From contig CANQXS010000022.1 in the NCBI GenBank assembly GCA_947627875.1, forward strand, positions 1 through 44,847: a stretch of 44,847 nt of DNA, given 5' to 3'. Source of the stretch: an uncultured Clostridia bacterium. Its GTDB lineage: Bacteria > Bacillota > Clostridia > Oscillospirales > Ruminococcaceae. This document shows, in pieces, positions 1-44,847 of this stretch. Below the pieces are notes generated by a model, which was given only the letters and a program-made list of their open reading frames with translations, made no database searches and was not told the origin of the DNA. The position numbers were made by a program, and so were the translations under genes. Position 1 is the stretch's first letter; each line of letters opens with the position of its first letter.

Positions 1-227
1 TCGCGGACAGACTGCAAGTTGCGCACGTCGCCGATGAAGAATTTGACTTTTTTCGCCTGCTCGGGGCATTTTGCCTGAAGTTCGTGGCGCATATCGTCCT
101 GCTTTTTCTCATCGCGGCTGAAGATGCGGATTTCGCCGATGTCGGTATCAAGAAAGTGCTTGAGGACGGTGTTACCGAACGAGCCCGTGCCGCCGGTGAT
201 CATTAATGTCTTATTATTGAAATTCAT
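1..227 (-). CDS. UDP-GlcNAc 4,6-dehydratase-like SDR enzyme (partial, N-terminus only)
   Basis: About 75 N-terminal residues are present; the gene continues past the left edge of the window. The start reads MNFNNKTLMITGGTGSFG, with the glycine-rich NAD(P)-binding loop TGGTGSFG. It is followed by IRIFSRDEKKQDDMRHEL and by FFIGDVRN, both typical of the CapD/FlaA1/PseB family, which makes 4-keto-6-deoxy sugar nucleotides for capsule and O-antigen synthesis. AAGGAG lies 7 nt before the ATG. The start overlaps the end of the upstream glycosyltransferase by 14 nt, so the gene belongs to the same operon. The exact sugar product cannot be told from this fragment; inverting and retaining dehydratases share this N-terminus. 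Confidence 0.85.
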   Translation of the reverse strand, partial: MNFNNKTLMITGGTGSFGNTVLKHFLDTDIGEIRIFSRDEKKQDDMRHELQAKCPEQAKKVKFFIGDVRNLQSVR

Positions 228-1473
228 TTTCTCTTCTCCTTACAGCATTCAATATCAATTCCGCCGTATATTCCGGTCTGTTCATTTCAAAATATGAATA
301 ATCAATAGGCATATTTTCCTTTTCTTCTGTCCACGAATCAAGCCATTCTGTAAGCTGTCTGGCACATTCCTCAATAGGATCCTTGTAAGGAGCTAATACG
401 ATGCCCTTAGAATAATGTTTTATATATTCAGCATTCGGATCATCAGGATTGCCTGAAATATGAACGATTTTCTTTCCGTATGACATATATTCAAATATCT
501 TTGCGGATATCTGATCGGAATATTTAATGCTCACCAATATATTTGCCTCGGAATAAATCTTCATAAGTTCGTCATGCGAGACATATCCCGGAACTCTTAT
601 TTTACCTTTTGTTTCATTTTCGTACGGTTTTAATTTATCTGCATTTTCTCCGCGAGAATAAAACAGCAGTTGTCTATTATGTCCTTTAGAAATTTTTAAA
701 AAAATCTCAAGCAAATCGTCCGTTTTATAATGGGGCATATCAAGCGAACCCGCATATACCCATTTTTCTTCTGCACTTGTATGCTCAGCGCCGATCAGCC
801 TATTCACCGGCGTCATCAGAGGAATGTCGGAATAGAACATTTTATGCTGCCAATTTTCAAACCACGGCTTATCATATTCTTTGATCCTGGAACGCATATA
901 AATAAATTCATCCGTTTCGTTCAAAAATTTGTAAAGCCATTTATTTCTGTTGGACTTCTTTGCTAAAAATGAATATTTCTGATTTATAAATGTATCAAGC
1001 GTATATAGGCAAAACGGAGTATCTTTATGTGATTTTTTAAACCAATATCCTGCTAATGCAGCCTCGAAAGGCTGGTATACGCTTATAATCAAATTGTATT
1101 TATTATTTTTGTGAAGCTTTTCAATTCTGTGCTTTAATCGCAGCGGAAAGCCAAAAGAATACAGCGGGGTAAACGGCAGCATGATCAGCTTACCTAATCT
1201 GTTCATAAATGTAGCGATCGTTTGAAACGGTTTTGCAAAAGGACTGTCGGGAAAATTAAATGAGTAGTTATAAAGGCGGTTTCTTATATCGGGAACGATG
1301 TAATAAACTTTGCAATTATTGTATATATTCTCGCCTTTTATTCCTGTATCCTTGAACGCCAGAATATCAACGCTATATCCCATCTGAACAAAACTGTCGG
1401 CGACTTTTTGCATACATACAGCGTTTGCCAAAGGCTTCGGAAAATATTTATCGGTAATTATCAGAATTTTCAT
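214..1473 (-). CDS. Glycosyltransferase, GT-B fold (GT4-like)
   Basis: 419 residues. The N-terminus MKILIITDKYFPKPLANAV is the usual beginning of GT-B transferases acting on the cytoplasmic face of the membrane. The C-terminal half carries the donor-binding domain: WVYAGSLD, then GYVSHDELMKIYSEANILVSI, then ISAKIFEYMSYGKKIV, the region holding the conserved glutamate of GT4 enzymes. No membrane span is evident. It lies in the exopolysaccharide operon, 5 nt after the previous gene, with only a weak ribosome binding site (AAAGAG), so it may rely on translational coupling. The sugar donor and acceptor cannot be deduced. Its base composition is distinctly AT-rich compared with genes right of about 4.5 kb, consistent with lateral acquisition of the cluster core. 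Confidence 0.85.
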   Translation of the reverse strand: MKILIITDKYFPKPLANAVCMQKVADSFVQMGYSVDILAFKDTGIKGENIYNNCKVYYIVPDIRNRLYNYSFNFPDSPFAKPFQTIATFMNRLGKLIMLPFTPLYSFGFPLRLKHRIEKLHKNNKYNLIISVYQPFEAALAGYWFKKSHKDTPFCLYTLDTFINQKYSFLAKKSNRNKWLYKFLNETDEFIYMRSRIKEYDKPWFENWQHKMFYSDIPLMTPVNRLIGAEHTSAEEKWVYAGSLDMPHYKTDDLLEIFLKISKGHNRQLLFYSRGENADKLKPYENETKGKIRVPGYVSHDELMKIYSEANILVSIKYSDQISAKIFEYMSYGKKIVHISGNPDDPNAEYIKHYSKGIVLAPYKDPIEECARQLTEWLDSWTEEKENMPIDYSYFEMNRPEYTAELILNAVRRRENEFQ

Positions 1474-1478
1474 TTTGC

Positions 1479-2228
1479 TTAGCTCTTTTCCGACATGATA
1501 TTTTTAATTTTTTCCTTTATCCAAAGCGTTCTTTCCCTGCCCAAAATTTTGCTCGTCAACCAAATCAGCTTTCTTATTTTTTTCTTGTTCGAAGACTTCC
1601 AGCTCGCATCATAATGGTGTATAGAATATGTGTTTTCAGTAATATTGACATTATATGTCTGACAATTTATCGGACAAAAATATTCCTCCGGAAAAACAGT
1701 TATCCCCTCAACGGTTTGAATTTCGTTATTTCTTATGTACCCGTATTTTTCAAATGTTGATGTTGTTATTTCAGGGCAAGCTATCTTTGCAAGATCCTTG
1801 CTGTCATTCGGAAAAGGCAGCGATAAATAATCATTCATAAGTATTTTTATAAATGAATGATTTTTTGCAGCTCCAAACCCAAGACCTGTAGCTATCAATC
1901 CTCCATCTTCCGCGCCCATAAACCCATCCAGCAAAAGCAGATCATCAATGTTTCGCAAAAGCTCTACATCAGTGTCGAAATAAATTCCGCCATTTTCATA
2001 AATGATCTTTAACCGCGCATAGTCGGTCACAAAAGCCCATTTTTTCGCATCGTATGCTTGTTTAATAAACGGAATACTGTCAATATCAAAATTAGATTCA
2101 TCCCAACGCTTTATTTCATAATCGGGACAATACTTTTTCCAGCTTTCAATACATCTTTTTGCCGATTCAGGAAGAGGTTTTCCGCCAAACCAACAATAAT
2201 GGATCATCTTTGGAATTCTGTTTTGCAT
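1479..2228 (-). CDS. DXD-motif glycosyltransferase (capsular polysaccharide/OCH1-like)
   Basis: 249 residues. It opens with IPKMIHYCWFGGKPLPES, the signature start of the Gly_transf_sug family. Around residue 90 it has GGIYFDTDVELL, containing the DxD metal and nucleotide-sugar binding motif. These enzymes add a single sugar to a growing lipid-linked polysaccharide repeat. The start is fixed by AGGAG seven nt upstream and by the conserved N-terminal motif. This means the gene begins 62 nt inside the upstream polymerase gene, in another frame. It sits in the AT-rich part of the exopolysaccharide operon. Donor sugar unknown. Confidence 0.9.
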   Translation of the reverse strand: MQNRIPKMIHYCWFGGKPLPESAKRCIESWKKYCPDYEIKRWDESNFDIDSIPFIKQAYDAKKWAFVTDYARLKIIYENGGIYFDTDVELLRNIDDLLLLDGFMGAEDGGLIATGLGFGAAKNHSFIKILMNDYLSLPFPNDSKDLAKIACPEITTSTFEKYGYIRNNEIQTVEGITVFPEEYFCPINCQTYNVNITENTYSIHHYDASWKSSNKKKIRKLIWLTSKILGRERTLWIKEKIKNIMSEKS

Positions 2229-3513
2229 CTAAAATCTCCTCACTGCAATTCAAAATAATAAAAATAATGATCAAAAACGGCGACGTAAAATTCTGGATCA
2301 TATAGCAGCCGTAGCTAATACCGACTATAAAAATCAAGGACAAAATATTAACTAAATTGCATTTTATCGGGCATATCCTATAATGAAGCCACAGCATTAA
2401 AAAAGTGCCTACAAACCCTATATTTGCCAAAGTTTGAATAAGCATACTGTGCGCCAGCACTGTACCTATCCCCACTCCGAAAAGAAAGTGGTCTTTTATT
2501 GCTTCTATCCCGTAAGTTATTGAATTTGCTCTGAAATATCCCGAGTTCCAAGCTTTTTCATTTGATAAGAAAATCTGTAATTTGTTTGTAAATAATTCAA
2601 AGTTACTGAGCACAACAACGACGCAGCCTGCAAGGATCAATGACATAAACACGATTTGGCTGATTTTTTTACGGCGTATCAGCACCACAAAGGTTTGCGC
2701 CAACAAATACGCCGCTAAAATAGCCAGACAGCTGCTGGATCCGCTACAATAAATTGCAATAGCAGATATCACCAGCCAAAGCCATTCGGCTGATTTTATT
2801 TCCCTTTTCTTGAGAAAGATCATATAATATATAGCAATGATGTTAAAATTTGACCGTTCCGTAAACCACAGCGCAACACTATAGCTTCCCCAAGTAAACC
2901 AGTTTTCAGTCTGACTATTCGTTTTTAACGAGAAAATCAATCCCATTAAATTTCTATCATTTATTCCTCCAAAAATGTTGACTACAGCCCATTCAACAAT
3001 AATTCCAATGAAAAGTATCTTAAAAAACATTATCAATCTGTCAAACAAAGTCTTAATATAGTTGTTATCCTTTACTATATCTGCGTTTACTATCGCAAAT
3101 ACAACATATACAAGCATAAATAAGAAATGCTTAATTACAGTAAAATCAACAGTAGGAATAAATTGCTGGTCATTAAGTGAAAAAGCATCTGTTATGGAAT
3201 CTTTGATCAATAAATATCTTTCTGTGCCGAGTTCCCATTCCATTCTTACTAATGGTATTATCATAGAAACAAATAATAAAACTAAAACGAAAATCAAGGA
3301 TCTTTTTAGCTTTGGGTGATACATTAAAGATAACACCGCGCTGAGAAGCATCGGATAAACATATAGCGGCAGTCCGATCATAGGATCATAAGAAGAGAAA
3401 AAGAACAGACTTAATATTATACTGAAGCCGAACAGTTTTTTACGGACGGTATCCGCATTGGTTGATTTTGTAAAAATCAAAACAAGCTCGATCGCTGCAA
3501 TTATAAATAGCAT
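2167..3513 (-). CDS. O-antigen polymerase/ligase-like membrane protein (Wzy-type)
   Basis: 448 residues, almost wholly hydrophobic, with roughly ten to twelve predicted membrane helices. Examples are ILSLFFFSS, MLFIIAAIELVLIF at the N-terminus and FLIIIFIILNC near the C-terminus. A larger polar loop of the kind seen in Wzy/WaaL proteins follows NSGYFRANSITYGIEAIKDH, where FLFGVGIGT resembles the conserved 'GxGxG' region before an external helix. Wzy proteins join lipid-linked repeat units outside the membrane. Assignment rests on topology and on the operon of glycosyltransferases; primary sequence in this family is poorly conserved. The 3' end overlaps the next gene by 62 nt. GGGAAG precedes the ATG. 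Confidence 0.8.
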   Translation of the reverse strand: MLFIIAAIELVLIFTKSTNADTVRKKLFGFSIILSLFFFSSYDPMIGLPLYVYPMLLSAVLSLMYHPKLKRSLIFVLVLLFVSMIIPLVRMEWELGTERYLLIKDSITDAFSLNDQQFIPTVDFTVIKHFLFMLVYVVFAIVNADIVKDNNYIKTLFDRLIMFFKILFIGIIVEWAVVNIFGGINDRNLMGLIFSLKTNSQTENWFTWGSYSVALWFTERSNFNIIAIYYMIFLKKREIKSAEWLWLVISAIAIYCSGSSSCLAILAAYLLAQTFVVLIRRKKISQIVFMSLILAGCVVVVLSNFELFTNKLQIFLSNEKAWNSGYFRANSITYGIEAIKDHFLFGVGIGTVLAHSMLIQTLANIGFVGTFLMLWLHYRICPIKCNLVNILSLIFIVGISYGCYMIQNFTSPFLIIIFIILNCSEEILDAKQNSKDDPLLLVWRKTSS

Positions 3514-3561
3514 ATATCTTCCCTTTTCTAATAAATCTGACCATTATAACCGACTTTAATA

Positions 3562-4665
3562 TTATAAATTAGATTCGTACAGCTCGGTCAACTTACACGC
3601 ACGCTCTGTAATTGAAAACCCATTATTAAATAAATCTCTGTATGCTCTAACATTTCTCGGCAATATGTTCATACTGTTAATGATCTCTGCCCACTCTTTA
3701 GCACTGTCATCTATACCAAGAAACGTTACATTATCTGTCATTTTTGTCTCCGCCGTCATCTTATTTGACAGCACACACGGCAGATCTGCTGCCTGCGCCT
3801 CAACACCAACGACCGGCAAACCTTCGTATCTCGACGGTAAAACGAAAACATCCATCGCCTGATACAGCCTGCTTGCATCGTTTCGATTGCCCAGAAACAA
3901 TACATGGTCGGATAAATATAAGCGTTTGACCTTTTCCTCTATCTTTTCCTTGTCCGGCCCGTCGCCGACTAGCATCAGCACCGCGTTCGGATTCTGCTTA
4001 TAGACTTCCTCAAACACGTCTATCAGAAATTCCTGATTTTTCTGGTAGCAGAACCTCCCGACGTGTCCGATCACAAATTTTCCCTCGAGCCCGAGTTCTT
4101 TTCTGACCTCGTTCCGCACGTTTTCATCATACTTAAACTTGTCCAAATCGATAGCGTTATTAAATATTGTGACCTCGCCGCGCTCCATCGATTTCTTACC
4201 GAAGAGCCATTCGCCGGCATATCTCGAACACGCCGCATAGTGCGTTGCATAAACTTTTGCAAACGGCCGAAGTGTGTATTTCAGAATATTTTTCTTCCAT
4301 TCCCCCGGCGCTGCTGTCGAATGGTTGTGCGCAATTCTCACCGGCACACCTGCCTTTTTAGCGGCATAAAGCGGGAAAACACTCAGCGTGTTGATGTGCG
4401 AATGAACGATTTTATATTGATTTTCCTTGAAAAGCTTTATTAAAGTCGGTATGTATTTATTGAGTTTCTGGTAAGGCGGGACAATATAGATGCGTCCTCC
4501 GAGGCTCTCAATTTCTTCACGAGGAATATATGTTGAGTCTTCATCAACGATAAAATCAAACTGAATTTTACTGCGGTCAATGTGGCGGTAGTAGTTCATC
4601 ACGACCGCTTCGACGCCGCCGTTCATCATCTTCCCAACGACTTGCGCTATGCGAATTGGTTCCAA
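3562..4665 (-). CDS. Glycosyltransferase family 4
   Basis: 367 residues with a GT-B fold. The N-terminus MEPIRIAQVVGKMMNGGVEA matches EpsF-like transferases. HIGHVGR-type text (FVIGHVGRFCYQKNQEFLI) begins the donor domain near residue 195. VFVLPSRYEGLPVVGVEAQA gives the E-x7-E motif typical of retaining GT4 enzymes. The start codon is TTG, preceded by GAGGTG at good spacing; no ATG fits the conserved N-terminus. It follows the sugar transferase gene by 14 nt in the exopolysaccharide operon and probably adds the second or third sugar to the undecaprenyl-linked repeat. Specificity unknown. Confidence 0.9.
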   Translation of the reverse strand: MEPIRIAQVVGKMMNGGVEAVVMNYYRHIDRSKIQFDFIVDEDSTYIPREEIESLGGRIYIVPPYQKLNKYIPTLIKLFKENQYKIVHSHINTLSVFPLYAAKKAGVPVRIAHNHSTAAPGEWKKNILKYTLRPFAKVYATHYAACSRYAGEWLFGKKSMERGEVTIFNNAIDLDKFKYDENVRNEVRKELGLEGKFVIGHVGRFCYQKNQEFLIDVFEEVYKQNPNAVLMLVGDGPDKEKIEEKVKRLYLSDHVLFLGNRNDASRLYQAMDVFVLPSRYEGLPVVGVEAQAADLPCVLSNKMTAETKMTDNVTFLGIDDSAKEWAEIINSMNILPRNVRAYRDLFNNGFSITERACKLTELYESNL

Positions 4666-4679
4666 AATTTCACCTCAAA

Positions 4680-6092
4680 TCAACAATTTTTTGCCCCGAC
4701 CACGGAGCAAATGGTCTTCCACATTATTTTCAAATCCGTCCGAACTCCTCGCTCCCTTATGTACCTATAATCGAGCTCCAACTGTTCCTCATTGCTCATC
4801 TTGGTGGTATCCTCAAGCTGCCAGTAACAGCTCAATCCGGGTTTTACTTGCAGTCTGTCATCAGGCAACTGAGCTTGTTCGCTCGGAATGAACGGGCGTG
4901 GCCCGACAATCGTCATGCTCCCTGTCAAAAGGTTAAGTACCTGTGCGGTCTCGTCAAGGCTTGTCTTCCTTAAAAACTTCCCGACCTTTGTCACCCGCGG
5001 GTCGTTTTCAATCTTGAAATGCACGCTTGCATATTCGTTCTGCTCGGCAAGGTTGACCTTTATCTTCTCTGCGTCTTTGCGCATTGTTCTGAACTTTACC
5101 ATTTTAAATACTTTGCCGTTCTTGCCTACTCTGTCTTGCACAAAGAACGGATTCCCGGGATCGTCGAACACGATTGCAAGCGCTATTATAAGGTAAACCG
5201 GCAATCCTATCGTCAGGCAGATAAGCGAAACTACGATGTCAAAAGCCCTTTTAATGAAGTCGTATAGGGGTTTCGGGGTTACTTCGCACCGCTGCGCAGC
5301 AGCACTGCCTTGACGGTTTGAAGCACTATCCTTATATCCAACAGCGGGCTCATATTCTCTATGTAATACAACTCCATTTGTTGTCTTACCCCCCCCCCGC
5401 GCATATTTTGCCTCATTTCGGGCATACGCCTGCCAGTAGCCGGTCAGACCCGGCTTTACCGACAACAGCGCCTTTTGCTGCTCGGGGGTATAGTATCTTT
5501 CGAGCTCTTCTTGGAGTATAGGTCTCGGTCCGACTAAAGACATATCCGCTTTAAGACAAACATTCCATAAAATCTGCGGAAGCTCGTCTATCGACAACTG
5601 CCTTAGTCTTGCTCCGAAGCAGGTTTTCCCGTCGCCCTCTTTTTTGTAGCCTATGAGCCTCGGGTCGTCGTCAAGCTTATACTCCCGCTTGTACTCCTCT
5701 AACTGCTCGGGAGTCAGCATATTTTCAAGCTTGTCCGCACCTTTACGCATCGTTCTGAATTTTAGTATTTTAAGAGGCTTGCCGTCTTTCCCGACCCGCG
5801 TCTGCAAATAAAACGGGTTTCCGGGATCTTTTATACAGATAGTAAGCGCAACTATCGCCATCGGAATAAGCATAACGATACTCGCCAAAAACGACAGCAC
5901 GAAGTCCGCAAGGCGTTTAAAGAAGGCATATACGGGTCTATTTTTAACCTCCGGCACGGCGCCGGTGTAAACCTCTGTCTGCGGCTCGAGGTCCTTTACA
6001 TCCGTCCGCGTCATCACTATGTCGGAAGTTCCGCTTTTCTCCTCGACCGCCTCGCGCTCCAAAAGAAGCGTACCGTTAATTTCTTCGCTCAA
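4680..6092 (-). CDS. Tandem bacterial sugar transferase fusion (two initiating phosphoglycosyltransferase modules joined through a G10 tract)
   Basis: 470 residues as read. Module 1 (about 50-231): membrane hairpin VLSFLASIVMLIPMAIVAL, then TRVGKDGKPLKILKFRTM, QLSIDELPQ with the catalytic Asp-Glu, SLVGPRP and KPGLTGYWQAYARN. Module 2 (about 272-470): VSLICLTIGLPVYLIIALA, DRVGKNGKVFKMVKFRTM, TSLDETAQ, TIVGPRP and KPGLSCYWQ. Each resembles a complete WcaJ/PglC-type enzyme that places the first sugar phosphate on undecaprenyl phosphate. Residues 236-271 between them look like no known linker. Read one frame over, the same DNA encodes the proper C-terminus of module 1 (RQQMELYYIENMSPLLDI) and a TAA at 5279-5281. 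Module 2 has no ATG, GTG or TTG of its own near its N-terminus. A homopolymer slip at 5389-5398 therefore made, or toggles, the fusion. A sequencing error in the tract is the main alternative. Confidence 0.85.
   Translation of the reverse strand: MSEEINGTLLLEREAVEEKSGTSDIVMTRTDVKDLEPQTEVYTGAVPEVKNRPVYAFFKRLADFVLSFLASIVMLIPMAIVALTICIKDPGNPFYLQTRVGKDGKPLKILKFRTMRKGADKLENMLTPEQLEEYKREYKLDDDPRLIGYKKEGDGKTCFGARLRQLSIDELPQILWNVCLKADMSLVGPRPILQEELERYYTPEQQKALLSVKPGLTGYWQAYARNEAKYARGGGKTTNGVVLHREYEPAVGYKDSASNRQGSAAAQRCEVTPKPLYDFIKRAFDIVVSLICLTIGLPVYLIIALAIVFDDPGNPFFVQDRVGKNGKVFKMVKFRTMRKDAEKIKVNLAEQNEYASVHFKIENDPRVTKVGKFLRKTSLDETAQVLNLLTGSMTIVGPRPFIPSEQAQLPDDRLQVKPGLSCYWQLEDTTKMSNEEQLELDYRYIRERGVRTDLKIMWKTICSVVGAKNC
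5389..5398 (-). repeat. G10 homopolymer (C10 on plus strand) inside the sugar transferase gene
   Basis: Ten consecutive G on the coding strand at codons 232-235. Ten G give the two-module fusion. Nine G would let module 1 finish with its family-typical 36-residue tail and stop at 5279-5281. Eight or eleven G put a TAA directly after the tract. It is therefore a three-state candidate contingency tract. Confidence 0.8.
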
Positions 6093-6434
6093 CTCGTTCC
6101 CTCATTTCCTGATTTTATATAAATTTCAATGTAGCACTTTTACATAGCTGCTCCTCGCAGTCGAATCGCGTTAAGATCGCAGTAATACGATTTGCAAATA
6201 GGGAGTCTTCTCTTCTTGCCCCAAGATTATTTTCCAAACGAGTGGAGCTCATCTAAAAATATAAATCCGAGACAGCAGAGAAACGTCAGAAAAAATTGCT
6301 TTAACACTTAAGTCGGCGGACGATTTATAGTTTTATTAAGCACCGACCGCTGAGCGGCTTGTCCGCGATTCTGCGCGATACAACAACAGCGCCCCCAATG
6401 AAAGCGAATCCGCATTCATAAACGAGAGCGTGCC

Positions 6435-6461
6435 AAAAAACGGCTGTTTTGAAGCCTTTTT
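6435..6461 (-). terminator. Terminator-like hairpin in the exopolysaccharide operon leader
   Basis: Read on the minus strand, a run of A and GGCT pairs with AGCC and a run of six T (stem GGCT/AGCC extended by A5/T5 with one bulged G, loop TCAAAAC). It lies about 75-100 nt downstream of the predicted promoter and some 340 nt before the first gene. This fits transcription attenuation or processive antitermination of a capsule operon. The stem is short and A/T-rich, so confidence is modest. Confidence 0.4.
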
Positions 6462-6541
6462 GCTTATCCATTTACTCTCATTCCACAGATTTTTTCTTTT
6501 CGCAAAGTTATTACATTGGCAAATGAAAAAACTTTTAGTGA

Positions 6542-6570
6542 ATTATAACACATCACCAAAGAAAAAGCAA
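6542..6570 (-). promoter_or_regulatory. Predicted promoter of the exopolysaccharide operon
   Basis: TTGCTT (6565-6570), 17-nt spacer, TATAAT (6542-6547) on the minus strand. The predicted transcript has an untranslated leader of about 440 nt before 6092. Within 6093-6541 I see no gene, only short hairpins: a CCGCT/AGCGG stem near 6350 and the terminator-like hairpin at 6435-6461. Confidence 0.6.
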
Positions 6571-6655
6571 TAGCTTTGTTGAAATTTCTAAAAATTCAGC
6601 AAAAATATACGAACAAAATGACAAAAACTAATCAAATTTAGACCAAAAACATCTG

Positions 6656-6680
6656 TTTTTGACATCTGAGCAGTCAAAAA
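6656..6680. promoter_or_regulatory. Perfect inverted repeat, candidate operator
   Basis: TTTTTGAC and GTCAAAAA are perfect 8-nt inverted arms separated by 9 nt. The repeat lies in the intergenic region between the divergent exopolysaccharide and DeoR promoters, upstream of both. It may be a regulator binding site; which regulator is unknown. From 6681 to 6817 I see nothing else. Confidence 0.35.
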
Positions 6681-6817
6681 TTGCGTCAAACCCGCCTTGC
6701 TGGTACTTTCGTATCATAAAAGTCAATCGCCATTATTTATTGTTACAAGAAAAGATCCCTTCAATTCGGTTACTGACGGCCGCTTTTATAAATACGCAAT
6801 CCCGACCTGCATTTATG

Positions 6818-6846
6818 TTGACTTATGACCGATTATGTGTTATAAT
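6818..6846 (+). promoter_or_regulatory. Predicted promoter of the DeoR-type regulator gene
   Basis: TTGACT (6818-6823), 17-nt spacer, TATAAT (6841-6846), with an extended -10 TG one base before it. It lies about 62 nt before the start codon at 6909. Confidence 0.75.
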
Positions 6847-6908
6847 TCAACTATCGGATCCGAAATCAAAGTAAAACGCACATATTTGCAAGTGAAAGGA
6901 GAATCGCT

Positions 6909-7727
6909 ATGGAAAATAAAGCCAACGAAAATCAGCAGCTCTTTATGGAGGAGCGGCTTCAAAGAGTCGCCGATATTATCTCCGCGGAGGGCAGCGTGAC
7001 CGTCGAAAAAATGAAGGAGTTATTCGGGATAAGCCATGAAACGGCGCGGCGCGACCTTTTAATGCTCGAGCGCAAGGGGCTTTGCAGCCGCACCCACGGC
7101 GGCGCGATACGCCCTCTTTACAACAGCGGGCAGGTATCCGTAAGACCGCCGGCGCCGCGCGATTTCGCAAGTCAGCCGGTGTTTCCGGATTATCTCGCCA
7201 TCGCCCGCAAAGCCGCGTCGTATATAAAGGAAAACGACTGCGTTTACCTGACGGGCGGCTCCTTCGGGCATCTTATGCTCGGGTTCCTGCCGAGGGATTT
7301 TTTCTACACCCTTGTGGTGAATTCCGCGGATCTGGCGAGCGACCTCAGAGATTTTAAAAACTCCGAGATCTACGTTATCGGCGGAAAGATGAGAACGTCG
7401 GGGTCGATGGTCGACGCCTCGGCTGTCGAAAACGCGTCGCGCTATCGGTTCGACATCTGCTTTGTCACCGGCGGCGGGCTGAGTGCGGAATTCGGGCTTT
7501 CTAACGGCAGCGGAGAAACGGCGGCATTTCAGCGCGAGATCATCAAAAACAGCAAAAGGCGGGTGCTCCTTATGCCCTCGAAAAAGCTCGGTCATAACAG
7601 CTTCGTAAAGGTATGCGATGTCGGGCAGTTCAGCGAGATAATCACCGATCAGGAGGCGGAAAGCGCGGTGATCGGCGAGCTTTCGGATATGGGCGTCGAC
7701 GTGGTTGCAGTCGGTGAGGAGGAGTGA
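6909..7727 (+). CDS. DeoR/GlpR family transcriptional regulator
   Basis: 272 residues. The N-terminal DeoR winged helix (about 15-70) contains VEKMKELFGISHETARRDL and LERKGLCSRTHGGA, the classic DeoR recognition helix and wing. The C-terminal DeoRC domain (about 95-250) holds DYLAIARKAASYIKENDCVYLTGG-type text and NSADLASDL, the region that binds a phosphorylated sugar in known members. AAAGGAG lies 8 nt before the ATG. Its stop overlaps the start of a small HTH gene (GTGA), so the two are translationally coupled. No sugar-metabolism gene sits next to it, so its target and inducer cannot be named. It stands divergent to the exopolysaccharide operon, and control of that operon is possible but unproven. 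Confidence 0.9.
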   Translation: MENKANENQQLFMEERLQRVADIISAEGSVTVEKMKELFGISHETARRDLLMLERKGLCSRTHGGAIRPLYNSGQVSVRPPAPRDFASQPVFPDYLAIARKAASYIKENDCVYLTGGSFGHLMLGFLPRDFFYTLVVNSADLASDLRDFKNSEIYVIGGKMRTSGSMVDASAVENASRYRFDICFVTGGGLSAEFGLSNGSGETAAFQREIIKNSKRRVLLMPSKKLGHNSFVKVCDVGQFSEIITDQEAESAVIGELSDMGVDVVAVGEEE

Positions 7728-7921
7728 AAGAGACCGAGAGGGAGCTCAAGCTTCGGTTTATGATTCTCGACAGATACCCGAGCTTGCGCGAATTTTCGCG
7801 GCAGGCGGACATCCCCTACTCGACGCTGATGACGGTTTTGAATCGCGGGATATCCGGCGCGGGCTTCGACCTCGTTATCGGAATATGCCGCGCGCTCGGC
7901 ATCGACCCGAAGGAGCTGTGA
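7724..7921 (+). CDS. Small HTH (XRE-like) protein
   Basis: 65 residues starting with GTG, which overlaps the stop of the DeoR-type gene by 4 nt (GTGA). Most of the protein is one Cro/C1-type helix-turn-helix: LREFSRQADIPYSTLMTVLN, followed by DLVIGICRALGIDPKEL, the usual last two helices of XRE domains. There is no partner or effector domain. GGAGGA lies inside the preceding gene just before the GTG. It may act with the DeoR protein or bind DNA on its own. Function otherwise unknown. Confidence 0.75.
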   Translation: MKETERELKLRFMILDRYPSLREFSRQADIPYSTLMTVLNRGISGAGFDLVIGICRALGIDPKEL

Positions 7922-7938
7922 GCAAAAACAAAAAATCA

Positions 7939-7962
7939 AGCCCGCATTTTCGAGTGCGGGCT
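7939..7962 (-). terminator. Bidirectional terminator between convergent units
   Basis: AGCCCGCA pairs with TGCGGGCT (8 bp, 8-nt loop). On the minus strand it is followed by a T-rich tail, making it a good terminator for the ABC transporter operon. On the plus strand the tail is weaker but it can also end the DeoR unit. Confidence 0.8.
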
Positions 7963-8022
7963 GATATTTAAATAATAATGAGAAACATATAAATGCGCAA
8001 TGCAACATTATTTTTCTGAGCT

Positions 8023-10113
8023 TTACGCACCCATCAGCTCTCTGTTTCCGCTGACCCGCCAGCAGAGCCTCTGCATAAAGTCCGCGCCGGCGAGGTAGAC
8101 GACTATCGGCAGGGCGAACGCGGCGAGCGTGATTATCGTCGCGGTCGTCGGGCTCTTGGATTTATGGGAGATGAACAGCACGAGCTCAGCGAAAACCGTT
8201 AATGAGATTATTCTGAAAACAGTAAGCAGAATTAAGTATCCGAGCACCGGAATCCCGCCGAATTTTGCGTAACCCGTTATCGCAGAGACGGGGTCCAAAA
8301 GCCCCTGCGAGCCGTAGGTAAGTATCATCTCGGCGTAGTGCGGAACGTATACCGCGAGGCAGACGAGCAACGTAAAAATCGCGGCGATCAGCGCGTTATG
8401 CTCAAAATAAGTGCGTTTTCCTGCTTTCGTGGTGTAGAGCAAAAAACCGATTCGCGCGCGGTTGTCGTAGGCGATGAGCGGCGAAATCGCGAGGCATATC
8501 CCGAGCATCGCGACCAGCCCGAGCTTATAATCGGTCTTGAAGCCGTTCACGCCGAAAAGCTCCTCCCAACCCGTCGTGTAGTACATAAATTCGGACAGTT
8601 GTTTCCCACGCGCGACCTCAACGGCGGTATTGAACTGGCTGACCAGCTTCATAAATCCCTGCCGCTTCGACCAATATTCGTTGTCGGAAAAGCTGCCCGA
8701 CGCAGCGGCGTTGTATTCCTTCGTGAGCGCTTCGGCGGTCGATTTCATATAATCATAGACCGCAGCGGGGTCCGTTTTTTCGTACGCTTCGGCGGAATAT
8801 GCGCTGTAGTAGCTGTCGGTCGAGCTGTAGGGGCGGACGTAGTTGTATTCGCTGTAGACCGAGAACGCGAGCACCGCCAAGAGTATCGGCAAGCCCTTGT
8901 GAAGAATGAATAATTTATGCACGGAATATGCAAAAAGCCGCTTCGGGGGCTTTATTTTTATGCGCCTGCGGCGGGTTTTCTTGATTTCTGATATTGATAT
9001 ATTCTCATACAGTCTGACTGTCAGGAAAACCAGCGCGGCTATCAGCAAAAGCGTTACACAGGTGGTCGTTACGAGCAAATTTATCGGGTATCCGAACAAG
9101 TTTATGTTAGCGTAGGTCTTGAAAAGATGCGCCGAATTTACGAACGCCGCGAGGTTGATTTGCTTGAGCGGAGAGAGAACCGAGGTCTCGGAGATGATGA
9201 GATAAAGTGCCGTCTCGACGCCTCCGGCGAGCAGGAGTATGAAGTATGCAGTCGTGTTTTTGAGCCTTATAAACAGGCTTTGCGCGATGAGCGCGCAGAC
9301 AGACATCGCGACGGTTTTGTATGCAAATACAAGTGCCAAGAGCTGCGCGACGCTGATTCTGAGATTGCAGCCCAAGAAGCCTTTCAGCGACTGCACAGGG
9401 CGGGAAAGGTCGCCCAAGCCGAACCTCGCCGAACCTATCCAAAGATTCAGCAGAAAGAAAACGCCTCCGCAGGCAAGGCACGCCGTAAACACCGCAGCTG
9501 TTTTTGCAAGCGCAAGGCGGGCTCTGCCGTACCTGAGAGGTTTGACTAATCCTACTATTCCGCACTCACGGTCTTTGTAAAATATCGCGGTCACTGCGGC
9601 GAAAATTATGAATAACAGAAGTATATCCGACGCCGTATTTTCGACAGCCAAGAGCACGCCGTCCGAGGGCGCGAAGACGGGCTGAACGCTCCGCACGGCG
9701 TCATAAGCCGACGGAGTCTTGACGATGTTTCTGTACGCAAAGCTGTTCGGGTCGGCAAAAATCGAGACTGCGGTCATCGTCGCGGCGGTGTCGTCGATAG
9801 ACTGGAGGTATTGATGATACGTCCCGACAGCCTTGAGCTGCTCGATCTCCTCGTTCATCATCGATCGGACTTCCCACTTTCCGCTCTCCCAGCCGCCGAA
9901 CATATTGTCGCGCCGCGCGATTGAATAATCGTAAGCTTCCCGGAAGGTCTTGCCCTTGGCGATTTCGTAGTATTCCTTATACTCCTTCGCTGGGCAGCGC
10001 ATACCGAAGCTCTGCGAGCAGGAGACGTAAATATTCAGTAAAAGCCCGCAAATAAGCACCAAAGCGAACATTTTGGTGTGCAGGAGCTTGTAAATTTCAT
10101 TACGGTAAATCAT
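8023..10113 (-). CDS. ABC-2 type transporter permease, large
   Basis: 696 residues from the ATG at 10113, chosen because GGAG precedes it and MIYRNEIYKLLHTKMF is a normal permease N-terminus; longer readings run into the ATPase gene. About eleven hydrophobic helices fall into two halves. The first (residues 1-360) starts with FALVLICGLLLNIYVSC, has an external loop of about 130 residues and ends in LLVTTTCVTLLLIAALVFLTV. A basic stretch KKTRRRRIKIKPPK follows. The second half begins near LPILLAVLAFSVYSEYNY, again with a large outer loop. This looks like two ABC-2 permease units in one chain. It lies 2 nt after its ATPase. Likely an exporter; substrate unknown. Confidence 0.85.
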   Translation of the reverse strand: MIYRNEIYKLLHTKMFALVLICGLLLNIYVSCSQSFGMRCPAKEYKEYYEIAKGKTFREAYDYSIARRDNMFGGWESGKWEVRSMMNEEIEQLKAVGTYHQYLQSIDDTAATMTAVSIFADPNSFAYRNIVKTPSAYDAVRSVQPVFAPSDGVLLAVENTASDILLLFIIFAAVTAIFYKDRECGIVGLVKPLRYGRARLALAKTAAVFTACLACGGVFFLLNLWIGSARFGLGDLSRPVQSLKGFLGCNLRISVAQLLALVFAYKTVAMSVCALIAQSLFIRLKNTTAYFILLLAGGVETALYLIISETSVLSPLKQINLAAFVNSAHLFKTYANINLFGYPINLLVTTTCVTLLLIAALVFLTVRLYENISISEIKKTRRRRIKIKPPKRLFAYSVHKLFILHKGLPILLAVLAFSVYSEYNYVRPYSSTDSYYSAYSAEAYEKTDPAAVYDYMKSTAEALTKEYNAAASGSFSDNEYWSKRQGFMKLVSQFNTAVEVARGKQLSEFMYYTTGWEELFGVNGFKTDYKLGLVAMLGICLAISPLIAYDNRARIGFLLYTTKAGKRTYFEHNALIAAIFTLLVCLAVYVPHYAEMILTYGSQGLLDPVSAITGYAKFGGIPVLGYLILLTVFRIISLTVFAELVLFISHKSKSPTTATIITLAAFALPIVVYLAGADFMQRLCWRVSGNRELMGA

Positions 10114-10115
10114 AG

Positions 10116-10841
10116 CTATTCTCCGTAATATTGCATATACAGGTTCTCTAAATTCTTCTCGCCGTTTTTGACCTTTTCGCATAACTCGGGGACGGTCCCC
10201 TCGTCGATGAGCTCGCCCTGCTTTATGAGCAAAATGCGGTCGGCAATGGTCTCGATGTCCGAGACGATATGGGTCGAAATGATGACGATTTTGTCCTTCG
10301 AGAGCCTTGAAATCAGGTTTCGCGTGACGACTCGCTGCTTCGGGTCGAGACCGGCGGTCGGCTCGTCCAAAATCAGCAGCTTCGGGTTGCCGAGGAGCGC
10401 CTGAGCGATCAAAACGCGCTGCTTCATTCCGCCCGAGAAGCCGCCTAACTTCTGGTCGGCGCTGTCCGAGAGCTCCACCAAATCCAGAACCCGCTCGACT
10501 TCTCCCTCGATTTTCTCCTTTTTTATGCCCTTGAGCGCGGCGAGATAGCCGACGAACCGCGAGGCGGTGAACGAAGGGTAAAGCTCCTGCTGCTGCGGCA
10601 TAAAGCCGATTCGGCGGCGGTATTTCGCCTGCAATTTATTGATGTCCTCGCCGTTCCAGAGTATCTCGCTGTCGGAGTCGGCGGGTATATTCTGCGTGAT
10701 GACGTTCATCATCGTAGACTTGCCCGCGCCGTTGGGACCTAAGAGCCCGTAAACGCCGTCGTGGAAGTCGTAGTCAAAGTCTATAAGGGCGTGTTTTGAG
10801 CCGTAGTGCTTGTTCACGCCGTTTAAGGATAATGTGTTCAT
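10116..10841 (-). CDS. ABC transporter ATP-binding protein
   Basis: 241 residues. Walker A GPNGAGKST (35-43), Q-loop in GFMPQQQEL, signature FSGGMKQRV and Walker B LLILDEPTAGLDP, then the H-loop in IISTH. It is the nucleotide-binding subunit for the permease encoded 2 nt downstream. The ATG overlaps the stop of lipoprotein A by 4 nt (ATGA), so lipoprotein, ATPase and permease form a translationally coupled unit. The type resembles the ABC-2 drug, peptide and sodium export ATPases; the cargo cannot be inferred. Confidence 0.93.
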   Translation of the reverse strand: MNTLSLNGVNKHYGSKHALIDFDYDFHDGVYGLLGPNGAGKSTMMNVITQNIPADSDSEILWNGEDINKLQAKYRRRIGFMPQQQELYPSFTASRFVGYLAALKGIKKEKIEGEVERVLDLVELSDSADQKLGGFSGGMKQRVLIAQALLGNPKLLILDEPTAGLDPKQRVVTRNLISRLSKDKIVIISTHIVSDIETIADRILLIKQGELIDEGTVPELCEKVKNGEKNLENLYMQYYGE

Positions 10842-11926
10842 GGCTCACTCCTTTTGAACATCTCATCTTCCGGTACTTTCTTGAAATTGCTGCCGAGACC
10901 GTGAATAATATAGCTGCCGTCGTGATAGCAGAGAACAAAGCTGTATTTGGGGATAACGCCCTTATTGAGCTCGAGTATTTCACCGGTCGAAAGGTCGATA
11001 GCGGTGCCGTCGCTATTGAAGTAATAACCGTTGACGGGTAACACGGCGATGTTATCAGGCAGCTCATAGTTTTCAAAAACCATTTCATTACCTTCGCTGT
11101 CAACTATGACTGCATTGTCGCCGTCCATATATCCGTAGTAGCCGCCGCTTGCAAACATCGGCTTCGTTACTTCGTATTCATTCAGCGAGGATATGGGCAT
11201 ATCCCAATCGCTTATTTCACCTGTTTCGAGGTCGAAGCGAACATAAATATCATTATAATCCTGTATATACAAGCCGCCGTTATATTCGCCAAGTATACTC
11301 GGAAGTGCGGGATAATCTGTAAGCTGCCATTTATTGTATTCCTTATTTGTGAAATCATAGCTGCAGATATATGTCTCTCCGTTACCCGTTGCGACGCCCG
11401 TGTGAGCCTCATTCTCCTCCTCGATAACGGTAAAATAGGCGACCGAACCTTTTATCACAAGGTCTTGAATGTAGTCAATATCTTCAAGGGTGTCATACTT
11501 TATCCTCGAACTGCCGTCAAGCTCCGCTTTATAGATATCTTTATATGTGTGCAGCTTTTCGTCTTTGTCCCACTCGTAGTTAGAGCGTATAAAGTAAAGA
11601 TTATTACCTACAACAGTCGGGTGGCTTGTCTCTCCTTGCACTCCGAAAGCGGTGCAGACATCGGGGTCATCATGCGGACAGTTCGGACGGGCGCACAATA
11701 TTGCAGACTTCATAGAATCGAAGTCGAAAAACCACAGCCGCAGACCCGCGACGTTGTCCTCGATATAAAGCATACCGTTGAGATTGAGGTTTGACCAATT
11801 ATTATTCCTGCGAGCGGTCTCATAGCCTTCGGCGTATTCTTTTTCGACGGTATCGACTTTCTCTTCCCCGCCGCAGGAAGTCAGAAGCAATAATACCGAT
11901 AAAATGATTGCAAGCAGTTTTTTCAT
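10838..11926 (-). CDS. Lipoprotein A of a six-member paralogous array (CxPNCxH family)
   Basis: 362 residues from the ATG at 11926 (AAGGAG 8 nt upstream; an in-frame GTG 9 nt earlier lies too close to that site). Signal peptide with lipobox LLTSC (Cys18). A Cys/His motif CARPNCPHDDPDVC (Cys78, Cys83, His85, Cys91) follows FFDFDSM. The rest is beta-rich, with short repeats such as YKAELDGSSRI and YICSYDFTNKEY that suggest a small propeller. The C-terminus ends PEDEMFKR. Its last 150 residues closely match lipoprotein B (DLETGEISDWDMPISSLNE, FENYELPDNI). It is the only member coupled to an ABC transporter. The family is seen in gut Firmicutes but has no function known to me; zinc binding by the motif is a guess. 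Confidence 0.85.
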   Translation of the reverse strand: MKKLLAIILSVLLLLTSCGGEEKVDTVEKEYAEGYETARRNNNWSNLNLNGMLYIEDNVAGLRLWFFDFDSMKSAILCARPNCPHDDPDVCTAFGVQGETSHPTVVGNNLYFIRSNYEWDKDEKLHTYKDIYKAELDGSSRIKYDTLEDIDYIQDLVIKGSVAYFTVIEEENEAHTGVATGNGETYICSYDFTNKEYNKWQLTDYPALPSILGEYNGGLYIQDYNDIYVRFDLETGEISDWDMPISSLNEYEVTKPMFASGGYYGYMDGDNAVIVDSEGNEMVFENYELPDNIAVLPVNGYYFNSDGTAIDLSTGEILELNKGVIPKYSFVLCYHDGSYIIHGLGSNFKKVPEDEMFKRSEP

Positions 11927-11980
11927 ACAGACCACTCCTTGTTGTTTATTAAATATGCGTCAAAACCGTTAATGCCTCAG

Positions 11981-12009
11981 ATTATATTGCATTTGCAATG
12001 AGGAGTCAA
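11981..12009 (-). promoter_or_regulatory. Predicted promoter of lipoprotein A-ABC operon
   Basis: TTGACT (12004-12009), 17-nt spacer, TATAAT (11981-11986) on the minus strand, about 55 nt before the start codon at 11926. Confidence 0.75.
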
Positions 12010-12079
12010 TTCATTTTACACGAACGGTCGAAAAGCCGACACAAACGGTCAAAAAATGCTGAGCGATAATGCGTTCGGC

Positions 12080-13210
12080 TCACCTCTTGAATAATTCATC
12101 TTCGGAAAGCTTGATATATTCGCCGGTCGAGACCTCGCTTGCGACGATATAGCCGTCGCGGTAGCAGAGGACATAGCCGTATTTCGGTATTGCTTTCGGA
12201 TTTAATTCGAGTATCTCACCGCTTGAAAGGTCGATAGCATTACCTGCCTCGGCGTTGAAGAAATACCCGTTTACGGGCGCCGCATAGATGTTGTCGGGCA
12301 GCTCGTAGTTTTCAAAAGTCATCTCGTTGCCCTCGCTGTCGATTATGACCGCGTTTTCGCCGTCCATATATCCGTAGAAGCCGCCGCTCGCAAACATCGG
12401 CTTTGTTTTTCCGTTTTCATTGAGCGAGGATATAGGCATATCCCAGTCGCTTATCTCTCCGGTCTCGAGATCGACCCGAAGCCGGAAATCCGTCCACTCC
12501 CCGCCCCTTTCGGCGGCGCAGTATCCGTCAATATAGAGCCCTCCGCCGTATTCTCCGAACACCGACGCGCCCGCGTCGTAGCCCTCGGCGAGCAGCCCCA
12601 AATTAGAAAACTTCTCCTTTTCGTAGTCGTAGCTGCAAATATAGACCTTTGTATAGCCCGTGCTGACCCCCGTGTAGTCCTCGTATTCCACCTCTGCGGC
12701 GGTAAAGTAAGCGGTCGAGCCCTTTGCCGCAAGGTCGCGGACGGACAAATTTTCGATAGTATCTGCCTTGACCCTCGAGCTGCCGTCGGGAGCGGCTCTG
12801 TAAACCTCGGTGGAAACGATAACTTCGCCGTTTTCTCCCCATTTGCGCTTTTCGCTGAAGAAATACAGCTTGTTGTTTACGACCGTCGGATACCCGCTCC
12901 AGCAGTCGATCCCGAACGCGGTGCAGGTGCGCGGGTCGCTGTGAGGGCAGTTCGGGCGCATACAGAGTATTACCGACTGCATCGAGTCAAAGTCGAAAAA
13001 CCATACCCGTCTCGCCGTGAGGCCGTTAGCGTCCTCGTTTTCGTCGTCGTAGAATATCCCGTTGAGGGTCCGGCTCGTCCGCCTCGGGCTGCGGTACGCA
13101 GTTTCATATCCATCGGCGTATTCTCTGCCTGCGGTCTCTTTCTTTTCCGCGCCGCAGGCACACAGCAGTAAGCAGGCGATGAACAGCGCCGAAATAATAA
13201 GTTTTTTCAT
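12080..13210 (-). CDS. Lipoprotein B of the paralogous array
   Basis: 376 residues. Signal peptide with lipobox LLCAC (Cys19). CMRPNCPHSDPRTC (Cys83, Cys88, His90, Cys96) follows FFDFDSMQSV. Beta-rich repeats include YRAAPDGSSRV and YICSYDYEKEKF. The end reads SEDELFKR. It is the closest paralog of lipoprotein A, nearly identical over the stretch beginning DLETGEISDWDMPISS, but the central part (near SVFGEYGGGLYIDG) has diverged. This is the pattern expected after duplication with relaxed or diversifying change in the middle. GAGGAGGA precedes the ATG, which lies 7 nt after the stop of lipoprotein C, so B and C share a transcript. Role unknown; anchored outside the cell membrane. Confidence 0.85.
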   Translation of the reverse strand: MKKLIISALFIACLLLCACGAEKKETAGREYADGYETAYRSPRRTSRTLNGIFYDDENEDANGLTARRVWFFDFDSMQSVILCMRPNCPHSDPRTCTAFGIDCWSGYPTVVNNKLYFFSEKRKWGENGEVIVSTEVYRAAPDGSSRVKADTIENLSVRDLAAKGSTAYFTAAEVEYEDYTGVSTGYTKVYICSYDYEKEKFSNLGLLAEGYDAGASVFGEYGGGLYIDGYCAAERGGEWTDFRLRVDLETGEISDWDMPISSLNENGKTKPMFASGGFYGYMDGENAVIIDSEGNEMTFENYELPDNIYAAPVNGYFFNAEAGNAIDLSSGEILELNPKAIPKYGYVLCYRDGYIVASEVSTGEYIKLSEDELFKR

Positions 13211-13216
13211 TCCGTG

Positions 13217-14491
13217 TCATTCCTCCTCAAAGAGCTCGGCGGGCAAAAGCTTGCGGAATTCGCGCGTAAATTGGTCGAAAACAATATAACTGCCCTCGTA
13301 ATATGCCGTTATCGCTTCGTTCTCTCCGATCGCGCCCGCTCTGAGCCTGTATATATCTCCGGTCATAAGCTCGGTCGCAAGGAGCGTTTCGGCGTTGAAC
13401 ATCATTCCGTTCACGGGATGATCGGCGGCGCGCTCGGTCAGACGGTGATTTTCGACTTTCCTGATGCTTCCGTCAGGCGAAGCGATTACAGCGGTTTTGC
13501 CCTGCTGACAGACATAAAACCCCTCCGCCGCCGCAACAATATCCGGCGCAGGCCAGTTCATACCCTCGCGGTTGCCCGGAACAGGCAGCTCCGATTCCGT
13601 TATGCTTTCCGTTTCGGGGTCAAGGGCAAATATTCTTGTTACGGTGAGCGAATGAAGGCTGTCAAAGTAGTCGGGCGTGCCCGCGCTCAATCCCTCGGGG
13701 AGTTCCTCGGCGCCCACCGACATATAGTAGATTTTCCCTCCGTATTCGCCGATTACCCCGACAGTGTCGCTCGCATACAGATGCGAGATCTGCCCAAGAT
13801 TTTTGAGCTCGTTTGTTTTAAAATCAAAGCTTTCGACGAAGTAATTATATTCCGCCGCCAAAAGACCGTTTTCGCCCGCGATCTCCTCCGCCGCAACGGT
13901 ATAGCCCCGGTCTCCCGAAACAAATAGACCCGAGAGCGTATAGCCCTCTAAAGTCGCGACTTTTCGGCGCTCCGAGCCGTCCGCGGCGGCTTTATATATA
14001 TTCGCGCAGGAGCTTATGCCGCCTTTTGCCGACATCTCGCGGATATTTTCGACGAAGTATATACTGCCGCCATAGGAGCACAGCATAACGTCGGCGCCGT
14101 TAGACAAGCCGAACGCCGAACACGTTTCGGGGTCGTCATGCAGGCAGTTCGGCTTTGAGCAAACCGGAAAAGAATTCAAAGAAGCAAAATCCGCAAAGCT
14201 CATTCTTCCCGCCGAGGAATAGGCGTCGACATAATACGCTCCGTCGGAGAGCAAAAAGTATCCCGAGCCCTTGGAAGCGCCGAGCTCTTCTATCGCTTGC
14301 CCGCCGGGGAATTTTCCGCCCGTCACCGTTTTAACATCGGCGCGGACCGTTTCCGCGGCGCTCTCGTCGAGCGAAACGACAGCCTCGGTCTCGACTGCAC
14401 GGGAGGTTCCCTGCTCTTTTCGGGTCGCATTATTGCAGCCCGAAGAGAGCAGCATAAAGGCAGATAATAATACTACGGTCAATTTTTTCAT
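13217..14491 (-). CDS. Lipoprotein C of the paralogous array
   Basis: 424 residues from the ATG at 14491 (GAGGTG at good spacing). Lipobox LSSGC (Cys19), then a longer low-complexity spacer than its paralogs (about residues 20-75, rich in Ala, Glu, Ser). CSKPNCLHDDPETC gives Cys111, Cys116, His118, Cys124. It is followed by beta-rich text with YKAAADGSERR and an end ELFEEE. It has its own perfect promoter. Its first 20 nt of leader and ribosome binding site are practically the same as those of lipoprotein D, so the duplication included the 5' region. Unknown function. Confidence 0.85.
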   Translation of the reverse strand: MKKLTVVLLSAFMLLSSGCNNATRKEQGTSRAVETEAVVSLDESAAETVRADVKTVTGGKFPGGQAIEELGASKGSGYFLLSDGAYYVDAYSSAGRMSFADFASLNSFPVCSKPNCLHDDPETCSAFGLSNGADVMLCSYGGSIYFVENIREMSAKGGISSCANIYKAAADGSERRKVATLEGYTLSGLFVSGDRGYTVAAEEIAGENGLLAAEYNYFVESFDFKTNELKNLGQISHLYASDTVGVIGEYGGKIYYMSVGAEELPEGLSAGTPDYFDSLHSLTVTRIFALDPETESITESELPVPGNREGMNWPAPDIVAAAEGFYVCQQGKTAVIASPDGSIRKVENHRLTERAADHPVNGMMFNAETLLATELMTGDIYRLRAGAIGENEAITAYYEGSYIVFDQFTREFRKLLPAELFEEE

Positions 14492-14512
14492 ATAAAACAC
14501 CTCTTTTACGCT

Positions 14513-14541
14513 ATTATACCACAGTATAGCAGAGATGTCAA
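14513..14541 (-). promoter_or_regulatory. Consensus promoter of lipoproteins C and B
   Basis: TTGACA (14536-14541), 17-nt spacer, TATAAT (14513-14518) on the minus strand, 22 nt before the ATG at 14491. Both hexamers match the sigma-A consensus. It is the paralog of the lipoprotein D promoter but has no homopolymer in its spacer. Confidence 0.85.
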
Positions 14542-14552
14542 TACCCTTTAGC

Positions 14553-15683
14553 TCACTCTTCCGAGAAAAGCTCGTTTTTTGCTATTTTTCTGTATTCGTA
14601 CTGCCCCGAATCTTTGTTCAGCCGTTTAACAATATACGACCCGTCCAAGTAATATATTATATCGTCGTATTTATCTATTCCGCTGACGGAATAACGGTCG
14701 CCGCTGTTTATTTCAACGGCAAATTTGTTTTCACCGTCGATTATATAGCCGTCGATAATGCTTACATACGTTGAATTTTGCGTGATGTCGGGAATATATA
14801 TTTCTTTGCCGTCCTCGGTATAAAATGTCGCCCCCTCGTCCTCATAGTGAACAAGACCGCACTCGCATGGGTAATAATCGCCGTCGCGCTCGGAAATTTC
14901 GTTGTTTTGGCGGTTATATTTGAAAGTCTCTCTTAGGCTAGTGGGGATATTGTTCGGATCGTAGACATACTTCTCTTCCAAATATGATACCGTAAAATAT
15001 ATCTCTCCGTTATATTCTCCGTCGATTTGTATGGCGCAGCTGTATCCTTTCTTCATTGAGAACAGCTCCGAAAGCTGACCGCTTTCAAGATCATAGGAAA
15101 ACAGCTTCGCGGTCGGCTCGCTGTGATCGAGAGACAGATCGGTATATCCATGCGTTCTCATTCCGAAATAAAGAGTGCTGCCGATAAGTAAACAGTCTGA
15201 CGAATCCTCCATATCTTCCAAGGTCAGAAGCACTTTTCTGTTTGTGCCGTCGATGTCAGCACGGACGAAATTCATGTTGTAAACGGGCTTGTCTTTTTTC
15301 ATGTAAGAGTCCGCTTCAAAGAAATAAATATTGCCGTTATAAATGAACGGATCAATATCCATTCCGTAGGACGAACAGTCGTGCGTATCGTGCCGGCAGT
15401 TCGGCTTTGAGCAGATAAGCACCGAATCCATTATCGAAAAATCAAAGAAGTTAAGCCGCACCTGCGAATCTATAAACAGCTCGCCGTCGTTTGATATAGC
15501 CATTGACGGACCGTATCTTTTGCCGTCGTATTCCGCGCCGTCGGATTGAATTTCCCCGCCCGCCGCCTCGGATATACCGTCGGAGCCGACCGGCTCGCCG
15601 CTCTGCGGAAAGGTTCCGCTTTTTTCGCCGCAGGCTGTCAGAAGCAGTATTGCGGCAAAAATAATCGCTGATAATTTTTTCAT
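14553..15683 (-). CDS. Lipoprotein D of the paralogous array, under a G-tract promoter
   Basis: 376 residues from the ATG at 15683 (AGAGGTG upstream). Lipobox LLTAC (Cys18), then a Gly/Ser/Glu-rich spacer. CSKPNCRHDTHDC gives Cys91, Cys96, His98, Cys103, following FFDFSIMDSVLI. Beta-rich body with VRADIDGTNRKVL and LFSYDLESGQL. The C-terminus reads YLDGSYIVKRL and KNELFSEE. An extra Cys pair (YPCECGLVHYED) lies near residue 285. It is the one member whose promoter holds a long G run in the spacer. If that run varies in length, this lipoprotein would be phase-variable. Function unknown. Confidence 0.85.
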   Translation of the reverse strand: MKKLSAIIFAAILLLTACGEKSGTFPQSGEPVGSDGISEAAGGEIQSDGAEYDGKRYGPSMAISNDGELFIDSQVRLNFFDFSIMDSVLICSKPNCRHDTHDCSSYGMDIDPFIYNGNIYFFEADSYMKKDKPVYNMNFVRADIDGTNRKVLLTLEDMEDSSDCLLIGSTLYFGMRTHGYTDLSLDHSEPTAKLFSYDLESGQLSELFSMKKGYSCAIQIDGEYNGEIYFTVSYLEEKYVYDPNNIPTSLRETFKYNRQNNEISERDGDYYPCECGLVHYEDEGATFYTEDGKEIYIPDITQNSTYVSIIDGYIIDGENKFAVEINSGDRYSVSGIDKYDDIIYYLDGSYIVKRLNKDSGQYEYRKIAKNELFSEE

Positions 15684-15712
15684 ATAAAACACCTCTTTCG
15701 TTATGTGCCTAA

Positions 15713-15742
15713 ATTATACCCCCCCCCGAAGAAATTTGTCAA
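15713..15742 (-). promoter_or_regulatory. Promoter of lipoprotein D with a G9 tract in the spacer
   Basis: TTGACA (15737-15742) and TATAAT (15713-15718) on the minus strand are both consensus. The 18-nt spacer between them consists of nine mixed bases followed by nine G. The -10 lies 29 nt before the ATG at 15683, so the untranslated leader is about 23 nt. Loss of one G gives the optimal 17-nt spacing; gain of one or two should weaken the promoter. Confidence 0.85.
15719..15727 (-). repeat. G9 homopolymer (C9 on plus strand) between -35 and -10
   Basis: Nine consecutive G on the transcribed-sense strand, directly against the TATAAT of the lipoprotein D promoter. It is one of only two G/C runs of this length in the window; the other is the G10 in the sugar transferase gene. 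Confidence 0.85.
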
Positions 15743-15750
15743 GCCCGCTT

Positions 15751-16926
15751 TTATTCCGATATGAACTCATCGCCCGAAACGGCGCAGTAAAGCGTTTGCT
15801 GCGAATCAAAGTCGAAATATCTTATTATGTATTTGCCGTCGAGATATTTAGCGACATATCCCGCCTTTACGTTTTCTTCGGCGACGGTTACGGTTACCTC
15901 TTTGCCGTCGGAGAGCCTGCGGGCTTTGCACCCGCCCGTGGAAAGGTCGTCGAAAATATATCCGTTCGCAACCGCTTTGTCGTTTCCGTTGTAATTCTCT
16001 ATAAATATCTCCCTGCCGTTCGGACCGATTATAAGCGTATCGACACAGTCGGAACATATCATCGCGCCCTCTTTTATCTGTGCGTATATCGGCAGTATCG
16101 GGGCGCTCGGGTCTGATTCGCGCTTTTTATGCGCCGATAATATTTTCTCGGGAAGCTCCCAGTCGGTTATTTCAAGCGTTTCAAGGTCAAGCTTTTTGTA
16201 TTCGGCAACACTCACCCGCCGAAGCTCCTCGCCGTTATGCTTTCTTGCCTCATCGGTGTCCCCTTCCCGCCAGTCGGCGTTTTCCTCCTGATAGTTGAGA
16301 ATAAAATACAGCTCTCCGCCGAGCTCGCCGCAAAAAGTTACGTCTGCAGAATATCCCGCGCACAAAAACTCGTTTACCGCAAGTCTTTTATTGGCGAAGT
16401 CATACCCGCAGAGATACAGCTCGCGCACGCCGAACGGTCTGCCCTCGGGGTGTTCGTTGACCCCGCCGAAATACAAAACGCCGCTTCCGAAAGCCGAACC
16501 CGCGCCCGAAAGCAAGGTGACGCCGTCTACGGTGTCGGTCTTTACCCGCCCCGTGCCGTCGATGGCGGCTTTATAAACGTTCAGACCGCTTACGGTCTTA
16601 TCGCCCTCGCAGCGGGTGCTGTCCTCGAACCAGTATATATTGCCGCCGACGGTGACCGGGTGATTATCCATACCGAGTGCGGAGCAGCTTTCGTCGGTGT
16701 GGGGGCAGTTCGGCTTCGGGCAGATTATAACGTCGGTGACCGATGAAAAATCGGCAAAGTGAAGCCGCTGTGCGGTATCTACATAAAGCTCGCCGTTTTC
16801 GTATTGAAAGCGGTCGTTGTAGTCGATTACGAAATATTCGGAGGGAGCCGACGACGAGCTTGCGGATTTTCCGCAGCCGCTCAGAAACAGCGCAAGCGCC
16901 AAAATTATCCAGAGTGATTTTTTCAT
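15751..16926 (-). CDS. Lipoprotein E of the paralogous array
   Basis: 391 residues. Lipobox FLSGC (Cys18) followed by a Ser-rich spacer. CPKPNCPHTDESC gives Cys69, Cys74, His76, Cys81, after LHFADFSSVTDVI. The body is beta-rich: YKAAIDGTGRVKTD, LYLCGYDFANKRL and ICSDCVDTLII (an additional CxxC-like pair near residue 300). The end YLDGKYIIRYFDF and SGDEFISE matches the family. AGGAG precedes the ATG. It lies 25 nt after lipoprotein F, so E and F probably share one transcript. Unknown function; outer-face membrane anchoring by lipid is the only firm inference. Confidence 0.85.
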   Translation of the reverse strand: MKKSLWIILALALFLSGCGKSASSSSAPSEYFVIDYNDRFQYENGELYVDTAQRLHFADFSSVTDVIICPKPNCPHTDESCSALGMDNHPVTVGGNIYWFEDSTRCEGDKTVSGLNVYKAAIDGTGRVKTDTVDGVTLLSGAGSAFGSGVLYFGGVNEHPEGRPFGVRELYLCGYDFANKRLAVNEFLCAGYSADVTFCGELGGELYFILNYQEENADWREGDTDEARKHNGEELRRVSVAEYKKLDLETLEITDWELPEKILSAHKKRESDPSAPILPIYAQIKEGAMICSDCVDTLIIGPNGREIFIENYNGNDKAVANGYIFDDLSTGGCKARRLSDGKEVTVTVAEENVKAGYVAKYLDGKYIIRYFDFDSQQTLYCAVSGDEFISE

Positions 16927-16951
16927 ATAAACCGCTCCTCTGCACCGACTG

Positions 16952-18010
16952 TCAGGAGATAACGCATGTCGCCAAAAGGCTTATCTCGTCGCCGACGACC
17001 TCGTCTTCATCAAGCCAATCAAACGTCCAGTCGAACCAGTCGTATACGAGATATTTGCCGTCCTTGTAAACTTTCGGGCCCCAGAAAACCGTCGAGACGA
17101 GGTTTTTATAAAGCTTTCCAGTTTCGATATCGTAAACCCCCGCGCCGATAAACAGCTTGCCGTTCACGACTCTGTAGCCGTAAATGTCGCCCTCCATAAC
17201 CTCAAATTTCTTTTCCGAGCCGTCCTCGGCGGTCAGAACGGCGCTGCCGTCTTCCTCGGTTATCATATAGCCGCCCTCGATCTGAATCGGGAATACGTCC
17301 TCCTCTTTAAGCTTTCCGGAGGAGAGGTCAAAAGTCGCGGCAAGGCGGTTTTTCTTTTCGGTATTGCCGGTAAACCATATCTTCCCGCCGAAAACTCCCT
17401 TGAAGCTTACGCGCAGATACTCCTCCCAATCGGGGAATATATCCGAAAAGTCGGCGGCAAGCTCGGTCTTCCTGCTCCCGAAATCGTAGGAATAAAGATA
17501 AGCGCCCCGTTTTTCGGCAAAGGAGCCGTATTCGTCAAAGGCAGGGTCGGAGCAGATGATATAGAGCTTATCCCCCGCAGAAAGAAGCGAGAGCGTATCG
17601 GCCTGGGCGGAAAGCTCGGCCTCTTTTCTTCTCTCGGTGCCGTCGGTCTTGGCGGAATGAACAAAGCTCAGCCCCTTGTCCTCGACGGTCACCCAGTATA
17701 TCCTGCCGCCGTGAGCTATGACCGCCTCGCCCGAGCTGCCAAAGCAGAGTGCAAAGCACTCGTCGGGGTCGGTGTGGGGGCAGTTCGGCTTCGGGCAGAC
17801 CACCGTCTGTTTTCCGGTATCGAAATCCACAAAGCAAAGGGTATACTTTGAGCCGTTCTGCGCGGAAAAATCGCGCTTGAAGTACATATTTTCGTTTGAA
17901 CTCGTCCTCCCCGAGCCGCTCACAAGGAGCCAGTCTCCGCCGGCGGAGCTTTTGGGCGCGCAGCCCGCCAGAAGCAGAATGCAAAGGATAGCGATAAAAA
18001 CTTTTTTCAT
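16952..18010 (-). CDS. Lipoprotein F of the paralogous array
   Basis: 352 residues. Lipobox LLAGC (Cys17). CPKPNCPHTDPDEC gives Cys72, Cys77, His79, Cys85, with one more Cys at 89, after VDFDTGKQTV. The body has SAKTDGTERRKEAEL and YLYSYDFGSRKTEL. The end (WFDWTFDWLDEDEVVGDEI) departs from the ELF ending of the others. GGGAGG precedes the ATG. It is first in the array. The only promoter-like pair upstream is TTGACT and TAGAAT separated by 19 nt (about 18047-18082), a weak match. It is the most divergent and shortest paralog. Confidence 0.82.
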   Translation of the reverse strand: MKKVFIAILCILLLAGCAPKSSAGGDWLLVSGSGRTSSNENMYFKRDFSAQNGSKYTLCFVDFDTGKQTVVCPKPNCPHTDPDECFALCFGSSGEAVIAHGGRIYWVTVEDKGLSFVHSAKTDGTERRKEAELSAQADTLSLLSAGDKLYIICSDPAFDEYGSFAEKRGAYLYSYDFGSRKTELAADFSDIFPDWEEYLRVSFKGVFGGKIWFTGNTEKKNRLAATFDLSSGKLKEEDVFPIQIEGGYMITEEDGSAVLTAEDGSEKKFEVMEGDIYGYRVVNGKLFIGAGVYDIETGKLYKNLVSTVFWGPKVYKDGKYLVYDWFDWTFDWLDEDEVVGDEISLLATCVIS

Positions 18011-18173
18011 ATTCGTTCCTCCCGAAATATCATAATTTCCACCGCAATTCTACCCTCTGCCCCAAGGTAAGAGTCAATAGGAAAACCCGCTTTTTGTAAG
18101 TCTGCACAAATCCGCACGAGATTTTTGTGTAAATCATCCCGCCGCTCCGCTAAAAGCTCTTAAAACAGCAAAG

Positions 18174-18199
18174 CCCCCGAATGCCTGAGCACTCGGGGG
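18174..18199 (-). terminator. Rho-independent terminator after the ABC-MscS operon
   Basis: An 11-bp stem (CCCCCGA plus one G-T wobble plus TGC) closed by a TCAG tetraloop, then a T-rich stretch on the minus strand. It lies about 20 nt past the stop of the MscS gene. Confidence 0.8.
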
Positions 18200-18219
18200 A
18201 GGTTTATAAACTTAAGTCA

Positions 18220-19026
18220 TTACTGCTTCATATGCACGTCGACCTGCGGGAACGGGATCTCGATGCCGGCGGCGCGAATCTTCTCGACAGTGGTCTGAAG
18301 CAGCTCGAACCGCGCATTCCAGTAGTTAGCGCTCTCGACGCATACCCTGAGAGTAAGGCATACCGAGGAATCCTTATGCGCCGAGACGAACGCCTTCGGG
18401 GCGGGCTCCGCGAGGACTTCTGGGCAGTCCTCCGCGCATTTGAGCAGGACGCCCTTAGCCTTTTCGATGTCGGTCGAATACGAAACGTCGACGTCGATGT
18501 CAATTCCCCGAATCGGCTTGCAGGAGAGATTGGTAACCGTCGACGACGAAAGCGCCGAGTTGGGAATGTTTACCGAGCGGCTGTCTACGGTCACAAGGCG
18601 GGTGTAAAACAGCCCTATCTCCTCTACAGTCCCCTCTCCGACGGGCGTGGTTATGTAGTCGCCGATATGAAACGGCTTGAATACGAGTATCATAACGCCG
18701 CCGGCGATATTAGAGAGCCCGCCCTGGAGCGCGAGCCCTATAGCGAGCCCGCAGGAGCCTATCGCCGCGATTATCGTTGCCGACGGAACGCCGAGTATCT
18801 CGACTGCGATAATGATTATCAGCGCGTTTAAGACCAGCTTCAGCGACGAGACCACCAGCGAGCCGACGTTTGAATCGAGCTTCGCGACAGCCTTTCCGCC
18901 GGATATCTTTTTGCTTAAGAGCTTAACGAGCTTCAGCCCTACGAGCAGCACCGCCGCCGCCGCGACGAGCTTTAACGCGAAGCTCACAAGGTATTCGTTG
19001 ACAAAATTGATAAGCCAATCCAACAT
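18220..19026 (-). CDS. Small-conductance mechanosensitive channel, MscS family
   Basis: 268 residues. Three N-terminal membrane helices: about 12-32, 58-78 and the pore helix near 85-115, where GLAIGLALQGGLSNIAGGVMI matches the Gly/Ala-packed TM3 of MscS. The cytoplasmic beta domain follows, with PFHIGDYI, GTVEEIGLFYTRLVTVDSR and NIPNSALSSSTVTNLS, all family signatures. It opens under membrane tension to relieve osmotic shock. AAAGGAG lies 7 nt before the ATG, and the gene begins 18 nt after the second ABC fusion, so it is the last gene of that operon. Why a tension-gated channel is co-transcribed with a MacB-like pair is not evident. Confidence 0.95.
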   Translation of the reverse strand: MLDWLINFVNEYLVSFALKLVAAAAVLLVGLKLVKLLSKKISGGKAVAKLDSNVGSLVVSSLKLVLNALIIIIAVEILGVPSATIIAAIGSCGLAIGLALQGGLSNIAGGVMILVFKPFHIGDYITTPVGEGTVEEIGLFYTRLVTVDSRSVNIPNSALSSSTVTNLSCKPIRGIDIDVDVSYSTDIEKAKGVLLKCAEDCPEVLAEPAPKAFVSAHKDSSVCLTLRVCVESANYWNARFELLQTTVEKIRAAGIEIPFPQVDVHMKQ

Positions 19027-19044
19027 AATTTTTCTCCTTTAAAA

Positions 19045-21516
19045 TTATTCATATCTCGCCGCAAGCTTTGCGGGAGGAAGCCTGAGAAGCGCGGACAGCG
19101 GCATTACCGTTACCGCAAGATAACATATGACGATGACAAGTCCCGAAAGCGCCGCAGCATACCAAGGGAGCAGCAGCGGCAGCTCGACCGACGACCATCT
19201 TTGTATCGCGGCTACGGCAGCCCAGGTCAGCGCGGCGGCGGGGATCATCGCCGCCAAAGCCGAAACCGCGCCCTCGATAAGGAATATCGCGTAGAGCTTT
19301 CTGCCGGGTATCCCGAGCATTCTGTATACCGCAACGAGACCTATCCTCTCCCTCGCCTGAGTACGGCAGAGAAGATAGAGCATCACAACGCAGAGAACAA
19401 GCACGCTCGCGGTCACTATGCTCCTTGCGTCCATTCTTATATGCGCAGCGTCTTCGTATTCCTTAAGCTGTATACCGTATCTGTCGGTCACCGAGGGGAT
19501 TATAGCGGCGTCGTCATAGCTCTTTATGAATTTTCTCACAAAGCTCAGCATCGCGGGCTTGTCGGCGCAATAAATCTCGTAGTTTGTTCCCGCAAGGTTC
19601 ATCGCCCTGAGGTCAATAGCATCGTCGGAAAGCACCAGCGAGTAATGCGTGTCGTCGATGCTTACCGTCCCCGCGACGGTATAGTTCCCGCCGCTGCCGC
19701 CGGGGCGGTAGTATTCGCCTATTCTGCCCTCCCAGATCTTTCCGACCATCGCCGTATTGATAAGGCATTCTTCGGGTCCGAGCTCCAAGCCGTCATACTC
19801 GCCGGGGTACATTCTTTTCAGCTCAGTGAGCGAAAGTATTTTTGCGCTGCCGTTGCAGAGCGCGAGCATAGCGCTCTTCGAGAGATAAGCGGTTCTTGCG
19901 CCGCTGTCGGATATCCCGCATATTTTCAGCGGATATTCCCGCCTTACGGCTTCGGCATAGGCGCCGATAAAATAGCTTAAGTCCCTTACGCTGTTAAGAA
20001 CAAGGCTGTCCTGCTCGAGCATCGCTTCGAGCACCTGCCTGTCAACCACGATTTCATAGGGCTCGATCGGCATAGTTCCGTATATCAGCGCCGATTCGTC
20101 GAGCCTGTCTATCGGAGCGTAGCTCATAGCGTTCGGGAGCCTTACGGTCTGCGCGTCCATCTGGAAGAAGGTGGTGACTTTATATTCGCATTTAGCCGTT
20201 ATCGGCTGAATTATGTCGAAATCCAAGCCCTCGCTCTTTGCCGCGGCGCTGAGCGCCTTTGTGAAATCCGCCTCGGGGGTCTCGCCGACGCCCGAAGGCT
20301 TTGAACCCTGCGCGATATTCACCGAGAGCATATGCGGGTCAGAGGTGAGAAAGTCCTCGGGGTCGACCTTCGCGAGATTCAGAAAATCTCCGACGACCAC
20401 AAGAACGAGCACCGTAAGGAGCACAAGGAACACCCTTGTCCCCGCTTTTCGCATTTTTCCGCCGTTTCTGAGGCTCCAGGCCTCGCGGAACATCATGCGC
20501 GCGGTAAGCCCGCTGCCGGGCGCCGCCGAAGGAGCGTTCTCAACGCCGAAGAGCCCGCCTTCCGTTTTTGCGCCGGAATCTATCGCGTCTATGTCTATTA
20601 CCGGTCTTCTGCCCTCGACAATGACAGGAGCGTCTTCGGGCTTGCCGAGGGTCACCGCCCGCCTGTCCGAAATTTTGAGCAGTACCCTGTTTCTGAGGAC
20701 CGCGACGGTGAGCTCGACCGGCTCGGCGCCCTTTTCCGAAAGGAGCCTCAAGCTCAGTGAGCCTTCCGCGACGGAGCTCTCCTCCAATTCGCCGGCATAG
20801 ACCCTGTTTTGCGAGGACGCCGCCATATCGGAGCGTTCCCAGCTTTCGGAATCAGAGACCACTCTGCCGTCGGAGAGCCTGATTATGCGGTCGGCAAAGA
20901 ACCTTGCGATGTCCTCCTCGTGGGTGACCATAACCACAAGGCTTTCCTTAGAGGCTCGGCGCAAAAGAGTGCAGACCGCGCGGGTGCTCTCCTCGTCGAG
21001 GTTGCCTGTCGGCTCGTCGGCAAAGATGACCCGCGGCTTTTTTACTATCGCCCTCGCGATGGCTACGCGCTGCTGCTGACCGCCCGAGAGCTCGTCGACC
21101 CTCCTGCGGATATAGCGCTCCATTCCCACGGACTTAAGCGCGAGCTTTACCCGCTTTATCTTTTCGGCGTGGGGCAGGTCTACTCCGTGGAGACCGAGAT
21201 AAACGTTATAGGCGACGCTGTGCTCCGGCAGAAGATAGTAATTCTGGAAAATATAGCCGAAGCTGCGGTCTCTTACGAGTTCAAAGGCTCTGGTGCCGTA
21301 TTTCGTGACCGTCAGACCGTCGACGGTAAGGCTGCCGCCGTCGAAGCTGTCGAGCCCGCCGACCGCGTTTAAAAAGCTTGTCTTTCCGCAGCCCGAGGGA
21401 CCGAGTATGCAAACGAAGCCCCTGTCGGGAAGGGAGAGCGAAACGCCGTGGAGAACGGTGTTGGCGGCGCGGGTACGCCTGTCGTAAGTCTTTTTAAGGT
21501 CTTTTACCTCTATCAT
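19045..21516 (-). CDS. MacB-like ABC transporter, fused ATPase and FtsX-type permease (second of pair)
   Basis: 823 residues from the ATG at 21516, which overlaps the stop of the upstream gene (ATGA); a longer reading would add 30 residues encoded inside that gene. ATPase domain about 1-225: GPSGCGKTS (39-47), LSGGQQQRVAIARA, VIFADEPTGNLD. A cytosolic insert of about 115 residues follows (SLRLLSEKGAEPVELTVAV). Then come TM1 (VFLVLLTVLVLVVVGDFL), a large outer domain of about 300 residues, and three C-terminal helices (ASVLVLCVVMLYLLC; AVSALAAMIPAAALTW; SGLVIVICYLAVTVM). Such four-helix transporters work as mechanotransmitters or exporters. With its partner it likely forms a heterodimer. Confidence 0.9.
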   Translation of the reverse strand: MIEVKDLKKTYDRRTRAANTVLHGVSLSLPDRGFVCILGPSGCGKTSFLNAVGGLDSFDGGSLTVDGLTVTKYGTRAFELVRDRSFGYIFQNYYLLPEHSVAYNVYLGLHGVDLPHAEKIKRVKLALKSVGMERYIRRRVDELSGGQQQRVAIARAIVKKPRVIFADEPTGNLDEESTRAVCTLLRRASKESLVVMVTHEEDIARFFADRIIRLSDGRVVSDSESWERSDMAASSQNRVYAGELEESSVAEGSLSLRLLSEKGAEPVELTVAVLRNRVLLKISDRRAVTLGKPEDAPVIVEGRRPVIDIDAIDSGAKTEGGLFGVENAPSAAPGSGLTARMMFREAWSLRNGGKMRKAGTRVFLVLLTVLVLVVVGDFLNLAKVDPEDFLTSDPHMLSVNIAQGSKPSGVGETPEADFTKALSAAAKSEGLDFDIIQPITAKCEYKVTTFFQMDAQTVRLPNAMSYAPIDRLDESALIYGTMPIEPYEIVVDRQVLEAMLEQDSLVLNSVRDLSYFIGAYAEAVRREYPLKICGISDSGARTAYLSKSAMLALCNGSAKILSLTELKRMYPGEYDGLELGPEECLINTAMVGKIWEGRIGEYYRPGGSGGNYTVAGTVSIDDTHYSLVLSDDAIDLRAMNLAGTNYEIYCADKPAMLSFVRKFIKSYDDAAIIPSVTDRYGIQLKEYEDAAHIRMDARSIVTASVLVLCVVMLYLLCRTQARERIGLVAVYRMLGIPGRKLYAIFLIEGAVSALAAMIPAAALTWAAVAAIQRWSSVELPLLLPWYAAALSGLVIVICYLAVTVMPLSALLRLPPAKLAARYE

Positions 21517-23885
21517 GCTTCCGCCTCCCCGTCTTCGTCCAACTCTATATCCTGCGATATTGTTCCGAGAGGATAAACCTGCTTTCCGAGCGCCCTGACT
21601 ATCCATACCGAAGCGATTAGCGCAAGGAGCATATGGACCGCCGCAAGCAGGCAGAGATACGGCGGGGTCAGATATCTGAGCATTGCTACTATCTTTTCAA
21701 CGCCGAGGCTGCTGCATATCAGTATCCCCGCGGCGCCGATAAGCTCGCCGAAAACAGTGAACGCCGCGATCTGGATAACAACCGAGCGCTTTGCGGTCTT
21801 TCCGGTAAGACCGATATTCCCGAGCAGGCGGTAGCTGTCGTTCTGGAGCGAGAACATTGCCCGAAGTACCACCACCTGAAGCACGGCGGCGGCTATCAGC
21901 ACGACGATGCATATCCTTAAGGTCTGAACTCTCTCGGCGGCGAGGTCGGGGTCCTGCTTGACGGCTCCCTGGCGGTATACCGACATAGCGGGATAGCCCA
22001 GCTTTTCGAGGGCGCTGAGAACGCCGTCGACGTATGCGTAGTCGGTGACAGTAACGCCTATTTCGTTGCGGGTCTGCCAGCAGAGAGTGTTGAAGGCGTC
22101 GTAGTCGACGCAGACGATTTTGGAATAGACCCTCTGTTTTATATATTCGTAGTCGAAACCGTCCTCAACGCTGCCAACGACGGTAGGCATAAGAACGTAT
22201 TCGCGATGATTGCCGTTTTCGTCGGCGTCGTCGCTGTAAAAAGTCCGGGGCTTAACGTCGTCGGGGAATTCCGGCAGGTTTCTGTCGTAAAAGATGTTTG
22301 CGCTCCCGACATAATGCCCCTCTTCAACCGAGGGCAGCTCGAGCGAAGGCGGCGCAGGGTCGGCTTCCTGCGCTTTAAGGGCTCCCTCGGGAATATCGAG
22401 CGGGTTGTTCGGCAGATACATAAACCCGTGGTCCGCAACGGTATTGCTCACGTTTAAGTATGACTGCGTGAAAAGCCGCCCCATATCGCCGTGGAAGTAA
22501 AATCCCTCGCCCCTGTCGGTCGTCCCGACCACCTGGCAGCTCAGCTCGATATAGGAATCGAGAGGCATCGTCCTGAAATTGACGAGCCTTATCTTTACGA
22601 AGTCGCCGACGCCGTAGCTTTCGTCCCCCGAAACGACCTCGTAGAGGTTCTCGGGGAGCCTTCCGCCGGTGAGAAATTCCTCGCCCTCGGGCAGTATAGG
22701 AACGGTTTTCGCGAACGGCGCGGTCTGTTTAACGGTGTATATGCTCCGGATCTCGGGGACGAAATCATGAACATCGGGGTCAAAAACCGAAACCTCGGTA
22801 TAGCTAAGCTCATAGTCGACCTCTTCGCGGTAGGCATACCTTATGTCGGATATGCACGCCCAGGGCTCGATCTCTTTAACGTGGGAAATACCGAGTATAT
22901 TCGCGATGTCGCCGTCGGAAAGCGAAGAAGCTCCCGGGTTTCCGCTCGTAACGATTATCCTCGTAGGGTCGCCGTTGGCAAAGGCGGAGTCGTCGTATAT
23001 CTTCGTCGAGGTGTCGTCTATAGACGTGATGAGCACCCCTAAAAACGCGAACACCGCGAACGCCGTTATCGCGAAGAAAGCGGCGGTCATAGCAGTCCAG
23101 ACGGGGCGGCTGAGGCATTGGAGCCTTGCGACATAGGCGCTGAGAAAGCGCCTGCCCTTTCCCGAGCGCGCAGGCGCGGGCTGAGGCTCGGGGGCTTTTC
23201 TGAGCTCGGTGTCCGAGGCGACACGCCCGTCCTGGATCACTATATGGCGGGTGGCGAGGTCTTTAGCCTCGTCGAATTCGTGGGTAACGAGGATAACGAG
23301 CCTTTCGCGCGCGGCGTCGGCAAGAAGCTCGATTATCTTCTTGCTGTTTTCCGAGTCGAGGTTGCCGGTCGGCTCGTCGGCGATAAGTATCGGCGCGGGC
23401 TTCGCAAGGGCGCGGGCTATGCTAAGGCGCTGCTTCTGACCGCTCGAAAGCTTTGCGGCGCGGCGGTTCCTGAGCTCCCAAAGGTCTACCCGGTTAAGGA
23501 TATCCTTCGCGCTCCGCTTTGCCTCGGCAGAGTCCATTCCCGTTATTATAAGGGCGCTCATAACGTTTCTCATAACCGAAGCGCCAGGGAGGATACCGTA
23601 ATTCTGGGAAATAAAGCTTATGTTGTCGCGGCGGTAGCGCTCCCAGTCGAGCCCGCTGTAATGCGAGGTCGGCTTGCCGTTAAAGAACATTTCGCCGCTC
23701 TCATAGGGGATAAGCCCGCCGCATACGCTCACGAGCGTGGATTTTCCGCTGCCGCTCTCGCCGGTCACCGCAACGAATTCTCCCCTCGAAAATGAAAGGC
23801 TGACCGAATTGAGCCCCACAACGACCGACTGCGCGCCGGTGTAGAACTTTCCTACGCGTGCAAGCTCGAGCAGAGTTTCAGCCAT
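21513..23885 (-). CDS. MacB-like ABC transporter, fused ATPase and FtsX-type permease (first of pair)
   Basis: 790 residues. ATPase about 1-225: GESGSGKST (42-50), signature LSSGQKQRLSIARA (Ser for the usual second-position Gly), Walker B ILIADEPTGNLD, H-loop LVTHEFDEAK. TM1 near 255-280 (AAFFAITAFAVFAFLGVLI). An outer domain of about 350 residues follows, then three C-terminal helices (IVVLIAAAVLQVVVL; FTVFGELIGAAGILIC; YLCLLAAVHMLLALIASVWI). Together with the overlapping downstream homolog it probably forms a heterodimer of MacB/LolCDE-like architecture; substrate unknown. The ribosome binding site is AAAGGA, 11 nt from the ATG. It is the first gene of the operon ending with the MscS channel. 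Confidence 0.9.
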   Translation of the reverse strand: MAETLLELARVGKFYTGAQSVVVGLNSVSLSFSRGEFVAVTGESGSGKSTLVSVCGGLIPYESGEMFFNGKPTSHYSGLDWERYRRDNISFISQNYGILPGASVMRNVMSALIITGMDSAEAKRSAKDILNRVDLWELRNRRAAKLSSGQKQRLSIARALAKPAPILIADEPTGNLDSENSKKIIELLADAARERLVILVTHEFDEAKDLATRHIVIQDGRVASDTELRKAPEPQPAPARSGKGRRFLSAYVARLQCLSRPVWTAMTAAFFAITAFAVFAFLGVLITSIDDTSTKIYDDSAFANGDPTRIIVTSGNPGASSLSDGDIANILGISHVKEIEPWACISDIRYAYREEVDYELSYTEVSVFDPDVHDFVPEIRSIYTVKQTAPFAKTVPILPEGEEFLTGGRLPENLYEVVSGDESYGVGDFVKIRLVNFRTMPLDSYIELSCQVVGTTDRGEGFYFHGDMGRLFTQSYLNVSNTVADHGFMYLPNNPLDIPEGALKAQEADPAPPSLELPSVEEGHYVGSANIFYDRNLPEFPDDVKPRTFYSDDADENGNHREYVLMPTVVGSVEDGFDYEYIKQRVYSKIVCVDYDAFNTLCWQTRNEIGVTVTDYAYVDGVLSALEKLGYPAMSVYRQGAVKQDPDLAAERVQTLRICIVVLIAAAVLQVVVLRAMFSLQNDSYRLLGNIGLTGKTAKRSVVIQIAAFTVFGELIGAAGILICSSLGVEKIVAMLRYLTPPYLCLLAAVHMLLALIASVWIVRALGKQVYPLGTISQDIELDEDGEAEA

Positions 23886-23918
23886 TTAAACCACCGTCCT
23901 TTACCTTTATTCGGAATA

Positions 23919-23947
23919 AGTATACCACATCAAAGGACAAAAGTAAA
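23919..23947 (-). promoter_or_regulatory. Predicted promoter of the MacB-like operon
   Basis: TTTACT (23942-23947), 17-nt spacer, TATACT (23919-23924), with an extended -10 TG. It lies about 34 nt before the start codon at 23885. Confidence 0.55.
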
Positions 23948-24013
23948 GGAAAATCGGGAAAAAAGCGCTCGGGCAGCGGTATTTCGCCGTTTCGCCAACA
24001 TCGCCGATATATA

Positions 24014-24045
24014 AAAGACCGATGCAGTTTTCCGCACCGGTCTTT
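24014..24045 (-). terminator. Terminator after the VWA gene
   Basis: AAAGACCG and CGGTCTTT form the base of a stem extended by a partly paired TGC/GCA, with a T-rich flank on both strands. It sits 8 nt beyond the stop of the VWA gene. Confidence 0.8.
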
Positions 24046-24052
24046 CTTTTGT

Positions 24053-24709
24053 TTACTTTTTCGGCTTTTTTCTGCCCTTATAGTCCTCGTCGATGCGCTT
24101 TTTCCAGCCGCTGCCGAGCGGCGCGTTCGACCTGACAGTGCAGATCGCCTCGCTCAGGACCTCGTAGTTGAGCCTTGTCCCCACGCTGTCGGAACGGTAA
24201 TTTACCGCGCGGTCGGCGCCTATCCCGAAGCCCTTCGCGGTCTCGACTGCGTCGATATTCGCTCCTAAGAACAAAAACTCCCAGCCGTATTTTTCCTTCT
24301 GCCGCTCGATCATCTTTTTTACTTCTTCGCTCGAATAGCGGCGGCTCGCGTTCTCCATTCCGTCGGTCGTGATGACGAAAAGCGTATGCTCCGGAACGTC
24401 CTCCTCGCGGGCGTATTTGTGAACGTTCCCGATATGGCGGATAGCGCCGCCTATCGCGTCGATGAGGGCTGTGCAGCCGCGGACGCTGTAATCGTCCTCG
24501 GTGAGCGGCTTTATGTTTCTGAGGTCGACGCGGTCGTGAATTACCTCGCTTTCGCCGTCAAACAGAACCGTCGAGACGAGCGCCTCTCCCTCCGCCCTTT
24601 TCTGCTTTTCGATCATCGCGTTGAAGCCGCCTATGGTGTCGGACTCGAGCCCCGCCATAGACCCGCTGCGGTCTAAAATGAATACGATTTCGGTAAGATT
24701 CTTTTTCAT
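24053..24709 (-). CDS. VWA-domain protein, TerY-like
   Basis: 218 residues, soluble, no signal peptide. VFILDRSGSMAG (Asp13, Ser15, Ser17) is an intact MIDAS DxSxS motif. GCTALIDAIGG supplies the MIDAS threonine loop and VITTDGMENASRRYS the later aspartate. The domain takes up nearly the whole chain, as in TerY-type VWA proteins, which are metal-dependent protein-interaction modules of tellurite/stress-response systems. AGGAGG precedes the ATG. A TATAAT-like box lies at 24759-24764 on the minus strand without a clear -35. It follows the macrodomain gene by about 107 nt on the same strand. No TerD, TerC or kinase gene is nearby, so membership of a Ter system is unproven. Confidence 0.85.
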   Translation of the reverse strand: MKKNLTEIVFILDRSGSMAGLESDTIGGFNAMIEKQKRAEGEALVSTVLFDGESEVIHDRVDLRNIKPLTEDDYSVRGCTALIDAIGGAIRHIGNVHKYAREEDVPEHTLFVITTDGMENASRRYSSEEVKKMIERQKEKYGWEFLFLGANIDAVETAKGFGIGADRAVNYRSDSVGTRLNYEVLSEAICTVRSNAPLGSGWKKRIDEDYKGRKKPKK

Positions 24710-24816
24710 AAGTAAAACCTCCTGAATAATATGACGTCTGCCTTTTGCTTACATTCATATTATAGCGGAGGTTTTTGCGGCTGTGGTCGCTTAAAAAGCG
24801 ACATTTTCGGGAGGCT

Positions 24817-25842
24817 TCAAGCGCCGAGAAGATTTTGGTCGAACGCGAACAGCGCCTCGTTTATCTCGAAGATGTTGTAGTTTCCGTGCTCGATGAAATA
24901 CTCGATGATTATGTCGAACTTGTTGCTGTGAGAAAGCGCAAAGCCCGCCTTTTTCAGCATCTCCTCGGTCTCGCCGAGAGAAAGCTCGAGGGCTATCGCA
25001 AAGGCTATAGCCGTCGCCTTTGAGGGCTTATAGAGCCTGTCGCTGCGTATCTTCGAGAAGAGCTTGCGGTCGATATTAGCCTTTTTGTAGCACTGCGCGT
25101 CGGTCATTCCCCGCTCGTCGATCTTTCTTAAGAGCATTTCGGAAAAGCTCTCGTCGAGCTGCTTTACGGCGTCGCTGAGCGAAGGCGCGCAGGCTGCCGG
25201 AGCAGCTTCCATAGGTCGGGAAGCCTTGCTGAGCGTCTGAAATTCGGCGGGAGGCATATTCTTCCGATGCATATTGAGCCGTAAAAGCCGCGCCGAGCGC
25301 TCCTCGGCGTGTTCGTCGGCATAGCGGTCGTCGATGTATTCCTCTATATCCGAAAACAGCTTCTCGCCTATCTGATAAGAAGCCCTGTCGAAGATGACGA
25401 TATAAACCGTCATATCGCTGTTGAGCAGATATTCGCCTATCGTATCTACCGCGACCCTGAGCGCCTCGGGCTTCGGATAGCCGTATGCCCCCGAGGATAT
25501 CAGCGGGAATGCTACGGTTTCGCAGCCCGCCTTTTCTGCGAGTTCGAGCGACTTTTTGTAGCAGGAAACAAGCTTTTCGCGCTCGCCGCAGCCTCCTCCC
25601 CGCCAAATCGGTCCGACGGTATGGATAATGTATTTGCAGGGCAGCCTGTAGGCACCCGTGAGCTTTGCGCCGCCCGTTTCGCAGCCGCCGAGCTTTCGGC
25701 ATTCCTCCAAAAGCTGCGGTCCTGCGGCTTTATGTATCGCTCCGTCGACCCCGCCGCCTCCGAGAAGGGTTTCGTTTGCGGCGTTTACAATGGCGTCGAC
25801 CTTCATTTTCGTTATGTCGTTCCTCACGATTTGAATAGGCAT
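24817..25842 (-). CDS. Macrodomain (ADP-ribose-binding, YmdB-like) fused to a C-terminal HTH-like region
   Basis: 341 residues. Macrodomain about 1-170: [20 protein letters not shown] (15-34) has the catalytic and binding loop of O-acetyl-ADP-ribose deacetylases and mono-ADP-ribosylhydrolases. [10 protein letters not shown] and [12 protein letters not shown] complete the pocket. Residues 170-225 form a charged linker ([16 protein letters not shown]). Residues about 235-341 are all helical: [20 protein letters not shown] followed by [20 protein letters not shown] resembles an XRE-type helix-turn-helix, then [17 protein letters not shown]. It would remove or read ADP-ribose marks, possibly coupled to nucleic-acid binding. 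GGAG precedes the ATG at about 9 nt. The C-terminal domain's role is inferred from pattern only. Confidence 0.85.
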
Positions 25843-25897
25843 TTAATTTATCTCCGTTTCTTAAAGCTCGGTTTATCCGAATTTATCTTCGGCGGGA

Positions 25898-25924
25898 AAA
25901 TCCCCCGGCAGAGCCGAGGGATTT
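25898..25924 (-). terminator. Terminator after the GH115 gene
   Basis: AAATCCC continues into a 12-bp stem with one G-T pair and a 3-nt loop, followed on the minus strand by TTTT. It lies just after the stop codon at 25928. Confidence 0.7.
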
Positions 25925-25927
25925 AAG

Positions 25928-28900
25928 TTAATCGGTCACTATCAGCCTTACGGCTTCTTTCCGGGAAGCCTCGCCCATAGCGGTGTTATAGGTCTGCTTC
26001 GGACCTATGAGCGACTTCTTTATTGTCTCGTTCGGAGCAAGGATAACGAACTTCTGCAATACGAGGTTCTGGTCCATACCCCATACTCTTAAGGTGTGCT
26101 CGCCCTTTTCGAGGCTCAGCGCGAGCTCGGCGGTCCTGCCGCCCTGCTCGATGGTGGCATACCAGCCCCCGCTCACGAACGAAACATATCCTTCGCCCTG
26201 AATGTTGACGACGTTTATATCCCCCGAATCTATCTGGAAGCCTGCGTTGAGGTGGGTTCCGTCGTCAAACGAAACGTTGTTGCCCTGACCCGCGTATATA
26301 ACAAGGTTGTAATCGCCGTCTTCGGGAACGCTGAAGTTGTAGTCGACCCACGGTCCCTGACCCTCCTTGAAGGGCTCGGAATAGCTTTCGAGCATCTTTA
26401 TTGAGGTCTTCTGTTTGCCGTAGCCCTCTAAAACGGTCCAGCTTATGCCGTCGGCAGAGCCCCTGTCGGCATATTGGTTTGCGTTCATCGCGATGACTCC
26501 GTTTGAAGGATAATGAGTCGCCGGAAGCTTGGAATCGGTGTCGATGACCTTTGCGTTGACCTCGATATTTACGGTCCTGTCTCCCGCCGAAACGACTATC
26601 TTCCCCGAAGCGTCGCCGGTTATCTTATCCCAGTCTACCGATACGGCAAAGCTCGTGCTCACAAGGTATTCGCCGCTCATTTCGCCGTCGATGACGATAA
26701 AGTCGCCTTCCTTCGTTACGGTATAATCGACCGGCTTGTTTCCGCCGTTGGTGAGGTTTACGACATAAGCCTGCTTCTCGGTCGATTCAAAGTCGGGAAG
26801 GGACGCGGTCCCCGCCTTTAAGCCTCTTCTTTCGGTCGGGATATCGACTATAAGCAGCGCGCCCTCTTCGGGCTCTATCCTGTCGGTGGTTATCTTTACC
26901 GCCGATTCGCCGTTCCAGCTGTTGTAGTTCATATGCGCCTGCGCGGTCACGTTGCCGAGTATCGGGTCGTTATATCTCTTGCAGTAGTCGGGCGAGGCTA
27001 TCATCATTCCGTACCACTTGTTGAGCCCGTTTAAGTCCTCTCCGAGCGAGGAATAAGCCTCGGTGAGCTCCTCGTCGTATTTCAGGTATCTTTCGACGAG
27101 GTCGGCGTAAGTGTTCGCAAGGGTGGATTTTCTTGTGTAGTAAAGGTCGTTCAGACCGCTCATTATCTGTATCCTCGCGACGTTGGCGGAAGCAACTGCG
27201 GGGTAATAGACGAGCTGATAATATGGGACGTAGCATTCGGAATCCTCGCCTATTTTATCCTTTATCGCGTCTGCGCGCTCGATAATGCTATCGATGAGCT
27301 CAAGCATCTCGGCAGCCTCGTTGTAATGGAGGATGCTGTAGCTGCAATCGCCGGAATTCTTGAGGGTCTCGGGCTTGCAGTTGCCGTTTATCCAGGTGTA
27401 GTCGAAAAGAAGGTCGGCGATGGTCTTTACGTCGTCGTCGGTGATGGCGGGCTCGGCAGCGAACTGCTCCTTCGACCACTTTACGAGGTAATCGTCGCAG
27501 TTGTTGGGGTTAGAGGTCCCGTATTTCTCAAAGTCGTAGGCGAGGTCCATAAAGTAGCTTATGGGCAGCTCCATAGGCTTGAGGTCGCCGACGTTTACTA
27601 TCCAGGCGTCGTCGACGCCGTATTCATAGGCGGTAGTGAGGTTTTCCCAGGTCCTCTGGAGCGGCATAGTGTTTATCCACATCGAGGTCTTCGGGCTTCC
27701 GACATAGTCGAAGTGGTAGTAAAGCCCCCAGTTGAATTTATCCTTTTCGTCGAGCTCGGGAAGGGTCCTTAAGTAGCCGTTGTTGTCCTCGCAGAGCATA
27801 ACTATGCGGTTGGTGTCGGCTCCCAAAAGCTCCTTTACGTCGGGGTCGTCTCTCAGACCCTTGCCGAGAGCGGCTTTCGGATTGTCGCGCGAGCCGCCGT
27901 ACCAGCAGTTCTCGACCTCTTTGTAAATCGCGATAAGCGAAGGAGTGTCTTCAAGACCGTGGTCCTTGAGTATCTTATTCTGAGCCCTTAAAACTGCTTT
28001 CAGAAGCTTTATGTTGTCCTTGGTGCTCAGGGTGTTGCCCGCGGCGTCTACGAGCGCGGAGTCGTTCTCGCCGCGCATTCCTATCGTAAAGAGGTTTTCA
28101 AAGCTGCCGTTGCGGTAAATGGCGTCGCTCCAGAAGGCTTCGAGGTTGTTGGGGTTTAAAAGATAGTTCCAGACCTTCTGGTCGGCTGCGGTTTTGAGCT
28201 CTGGGTCTCTGTAGGTTATGTTCGAGCCCCAATAGCCCTGGAGCGCTCCCCATTCGCCGCCGCTTCTTGCCATCGGCTCGTGGTGCGACGCGCCGACGAC
28301 TATACCGTATCTGTCCGCCAGAACGGCGTTTGCAAGGGTCATCGGGTATTCGCCGGGACCTAAAACGAGGCTGCGGTCGGCGTTGATGTTTGTATTCGGA
28401 ACGTCAACGGGCGCGTTCTCCTTGCCGGGCCGGTCGCGGTACATGACTCCGCCGAGCTTATGGTGATACTCCTTTTCGAGCTCGGCGAACTTTCCGCTCA
28501 CGCCCTCCATTCCGTCGTTGGAGAAGTTGTTAGACCACATCGCGGGCCACATATAGTTGCCCTTGAGCCTCAGTATAAGCTCGAATATCTCGTCGTAGAA
28601 CATATAGTTCAGCCCGCCGAAATGGCTGTCGGCAAAGCCGTTGAGGCAGGGATTCTCGTCGTTCATAAATATTCCGCGGAAGTTTACCGAAGGTCTTTTG
28701 GAGACGGTCTCAAGCTGCATCGCGGTAGCCGTGAGGCTGTTTAAGCGCGCGGGCTTTACGTCGCCCCACCAGATCCAGGGGCTCACTCCGAAGATGTCCT
28801 GAGTGATATGGAAAAGCCCGTAGATGGTCCCGCGCTTATCCGCTCCAGCGACGACGACCTTCGTTTTTCCGCCGTCGGTTACTACCTTTATCTGATACCT

Positions 28901-29755
28901 TTCCCAGTCCTCCGACTTAAAGCTGTTTCCGCTCGGGGAGATATCCCAGTCGAGCCCCAAAGACGATATCATCTCGTCGTCAACGAGCCCCGCCATTATG
29001 TAAACTCCGCTCTCGGGCTCGCTCTCAACTATTTCGGGGCGGGCTCCAACGAGCGCCTCGAAGTCGTCGGCAACGGCTTCGGCAATAAGGGATATGCCGT
29101 CATAAGCCTCGCTCTTTGAATCAATATATATCGGCGCGGCTTTTTCCGTCGTCGCCAATACCACCTCGGGTGAATTGTCCACAGGCTTCATATATGTCGC
29201 CTCCGCTTTAAAAATAATGTCCTGTCCGTCGAAGCTCACCTTGCAGCTCAGCTCCTCGGTCGATTTTTCCTCAGCAAAAGCAGTCAGGGCGGGAGCCAGA
29301 GAGGTCAGCAGAACCGCGAGGCAGACTATCGCCGCCGCAGCGCCTTTCCCCTTTTTCCCGACCTTGATCGCAACCGCAGCTATAACTATTACTCCGACGA
29401 TAACCGACGTGACGATTATTATCGGCAGCGAAACTGCGGATTTTGAATAAACGACCTTGAGAGCCGTCCGCTGACCCCTCATAAGGTCGGCGGTAACGCT
29501 GTCCGAGCCCTTTTCCGCGAGCTTATAGCCCTTCGGAAGATTTTCCGGCTGAATATGGGCGAGCGTAAGGTCGTTTACGTCCATATATCCGGTGTTCTCG
29601 GCGGTCAGCGTAAGAATGATGTCCTCTCCGGCGGCGTAAACCTGCTTATCGGATTCAAGGGTAAGCTCGAGCCCCTCGTAGTCCGCCGCAAGCGCCGTTG
29701 CCGACAGAGCGAAAGCCGCCGCCAAAGCGAGCAGCATGCAAAATAGCCTTTTCAT
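25928..29755 (-). CDS. GH115 xylan alpha-1,2-glucuronidase, membrane-anchored multidomain
   Basis: 1275 residues from the ATG at 29755 (AGGAGG 6 nt upstream; a longer reading adds 41 residues with no signal). Signal peptide 1-23. Ig-like module about 25-105 (GEDIILTLTAENTG). Hydrophobic helix 108-131, short basic loop KVGKKGKG, second helix 139-157 ending in a signal-peptidase-like AFA-EE. The GH115 N-terminal and catalytic regions follow, with KRGTIYGLFHITQDIFGVSP, then RPSVNFRGIFMNDENPC (354-370), LRLKGNYMWPAMWSNNF, ASHHEPMARSGGEWG and FTIGMRGENDSAL. The C-terminal jelly-roll of GH115 ends with GEHTLRVWGMDQNLVLQKFV. The enzyme removes (4-O-methyl)glucuronic acid from xylan. The internal membrane hairpin is unusual. 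Confidence 0.9.
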   Translation of the reverse strand: MKRLFCMLLALAAAFALSATALAADYEGLELTLESDKQVYAAGEDIILTLTAENTGYMDVNDLTLAHIQPENLPKGYKLAEKGSDSVTADLMRGQRTALKVVYSKSAVSLPIIIVTSVIVGVIVIAAVAIKVGKKGKGAAAAIVCLAVLLTSLAPALTAFAEEKSTEELSCKVSFDGQDIIFKAEATYMKPVDNSPEVVLATTEKAAPIYIDSKSEAYDGISLIAEAVADDFEALVGARPEIVESEPESGVYIMAGLVDDEMISSLGLDWDISPSGNSFKSEDWERYQIKVVTDGGKTKVVVAGADKRGTIYGLFHITQDIFGVSPWIWWGDVKPARLNSLTATAMQLETVSKRPSVNFRGIFMNDENPCLNGFADSHFGGLNYMFYDEIFELILRLKGNYMWPAMWSNNFSNDGMEGVSGKFAELEKEYHHKLGGVMYRDRPGKENAPVDVPNTNINADRSLVLGPGEYPMTLANAVLADRYGIVVGASHHEPMARSGGEWGALQGYWGSNITYRDPELKTAADQKVWNYLLNPNNLEAFWSDAIYRNGSFENLFTIGMRGENDSALVDAAGNTLSTKDNIKLLKAVLRAQNKILKDHGLEDTPSLIAIYKEVENCWYGGSRDNPKAALGKGLRDDPDVKELLGADTNRIVMLCEDNNGYLRTLPELDEKDKFNWGLYYHFDYVGSPKTSMWINTMPLQRTWENLTTAYEYGVDDAWIVNVGDLKPMELPISYFMDLAYDFEKYGTSNPNNCDDYLVKWSKEQFAAEPAITDDDVKTIADLLFDYTWINGNCKPETLKNSGDCSYSILHYNEAAEMLELIDSIIERADAIKDKIGEDSECYVPYYQLVYYPAVASANVARIQIMSGLNDLYYTRKSTLANTYADLVERYLKYDEELTEAYSSLGEDLNGLNKWYGMMIASPDYCKRYNDPILGNVTAQAHMNYNSWNGESAVKITTDRIEPEEGALLIVDIPTERRGLKAGTASLPDFESTEKQAYVVNLTNGGNKPVDYTVTKEGDFIVIDGEMSGEYLVSTSFAVSVDWDKITGDASGKIVVSAGDRTVNIEVNAKVIDTDSKLPATHYPSNGVIAMNANQYADRGSADGISWTVLEGYGKQKTSIKMLESYSEPFKEGQGPWVDYNFSVPEDGDYNLVIYAGQGNNVSFDDGTHLNAGFQIDSGDINVVNIQGEGYVSFVSGGWYATIEQGGRTAELALSLEKGEHTLRVWGMDQNLVLQKFVILAPNETIKKSLIGPKQTYNTAMGEASRKEAVRLIVTD

Positions 29756-29791
29756 TGTTTGCCTCCTGATAATGTCCAAGTTGTATGTTAC

Positions 29792-29820
29792 ATTATACAC
29801 TATATACGCGGGGTTTTCAA
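29792..29820 (-). promoter_or_regulatory. Predicted promoter of the GH115 gene
   Basis: TTGAAA (29815-29820), 17-nt spacer, TATAAT (29792-29797), 37 nt before the start codon at 29755. It supports transcription of GH115 as a single gene. Confidence 0.8.
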
Positions 29821-29901
29821 TGCGGTTTTTAACTGAAAACTGGTAAAAAGGCAGAATATATGCGCGCTTCGGGATCAAAACAGGTAAAGAGCGCCGAAAA
29901 A

Positions 29902-29926
29902 CGGCTCCGCATTCAGAGCGGAGCCG
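29902..29926 (-). terminator. Terminator of the alaS-HIT-phosphoribosyltransferase operon
   Basis: A perfect 9-bp stem, CGGCTCCGC with GCGGAGCCG, 7-nt loop, then TTTTT on the minus strand. It lies 15 nt after the last stop codon. Confidence 0.9.
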
Positions 29927-29940
29927 CGGGTTATTGCTTT

Positions 29941-30486
29941 TTACTTGAAGAACAGCGGAAGCTCCTCAAGGAAGATGATGTCGTCGCGCTTGGCGGCGTC
30001 GCCCTCGGCGAGAACCGCAGCCTGACCGACAAGCTTTCCGCCGGTGTGAGAGATTAGCTTTTTGAGCGCTTCGAGCGATTCGCCGGTCGAGATAACGTCG
30101 TCTACGACAAGTATCCTCTTGCCGTCGAGGTAGTCCGCCTCGTTCTTGTCGAGCCAGAGCTTCTGCTGAGCGGCTGTCGTTATCGAGCGGACGTCAACGC
30201 TTATCGGCTCCTTCATATAGAGCTTCGGCATCTTTCTTGCGACGATGTATTTCATTCCGCCGCCGACCTGACGCGCCATCTCGTAGGCGAGAGGTATCCC
30301 CTTAGACTCGGCGGTAACGATAACGTCGAATTCGGGGACCTTCTTTAACAGCGCCTCGGCGCAGGCGACCGTGAGCTCTACATCGGAGAACATAACGAAC
30401 CCCGCGATGTCGAGATGCTCGTTTACTTCGCAGAGGGTGAGCCTGCGCTCGAGCCCCGCGACCTTCAAATCATAATATCCTGCCAT
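29941..30486 (-). CDS. Purine-type phosphoribosyltransferase (adenine PRTase-like)
   Basis: 181 residues from the ATG at 30486 (GGAGG upstream). The PRPP-binding signature VVDDVISTGES is at 127-137. VIVTAESKGIPLAYEMAR and YIVARKMPKLYM match type I phosphoribosyltransferases of the adenine/xanthine group. The reaction joins a purine base to PRPP to give the nucleotide. It differs from textbook Apt in length and in the flanking text (a hood of about 30 extra residues, TTAAQQKLWLDKNEADYL), so substrate choice is left open. The ribosome binding site overlaps the end of the HIT gene, and the gene is last in the T-box-led alaS operon. Confidence 0.85.
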   Translation of the reverse strand: MAGYYDLKVAGLERRLTLCEVNEHLDIAGFVMFSDVELTVACAEALLKKVPEFDVIVTAESKGIPLAYEMARQVGGGMKYIVARKMPKLYMKEPISVDVRSITTAAQQKLWLDKNEADYLDGKRILVVDDVISTGESLEALKKLISHTGGKLVGQAAVLAEGDAAKRDDIIFLEELPLFFK

Positions 30487-30497
30487 AGTTATCCTCC

Positions 30498-30842
30498 TCA
30501 CTTATCACACATTACCCCGAGCGGCTTGCCGCCCAGAAGGTGGAAGTGCAGGTGAAAAACGGTCTGACCGGCGTCGGCTCCGCAGTTGGAAACAACGCGC
30601 CAGCCTCCCTCAAGCTTCTTTTCCTTTGCTACCTTTGCTATTGCCTCGTAGATCTTCGAGACGACCTCGGAATTTTCGGGGGTTATCTCGGCGGCGGAGG
30701 CTATATGCTTTTTCGGCACGAACAGAATGTGTACCGGCGCGACGGGCGCTATGTCTTCAAAGGCATAGCAGTAATCGTCTTCATACACCTTTTTCGAGGG
30801 AATCTCCCCCGCAACGATTTTGCAGAACAGACAGTCGGACAT
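30498..30842 (-). CDS. HIT (histidine triad) family nucleotide hydrolase, Hint-like
   Basis: 114 residues, full length for the family. CLFCKIVAGEIPSKKVYED is the typical N-terminus. The histidine triad is H97-L-H99-F-H101 in TVFHLHFHLLGGKPLG. Such enzymes hydrolyse purine nucleoside phosphoramidates, including aminoacyl-AMP, which fits its place directly after an aminoacyl-tRNA synthetase gene. AAAGGAAG precedes the ATG; the gap to alaS is 24 nt and no promoter is seen there. Confidence 0.95.
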   Translation of the reverse strand: MSDCLFCKIVAGEIPSKKVYEDDYCYAFEDIAPVAPVHILFVPKKHIASAAEITPENSEVVSKIYEAIAKVAKEKKLEGGWRVVSNCGADAGQTVFHLHFHLLGGKPLGVMCDK

Positions 30843-30866
30843 AAGTCATCTTCCTTTCAATCTCTA

Positions 30867-33515
<2,649 letters not shown>

Positions 33516-33552
33516 TCTTATCAAATCCTTTCAACTTTTAATGAAAATAAAA

Positions 33553-33767
33553 ACACTCGTCCCAAAAAGCTTGGGGCGAGTGTGAATCGCTGTACCACCC
33601 AAATTCGCCGAAAAGCAGCGCTTTCGGCCTCGAATCTCCTTAACGCGGAAGACGCCGCGGTTTGCCGCGGTGCTCGGGGGAAGCACCCGAAAGCTCACAA
33701 CGGGCTTTCACCAGCCGCCCGCTCTCTGAATGATCGCTTTTCGGTCAATCCCGTCAACGCATTTGCC
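33553..33767 (-). ncRNA. T-box riboswitch leader of alaS
   Basis: On the minus strand the leader has the AGAGAG element of stem I followed by GCTGGTGAAAGCC. Near its 3' end is the T-box sequence GGGTGGTACAGCG (33588-33600). A strong intrinsic terminator follows (stem base ACACTCG/CGAGTGT at 33553-33583, then T5). Uncharged tRNA binding to the T-box favours the antiterminator. A GCT within GGTGCTTCC is a candidate alanine specifier codon, but I could not fold stem I with certainty. It lies between the consensus promoter and alaS. Confidence 0.9.
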
Positions 33768-33773
33768 TATATG

Positions 33774-33802
33774 ATTATAGCGGCAAAAAACCGTTTTGTC
33801 AA
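33774..33802 (-). promoter_or_regulatory. Consensus promoter of alaS operon
   Basis: TTGACA (33797-33802), 17-nt spacer, TATAAT (33774-33779) on the minus strand: a perfect match to the sigma-A consensus, just ahead of the T-box leader. Confidence 0.9.
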
Positions 33803-33949
33803 GCGTTTTCAAAGGAAACGGCTTTCAAGCCGAAAACATTTTTCTTTTCCTCCTGAGCGGCTGCCGCATAGCTTTCGGCAGCGCGCTGACACACCGGCAA
33901 GAGTAGAGCAAAGCCCCGCCTGCTGTACTTATTTTCAAGGAGCCCAAAT

Positions 33950-34048
33950 ACCCCTCCCCTCGAGGGGAGGGGTCGTGTCGTTCGCCGAACGGTGAACGAC
34001 CGGGTGACAGGGTGAAGTCCCCCTCTTCCTCTCTGAGGGAGAGGGGGA
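33950..34048. repeat. Composite palindromic repeat (REP/MITE-like)
   Basis: Three hairpins lie in about 100 nt. First is a perfect 24-bp palindrome centred on CTCGAG (33950-33973). Second is a 10-bp stem GTCGTTCGCC with a GAAC loop (33977-34000). Third is a stem of TCCCCCTC with GAGGGGGA containing an inner CCTC/GAGG (34018-34048). The composition and the encoded nonsense peptides of the PSPRGEG kind are typical of dispersed intergenic repeats. From 33803 to 33949 I see nothing. From 34049 to 34135 there are two further short hairpins (GCGCGAA/TTCGCGC and CCGCC/GGCGG) that may help end the DUF4097 transcript. Confidence 0.6.
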
Positions 34049-34135
34049 TTAGGGGGTGTGGAAGCAAAAAGCTAACGGCACCCGCCGATATTTCCCCGCC
34101 AGCAGGCGGAGAGATTTTGCGCGAATCTTCGCGCC

Positions 34136-34972
34136 TCAGCTCTTTGTTTCCAGCGTTATGTCCCCAGAAACTGTGTCGACCTCAATATCTCCTTCTCCCG
34201 CTCTGCTGTCGGACTCGTATTTTAAGCGGGTCTGCGCGCCGTTGACCCTTATAGTCCCGCTCGCGCTTTCAAGCTCAACGTCCTCCGGCTCCTGCGGGAG
34301 CTTAAGCTCTACCTCGCCCGAAACGGCTTTTATATCAACGTCGCGGGGCTGAACGGCGAAATCCGCGCTCACGTCGCAGGAAACGCCGTCGATATCGAGC
34401 TCGCAGCAGGAGATGTCGGAGAGCATTACCCCGCCGCTCACCGTGTTTACCGAAATATCACCGAACGAGCCGCCCTCAAAGGTTATATCCGAGCTCACGG
34501 TGTTGATGATAACGCTCTTTATTTCAGCCGAAGCGGGTATCTCTACCGTGAGGTCTTTTTTATGCTCGGATTGATACACCCCCGACGCGCGAAACTTTAT
34601 CTTAAGGCTGCTGCCGTCGGTCTTATGGCGCATTATGTCTTCCGGGTCGTCGGACTCGGGGCTCTCGTAAACGCGAAACGAGCCGCCCTCGACCGTTTTT
34701 ACGGTTATGTCCCCCGCTATCCAGTCGATATTTATTTTGTTCACGCTGCTGTCGACGGTGAAATCCGAGCCCGAAACATAGCTGTCCGAGCCGCTGTAGA
34801 TGTATTCCTTATAATCCTCAGACCAGAGCCCGAGCTTTGTCTGAACGTTAAGCACCGTCCCGACAACGAGTATTACCGCCGCGACTATCCCGCCTATAAC
34901 GAGCGCCGCCGCAGCAATTACCGAAAGGATTATTGCCGCCGTCTCTCCGGCGGGGCGTTTTCTGTTTTCCAT
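34136..34972 (-). CDS. DUF4097-family membrane-anchored beta-helix-like protein
   Basis: 278 residues from the ATG at 34972 (GGAGGT at good spacing). One N-terminal membrane helix (about 16-40, ILSVIAAAALVIGGIVAAVIL) is followed by an outer-facing beta-rich domain. The repeats are characteristic of DUF4097: INIDWIAGDITVKTV, VIINTVSSDITFEGG, ISVNTVSGGVMLSDI, VDIKAVSGEVELKL, VELESASGTIRVNG and IEVDTVSGDITLET. The repeating V-S-G-x-I/V-x-L unit suggests a right-handed beta solenoid. Relatives sit next to regulators and envelope-stress genes, but no biochemical role is known to me. It lies 29 nt after recG and is probably co-transcribed. Confidence 0.85.
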   Translation of the reverse strand: MENRKRPAGETAAIILSVIAAAALVIGGIVAAVILVVGTVLNVQTKLGLWSEDYKEYIYSGSDSYVSGSDFTVDSSVNKINIDWIAGDITVKTVEGGSFRVYESPESDDPEDIMRHKTDGSSLKIKFRASGVYQSEHKKDLTVEIPASAEIKSVIINTVSSDITFEGGSFGDISVNTVSGGVMLSDISCCELDIDGVSCDVSADFAVQPRDVDIKAVSGEVELKLPQEPEDVELESASGTIRVNGAQTRLKYESDSRAGEGDIEVDTVSGDITLETKS

Positions 34973-35001
34973 AGCGATACCTCCGTATTCATTATTAAGC
35001 G

Positions 35002-37029
35002 CTAACCTCCGAAAACCGAATAGCCGCCAAGCATATTTTCGACCCTTTTGCTGAGCGCTTCGCATTCCGGCGATCCGAGCCTTTTAATCAGAAGCTCCGC
35101 TGCGTCCTGGGCGAGCTTTATCAGCTCGGAATCTGCGGCAAGGTCGGCTATTTTCAGCGGCGGCAGACCGTGCTGAGCAGAGCCGAAGAAATCGCCCGGT
35201 CCCCTGAGCTCAAGGTCAGCCTCGGATATCGCAAAGCCGTCGTTGGTAGAGCTGAGAATTTTGAGCCGCTTTCTGCCCTCCTCCGAGGCGCTGTCGGTTA
35301 TAAGTATGCAGTAGGAGCTTCGCGCGCCCCGCCCGACGCGCCCTCTGAGCTGATGGAGCTGCGAAAGCCCGAAACGGTCGGCGTTTTCCACCATCATAAC
35401 CGATGCGTTCGGGACGTCTACCCCGACCTCGACAACAGTAGTGCAGACCAGAATGTCGAGCTCGCCGTCCTTGAAGCGGCGCATTACCTCTTCTTTTTTC
35501 GCTGCGGGGAGCTGCCCGTGGAGCACTCCAATTCTGTAGCCCGCAAATTCGCCCTTTTCGAGCTCCTTCGCGTAGTCGCTGACGTTCTTTATGTCCGAAG
35601 CTCCCTCCTCGACCGCCGGACAGACCACATAAGCCTGACCGCCGGCGTCGAGCTCCTTTCTCACAAAGGCGCAGGCGCGGCTCCTGAGCTTTCCGGTAAC
35701 GGCGTAGGTCTCGATTTTTCTTCTGCCTGCGGGCAGCTCGTCGAGCACCGATATATCGAGCTCGCCGTAGATCATAAGCGCGAGGGTCCGCGGGATCGGA
35801 GTAGCCGACATAACGAGCCTGTGGGGGTTGTTTCCCTTTTTTGCGAGCGCCGAGCGCTGGGCGACGCCGAAGCGGTGCTGCTCGTCGGTTATTACGAGCC
35901 CGAGGCGGTTATATCCCGCGCCCTCCTGAAACAGCGCGTGGGTCCCGACGACAACGTCGTATTCCCCCCGCGAGGCGGCCTCCGAGACCTCGGCTTTTTT
36001 CTTTTTCGTCAATGACCCTATAAGCAGCCCGACCTTAAGCCCCGAGGGCTCCAAAAAAGCCCTCAGAGAGTCGTAATGCTGGAGCGCGAGTATCTCGGTC
36101 GGAGCCATAAGCACCGACTGCGCGCCGTTTTTCGCCGCGATATAGCAGCAGGCAGCCGCGACTGCGGTCTTTCCCGAGCCAACGTCTCCGAGGATAAGCC
36201 TGTTCATCGGGACCGACCTCTCCATATCCGCCATACATTCCGCGATAGCGCGGTTCTGCGCGCCGGTCAGCTTAAATGGCAGCGCCGAGGTGAAGCCCTC
36301 GAGGTCGGGTTTTTTCAGAGCGTATGCGGTAGAGCTGCGCGCCCTCTCGCGAAGGCGCATCATTCCGAGCCTGAGCGTGAGAAGCTCGTCGAAGGCGAGC
36401 CTGCGCCGCGCGGGGAAGACGTCTTCGCGCTCCTTCGGGAAGTGTATCTTCAAAAGCGCCTCAGCCTCGGGCATAAGCCCGCATTTATGCAGTATATCCT
36501 CGGGCAGAAGCTCGACGCGCGCGTTCGTTATCCCCGAAAGCGCCGATTTTACGCAGCCCCTGAGAAGATTCTGGGTGAGACCCGCGGTCAGGGGGTAGAT
36601 AGGCTGTATGCGGTCGGCAACGGTGCTCTTCATTACCGTCGGCGACGACATTTCGCGGCGGGTGAGGTTGCCGGTCACCCTTCCGCAGAAAATATATTTT
36701 TCCCCGACCCTCATCGAGTCGAAGAGATATTTTGAATTGAAAACGGTAACAGTGAGGTCGTCAGAGCCGTCGGTCGCAAGGAGCCGGTAGATCGTCATTC
36801 CCCTGCGGATAAGGGCGGGAGGCTCTTTTTTAACGACCTCCGCCTCGATTATATTGACCTCGTTGAGGACCGCCGAGGCGATCGCAGTTGGCGAGGTGAA
36901 GTCCATATAGCTCCGCGGAAGGTGATATATAAGGTCGCGGACGGTTTTTATGCCGAGCTTTTCAAAGAGCTCAGCCCGCTTCGGACCGACGCCCTTGAGA
37001 TACTGTATGCCGCTGTCGAAATCAGCCAT
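35002..37029 (-). CDS. recG: ATP-dependent DNA helicase RecG
   Basis: 675 residues, full length. The N-terminal wedge/OB domain is about 1-235 (GVGPKRAELFEKLGIKTVRDL, the helix-hairpin-helix start typical of RecG). Superfamily 2 motor: Walker A GDVGSGKTA (281-289), MAPTEILALQHY, LVITDEQHRFGVAQR, MSATPIPRTLAL. The second RecA domain has VCTTVVEVGVDVPNASVM, QLHQLRGRVGRG and the RecG tail LRGPGDFFGSAQHGLP. It remodels stalled replication forks and Holliday junctions. GGGAGG precedes the ATG. Confidence 0.98.
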   Translation of the reverse strand: MADFDSGIQYLKGVGPKRAELFEKLGIKTVRDLIYHLPRSYMDFTSPTAIASAVLNEVNIIEAEVVKKEPPALIRRGMTIYRLLATDGSDDLTVTVFNSKYLFDSMRVGEKYIFCGRVTGNLTRREMSSPTVMKSTVADRIQPIYPLTAGLTQNLLRGCVKSALSGITNARVELLPEDILHKCGLMPEAEALLKIHFPKEREDVFPARRRLAFDELLTLRLGMMRLRERARSSTAYALKKPDLEGFTSALPFKLTGAQNRAIAECMADMERSVPMNRLILGDVGSGKTAVAAACCYIAAKNGAQSVLMAPTEILALQHYDSLRAFLEPSGLKVGLLIGSLTKKKKAEVSEAASRGEYDVVVGTHALFQEGAGYNRLGLVITDEQHRFGVAQRSALAKKGNNPHRLVMSATPIPRTLALMIYGELDISVLDELPAGRRKIETYAVTGKLRSRACAFVRKELDAGGQAYVVCPAVEEGASDIKNVSDYAKELEKGEFAGYRIGVLHGQLPAAKKEEVMRRFKDGELDILVCTTVVEVGVDVPNASVMMVENADRFGLSQLHQLRGRVGRGARSSYCILITDSASEEGRKRLKILSSTNDGFAISEADLELRGPGDFFGSAQHGLPPLKIADLAADSELIKLAQDAAELLIKRLGSPECEALSKRVENMLGGYSVFGG

Positions 37030-37064
37030 TTTCCGCCCTCCCTTCGCCGAGCTTTCCTGCTGTA

Positions 37065-37093
37065 ATTATATAACTTTTTTGTGAGATTTGCAA
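37065..37093 (-). promoter_or_regulatory. Predicted promoter of recG
   Basis: TTGCAA (37088-37093), 17-nt spacer, TATAAT (37065-37070) on the minus strand, 36 nt before the start codon at 37029. Confidence 0.75.
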
Positions 37094-37253
37094 GACGGGA
37101 GAGAGAAATAGTTGCATAATTGCCGTTCGGCGCATAGTCTCATCAGGCTTTGCCGTTGCTTTTGCCCCGAAGACGGTTTATAATCATCCCAATCCGCGAC
37201 AAGATTTTCGGGAAGCTAAAATGCTATAATGCCTGTGAAAAAGGGGGAAGCAG

Positions 37254-37637
37254 ATGGACAACTGGGCTTTAGCGGCGCAAAGGCTTATAGATTATATCGA
37301 GGAGCACGCCTGCGAGAATCCGACGCTGACAGATATTTCGCGCGAGGTCGGATATTCGCCGTTTTACTGCTCCGAGCAGTTTCACCGCCTTGCGGGAACG
37401 ACTATACGAGATTATATCCTGAAGCGTCGGCTTGCTTTGGCGGCGCACGACCTTAGGGAGACCGGTATCCCGATCGTCGAAATTGCCCTTAAATACGGCT
37501 TTTCCGACCAGTCTGAATTTACGAAAATCTTTAAGAAAACATTCGGCTGCACGCCTTATGCCTATCGCAAGCGCCCGACGCCGCTGCCCGTCGTCTGCAA
37601 AAAAATGCTTCTCAAGCCTTTCATCAACAAAAGCTGA
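37254..37637 (+). CDS. AraC-family DNA-binding protein (HTH domain only)
   Basis: 127 residues consisting almost only of the double helix-turn-helix: LTDISREVGYSPFYCSEQFH (first HTH) and IPIVEIALKYGFSDQSEFTKIFKKTFGCTPYAYRK (second HTH, family signature). Relatives of this type usually continue into a GyrI-like effector domain in one chain of about 290 residues. Here a TGA ends the protein, and the effector domain follows as a separate reading frame in the same phase after 9 nt. GGGGG lies 8 nt before the ATG. TATAAT with an extended TG (37225-37230) is a plausible -10, but no good -35 is seen. Confidence 0.88.
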   Translation: MDNWALAAQRLIDYIEEHACENPTLTDISREVGYSPFYCSEQFHRLAGTTIRDYILKRRLALAAHDLRETGIPIVEIALKYGFSDQSEFTKIFKKTFGCTPYAYRKRPTPLPVVCKKMLLKPFINKS

Positions 37638-37646
37638 GGTATTATT

Positions 37647-38156
37647 ATGAGCATTGCAAGCCCGAACATCAGAGTGGAATTTATCCCCGAGCACAAGTAT
37701 CTCGGAGTCTACAAAAGCTTCGAGACGAAAAACGGTCCGATTTGGGCGGGACACGACTGCGAATTGACCTGCGGTATACTTTCAAGCCTTAAGGACAGCG
37801 ACCTCGACCGTATCGTCACCCGCTTCACATCGGGCTGGACTTGGGAAAACGGTCAGCGAAGCTATATTTTCGGAGCGGGAGTTCCGACCGATTACTGCAA
37901 AGAGGTGCCCGAAGGCTTCGAGCTGCGCGGAGAATTCCCCGGCAGCTATTACATCGCTTTCTGCCACCCGCCGTTCGACTATCTGAGCGAGAACGAAAGC
38001 GTGATAAAAGCCGTCGGCGATATGGCTTGGAGCTTTGACCCGAGCAGCCTCGGCTTTGAGTGGAATGAAGACGTCTGTCAGGATTACGAGCGCCATTACC
38101 CCGAGGTTTTAGGGTATCAGATTCTGCGACCCGTAAGAAAAATCAAGAGCAGATAA
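37647..38156 (+). CDS. GyrI-like effector-binding domain protein (split partner of the AraC protein)
   Basis: 169 residues. PNIRVEFIPEHKYLGVYKSF opens a GyrI-like/AraC effector-binding domain, and FELRGEFPGSYYIAFCHPPF lies in its second half. Such domains bind small hydrophobic or cationic ligands and control the attached HTH. The gene is in the same frame as the preceding AraC gene, separated by one TGA and three codons. GAGGT sits over that stop codon at good distance from the ATG, so the domain can be translated on its own. Either a two-protein regulator or a nonsense-split gene is possible; the good ribosome binding site favours the former. Confidence 0.8.
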   Translation: MSIASPNIRVEFIPEHKYLGVYKSFETKNGPIWAGHDCELTCGILSSLKDSDLDRIVTRFTSGWTWENGQRSYIFGAGVPTDYCKEVPEGFELRGEFPGSYYIAFCHPPFDYLSENESVIKAVGDMAWSFDPSSLGFEWNEDVCQDYERHYPEVLGYQILRPVRKIKSR

Positions 38157-38204
38157 AATATCTGCCCACCCGAGCACAAGAGACTTGCGGAACCGCCGAC
38201 GAAA

Positions 38205-38239
38205 AAGCCCTTAGCCATGAAAGTAACAGCTAAGGGCTT
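38205..38239. terminator. Bidirectional terminator between convergent genes
   Basis: AAGCCCTTAGC pairs perfectly with GCTAAGGGCTT around a 13-nt loop, with A-rich and T-rich flanks. It serves both the plus-strand effector-domain gene and the minus-strand TetR gene. Confidence 0.85.
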
Positions 38240-38261
38240 AATATTTTGGAGTTAGCGGCGA

Positions 38262-38825
38262 TTATTCGCCCTCGATCATTTCCCGGCATATCTCGACCGC
38301 GCCGCTTTGGATTATGCGCTTGATCTTCGCGACAAACTCCTCAGGCGGCATGCAGTGTTTATCCAAAAGCCACCGTTCGATGGCGCAAAGGGTCGCGTCG
38401 GCAAAGAAATTTGTCGTGAATTCGTCGGCAACGTCCTCCCCGACGGTATTGGCGACGCGCATTTTTATTATCGGTAACAGGTGTTCGCGAAGATGGTCCG
38501 ACAGTGAATTCTGACCCCTGACGGCGAGCGCCTTGCGATAAAAACTGCGATTCTCATAAAAATGCTCGCAGGCGCGCTCAATGAGCTCCCAACGGTCGTC
38601 CGCAGGCAGATCTTTTGTCCCCGCCGCCGCAAACACGATAAATTCGGTGTCGAAGATCCAGTTTACAAGGTCGTATTTATCCTTAAAATGGTAATAAAAG
38701 CTCTGCCGGTTCATTCCGCACCGTTCGCAGATCTGAGCAATCTGGATTTTTTCGAACGGCTGCTCTTCCATGAGCTCCCGCAAAGCCCCCGCCAAAGCTG
38801 CTTTTGTGATGTTTGAATCTGCCAT
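38262..38825 (-). CDS. TetR/AcrR-family regulator, DhaS-like
   Basis: 187 residues from the ATG at 38825 (GGGAGG upstream). The N-terminal HTH is FEKIQIAQICERCGMNRQSFYYHFKDKYDLVNWIF, the TetR signature helix. The all-helical C-terminus with FYRKALAVRGQNSLSDHL and a late ATLCAIERWLLD fits the TetR_C_8 subgroup that includes the dihydroxyacetone kinase activator-like proteins. The target is unknown, because the neighbours on both sides are transcribed from other units. Confidence 0.9.
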   Translation of the reverse strand: MADSNITKAALAGALRELMEEQPFEKIQIAQICERCGMNRQSFYYHFKDKYDLVNWIFDTEFIVFAAAGTKDLPADDRWELIERACEHFYENRSFYRKALAVRGQNSLSDHLREHLLPIIKMRVANTVGEDVADEFTTNFFADATLCAIERWLLDKHCMPPEEFVAKIKRIIQSGAVEICREMIEGE

Positions 38826-38844
38826 GTGACCGCCTCCCAAGGAT

Positions 38845-38873
38845 ATTATAGCAGGAATCGCGAGACTTTTCAA
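38845..38873 (-). promoter_or_regulatory. Predicted promoter of the TetR gene
   Basis: TTGAAA (38868-38873), 17-nt spacer, TATAAT (38845-38850), only 20 nt before the start codon, so the leader is short. Confidence 0.75.
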
Positions 38874-38960
38874 TGGGGCGGGGGAATTTTTGTTTCGGCG
38901 GTGAGTCGGGAGAGATCAGAGGCTTTTGCGTTTGAGCAATACAAGGTCGCAGATACAAAA

Positions 38961-38993
38961 ACACGAAGTACAGGAAAAATCTGTGCTTCGTGC
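38961..38993 (-). terminator. Terminator after the GH10 xylanase gene
   Basis: On the minus strand GCACGAAGCACAG pairs with CTGTACTTCGTG (one wobble) around an ATTTTTC loop, followed by TTTTTGT. Confidence 0.85.
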
Positions 38994-39040
38994 TTTATTG
39001 TCCAAAGTGGCTGGATCTCTCCGACCTCTTGTCTTTGATT

Positions 39041-40165
39041 TTATCTCTTTTCCGGAAGCTCTATGATGTCCCAGAAGGTGTCTTTCATCTTCATCTCGCG
39101 GTCAAAGAGCATCGGGTAGGTCTCGTGGTGACCGTTGAGCCAGGAGGTGCCGTCGTGGAGCCCCCAGAATATCGCCGAGTCGAGAATGCCTTCCTCGGCA
39201 AGGTCAAGAAGCAGGTTGAACACGCCCACATAGGTCTCGTTGAACTGCTGCTCCTGCTCCTTCGAGAGCGGAATCGAGTTGCCGTTCTGGTCCTCGTTGT
39301 AGCAGTTCATATCCATCTCGGTGACCTCGATGACAAAGTCGGGGTTTATCTCTCTGAGCTTGGCGATTATCCTGAAATTGTCTTCCATTCTCTCGAGGTC
39401 CATTCCGAGACCGATATGCATCTGGAAGCCTACGCCGTCTATCGGAACGCCGTCTTCGAGCATCTTCTTTACGGCGTTATACATCGTTATTACCTTGTTG
39501 GACGAGCTTTCAAGGCTGTAGTCGTTTATGATGAGCCTTGCGTCGGGATCGGCTTCGTGAGCCGCGATAAAGGCGGTCTCGATAAAGTCGTAGCTGTCGC
39601 CGTCGCCGTCGTAGTCGCCCACGATGTTATACCAGTTGGAGCGCCTTAAACCGTAGTCGTCGGCGATGACCTCGTTTACAACGTCCCAGGTATCGACTCT
39701 TCCCTTATAGCGGGAAACTATCGTTGTAACGTGGTCCTTTATCCTCTGAACGAGGAGGTCCGCCGAAGCCTGACCGTTGCCGTCCTTAAAGAACCAGTCG
39801 GGGCACTGGGAATGCCAGATAAGGGTATGCCCGCGCTCGACGATGTCGTTCTCCTCGCAGAAATCAACGAACTTGTCGAAATTGGTGAAGTTATAGGTGT
39901 CTTCCGTGGGGTGGAGGGCGTCGGGCTTCGATTCGTTCTCCAAAACAAGGGTGTCGAACTGCTTGAGTATCATCTTATACTCGTTGCTCTCGGGGTCGTT
40001 GAGGTTCCAGGTGTTGATCGCCGAGCCAATCCTGAAGTAGTCTTTATAAGCTTCGGCAAGCGAGGGGGCGTCGTCCTCGTAGCTGTAGGTCGCCTTTGCT
40101 CCGCAGGAGGTCAGCAGCACGGCAGCCGCGACGACTGCGCAGAGTATTCTCATAATGCGTTCCAT
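39041..40165 (-). CDS. GH10 endo-1,4-beta-xylanase, lipoprotein
   Basis: 374 residues. Signal peptide with lipobox LLTSC (Cys21), so the enzyme is held on the outer face of the membrane. GH10 barrel motifs in order: GSAINTWNL, HTLIWHSQCPDWFF, WDVVNEV with acid/base Glu165, NDYSLES, GVGFQMHIGLG and VIEVTEMDM with nucleophile Glu283, then FWGLHDGTSWL. It cuts the xylan backbone. No carbohydrate-binding or dockerin module is attached, although a cohesin gene lies close by. AAGGAG precedes the ATG. It lies 23 nt after the AraC regulator gene and is almost certainly co-transcribed with it. Confidence 0.95.
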   Translation of the reverse strand: MERIMRILCAVVAAAVLLTSCGAKATYSYEDDAPSLAEAYKDYFRIGSAINTWNLNDPESNEYKMILKQFDTLVLENESKPDALHPTEDTYNFTNFDKFVDFCEENDIVERGHTLIWHSQCPDWFFKDGNGQASADLLVQRIKDHVTTIVSRYKGRVDTWDVVNEVIADDYGLRRSNWYNIVGDYDGDGDSYDFIETAFIAAHEADPDARLIINDYSLESSSNKVITMYNAVKKMLEDGVPIDGVGFQMHIGLGMDLERMEDNFRIIAKLREINPDFVIEVTEMDMNCYNEDQNGNSIPLSKEQEQQFNETYVGVFNLLLDLAEEGILDSAIFWGLHDGTSWLNGHHETYPMLFDREMKMKDTFWDIIELPEKR

Positions 40166-40188
40166 AGTAAATCTCCTTAAAATAAAAT

Positions 40189-40977
40189 TCAGTTGTCTTC
40201 CGGCTTTTTCTGCTTTGCGAGCACGAGCTTGCGATATTGCAGCGGGCTCATTCCCGCGATTATCTTAAACTGGCGGCAGAAGTGCTCGATGCTCTGATAT
40301 CCGCAGAGCTGGGCTATCTTCTGAGAGGAATACGCCGAGCTTTGCAGATATTCCTTCGCGAGGTCTACTCTGCGGTTGAGAACGTCCTGCATGCAGGAAA
40401 CGCCGAACTGCTTCTTGTAGATGCTCTGGAGGTATCCCGTGCTGACGTGGACCCTCTGAGCCATCTCGTTTACGGTCCACTGATAGTCGGGGCGGGTCTG
40501 GATATCGTAGCGCAGGTTTATAAGCGCGCGCTGCTGCTCGGTCATGCTGTTGTCTTCGACCGATTCCGCTATCTTCATCACCATAAGCCTTAGGAGCATT
40601 CCCATCGACTGCTGGCTGTAGGCAAAATCGGAGAAGAATTCCTTTACAAGCACGTTGAAGAGATTGTCCATGCTCTCGGGGGAGCGGAGGGCTATCGGCT
40701 TGCCGAAGGGGATATTTACCTTCTCGATGAAGTCCTCGTCGGTGTAGAACCTTACATAGTAGTTAGCGTAAGGACCGTCGTATGCCTCGTAAGCCGCGGG
40801 CATATGGGGCGGGTAAAGCATTACAGTGTCGGGCGGGACGACCGTCTCGCCGTTTTCCGTCCTTACCTTTGCGAAGGATTTTGTCTGCACAAGGAGCCAC
40901 CAATCGTGCAAATCGTCAAAATAATTGAAGCCGGGCTCGTGAACGGAATTTAGCCATACGAAGTTTATGTCAACCAT
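40189..40977 (-). CDS. AraC-family transcriptional regulator of the xylanase locus
   Basis: 262 residues from the ATG at 40977 (GGAGG upstream; a 20-residue longer reading would run into the promoter). The N-terminal cupin-like sensing domain is about 1-150 (GETVVPPDTVMLYPPHMPAAY). The C-terminal double HTH is TVNEMAQRVHVSTGYLQSIY and SSQKIAQLCGYQSIEHFCRQF with GMSPLQYRK. The cupin domain probably senses a xylo-oligosaccharide, judged only from its co-transcription with the GH10 gene. It may autoregulate. Confidence 0.9.
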   Translation of the reverse strand: MVDINFVWLNSVHEPGFNYFDDLHDWWLLVQTKSFAKVRTENGETVVPPDTVMLYPPHMPAAYEAYDGPYANYYVRFYTDEDFIEKVNIPFGKPIALRSPESMDNLFNVLVKEFFSDFAYSQQSMGMLLRLMVMKIAESVEDNSMTEQQRALINLRYDIQTRPDYQWTVNEMAQRVHVSTGYLQSIYKKQFGVSCMQDVLNRRVDLAKEYLQSSAYSSQKIAQLCGYQSIEHFCRQFKIIAGMSPLQYRKLVLAKQKKPEDN

Positions 40978-41041
40978 TTCTTTTCCTCCCGTAAAATATT
41001 TTATTTTCCGCGCTTCCGCCAAGCGCAATATATACACTTAT

Positions 41042-41070
41042 ATAATAACTCATATCCGTTCATTTGTCAA
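41042..41070 (-). promoter_or_regulatory. Predicted promoter of the AraC-GH10 operon
   Basis: TTGACA (41065-41070), 17-nt spacer, TATTAT (41042-41047) on the minus strand, about 65 nt before 40977. It is divergent from the cohesin promoter. Confidence 0.75.
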
Positions 41071-41128
41071 ATGTTTTTTTGCGGATAATCATTTTTTGTT
41101 AAATTTTTTTAATTTGTAAAAATGACTG

Positions 41129-41157
41129 TTGCTTTTGTGAATGAATAGTGCTATAAT
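41129..41157 (+). promoter_or_regulatory. Predicted promoter of the cohesin gene
   Basis: TTGCTT (41129-41134), 17-nt spacer, TATAAT (41152-41157) with an extended TG, 40 nt before the start codon at 41197. Confidence 0.75.
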
Positions 41158-41196
41158 ATCAAAGTATGATTCATCTTTTTCGGAGAGGAAGATTTT

Positions 41197-42228
41197 ATGT
41201 TCAGAAAAATTTCGGCTGTTTTAGCCGTTTTTACCGCGGCTCTGCTTATGATGGGAGCCGCCTCGGAGCAAAGGCGGGGCTCCTGCACCATTATTCAGAC
41301 AAGCTATGCCCAATCCGGCGAAACCTTTACGGTCGACCTTGTTATGAGCAACAACCCGGGCGTCAAATCTTTGACCTGCAATTTCCGCTTCACCTACAGC
41401 GAAATAGAATTCGTAGAGGCATCGGACAAGGGTCTTATAAGCGGATACTACTGCGTGCCGAACGGCGCTATGGTCCAGCTCGTCTGGTCGGGGACCGACG
41501 GGGTCGACGTTACCGATAACGGCGTTTTGGCAACGCTTACCTTCCGTGCAAAGAATATCCCCGAATCGGGAACGCTCATCTATAACACCGTTACCGCCCG
41601 CACCGCCGGAAATATCGCGGCGCCCGTCGACGGCGCAACGGCGATAGTCTATTCCGGCACCGAGGCGAGCGACCCCGCTCAGGAAGTTCCGCCCGAAGTG
41701 GATATACCCGAGTTCACCGTTTCCGAGGAGACCGACCCCGAAGAAGAGGTTATCGACGATGAGCCCGCCGAGACCGTCAACGACGAGACAGAGTTCGTCC
41801 CCGACGAGACCGAGCCGCCCGTTACCACCGCCGAACCTGTTACCACCACTCAGGCGACCACCACCACGAGGGCGACTACCACAAGGGCAACCACTCGGGC
41901 GACCACCACAAGAAGGTCAACTACCCCCGCTCCCGAGACTACCCCGGCACCCGAAACCACCCCCGAGCCGGAGACAACTCCGGAGCCCGAGACGACTCCC
42001 GAGCCCGTCACCACCACCGCACCCACCACCGTGCCCGAGACGACCGTTACCGAGCCCACGACGACCGAGAGCACGACCGTTTCCACATACGGCGCCTTCG
42101 CTGAGGTATATGACGACGGAGTGGACAACACAGAGGCAAATTCCGGAACGCTCCTGATTGCGCTGATGATGCTCGCGCTTACGGCGGTAGTTGTTCTGGC
42201 GATAGAATATTACAAGCGCAGCCGCTGA
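41197..42228 (+). CDS. Single-cohesin, membrane-anchored surface protein (anchoring scaffoldin-like)
   Basis: 343 residues. Signal peptide about 1-22. Cohesin-like domain about 29-153: GETFTVDLVMSNNPGVKSLT, CNFRFTYSEIEFVEASDKG and NGVLATLTFRAKN follow the type I cohesin strand pattern. Residues 155-310 form an acidic, then Thr/Pro-rich linker built from short units (TTPEPE, ATTTR, TTPAPE). A C-terminal membrane helix, LLIALMMLALTAVVVLAIEYY, and a basic tail anchor it. It would hold dockerin-bearing enzymes at the cell surface. No dockerin is seen in any protein of this window. GAGAGG precedes the ATG. Another secreted beta-sandwich adhesin is the main alternative. Confidence 0.82.
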   Translation: MFRKISAVLAVFTAALLMMGAASEQRRGSCTIIQTSYAQSGETFTVDLVMSNNPGVKSLTCNFRFTYSEIEFVEASDKGLISGYYCVPNGAMVQLVWSGTDGVDVTDNGVLATLTFRAKNIPESGTLIYNTVTARTAGNIAAPVDGATAIVYSGTEASDPAQEVPPEVDIPEFTVSEETDPEEEVIDDEPAETVNDETEFVPDETEPPVTTAEPVTTTQATTTTRATTTRATTRATTTRRSTTPAPETTPAPETTPEPETTPEPETTPEPVTTTAPTTVPETTVTEPTTTESTTVSTYGAFAEVYDDGVDNTEANSGTLLIALMMLALTAVVVLAIEYYKRSR

Positions 42229-42244
42229 TAAAATTTAAGTTTAG

Positions 42245-42280
42245 AATCCGTTCCGCAGTTAAATGCGGGGCGGATTTTTT
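42245..42280 (+). terminator. Terminator after the cohesin gene
   Basis: A 13-bp stem, AATCCG-TT-CCGCA with TGCGG-GG-CGGATT (two T-G pairs), 6-nt loop, followed by T4. Confidence 0.9.
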
Positions 42281-42332
42281 GCACTGCGAATTTTCGATGA
42301 GAAAAGGTCAATATTATTCAATGCTTATGTCA

Positions 42333-42361
42333 TTGATATTGCAGCCGCCGTCGGGTATTAT
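42333..42361 (+). promoter_or_regulatory. Predicted promoter of the GH31 gene
   Basis: TTGATA (42333-42338), 17-nt spacer, TATTAT (42356-42361), 41 nt before the start codon at 42403. Confidence 0.65.
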
Positions 42362-42402
42362 ATAAGTATAACAAATATTTTGCAAAAACGAGGTCGAGGT
42401 TT

Positions 42403-44805
42403 ATGTTATATTGTATAAAACCGCCGAGCGTTGAGATAAGATCCGCCGAAAGGCGAGAAAACTCTCTGATGCTCTGTTCCGATTTCGGGCTCCACAGGAT
42501 AAGCCCGAAGAATCCGAGGACTCTTCGCGTTTCGATTACCCGCGAAAAGGAGTTTTCTGCTATGCCCCGTCCGGCAATCGTCGCAACGGGCGATTTTGCC
42601 GACTGGGATTATGAGCTCACCGATTCCGAGGTCGTTCTCAGAACTGCCGAAATCGTACTGAAAATCGACCGCGCGACTGCTTCCTACAGGTATTACAGCC
42701 GCGAGGGGAAGCTGCTTCTCAGCGACTCGGGCAGGGATTCCGTCGTGCTCGAAAAATTCCGCGTTTTCAAGACAGTCGAAGCCGAGACCGAGAAGGTACA
42801 GACCGCCGACGGCGTTAAAGAGGTCGTAAGAGAGGCGCGCCGCGTTCCCGACGGACACAGTTATCACGCCCGCCTGAAGCTTAAATTCGCCGAGGGCGAA
42901 GCTCTCTACGGGCTCGGTCAGCACGAGGAGGCGGGCGGCTCGCTCCGCGGGCAGACGGTCTACCTTCACCAGGCAAACCGAAAGATCGCCCTGCCGGTGC
43001 TCGTTTCGAGCCTCGGCTACGGAATACTTGCCGACACCTACAGCCCCCTTGTTTTCAGCGACTCCGAGTTCGGAAGTTACATATATTCCGAAGCCGTCCC
43101 CGAGCTCGAATATTACTTTATGTACGGCGGGGATATGCGCGGCGTTATTTCGCAATACCGCTTCCTCACCGGAAAAGCAATCCTCCTCCCGAAATGGGCT
43201 TACGGCTATTTCCAGTCTCAGGAGAGATACGAGACCGCCGAGGAGATAGAGCGTACCGTGAGCGAATACCGCAGCAGGGGAATAGGGCTCGACTGCATCG
43301 TTCTCGACTGGTGCTCCTGGGAGGACGGAAAGTGGGGCGAAAAGAGCTTTGATTTTAAGCGCTTCCCCGACCCTGCGGGAATGATAGAGCGGCTTCATGA
43401 TAACCACACCCACTTTATGATATCGGTGTGGGCGAACCCCTCGGAGCGAACCGACAACTATAAGGAATTCAAGGACGCGGGGCTTCTGCTCCCCAACTGC
43501 GGAATATACAACGCCCTCAGCGAGGACGCCAGAAAGATGTATTGGGAACAGGCGAAGCGCGGGCTGTTTAAGTACGGCGTCGACGCCTGGTGGTGCGACA
43601 ACAGCGAACCGCTCGACCCGGAATGGGAGCACCTCGAAAAGCCGGAGCCCGCAAGAATGTATGAGGAATACTGCCGCGATGTCGGGAATTGCATTTCTCC
43701 CGAGCAGACCAACGCCTACGGTCTCTATCACGCTATGGGAATTTACGCGGGTCAGCGCTCCGAAACCGATAAAAAGCGCGTCTGCAACCTTACAAGAAGC
43801 GCGTATATAGGTCAGCAGCGCTGCGGGGCGATACTCTGGTCGGGCGACGTCGCCGCGACCTGGGATACCCTTGCGGGGCAGGTCGCCGCTGGGCTCAACT
43901 TCTGCGCGAGCGGTCTGCCCTACTGGACTACCGACATCGGCGCGTTCTTCGTAAAGCGCGGGCTCAACTGGTATTGGCGGGGCGATTTCGACGGCTGCTT
44001 CGACGACCTCGGCTACCGCGAGCTCTTTACAAGGTGGTATCAATGGAGCGCGTTTCTGCCGATATTCCGCGGTCATGGCACCGACTGCCGCCGCGAGCTC
44101 TGGAACTGCGCAAACGCCGACCTGCCGTTTTACGACATACTCCTGAATACCAACCGCCTCAGATATTCGCTTATGCCCTATATCTATTCCGCCGCCGGAG
44201 GCTGCCTGCTCCGCGACGGCTCGATGATGGAAAATCTGGCGTTTGACTTTTCCTCCGACCCTGAAGTCCTCGATATAAAGGATCAGTATATCTTCGGCGG
44301 CTCGATAATGGTCTGTCCGGTGACAACGCCGATGTATTACCTGCCGAATTCCGAAAAGACCGACGCCGAAAAGACGAGAAAGGTATATCTGCCGAAGGGC
44401 TGCGGCTGGTACGACTTTTACACCGAAAAATATTACGAAGGCGGGCAGTATATAGAAGCCGACGCGCCGATAGACAGGATACCGCTCTTCGTTAAAGAGG
44501 GCTCGATAATACCCTTCGCCGAGCCCGCGCTCTCTACCGAGGAGCAGTCCCGCGAGATAACGCTTAAGATCTATTCCGGCGCCGACGCCGCCTTTACCCT
44601 CTATGAAGACGAGGGCGACGGCTACGGCTATGAGTCGGGGAGATATCTTCTTACCGAGCTTCGCTGGGACGATTCCGCGAAAAAGCTGTCGGCTGAAAAG
44701 AGCTCCGGCCGGGATATGACCCCCGAGGAGCTCGCAAAGAGATATGTTATAAAGGAAACAAAAATAATTGCAAAGTCTAATGGTGTGATGTCAATAGTGC
44801 GATGA
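42403..44805 (+). CDS. GH31 alpha-glycosidase (alpha-xylosidase/alpha-glucosidase type)
   Basis: 800 residues, apparently complete, no signal peptide, so cytoplasmic. The N-terminal beta-sandwich (about 1-250) has EALYGLGQHEE. The catalytic barrel is about 260-600: PKWAYGYFQSQERY, GLDCIVLDWCSW, the nucleophile Asp399 in GVDAWWCDNSEP, acid/base Asp482 in LWSGDVAATWDTL, and LPYWTTDIGAF. The C-terminal beta domains contain YLPKGCGWYDFYTEKYYEGG. WWxDxxEP around the nucleophile is closer to XylS-like alpha-xylosidases than to maltases, which fits xyloglucan or xylan side-chain use, but the substrate is not certain. GAGG precedes the ATG. From 44806 to the end I see no gene. Confidence 0.92.
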   Translation: MLYCIKPPSVEIRSAERRENSLMLCSDFGLHRISPKNPRTLRVSITREKEFSAMPRPAIVATGDFADWDYELTDSEVVLRTAEIVLKIDRATASYRYYSREGKLLLSDSGRDSVVLEKFRVFKTVEAETEKVQTADGVKEVVREARRVPDGHSYHARLKLKFAEGEALYGLGQHEEAGGSLRGQTVYLHQANRKIALPVLVSSLGYGILADTYSPLVFSDSEFGSYIYSEAVPELEYYFMYGGDMRGVISQYRFLTGKAILLPKWAYGYFQSQERYETAEEIERTVSEYRSRGIGLDCIVLDWCSWEDGKWGEKSFDFKRFPDPAGMIERLHDNHTHFMISVWANPSERTDNYKEFKDAGLLLPNCGIYNALSEDARKMYWEQAKRGLFKYGVDAWWCDNSEPLDPEWEHLEKPEPARMYEEYCRDVGNCISPEQTNAYGLYHAMGIYAGQRSETDKKRVCNLTRSAYIGQQRCGAILWSGDVAATWDTLAGQVAAGLNFCASGLPYWTTDIGAFFVKRGLNWYWRGDFDGCFDDLGYRELFTRWYQWSAFLPIFRGHGTDCRRELWNCANADLPFYDILLNTNRLRYSLMPYIYSAAGGCLLRDGSMMENLAFDFSSDPEVLDIKDQYIFGGSIMVCPVTTPMYYLPNSEKTDAEKTRKVYLPKGCGWYDFYTEKYYEGGQYIEADAPIDRIPLFVKEGSIIPFAEPALSTEEQSREITLKIYSGADAAFTLYEDEGDGYGYESGRYLLTELRWDDSAKKLSAEKSSGRDMTPEELAKRYVIKETKIIAKSNGVMSIVR

Positions 44806-44847
44806 TAAGAAATTTTCAACAATGGACATCTAAAATCGGGCAAAGGG

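Follow-up and report, generated by a model that had tools for sequence, protein, structure and literature searches.

A poly-G tract as a probable switch between two tandem priming enzymes of polysaccharide synthesis in an uncultured gut Clostridia bacterium

The locus

The stretch of DNA analysed here, in the following called the window, has a length of 44,847 nucleotides (contig CANQXS010000022.1, positions 1 to 44,847; assembly GCA_947627875.1) and comes from an uncultured Clostridia bacterium of the Ruminococcaceae. Its features are given in Table 1: an open reading frame (ORF) with two modules of the priming phosphoglycosyl transferase (PGT) type, genes for glycosyltransferases and a polymerase-like protein on the same strand, and two runs of G, one within the PGT reading frame and one in a promoter-like sequence.

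Table 1. Features of the window, with coordinates and the basis of their assignment
Feature	Coordinates	Strand	Remarks
Glycosyltransferase	214..1473	-	Pfam Glycos_transf_1
DXD sugar-binding glycosyltransferase	1479..2228	-	Pfam Gly_transf_sug, 1.1e-16
Wzy/O-antigen-ligase-like polymerase	2167..3513	-	Pfam Wzy_C, 2.5e-8
GT4-type glycosyltransferase	3562..4665	-	Pfam Glycos_transf_1; next downstream of the PGT ORF
Fused two-module priming PGT ORF, as read (G10)	4680..6092	-	470 codons; TTG start at 6092, stop 4682-4680
Module 2, complete PF02397 (positions 1-178)	4698..5252	-	SLDE catalytic pair
Inter-module linker (fusion frame)	5276..5388	-	nearly the same bases as the tail; disordered in the model
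Module 1 C-terminal tail	5279..5386	-	read from module 1 at 9 or 12 G; TAA stop 5281-5279
G10 tract, flanks GCGC-G10-TAA	5389..5398	-	in the loop ahead of the two final helices of module 1
Putative internal start: GAGG (5414-5411), six bases, ATG (5404-5402)	5402..5414	-	frame count
Module 1 core	5406..5918	-	PF02397 positions 1-146; SIDE catalytic DE pair
Second tract, G9 (15727-15719), in 18-base TTGACA/TATAAT spacer	15713..15742	-	upstream of gene 14553-15692

In a Pfam profile search PF02397 matches the fused ORF twice (4.8e-100; 332.9 bits against a curated cut-off of 27), and both modules match. Module 1 begins approximately 50 residues after the start codon; neither a Pfam domain besides PF02397 nor the N-terminal four-helix membrane bundle and DUF of the WbaP type was found in the fused ORF. 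Both modules carry the Asp-Glu pair, and that of module 1 (D169/E170) is invariant in both homologue alignments (A2 and A3). PF02397 positions 150–178 are matched separately, at 5300–5386, by an orphan tail with the sequence RQQMELYYIENMSPLLDIRIVLQTVKAVLLRSGAK, which begins at 5386 and is read in another frame than the fusion. Two residues of this tail, Y243 and D252 (numbering of L116, a homologous copy from another genome), are the same in every one of the 28 homologues aligned.

The two modules differ from each other. Module 2 and the stand-alone relatives L119 and L122 contain EDTTKM or TDTTNM at a position where most homologues have GRN or ARN, and the loop after the DPR motif is longer in module 1 in the homologue alignment. 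For WbaP and PglC, sugar choice has been tentatively attributed to differences around the Asp-Glu pair, in a loop and at the C-terminus (PMC10942596). It is thus likely that modules 1 and 2 use different donor sugars.

The second tract of the window lies in a perfect TTGACA-18-TATAAT arrangement, which makes phase variation of a promoter likely. The gene behind it (14553–15692) is lipoprotein-like from the reading of its N-terminus and is without a Pfam match; it belongs to an apparent family of tandem paralogues at approximately 10838–18010.

Tract length and reading frame

Which frame is read in this surface-related gene depends on the length of the G10 tract. Counted from the tract in the frame of module 1, lengths of 8, 9, 10, 11 and 12 G are followed by 3, 39, 239, 4 and 40 codons, the outcomes being stop, tail, fusion, stop and tail, respectively. 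These counts bear out the first-pass annotation, which had placed the tract at 5389–5398 near the end of module 1 (coordinates that hold, on the minus strand) and had claimed that nine G lead into the module 1 tail with its stop at 5279–5281, that ten G give one fused chain running into module 2, and that with eight or eleven G a TAA after the tract truncates module 1. As to chance, the window contains five overlapping G8 matches, three in the G10 tract and two in the G9 at 15719–15727, and the shuffled window a mean of 1.14, five being reached by 3 of 100 shuffles, which for the window alone is modest evidence.

The locus is probably a phase-variable contingency locus, in the first gene of a polysaccharide cluster, that switches between priming enzymes. 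Replication slippage in the poly-G would shift the frame just ahead of the two C-terminal helices of a monotopic PGT. If the tract has 9 or 12 G, its own tail would complete module 1, which would act alone (enzyme A). With 10 G, module 1 would lose its tail, and module 2 would be the complete catalytic unit of the fused chain (enzyme B). A tract of 8 or 11 G would cut module 1 short, and module 2 would either be absent or be made alone from ATGs that precede the tract. We infer from the sequence that the tract slips in living populations, that module 1 without its tail is inactive and that the surface glycan is altered by the switch.

The first-pass annotation had also noted that an ATG, GTG or TTG is missing near the N-terminus of module 2, whose synthesis therefore appeared to depend on the ten-G frame or on slippage. 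The first part stands for the DNA behind the tract: in none of five tandem copies (the window and four from related genomes, see below) is there an ATG, GTG or TTG in the module-2 frame between the tract and the module-2 core, the nearest start in this frame lying 24 codons inside the module in the window and 15–24 codons inside across the five copies. The second part has to be modified, since three ATGs are located 27, 18 and 6 bases upstream of the tract in the window, which at 8 or 11 G lead into module 2 (240–248 codons). At 10 G the same ATGs read the tail as a peptide of 41–48 codons, and at 9 G they meet a stop within 5–12 codons. Because the ATGs are in the module-2 frame at 8 or 11 G, the third state need not be an off state but may consist of module 2 on its own, translated from putative internal starts. 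The three ATGs are common to the window, L115, L116 and L117, and in L114 there are ATGs in an equivalent relation, from which module 2 is reached at 10 G. Four tract-free orthologues (L118, L120, L121 and L131) are without the GAGG and without the middle ATG.

The same tandem in related genomes

The tandem was searched for in 60 genomes (the own genome and 59 relatives) and was found in genomes of the same genus, in five copies including that of the window. Genome G017 harbours two paralogues of the tandem (L041/L116 and L042/L117), and the tract is G9 in each. In L115 (Lapin-023 bin87) the tract is G11 and is immediately followed by TAA. In L114 (Lapin-030 bin75) a G9 is followed by TCAG, and the two modules are fused in a shifted register, in which the tail would be read at 8 or 11 G; the L114 lineage has thus shifted its register and yet kept both reading choices. 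The name "Lapin" in these two assemblies suggests an origin from rabbit gut. At the homologous site the tract lengths are therefore G9, G9, G10 and G11, plus G9 in another register, each state being a single assembly consensus and coming from a different species. The three states that had been predicted from one sequence (tail, stop and fusion) are carried by related genomes at the same site.

These copies also bear on the question whether the ten G are real. It could be argued that the true length is nine, that the fusion is an assembly error and that module 2 is a decaying remnant: the tract length in the window is a single consensus from a metagenome assembly, poly-G stretches are difficult to sequence (PMC9187656), and module 2 has undergone exchange (see below). 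Against this stand the L114 copy, which is fused with G9 and a different following sequence, so that fusion does not need a count of ten; module 2, which is open in all five copies; and the tract class itself, which is genus-wide and has a constant flank. We consider an assembly error highly improbable. According to the first-pass annotation, a switch would have been contradicted by one invariant length other than ten with a normal start of module 2 restored, or by relatives that all carry the fusion without any homopolymer. Neither was encountered among the five tandem copies found: the tract is present in all of them, and none has a start between the tract and module 2.

Besides these five copies, a second tandem PGT pair was found in L052 (G020:C41, 1239–2583), with a G9 exactly at the junction. 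Here, 9 G end the first enzyme, 10 G add a short run and 8 or 11 G continue through the second enzyme, for which a GTG start is possible. In L136 (mouse-gut assembly iMGMC-826, approximately 3900–5200) a pair of PGT modules is fused into a single ORF that has no G run of six or more. L051 of G029 was considered as another fixed PGT fusion and was rejected, there being stops between its two PGTs. In the own genome another priming transferase (L008, G000:C32:3150–3694) has a frame-shifted core, the shift not being at a G tract.

Selection on overlapping frames and exchange of module 2

The tail and the linker are encoded by nearly the same bases in two frames, and the substitutions can be counted in each. 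In the tail frame the window differs from both L116 and L117 by 8 synonymous changes, and by 1 and 0 non-synonymous changes, respectively; in the linker frame there are approximately 1.5 synonymous and 9.5 and 8.5 non-synonymous changes in the same comparisons. Between L116 and L117 the ratio of synonymous to non-synonymous changes is 7/1 in the tail frame and 0/8 in the linker frame. The test rests on window/L115, L116 and L117, because the tail of L114 is far diverged from that of the window (15 synonymous and 20 non-synonymous changes) and because window and L115 differ by a single change in the stretch from the tract to the stop of module 1. The tail frame is conserved, and both frames look as if they were used.

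Module 2 is open in L116 and L117 even though both are in the G9 state, and between these two copies it shows 44 synonymous and 7 non-synonymous changes and no stop in the 175 codons compared. The module-2 copies of the tandems are not monophyletic: the L115 copy falls together with a stand-alone PGT of G003 (86/93), whereas module 1 of L115 stays near module 1 of the window. Since there is no module-2 clade and since module 2 of L115 is found beside the stand-alone PGT, module 2 has been exchanged with stand-alone genes in at least one copy. Gene conversion from such genes could partly keep module 2 open.

Structure models

The 270-residue protein of L116 in its G9 state was modelled with AF2 with a mean pLDDT of 81.9 and a pTM of 0.75. 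The model ends with two helices (235–245 and 249–265), and the tract codons lie in the loop that precedes them. For the fused 470-residue chain the model is of moderate quality (mean pLDDT 66.7, pTM 0.43), with pLDDT values below 50 at residues 218–271, and its last two helices are present in module 2 only. Complete C-terminal helices are thus modelled on module 2 and on module 1 of L116 in the G9 state, and none on the fused module 1. The AF2 model matches structures of PglC and WbaP (four chains, E <= 0.001), and seven sequence matches in the PDB all fit module 2 best. Fold and family are common to the window modules and PglC/WbaP (8g1n, 8e37, 8t53, 9s7s). The window locus differs from WbaP in lacking the N-terminal membrane bundle and the DUF domain, and from both in having a tandem of two modules under a tract.

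The models are relevant to a different reading of the ten-G state, namely that both heads of the fused chain are active or that module 1 is completed in trans by the tail peptide. Indeed, the fused module 1 retains its core and its DE pair, the internal ATGs would read the tail as a separate peptide (41–48 codons) at exactly this tract length, the single ORF of L136 combines a pair of PGT modules in the absence of a G run, and the slipped frame of L052 would join two PGTs with the tail of the first nearly complete. In the window, however, the fused module 1 is without the invariant Y and D of the tail and without the last two helices, and the first module of L136 retains its own tail. A two-headed enzyme or completion in trans is in our opinion decidedly unlikely.

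A class of poly-G tracts in genome, genus and order

The own genome (2.57 Mb, 50 contigs) contains 13 runs of G7, 2 of G8 and 18 of G9 or longer. These counts set the runs of at least nine G apart as a separate class, distinct from the far end of a decaying length distribution. These tracts are preceded by C in 18 of 18 cases and followed by T in 16 and by TA in 14. Within the genus, 94 instances of CGGGGGGGGGTA were counted, spread over 17 of the 31 genomes, and the backwards pattern does not occur there at all; among 394 genomes of the order CGGGGGGGGGTA is found in 49 genomes at about 120 places, and the reversed control gave 8 instances, from 7 genomes.

For the analysis of the flanks, tracts were pooled from sites fetched with CG9TA (L082–L111), 120 of the matches listed for the flank-neutral pattern HG9H, the 18 tracts of the own genome and by-catch. 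In this pool, which is partly biased and in which G10 and longer runs are under-sampled outside the own genome, 115 of 159 distinct tracts have C..T flanks. Runs of more than 12 G (2 of 159) were dropped from the flank counts, and 4 more tracts with short flanks were dropped in the grouping by flank homology, which reduced 153 tracts to 113 groups, 75 of them with C..TA. In shorter runs at the same loci C..TA is found in 42 of 1263 G4, 10 of 324 G5, 3 of 36 G6, 1 of 9 G7 and 1 of 4 G8. Upstream of the tract, AAA[AT]T is present at −13 to −4 in 44 of 85 C-left, non-promoter groups; the controls gave a mean of 2.4 and a maximum of 7 for random points (400 draws) and 69 of 2772 for C-N9-TA points. 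Many tracts across the genus lie in the motif AAAWTT-N3-KC-G9-TA, and this is beyond chance. There are also 18 T-left tracts, with G at −2 in 78% and TA after the G9; half of them (9/18) come from G025, G005, G024 and G019 (L282–L287, L290, L292). Many long G runs are found in G014, G001 and G002 (for example G23 in L100 of G014), and these are probably sequencing or assembly artefacts.

Several explanations of the class were considered and put aside. Loss of mismatch repair as the cause was rejected: mutS1 and mutL are each above the cut-off in 30 of 31 genomes of the genus, the sole genome below it for both being G021, which is 84% complete, and both genes are present in the own genome; the tracts therefore do not reflect a repair-deficient lineage. 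Copying of tracts within a genome (microhomology seeding) is unsupported: the bases near the tracts showed no clear surplus of similarity within genomes, the observed value being reached by 66, 54 and 47 of 300 permutations (control 250/300). Insertion of a fixed cassette does not agree with the one clear pair of homologues, L120:6665 and the tract-free L221: AAAAATTTT is already there upstream in L221, and the tract replaces other bases. That the A/T element pre-exists in one tract-free homologue speaks for a preference for the site. A need for stop codons does not explain the TA flank, since by column frequencies TAA or TAG results in no more than roughly half of the C..T tracts outside promoters. 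Finally, a codon-usage model for the coding strand was too weak, 62 of 115 tracts being unscored on both sides.

It is conceivable, and we put it forward as a tentative proposal that is at present more doubtful than not, that the G tracts arise by a sequence-directed process at a bipartite site, with the window locus as a three-way selector of A, A-B or B alone. If this were so, the site would consist of AAAWTT, three or four bases, C, the G run and TA; a dedicated factor would make, keep or tune the G runs; and length-variable switches could be installed in chosen surface genes and promoters. The near-constant flanks (C, TA and the upstream A/T element) show a preference that slippage alone does not answer.

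Genes carrying tracts

Tracts in a TTGACA/TATAAT spacer were flagged in 16 of 157 cases, one of which (L131) lies inside an apparent acetyltransferase gene; among the C-left flank groups 8 of 93 are promoter-like. The tract-adjacent ORF pieces (not genes) were assigned to Pfam families, with the tally including only pieces of at least 85 codons on the G strand and excluding 23 hand-picked loci (the four PGT copies and 19 that were GC-rich-looking, artefact-like or off-class). The 101 pieces gave matches to 61 families, among them Acyl_transf_3 (19), hexapeptide repeats (4), solute-binding proteins (4), Glycos_transf_1 (3), and DegT, LRR_5 and subtilase with two pieces each. Among the genes that carry tracts in the own genome are those for a C5 DNA methylase, two subtilases, two acyltransferases, an epimerase, an aminotransferase, an RpiB-like isomerase, a LytTR regulator and a MurT-like ligase; the pieces L066 and L072 had no match in the Pfam scan. 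Tracts in the genus are often found in genes for surface polysaccharides and surface proteins, and some in promoters.

The MurT-like gene was considered as a single-copy control and rejected, being present in only 4 of 31 genomes. Its orthologues in these four genomes (G000:C9, approximately 5490–5501; L067, L294–L297) have tracts of G9, G6, G8 and G9, all with C..TA, and a continuous frame only in G015 (G8), the other three being out of frame at the tract. Such genes raise the possibility that RNA polymerase or the ribosome slips, so that one genotype yields several products without a change in DNA length. This would suit the three out-of-frame MurT-like orthologues as well as module 2, which is open in the copies read with G9. 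On the other hand, the lengths differ between orthologues (9, 10 and 11 in the tandem; 6, 8, 9 and 9 in the MurT-like gene), which slippage of the DNA explains directly, and tracts of the same class in promoter spacers cannot act via translation. Slippage of RNA polymerase or ribosome is thus unlikely to be the main explanation, and DNA slippage remains the preferred reading of the tandem.

Comparison with known systems

Homopolymer switches usually turn a single gene on or off. Poly-G contingency loci of Campylobacter, Helicobacter and Neisseria are found in surface-glycan genes, in methylase genes and in promoters, and the tract gene set described here resembles this usual content. The window class differs in occurring in Clostridia and in genomes with mutS and mutL. 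The near-fixed flank motif is a feature of the window class.

Closer precedents are tracts that join two ORFs. In Bifidobacterium breve UCC2003 the pilus loci bbr_0113a/b and bbr_1889a/b contain intragenic G10/G11 tracts, and slippage joins the first ORF to a second ORF without active translation initiation (PMC9187656). As in the window, the tract is intragenic and fuses two ORFs, and B. breve is a gut commensal; but its pilus is formed from the fused state only (PMC9187656), whereas in the window G9 would give a complete first enzyme and the fusion a complete second one. In Helicobacter canadensis a poly-G near the 3' end alters the C-terminus, and a merger of HCAN_0660/0661 into one protein was considered possible, and perhaps unprecedented, by the authors in the accessible sections of their paper (PMC2823697). 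There the proteins are hypothetical and, as far as these sections go, no selection test accompanies them (PMC2823697); in the window there are two homologous catalytic modules, and the alternative tail frame is conserved.

What is new relative to these precedents is that both alternatives are, as predicted from the sequence, complete enzymes of one family acting at the priming step. One tract appears to select between two homologous polysaccharide-starting enzymes, and therefore one base could change the sugar under the whole chain. The poly-G contingency repertoire is thereby placed in uncultured gut Clostridia. The flank motif could be the part that goes beyond known poly-G fusion switches. 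Among the literature matches listed for flank motifs, phase-variable PGTs, poly-G switches in gut Clostridia/Firmicutes and tract-made fusions, there was no earlier report of the locus or of the motif; one of the listed papers, on flagellar glycans of Clostridium (PMC13317340), contains the words phase variation and homopolymeric.

Two further tracts of the own genome may be mentioned. In L056 (G000:C2:27361–27369) a G9 lies within a gene resembling C5 cytosine DNA methylases, where phase-variable methylation is possible. In L059 (G000:C6:40462–40470) a G9 lies six bases before the putative TTG start of a LytTR response regulator and occupies the position expected for the ribosome-binding site.
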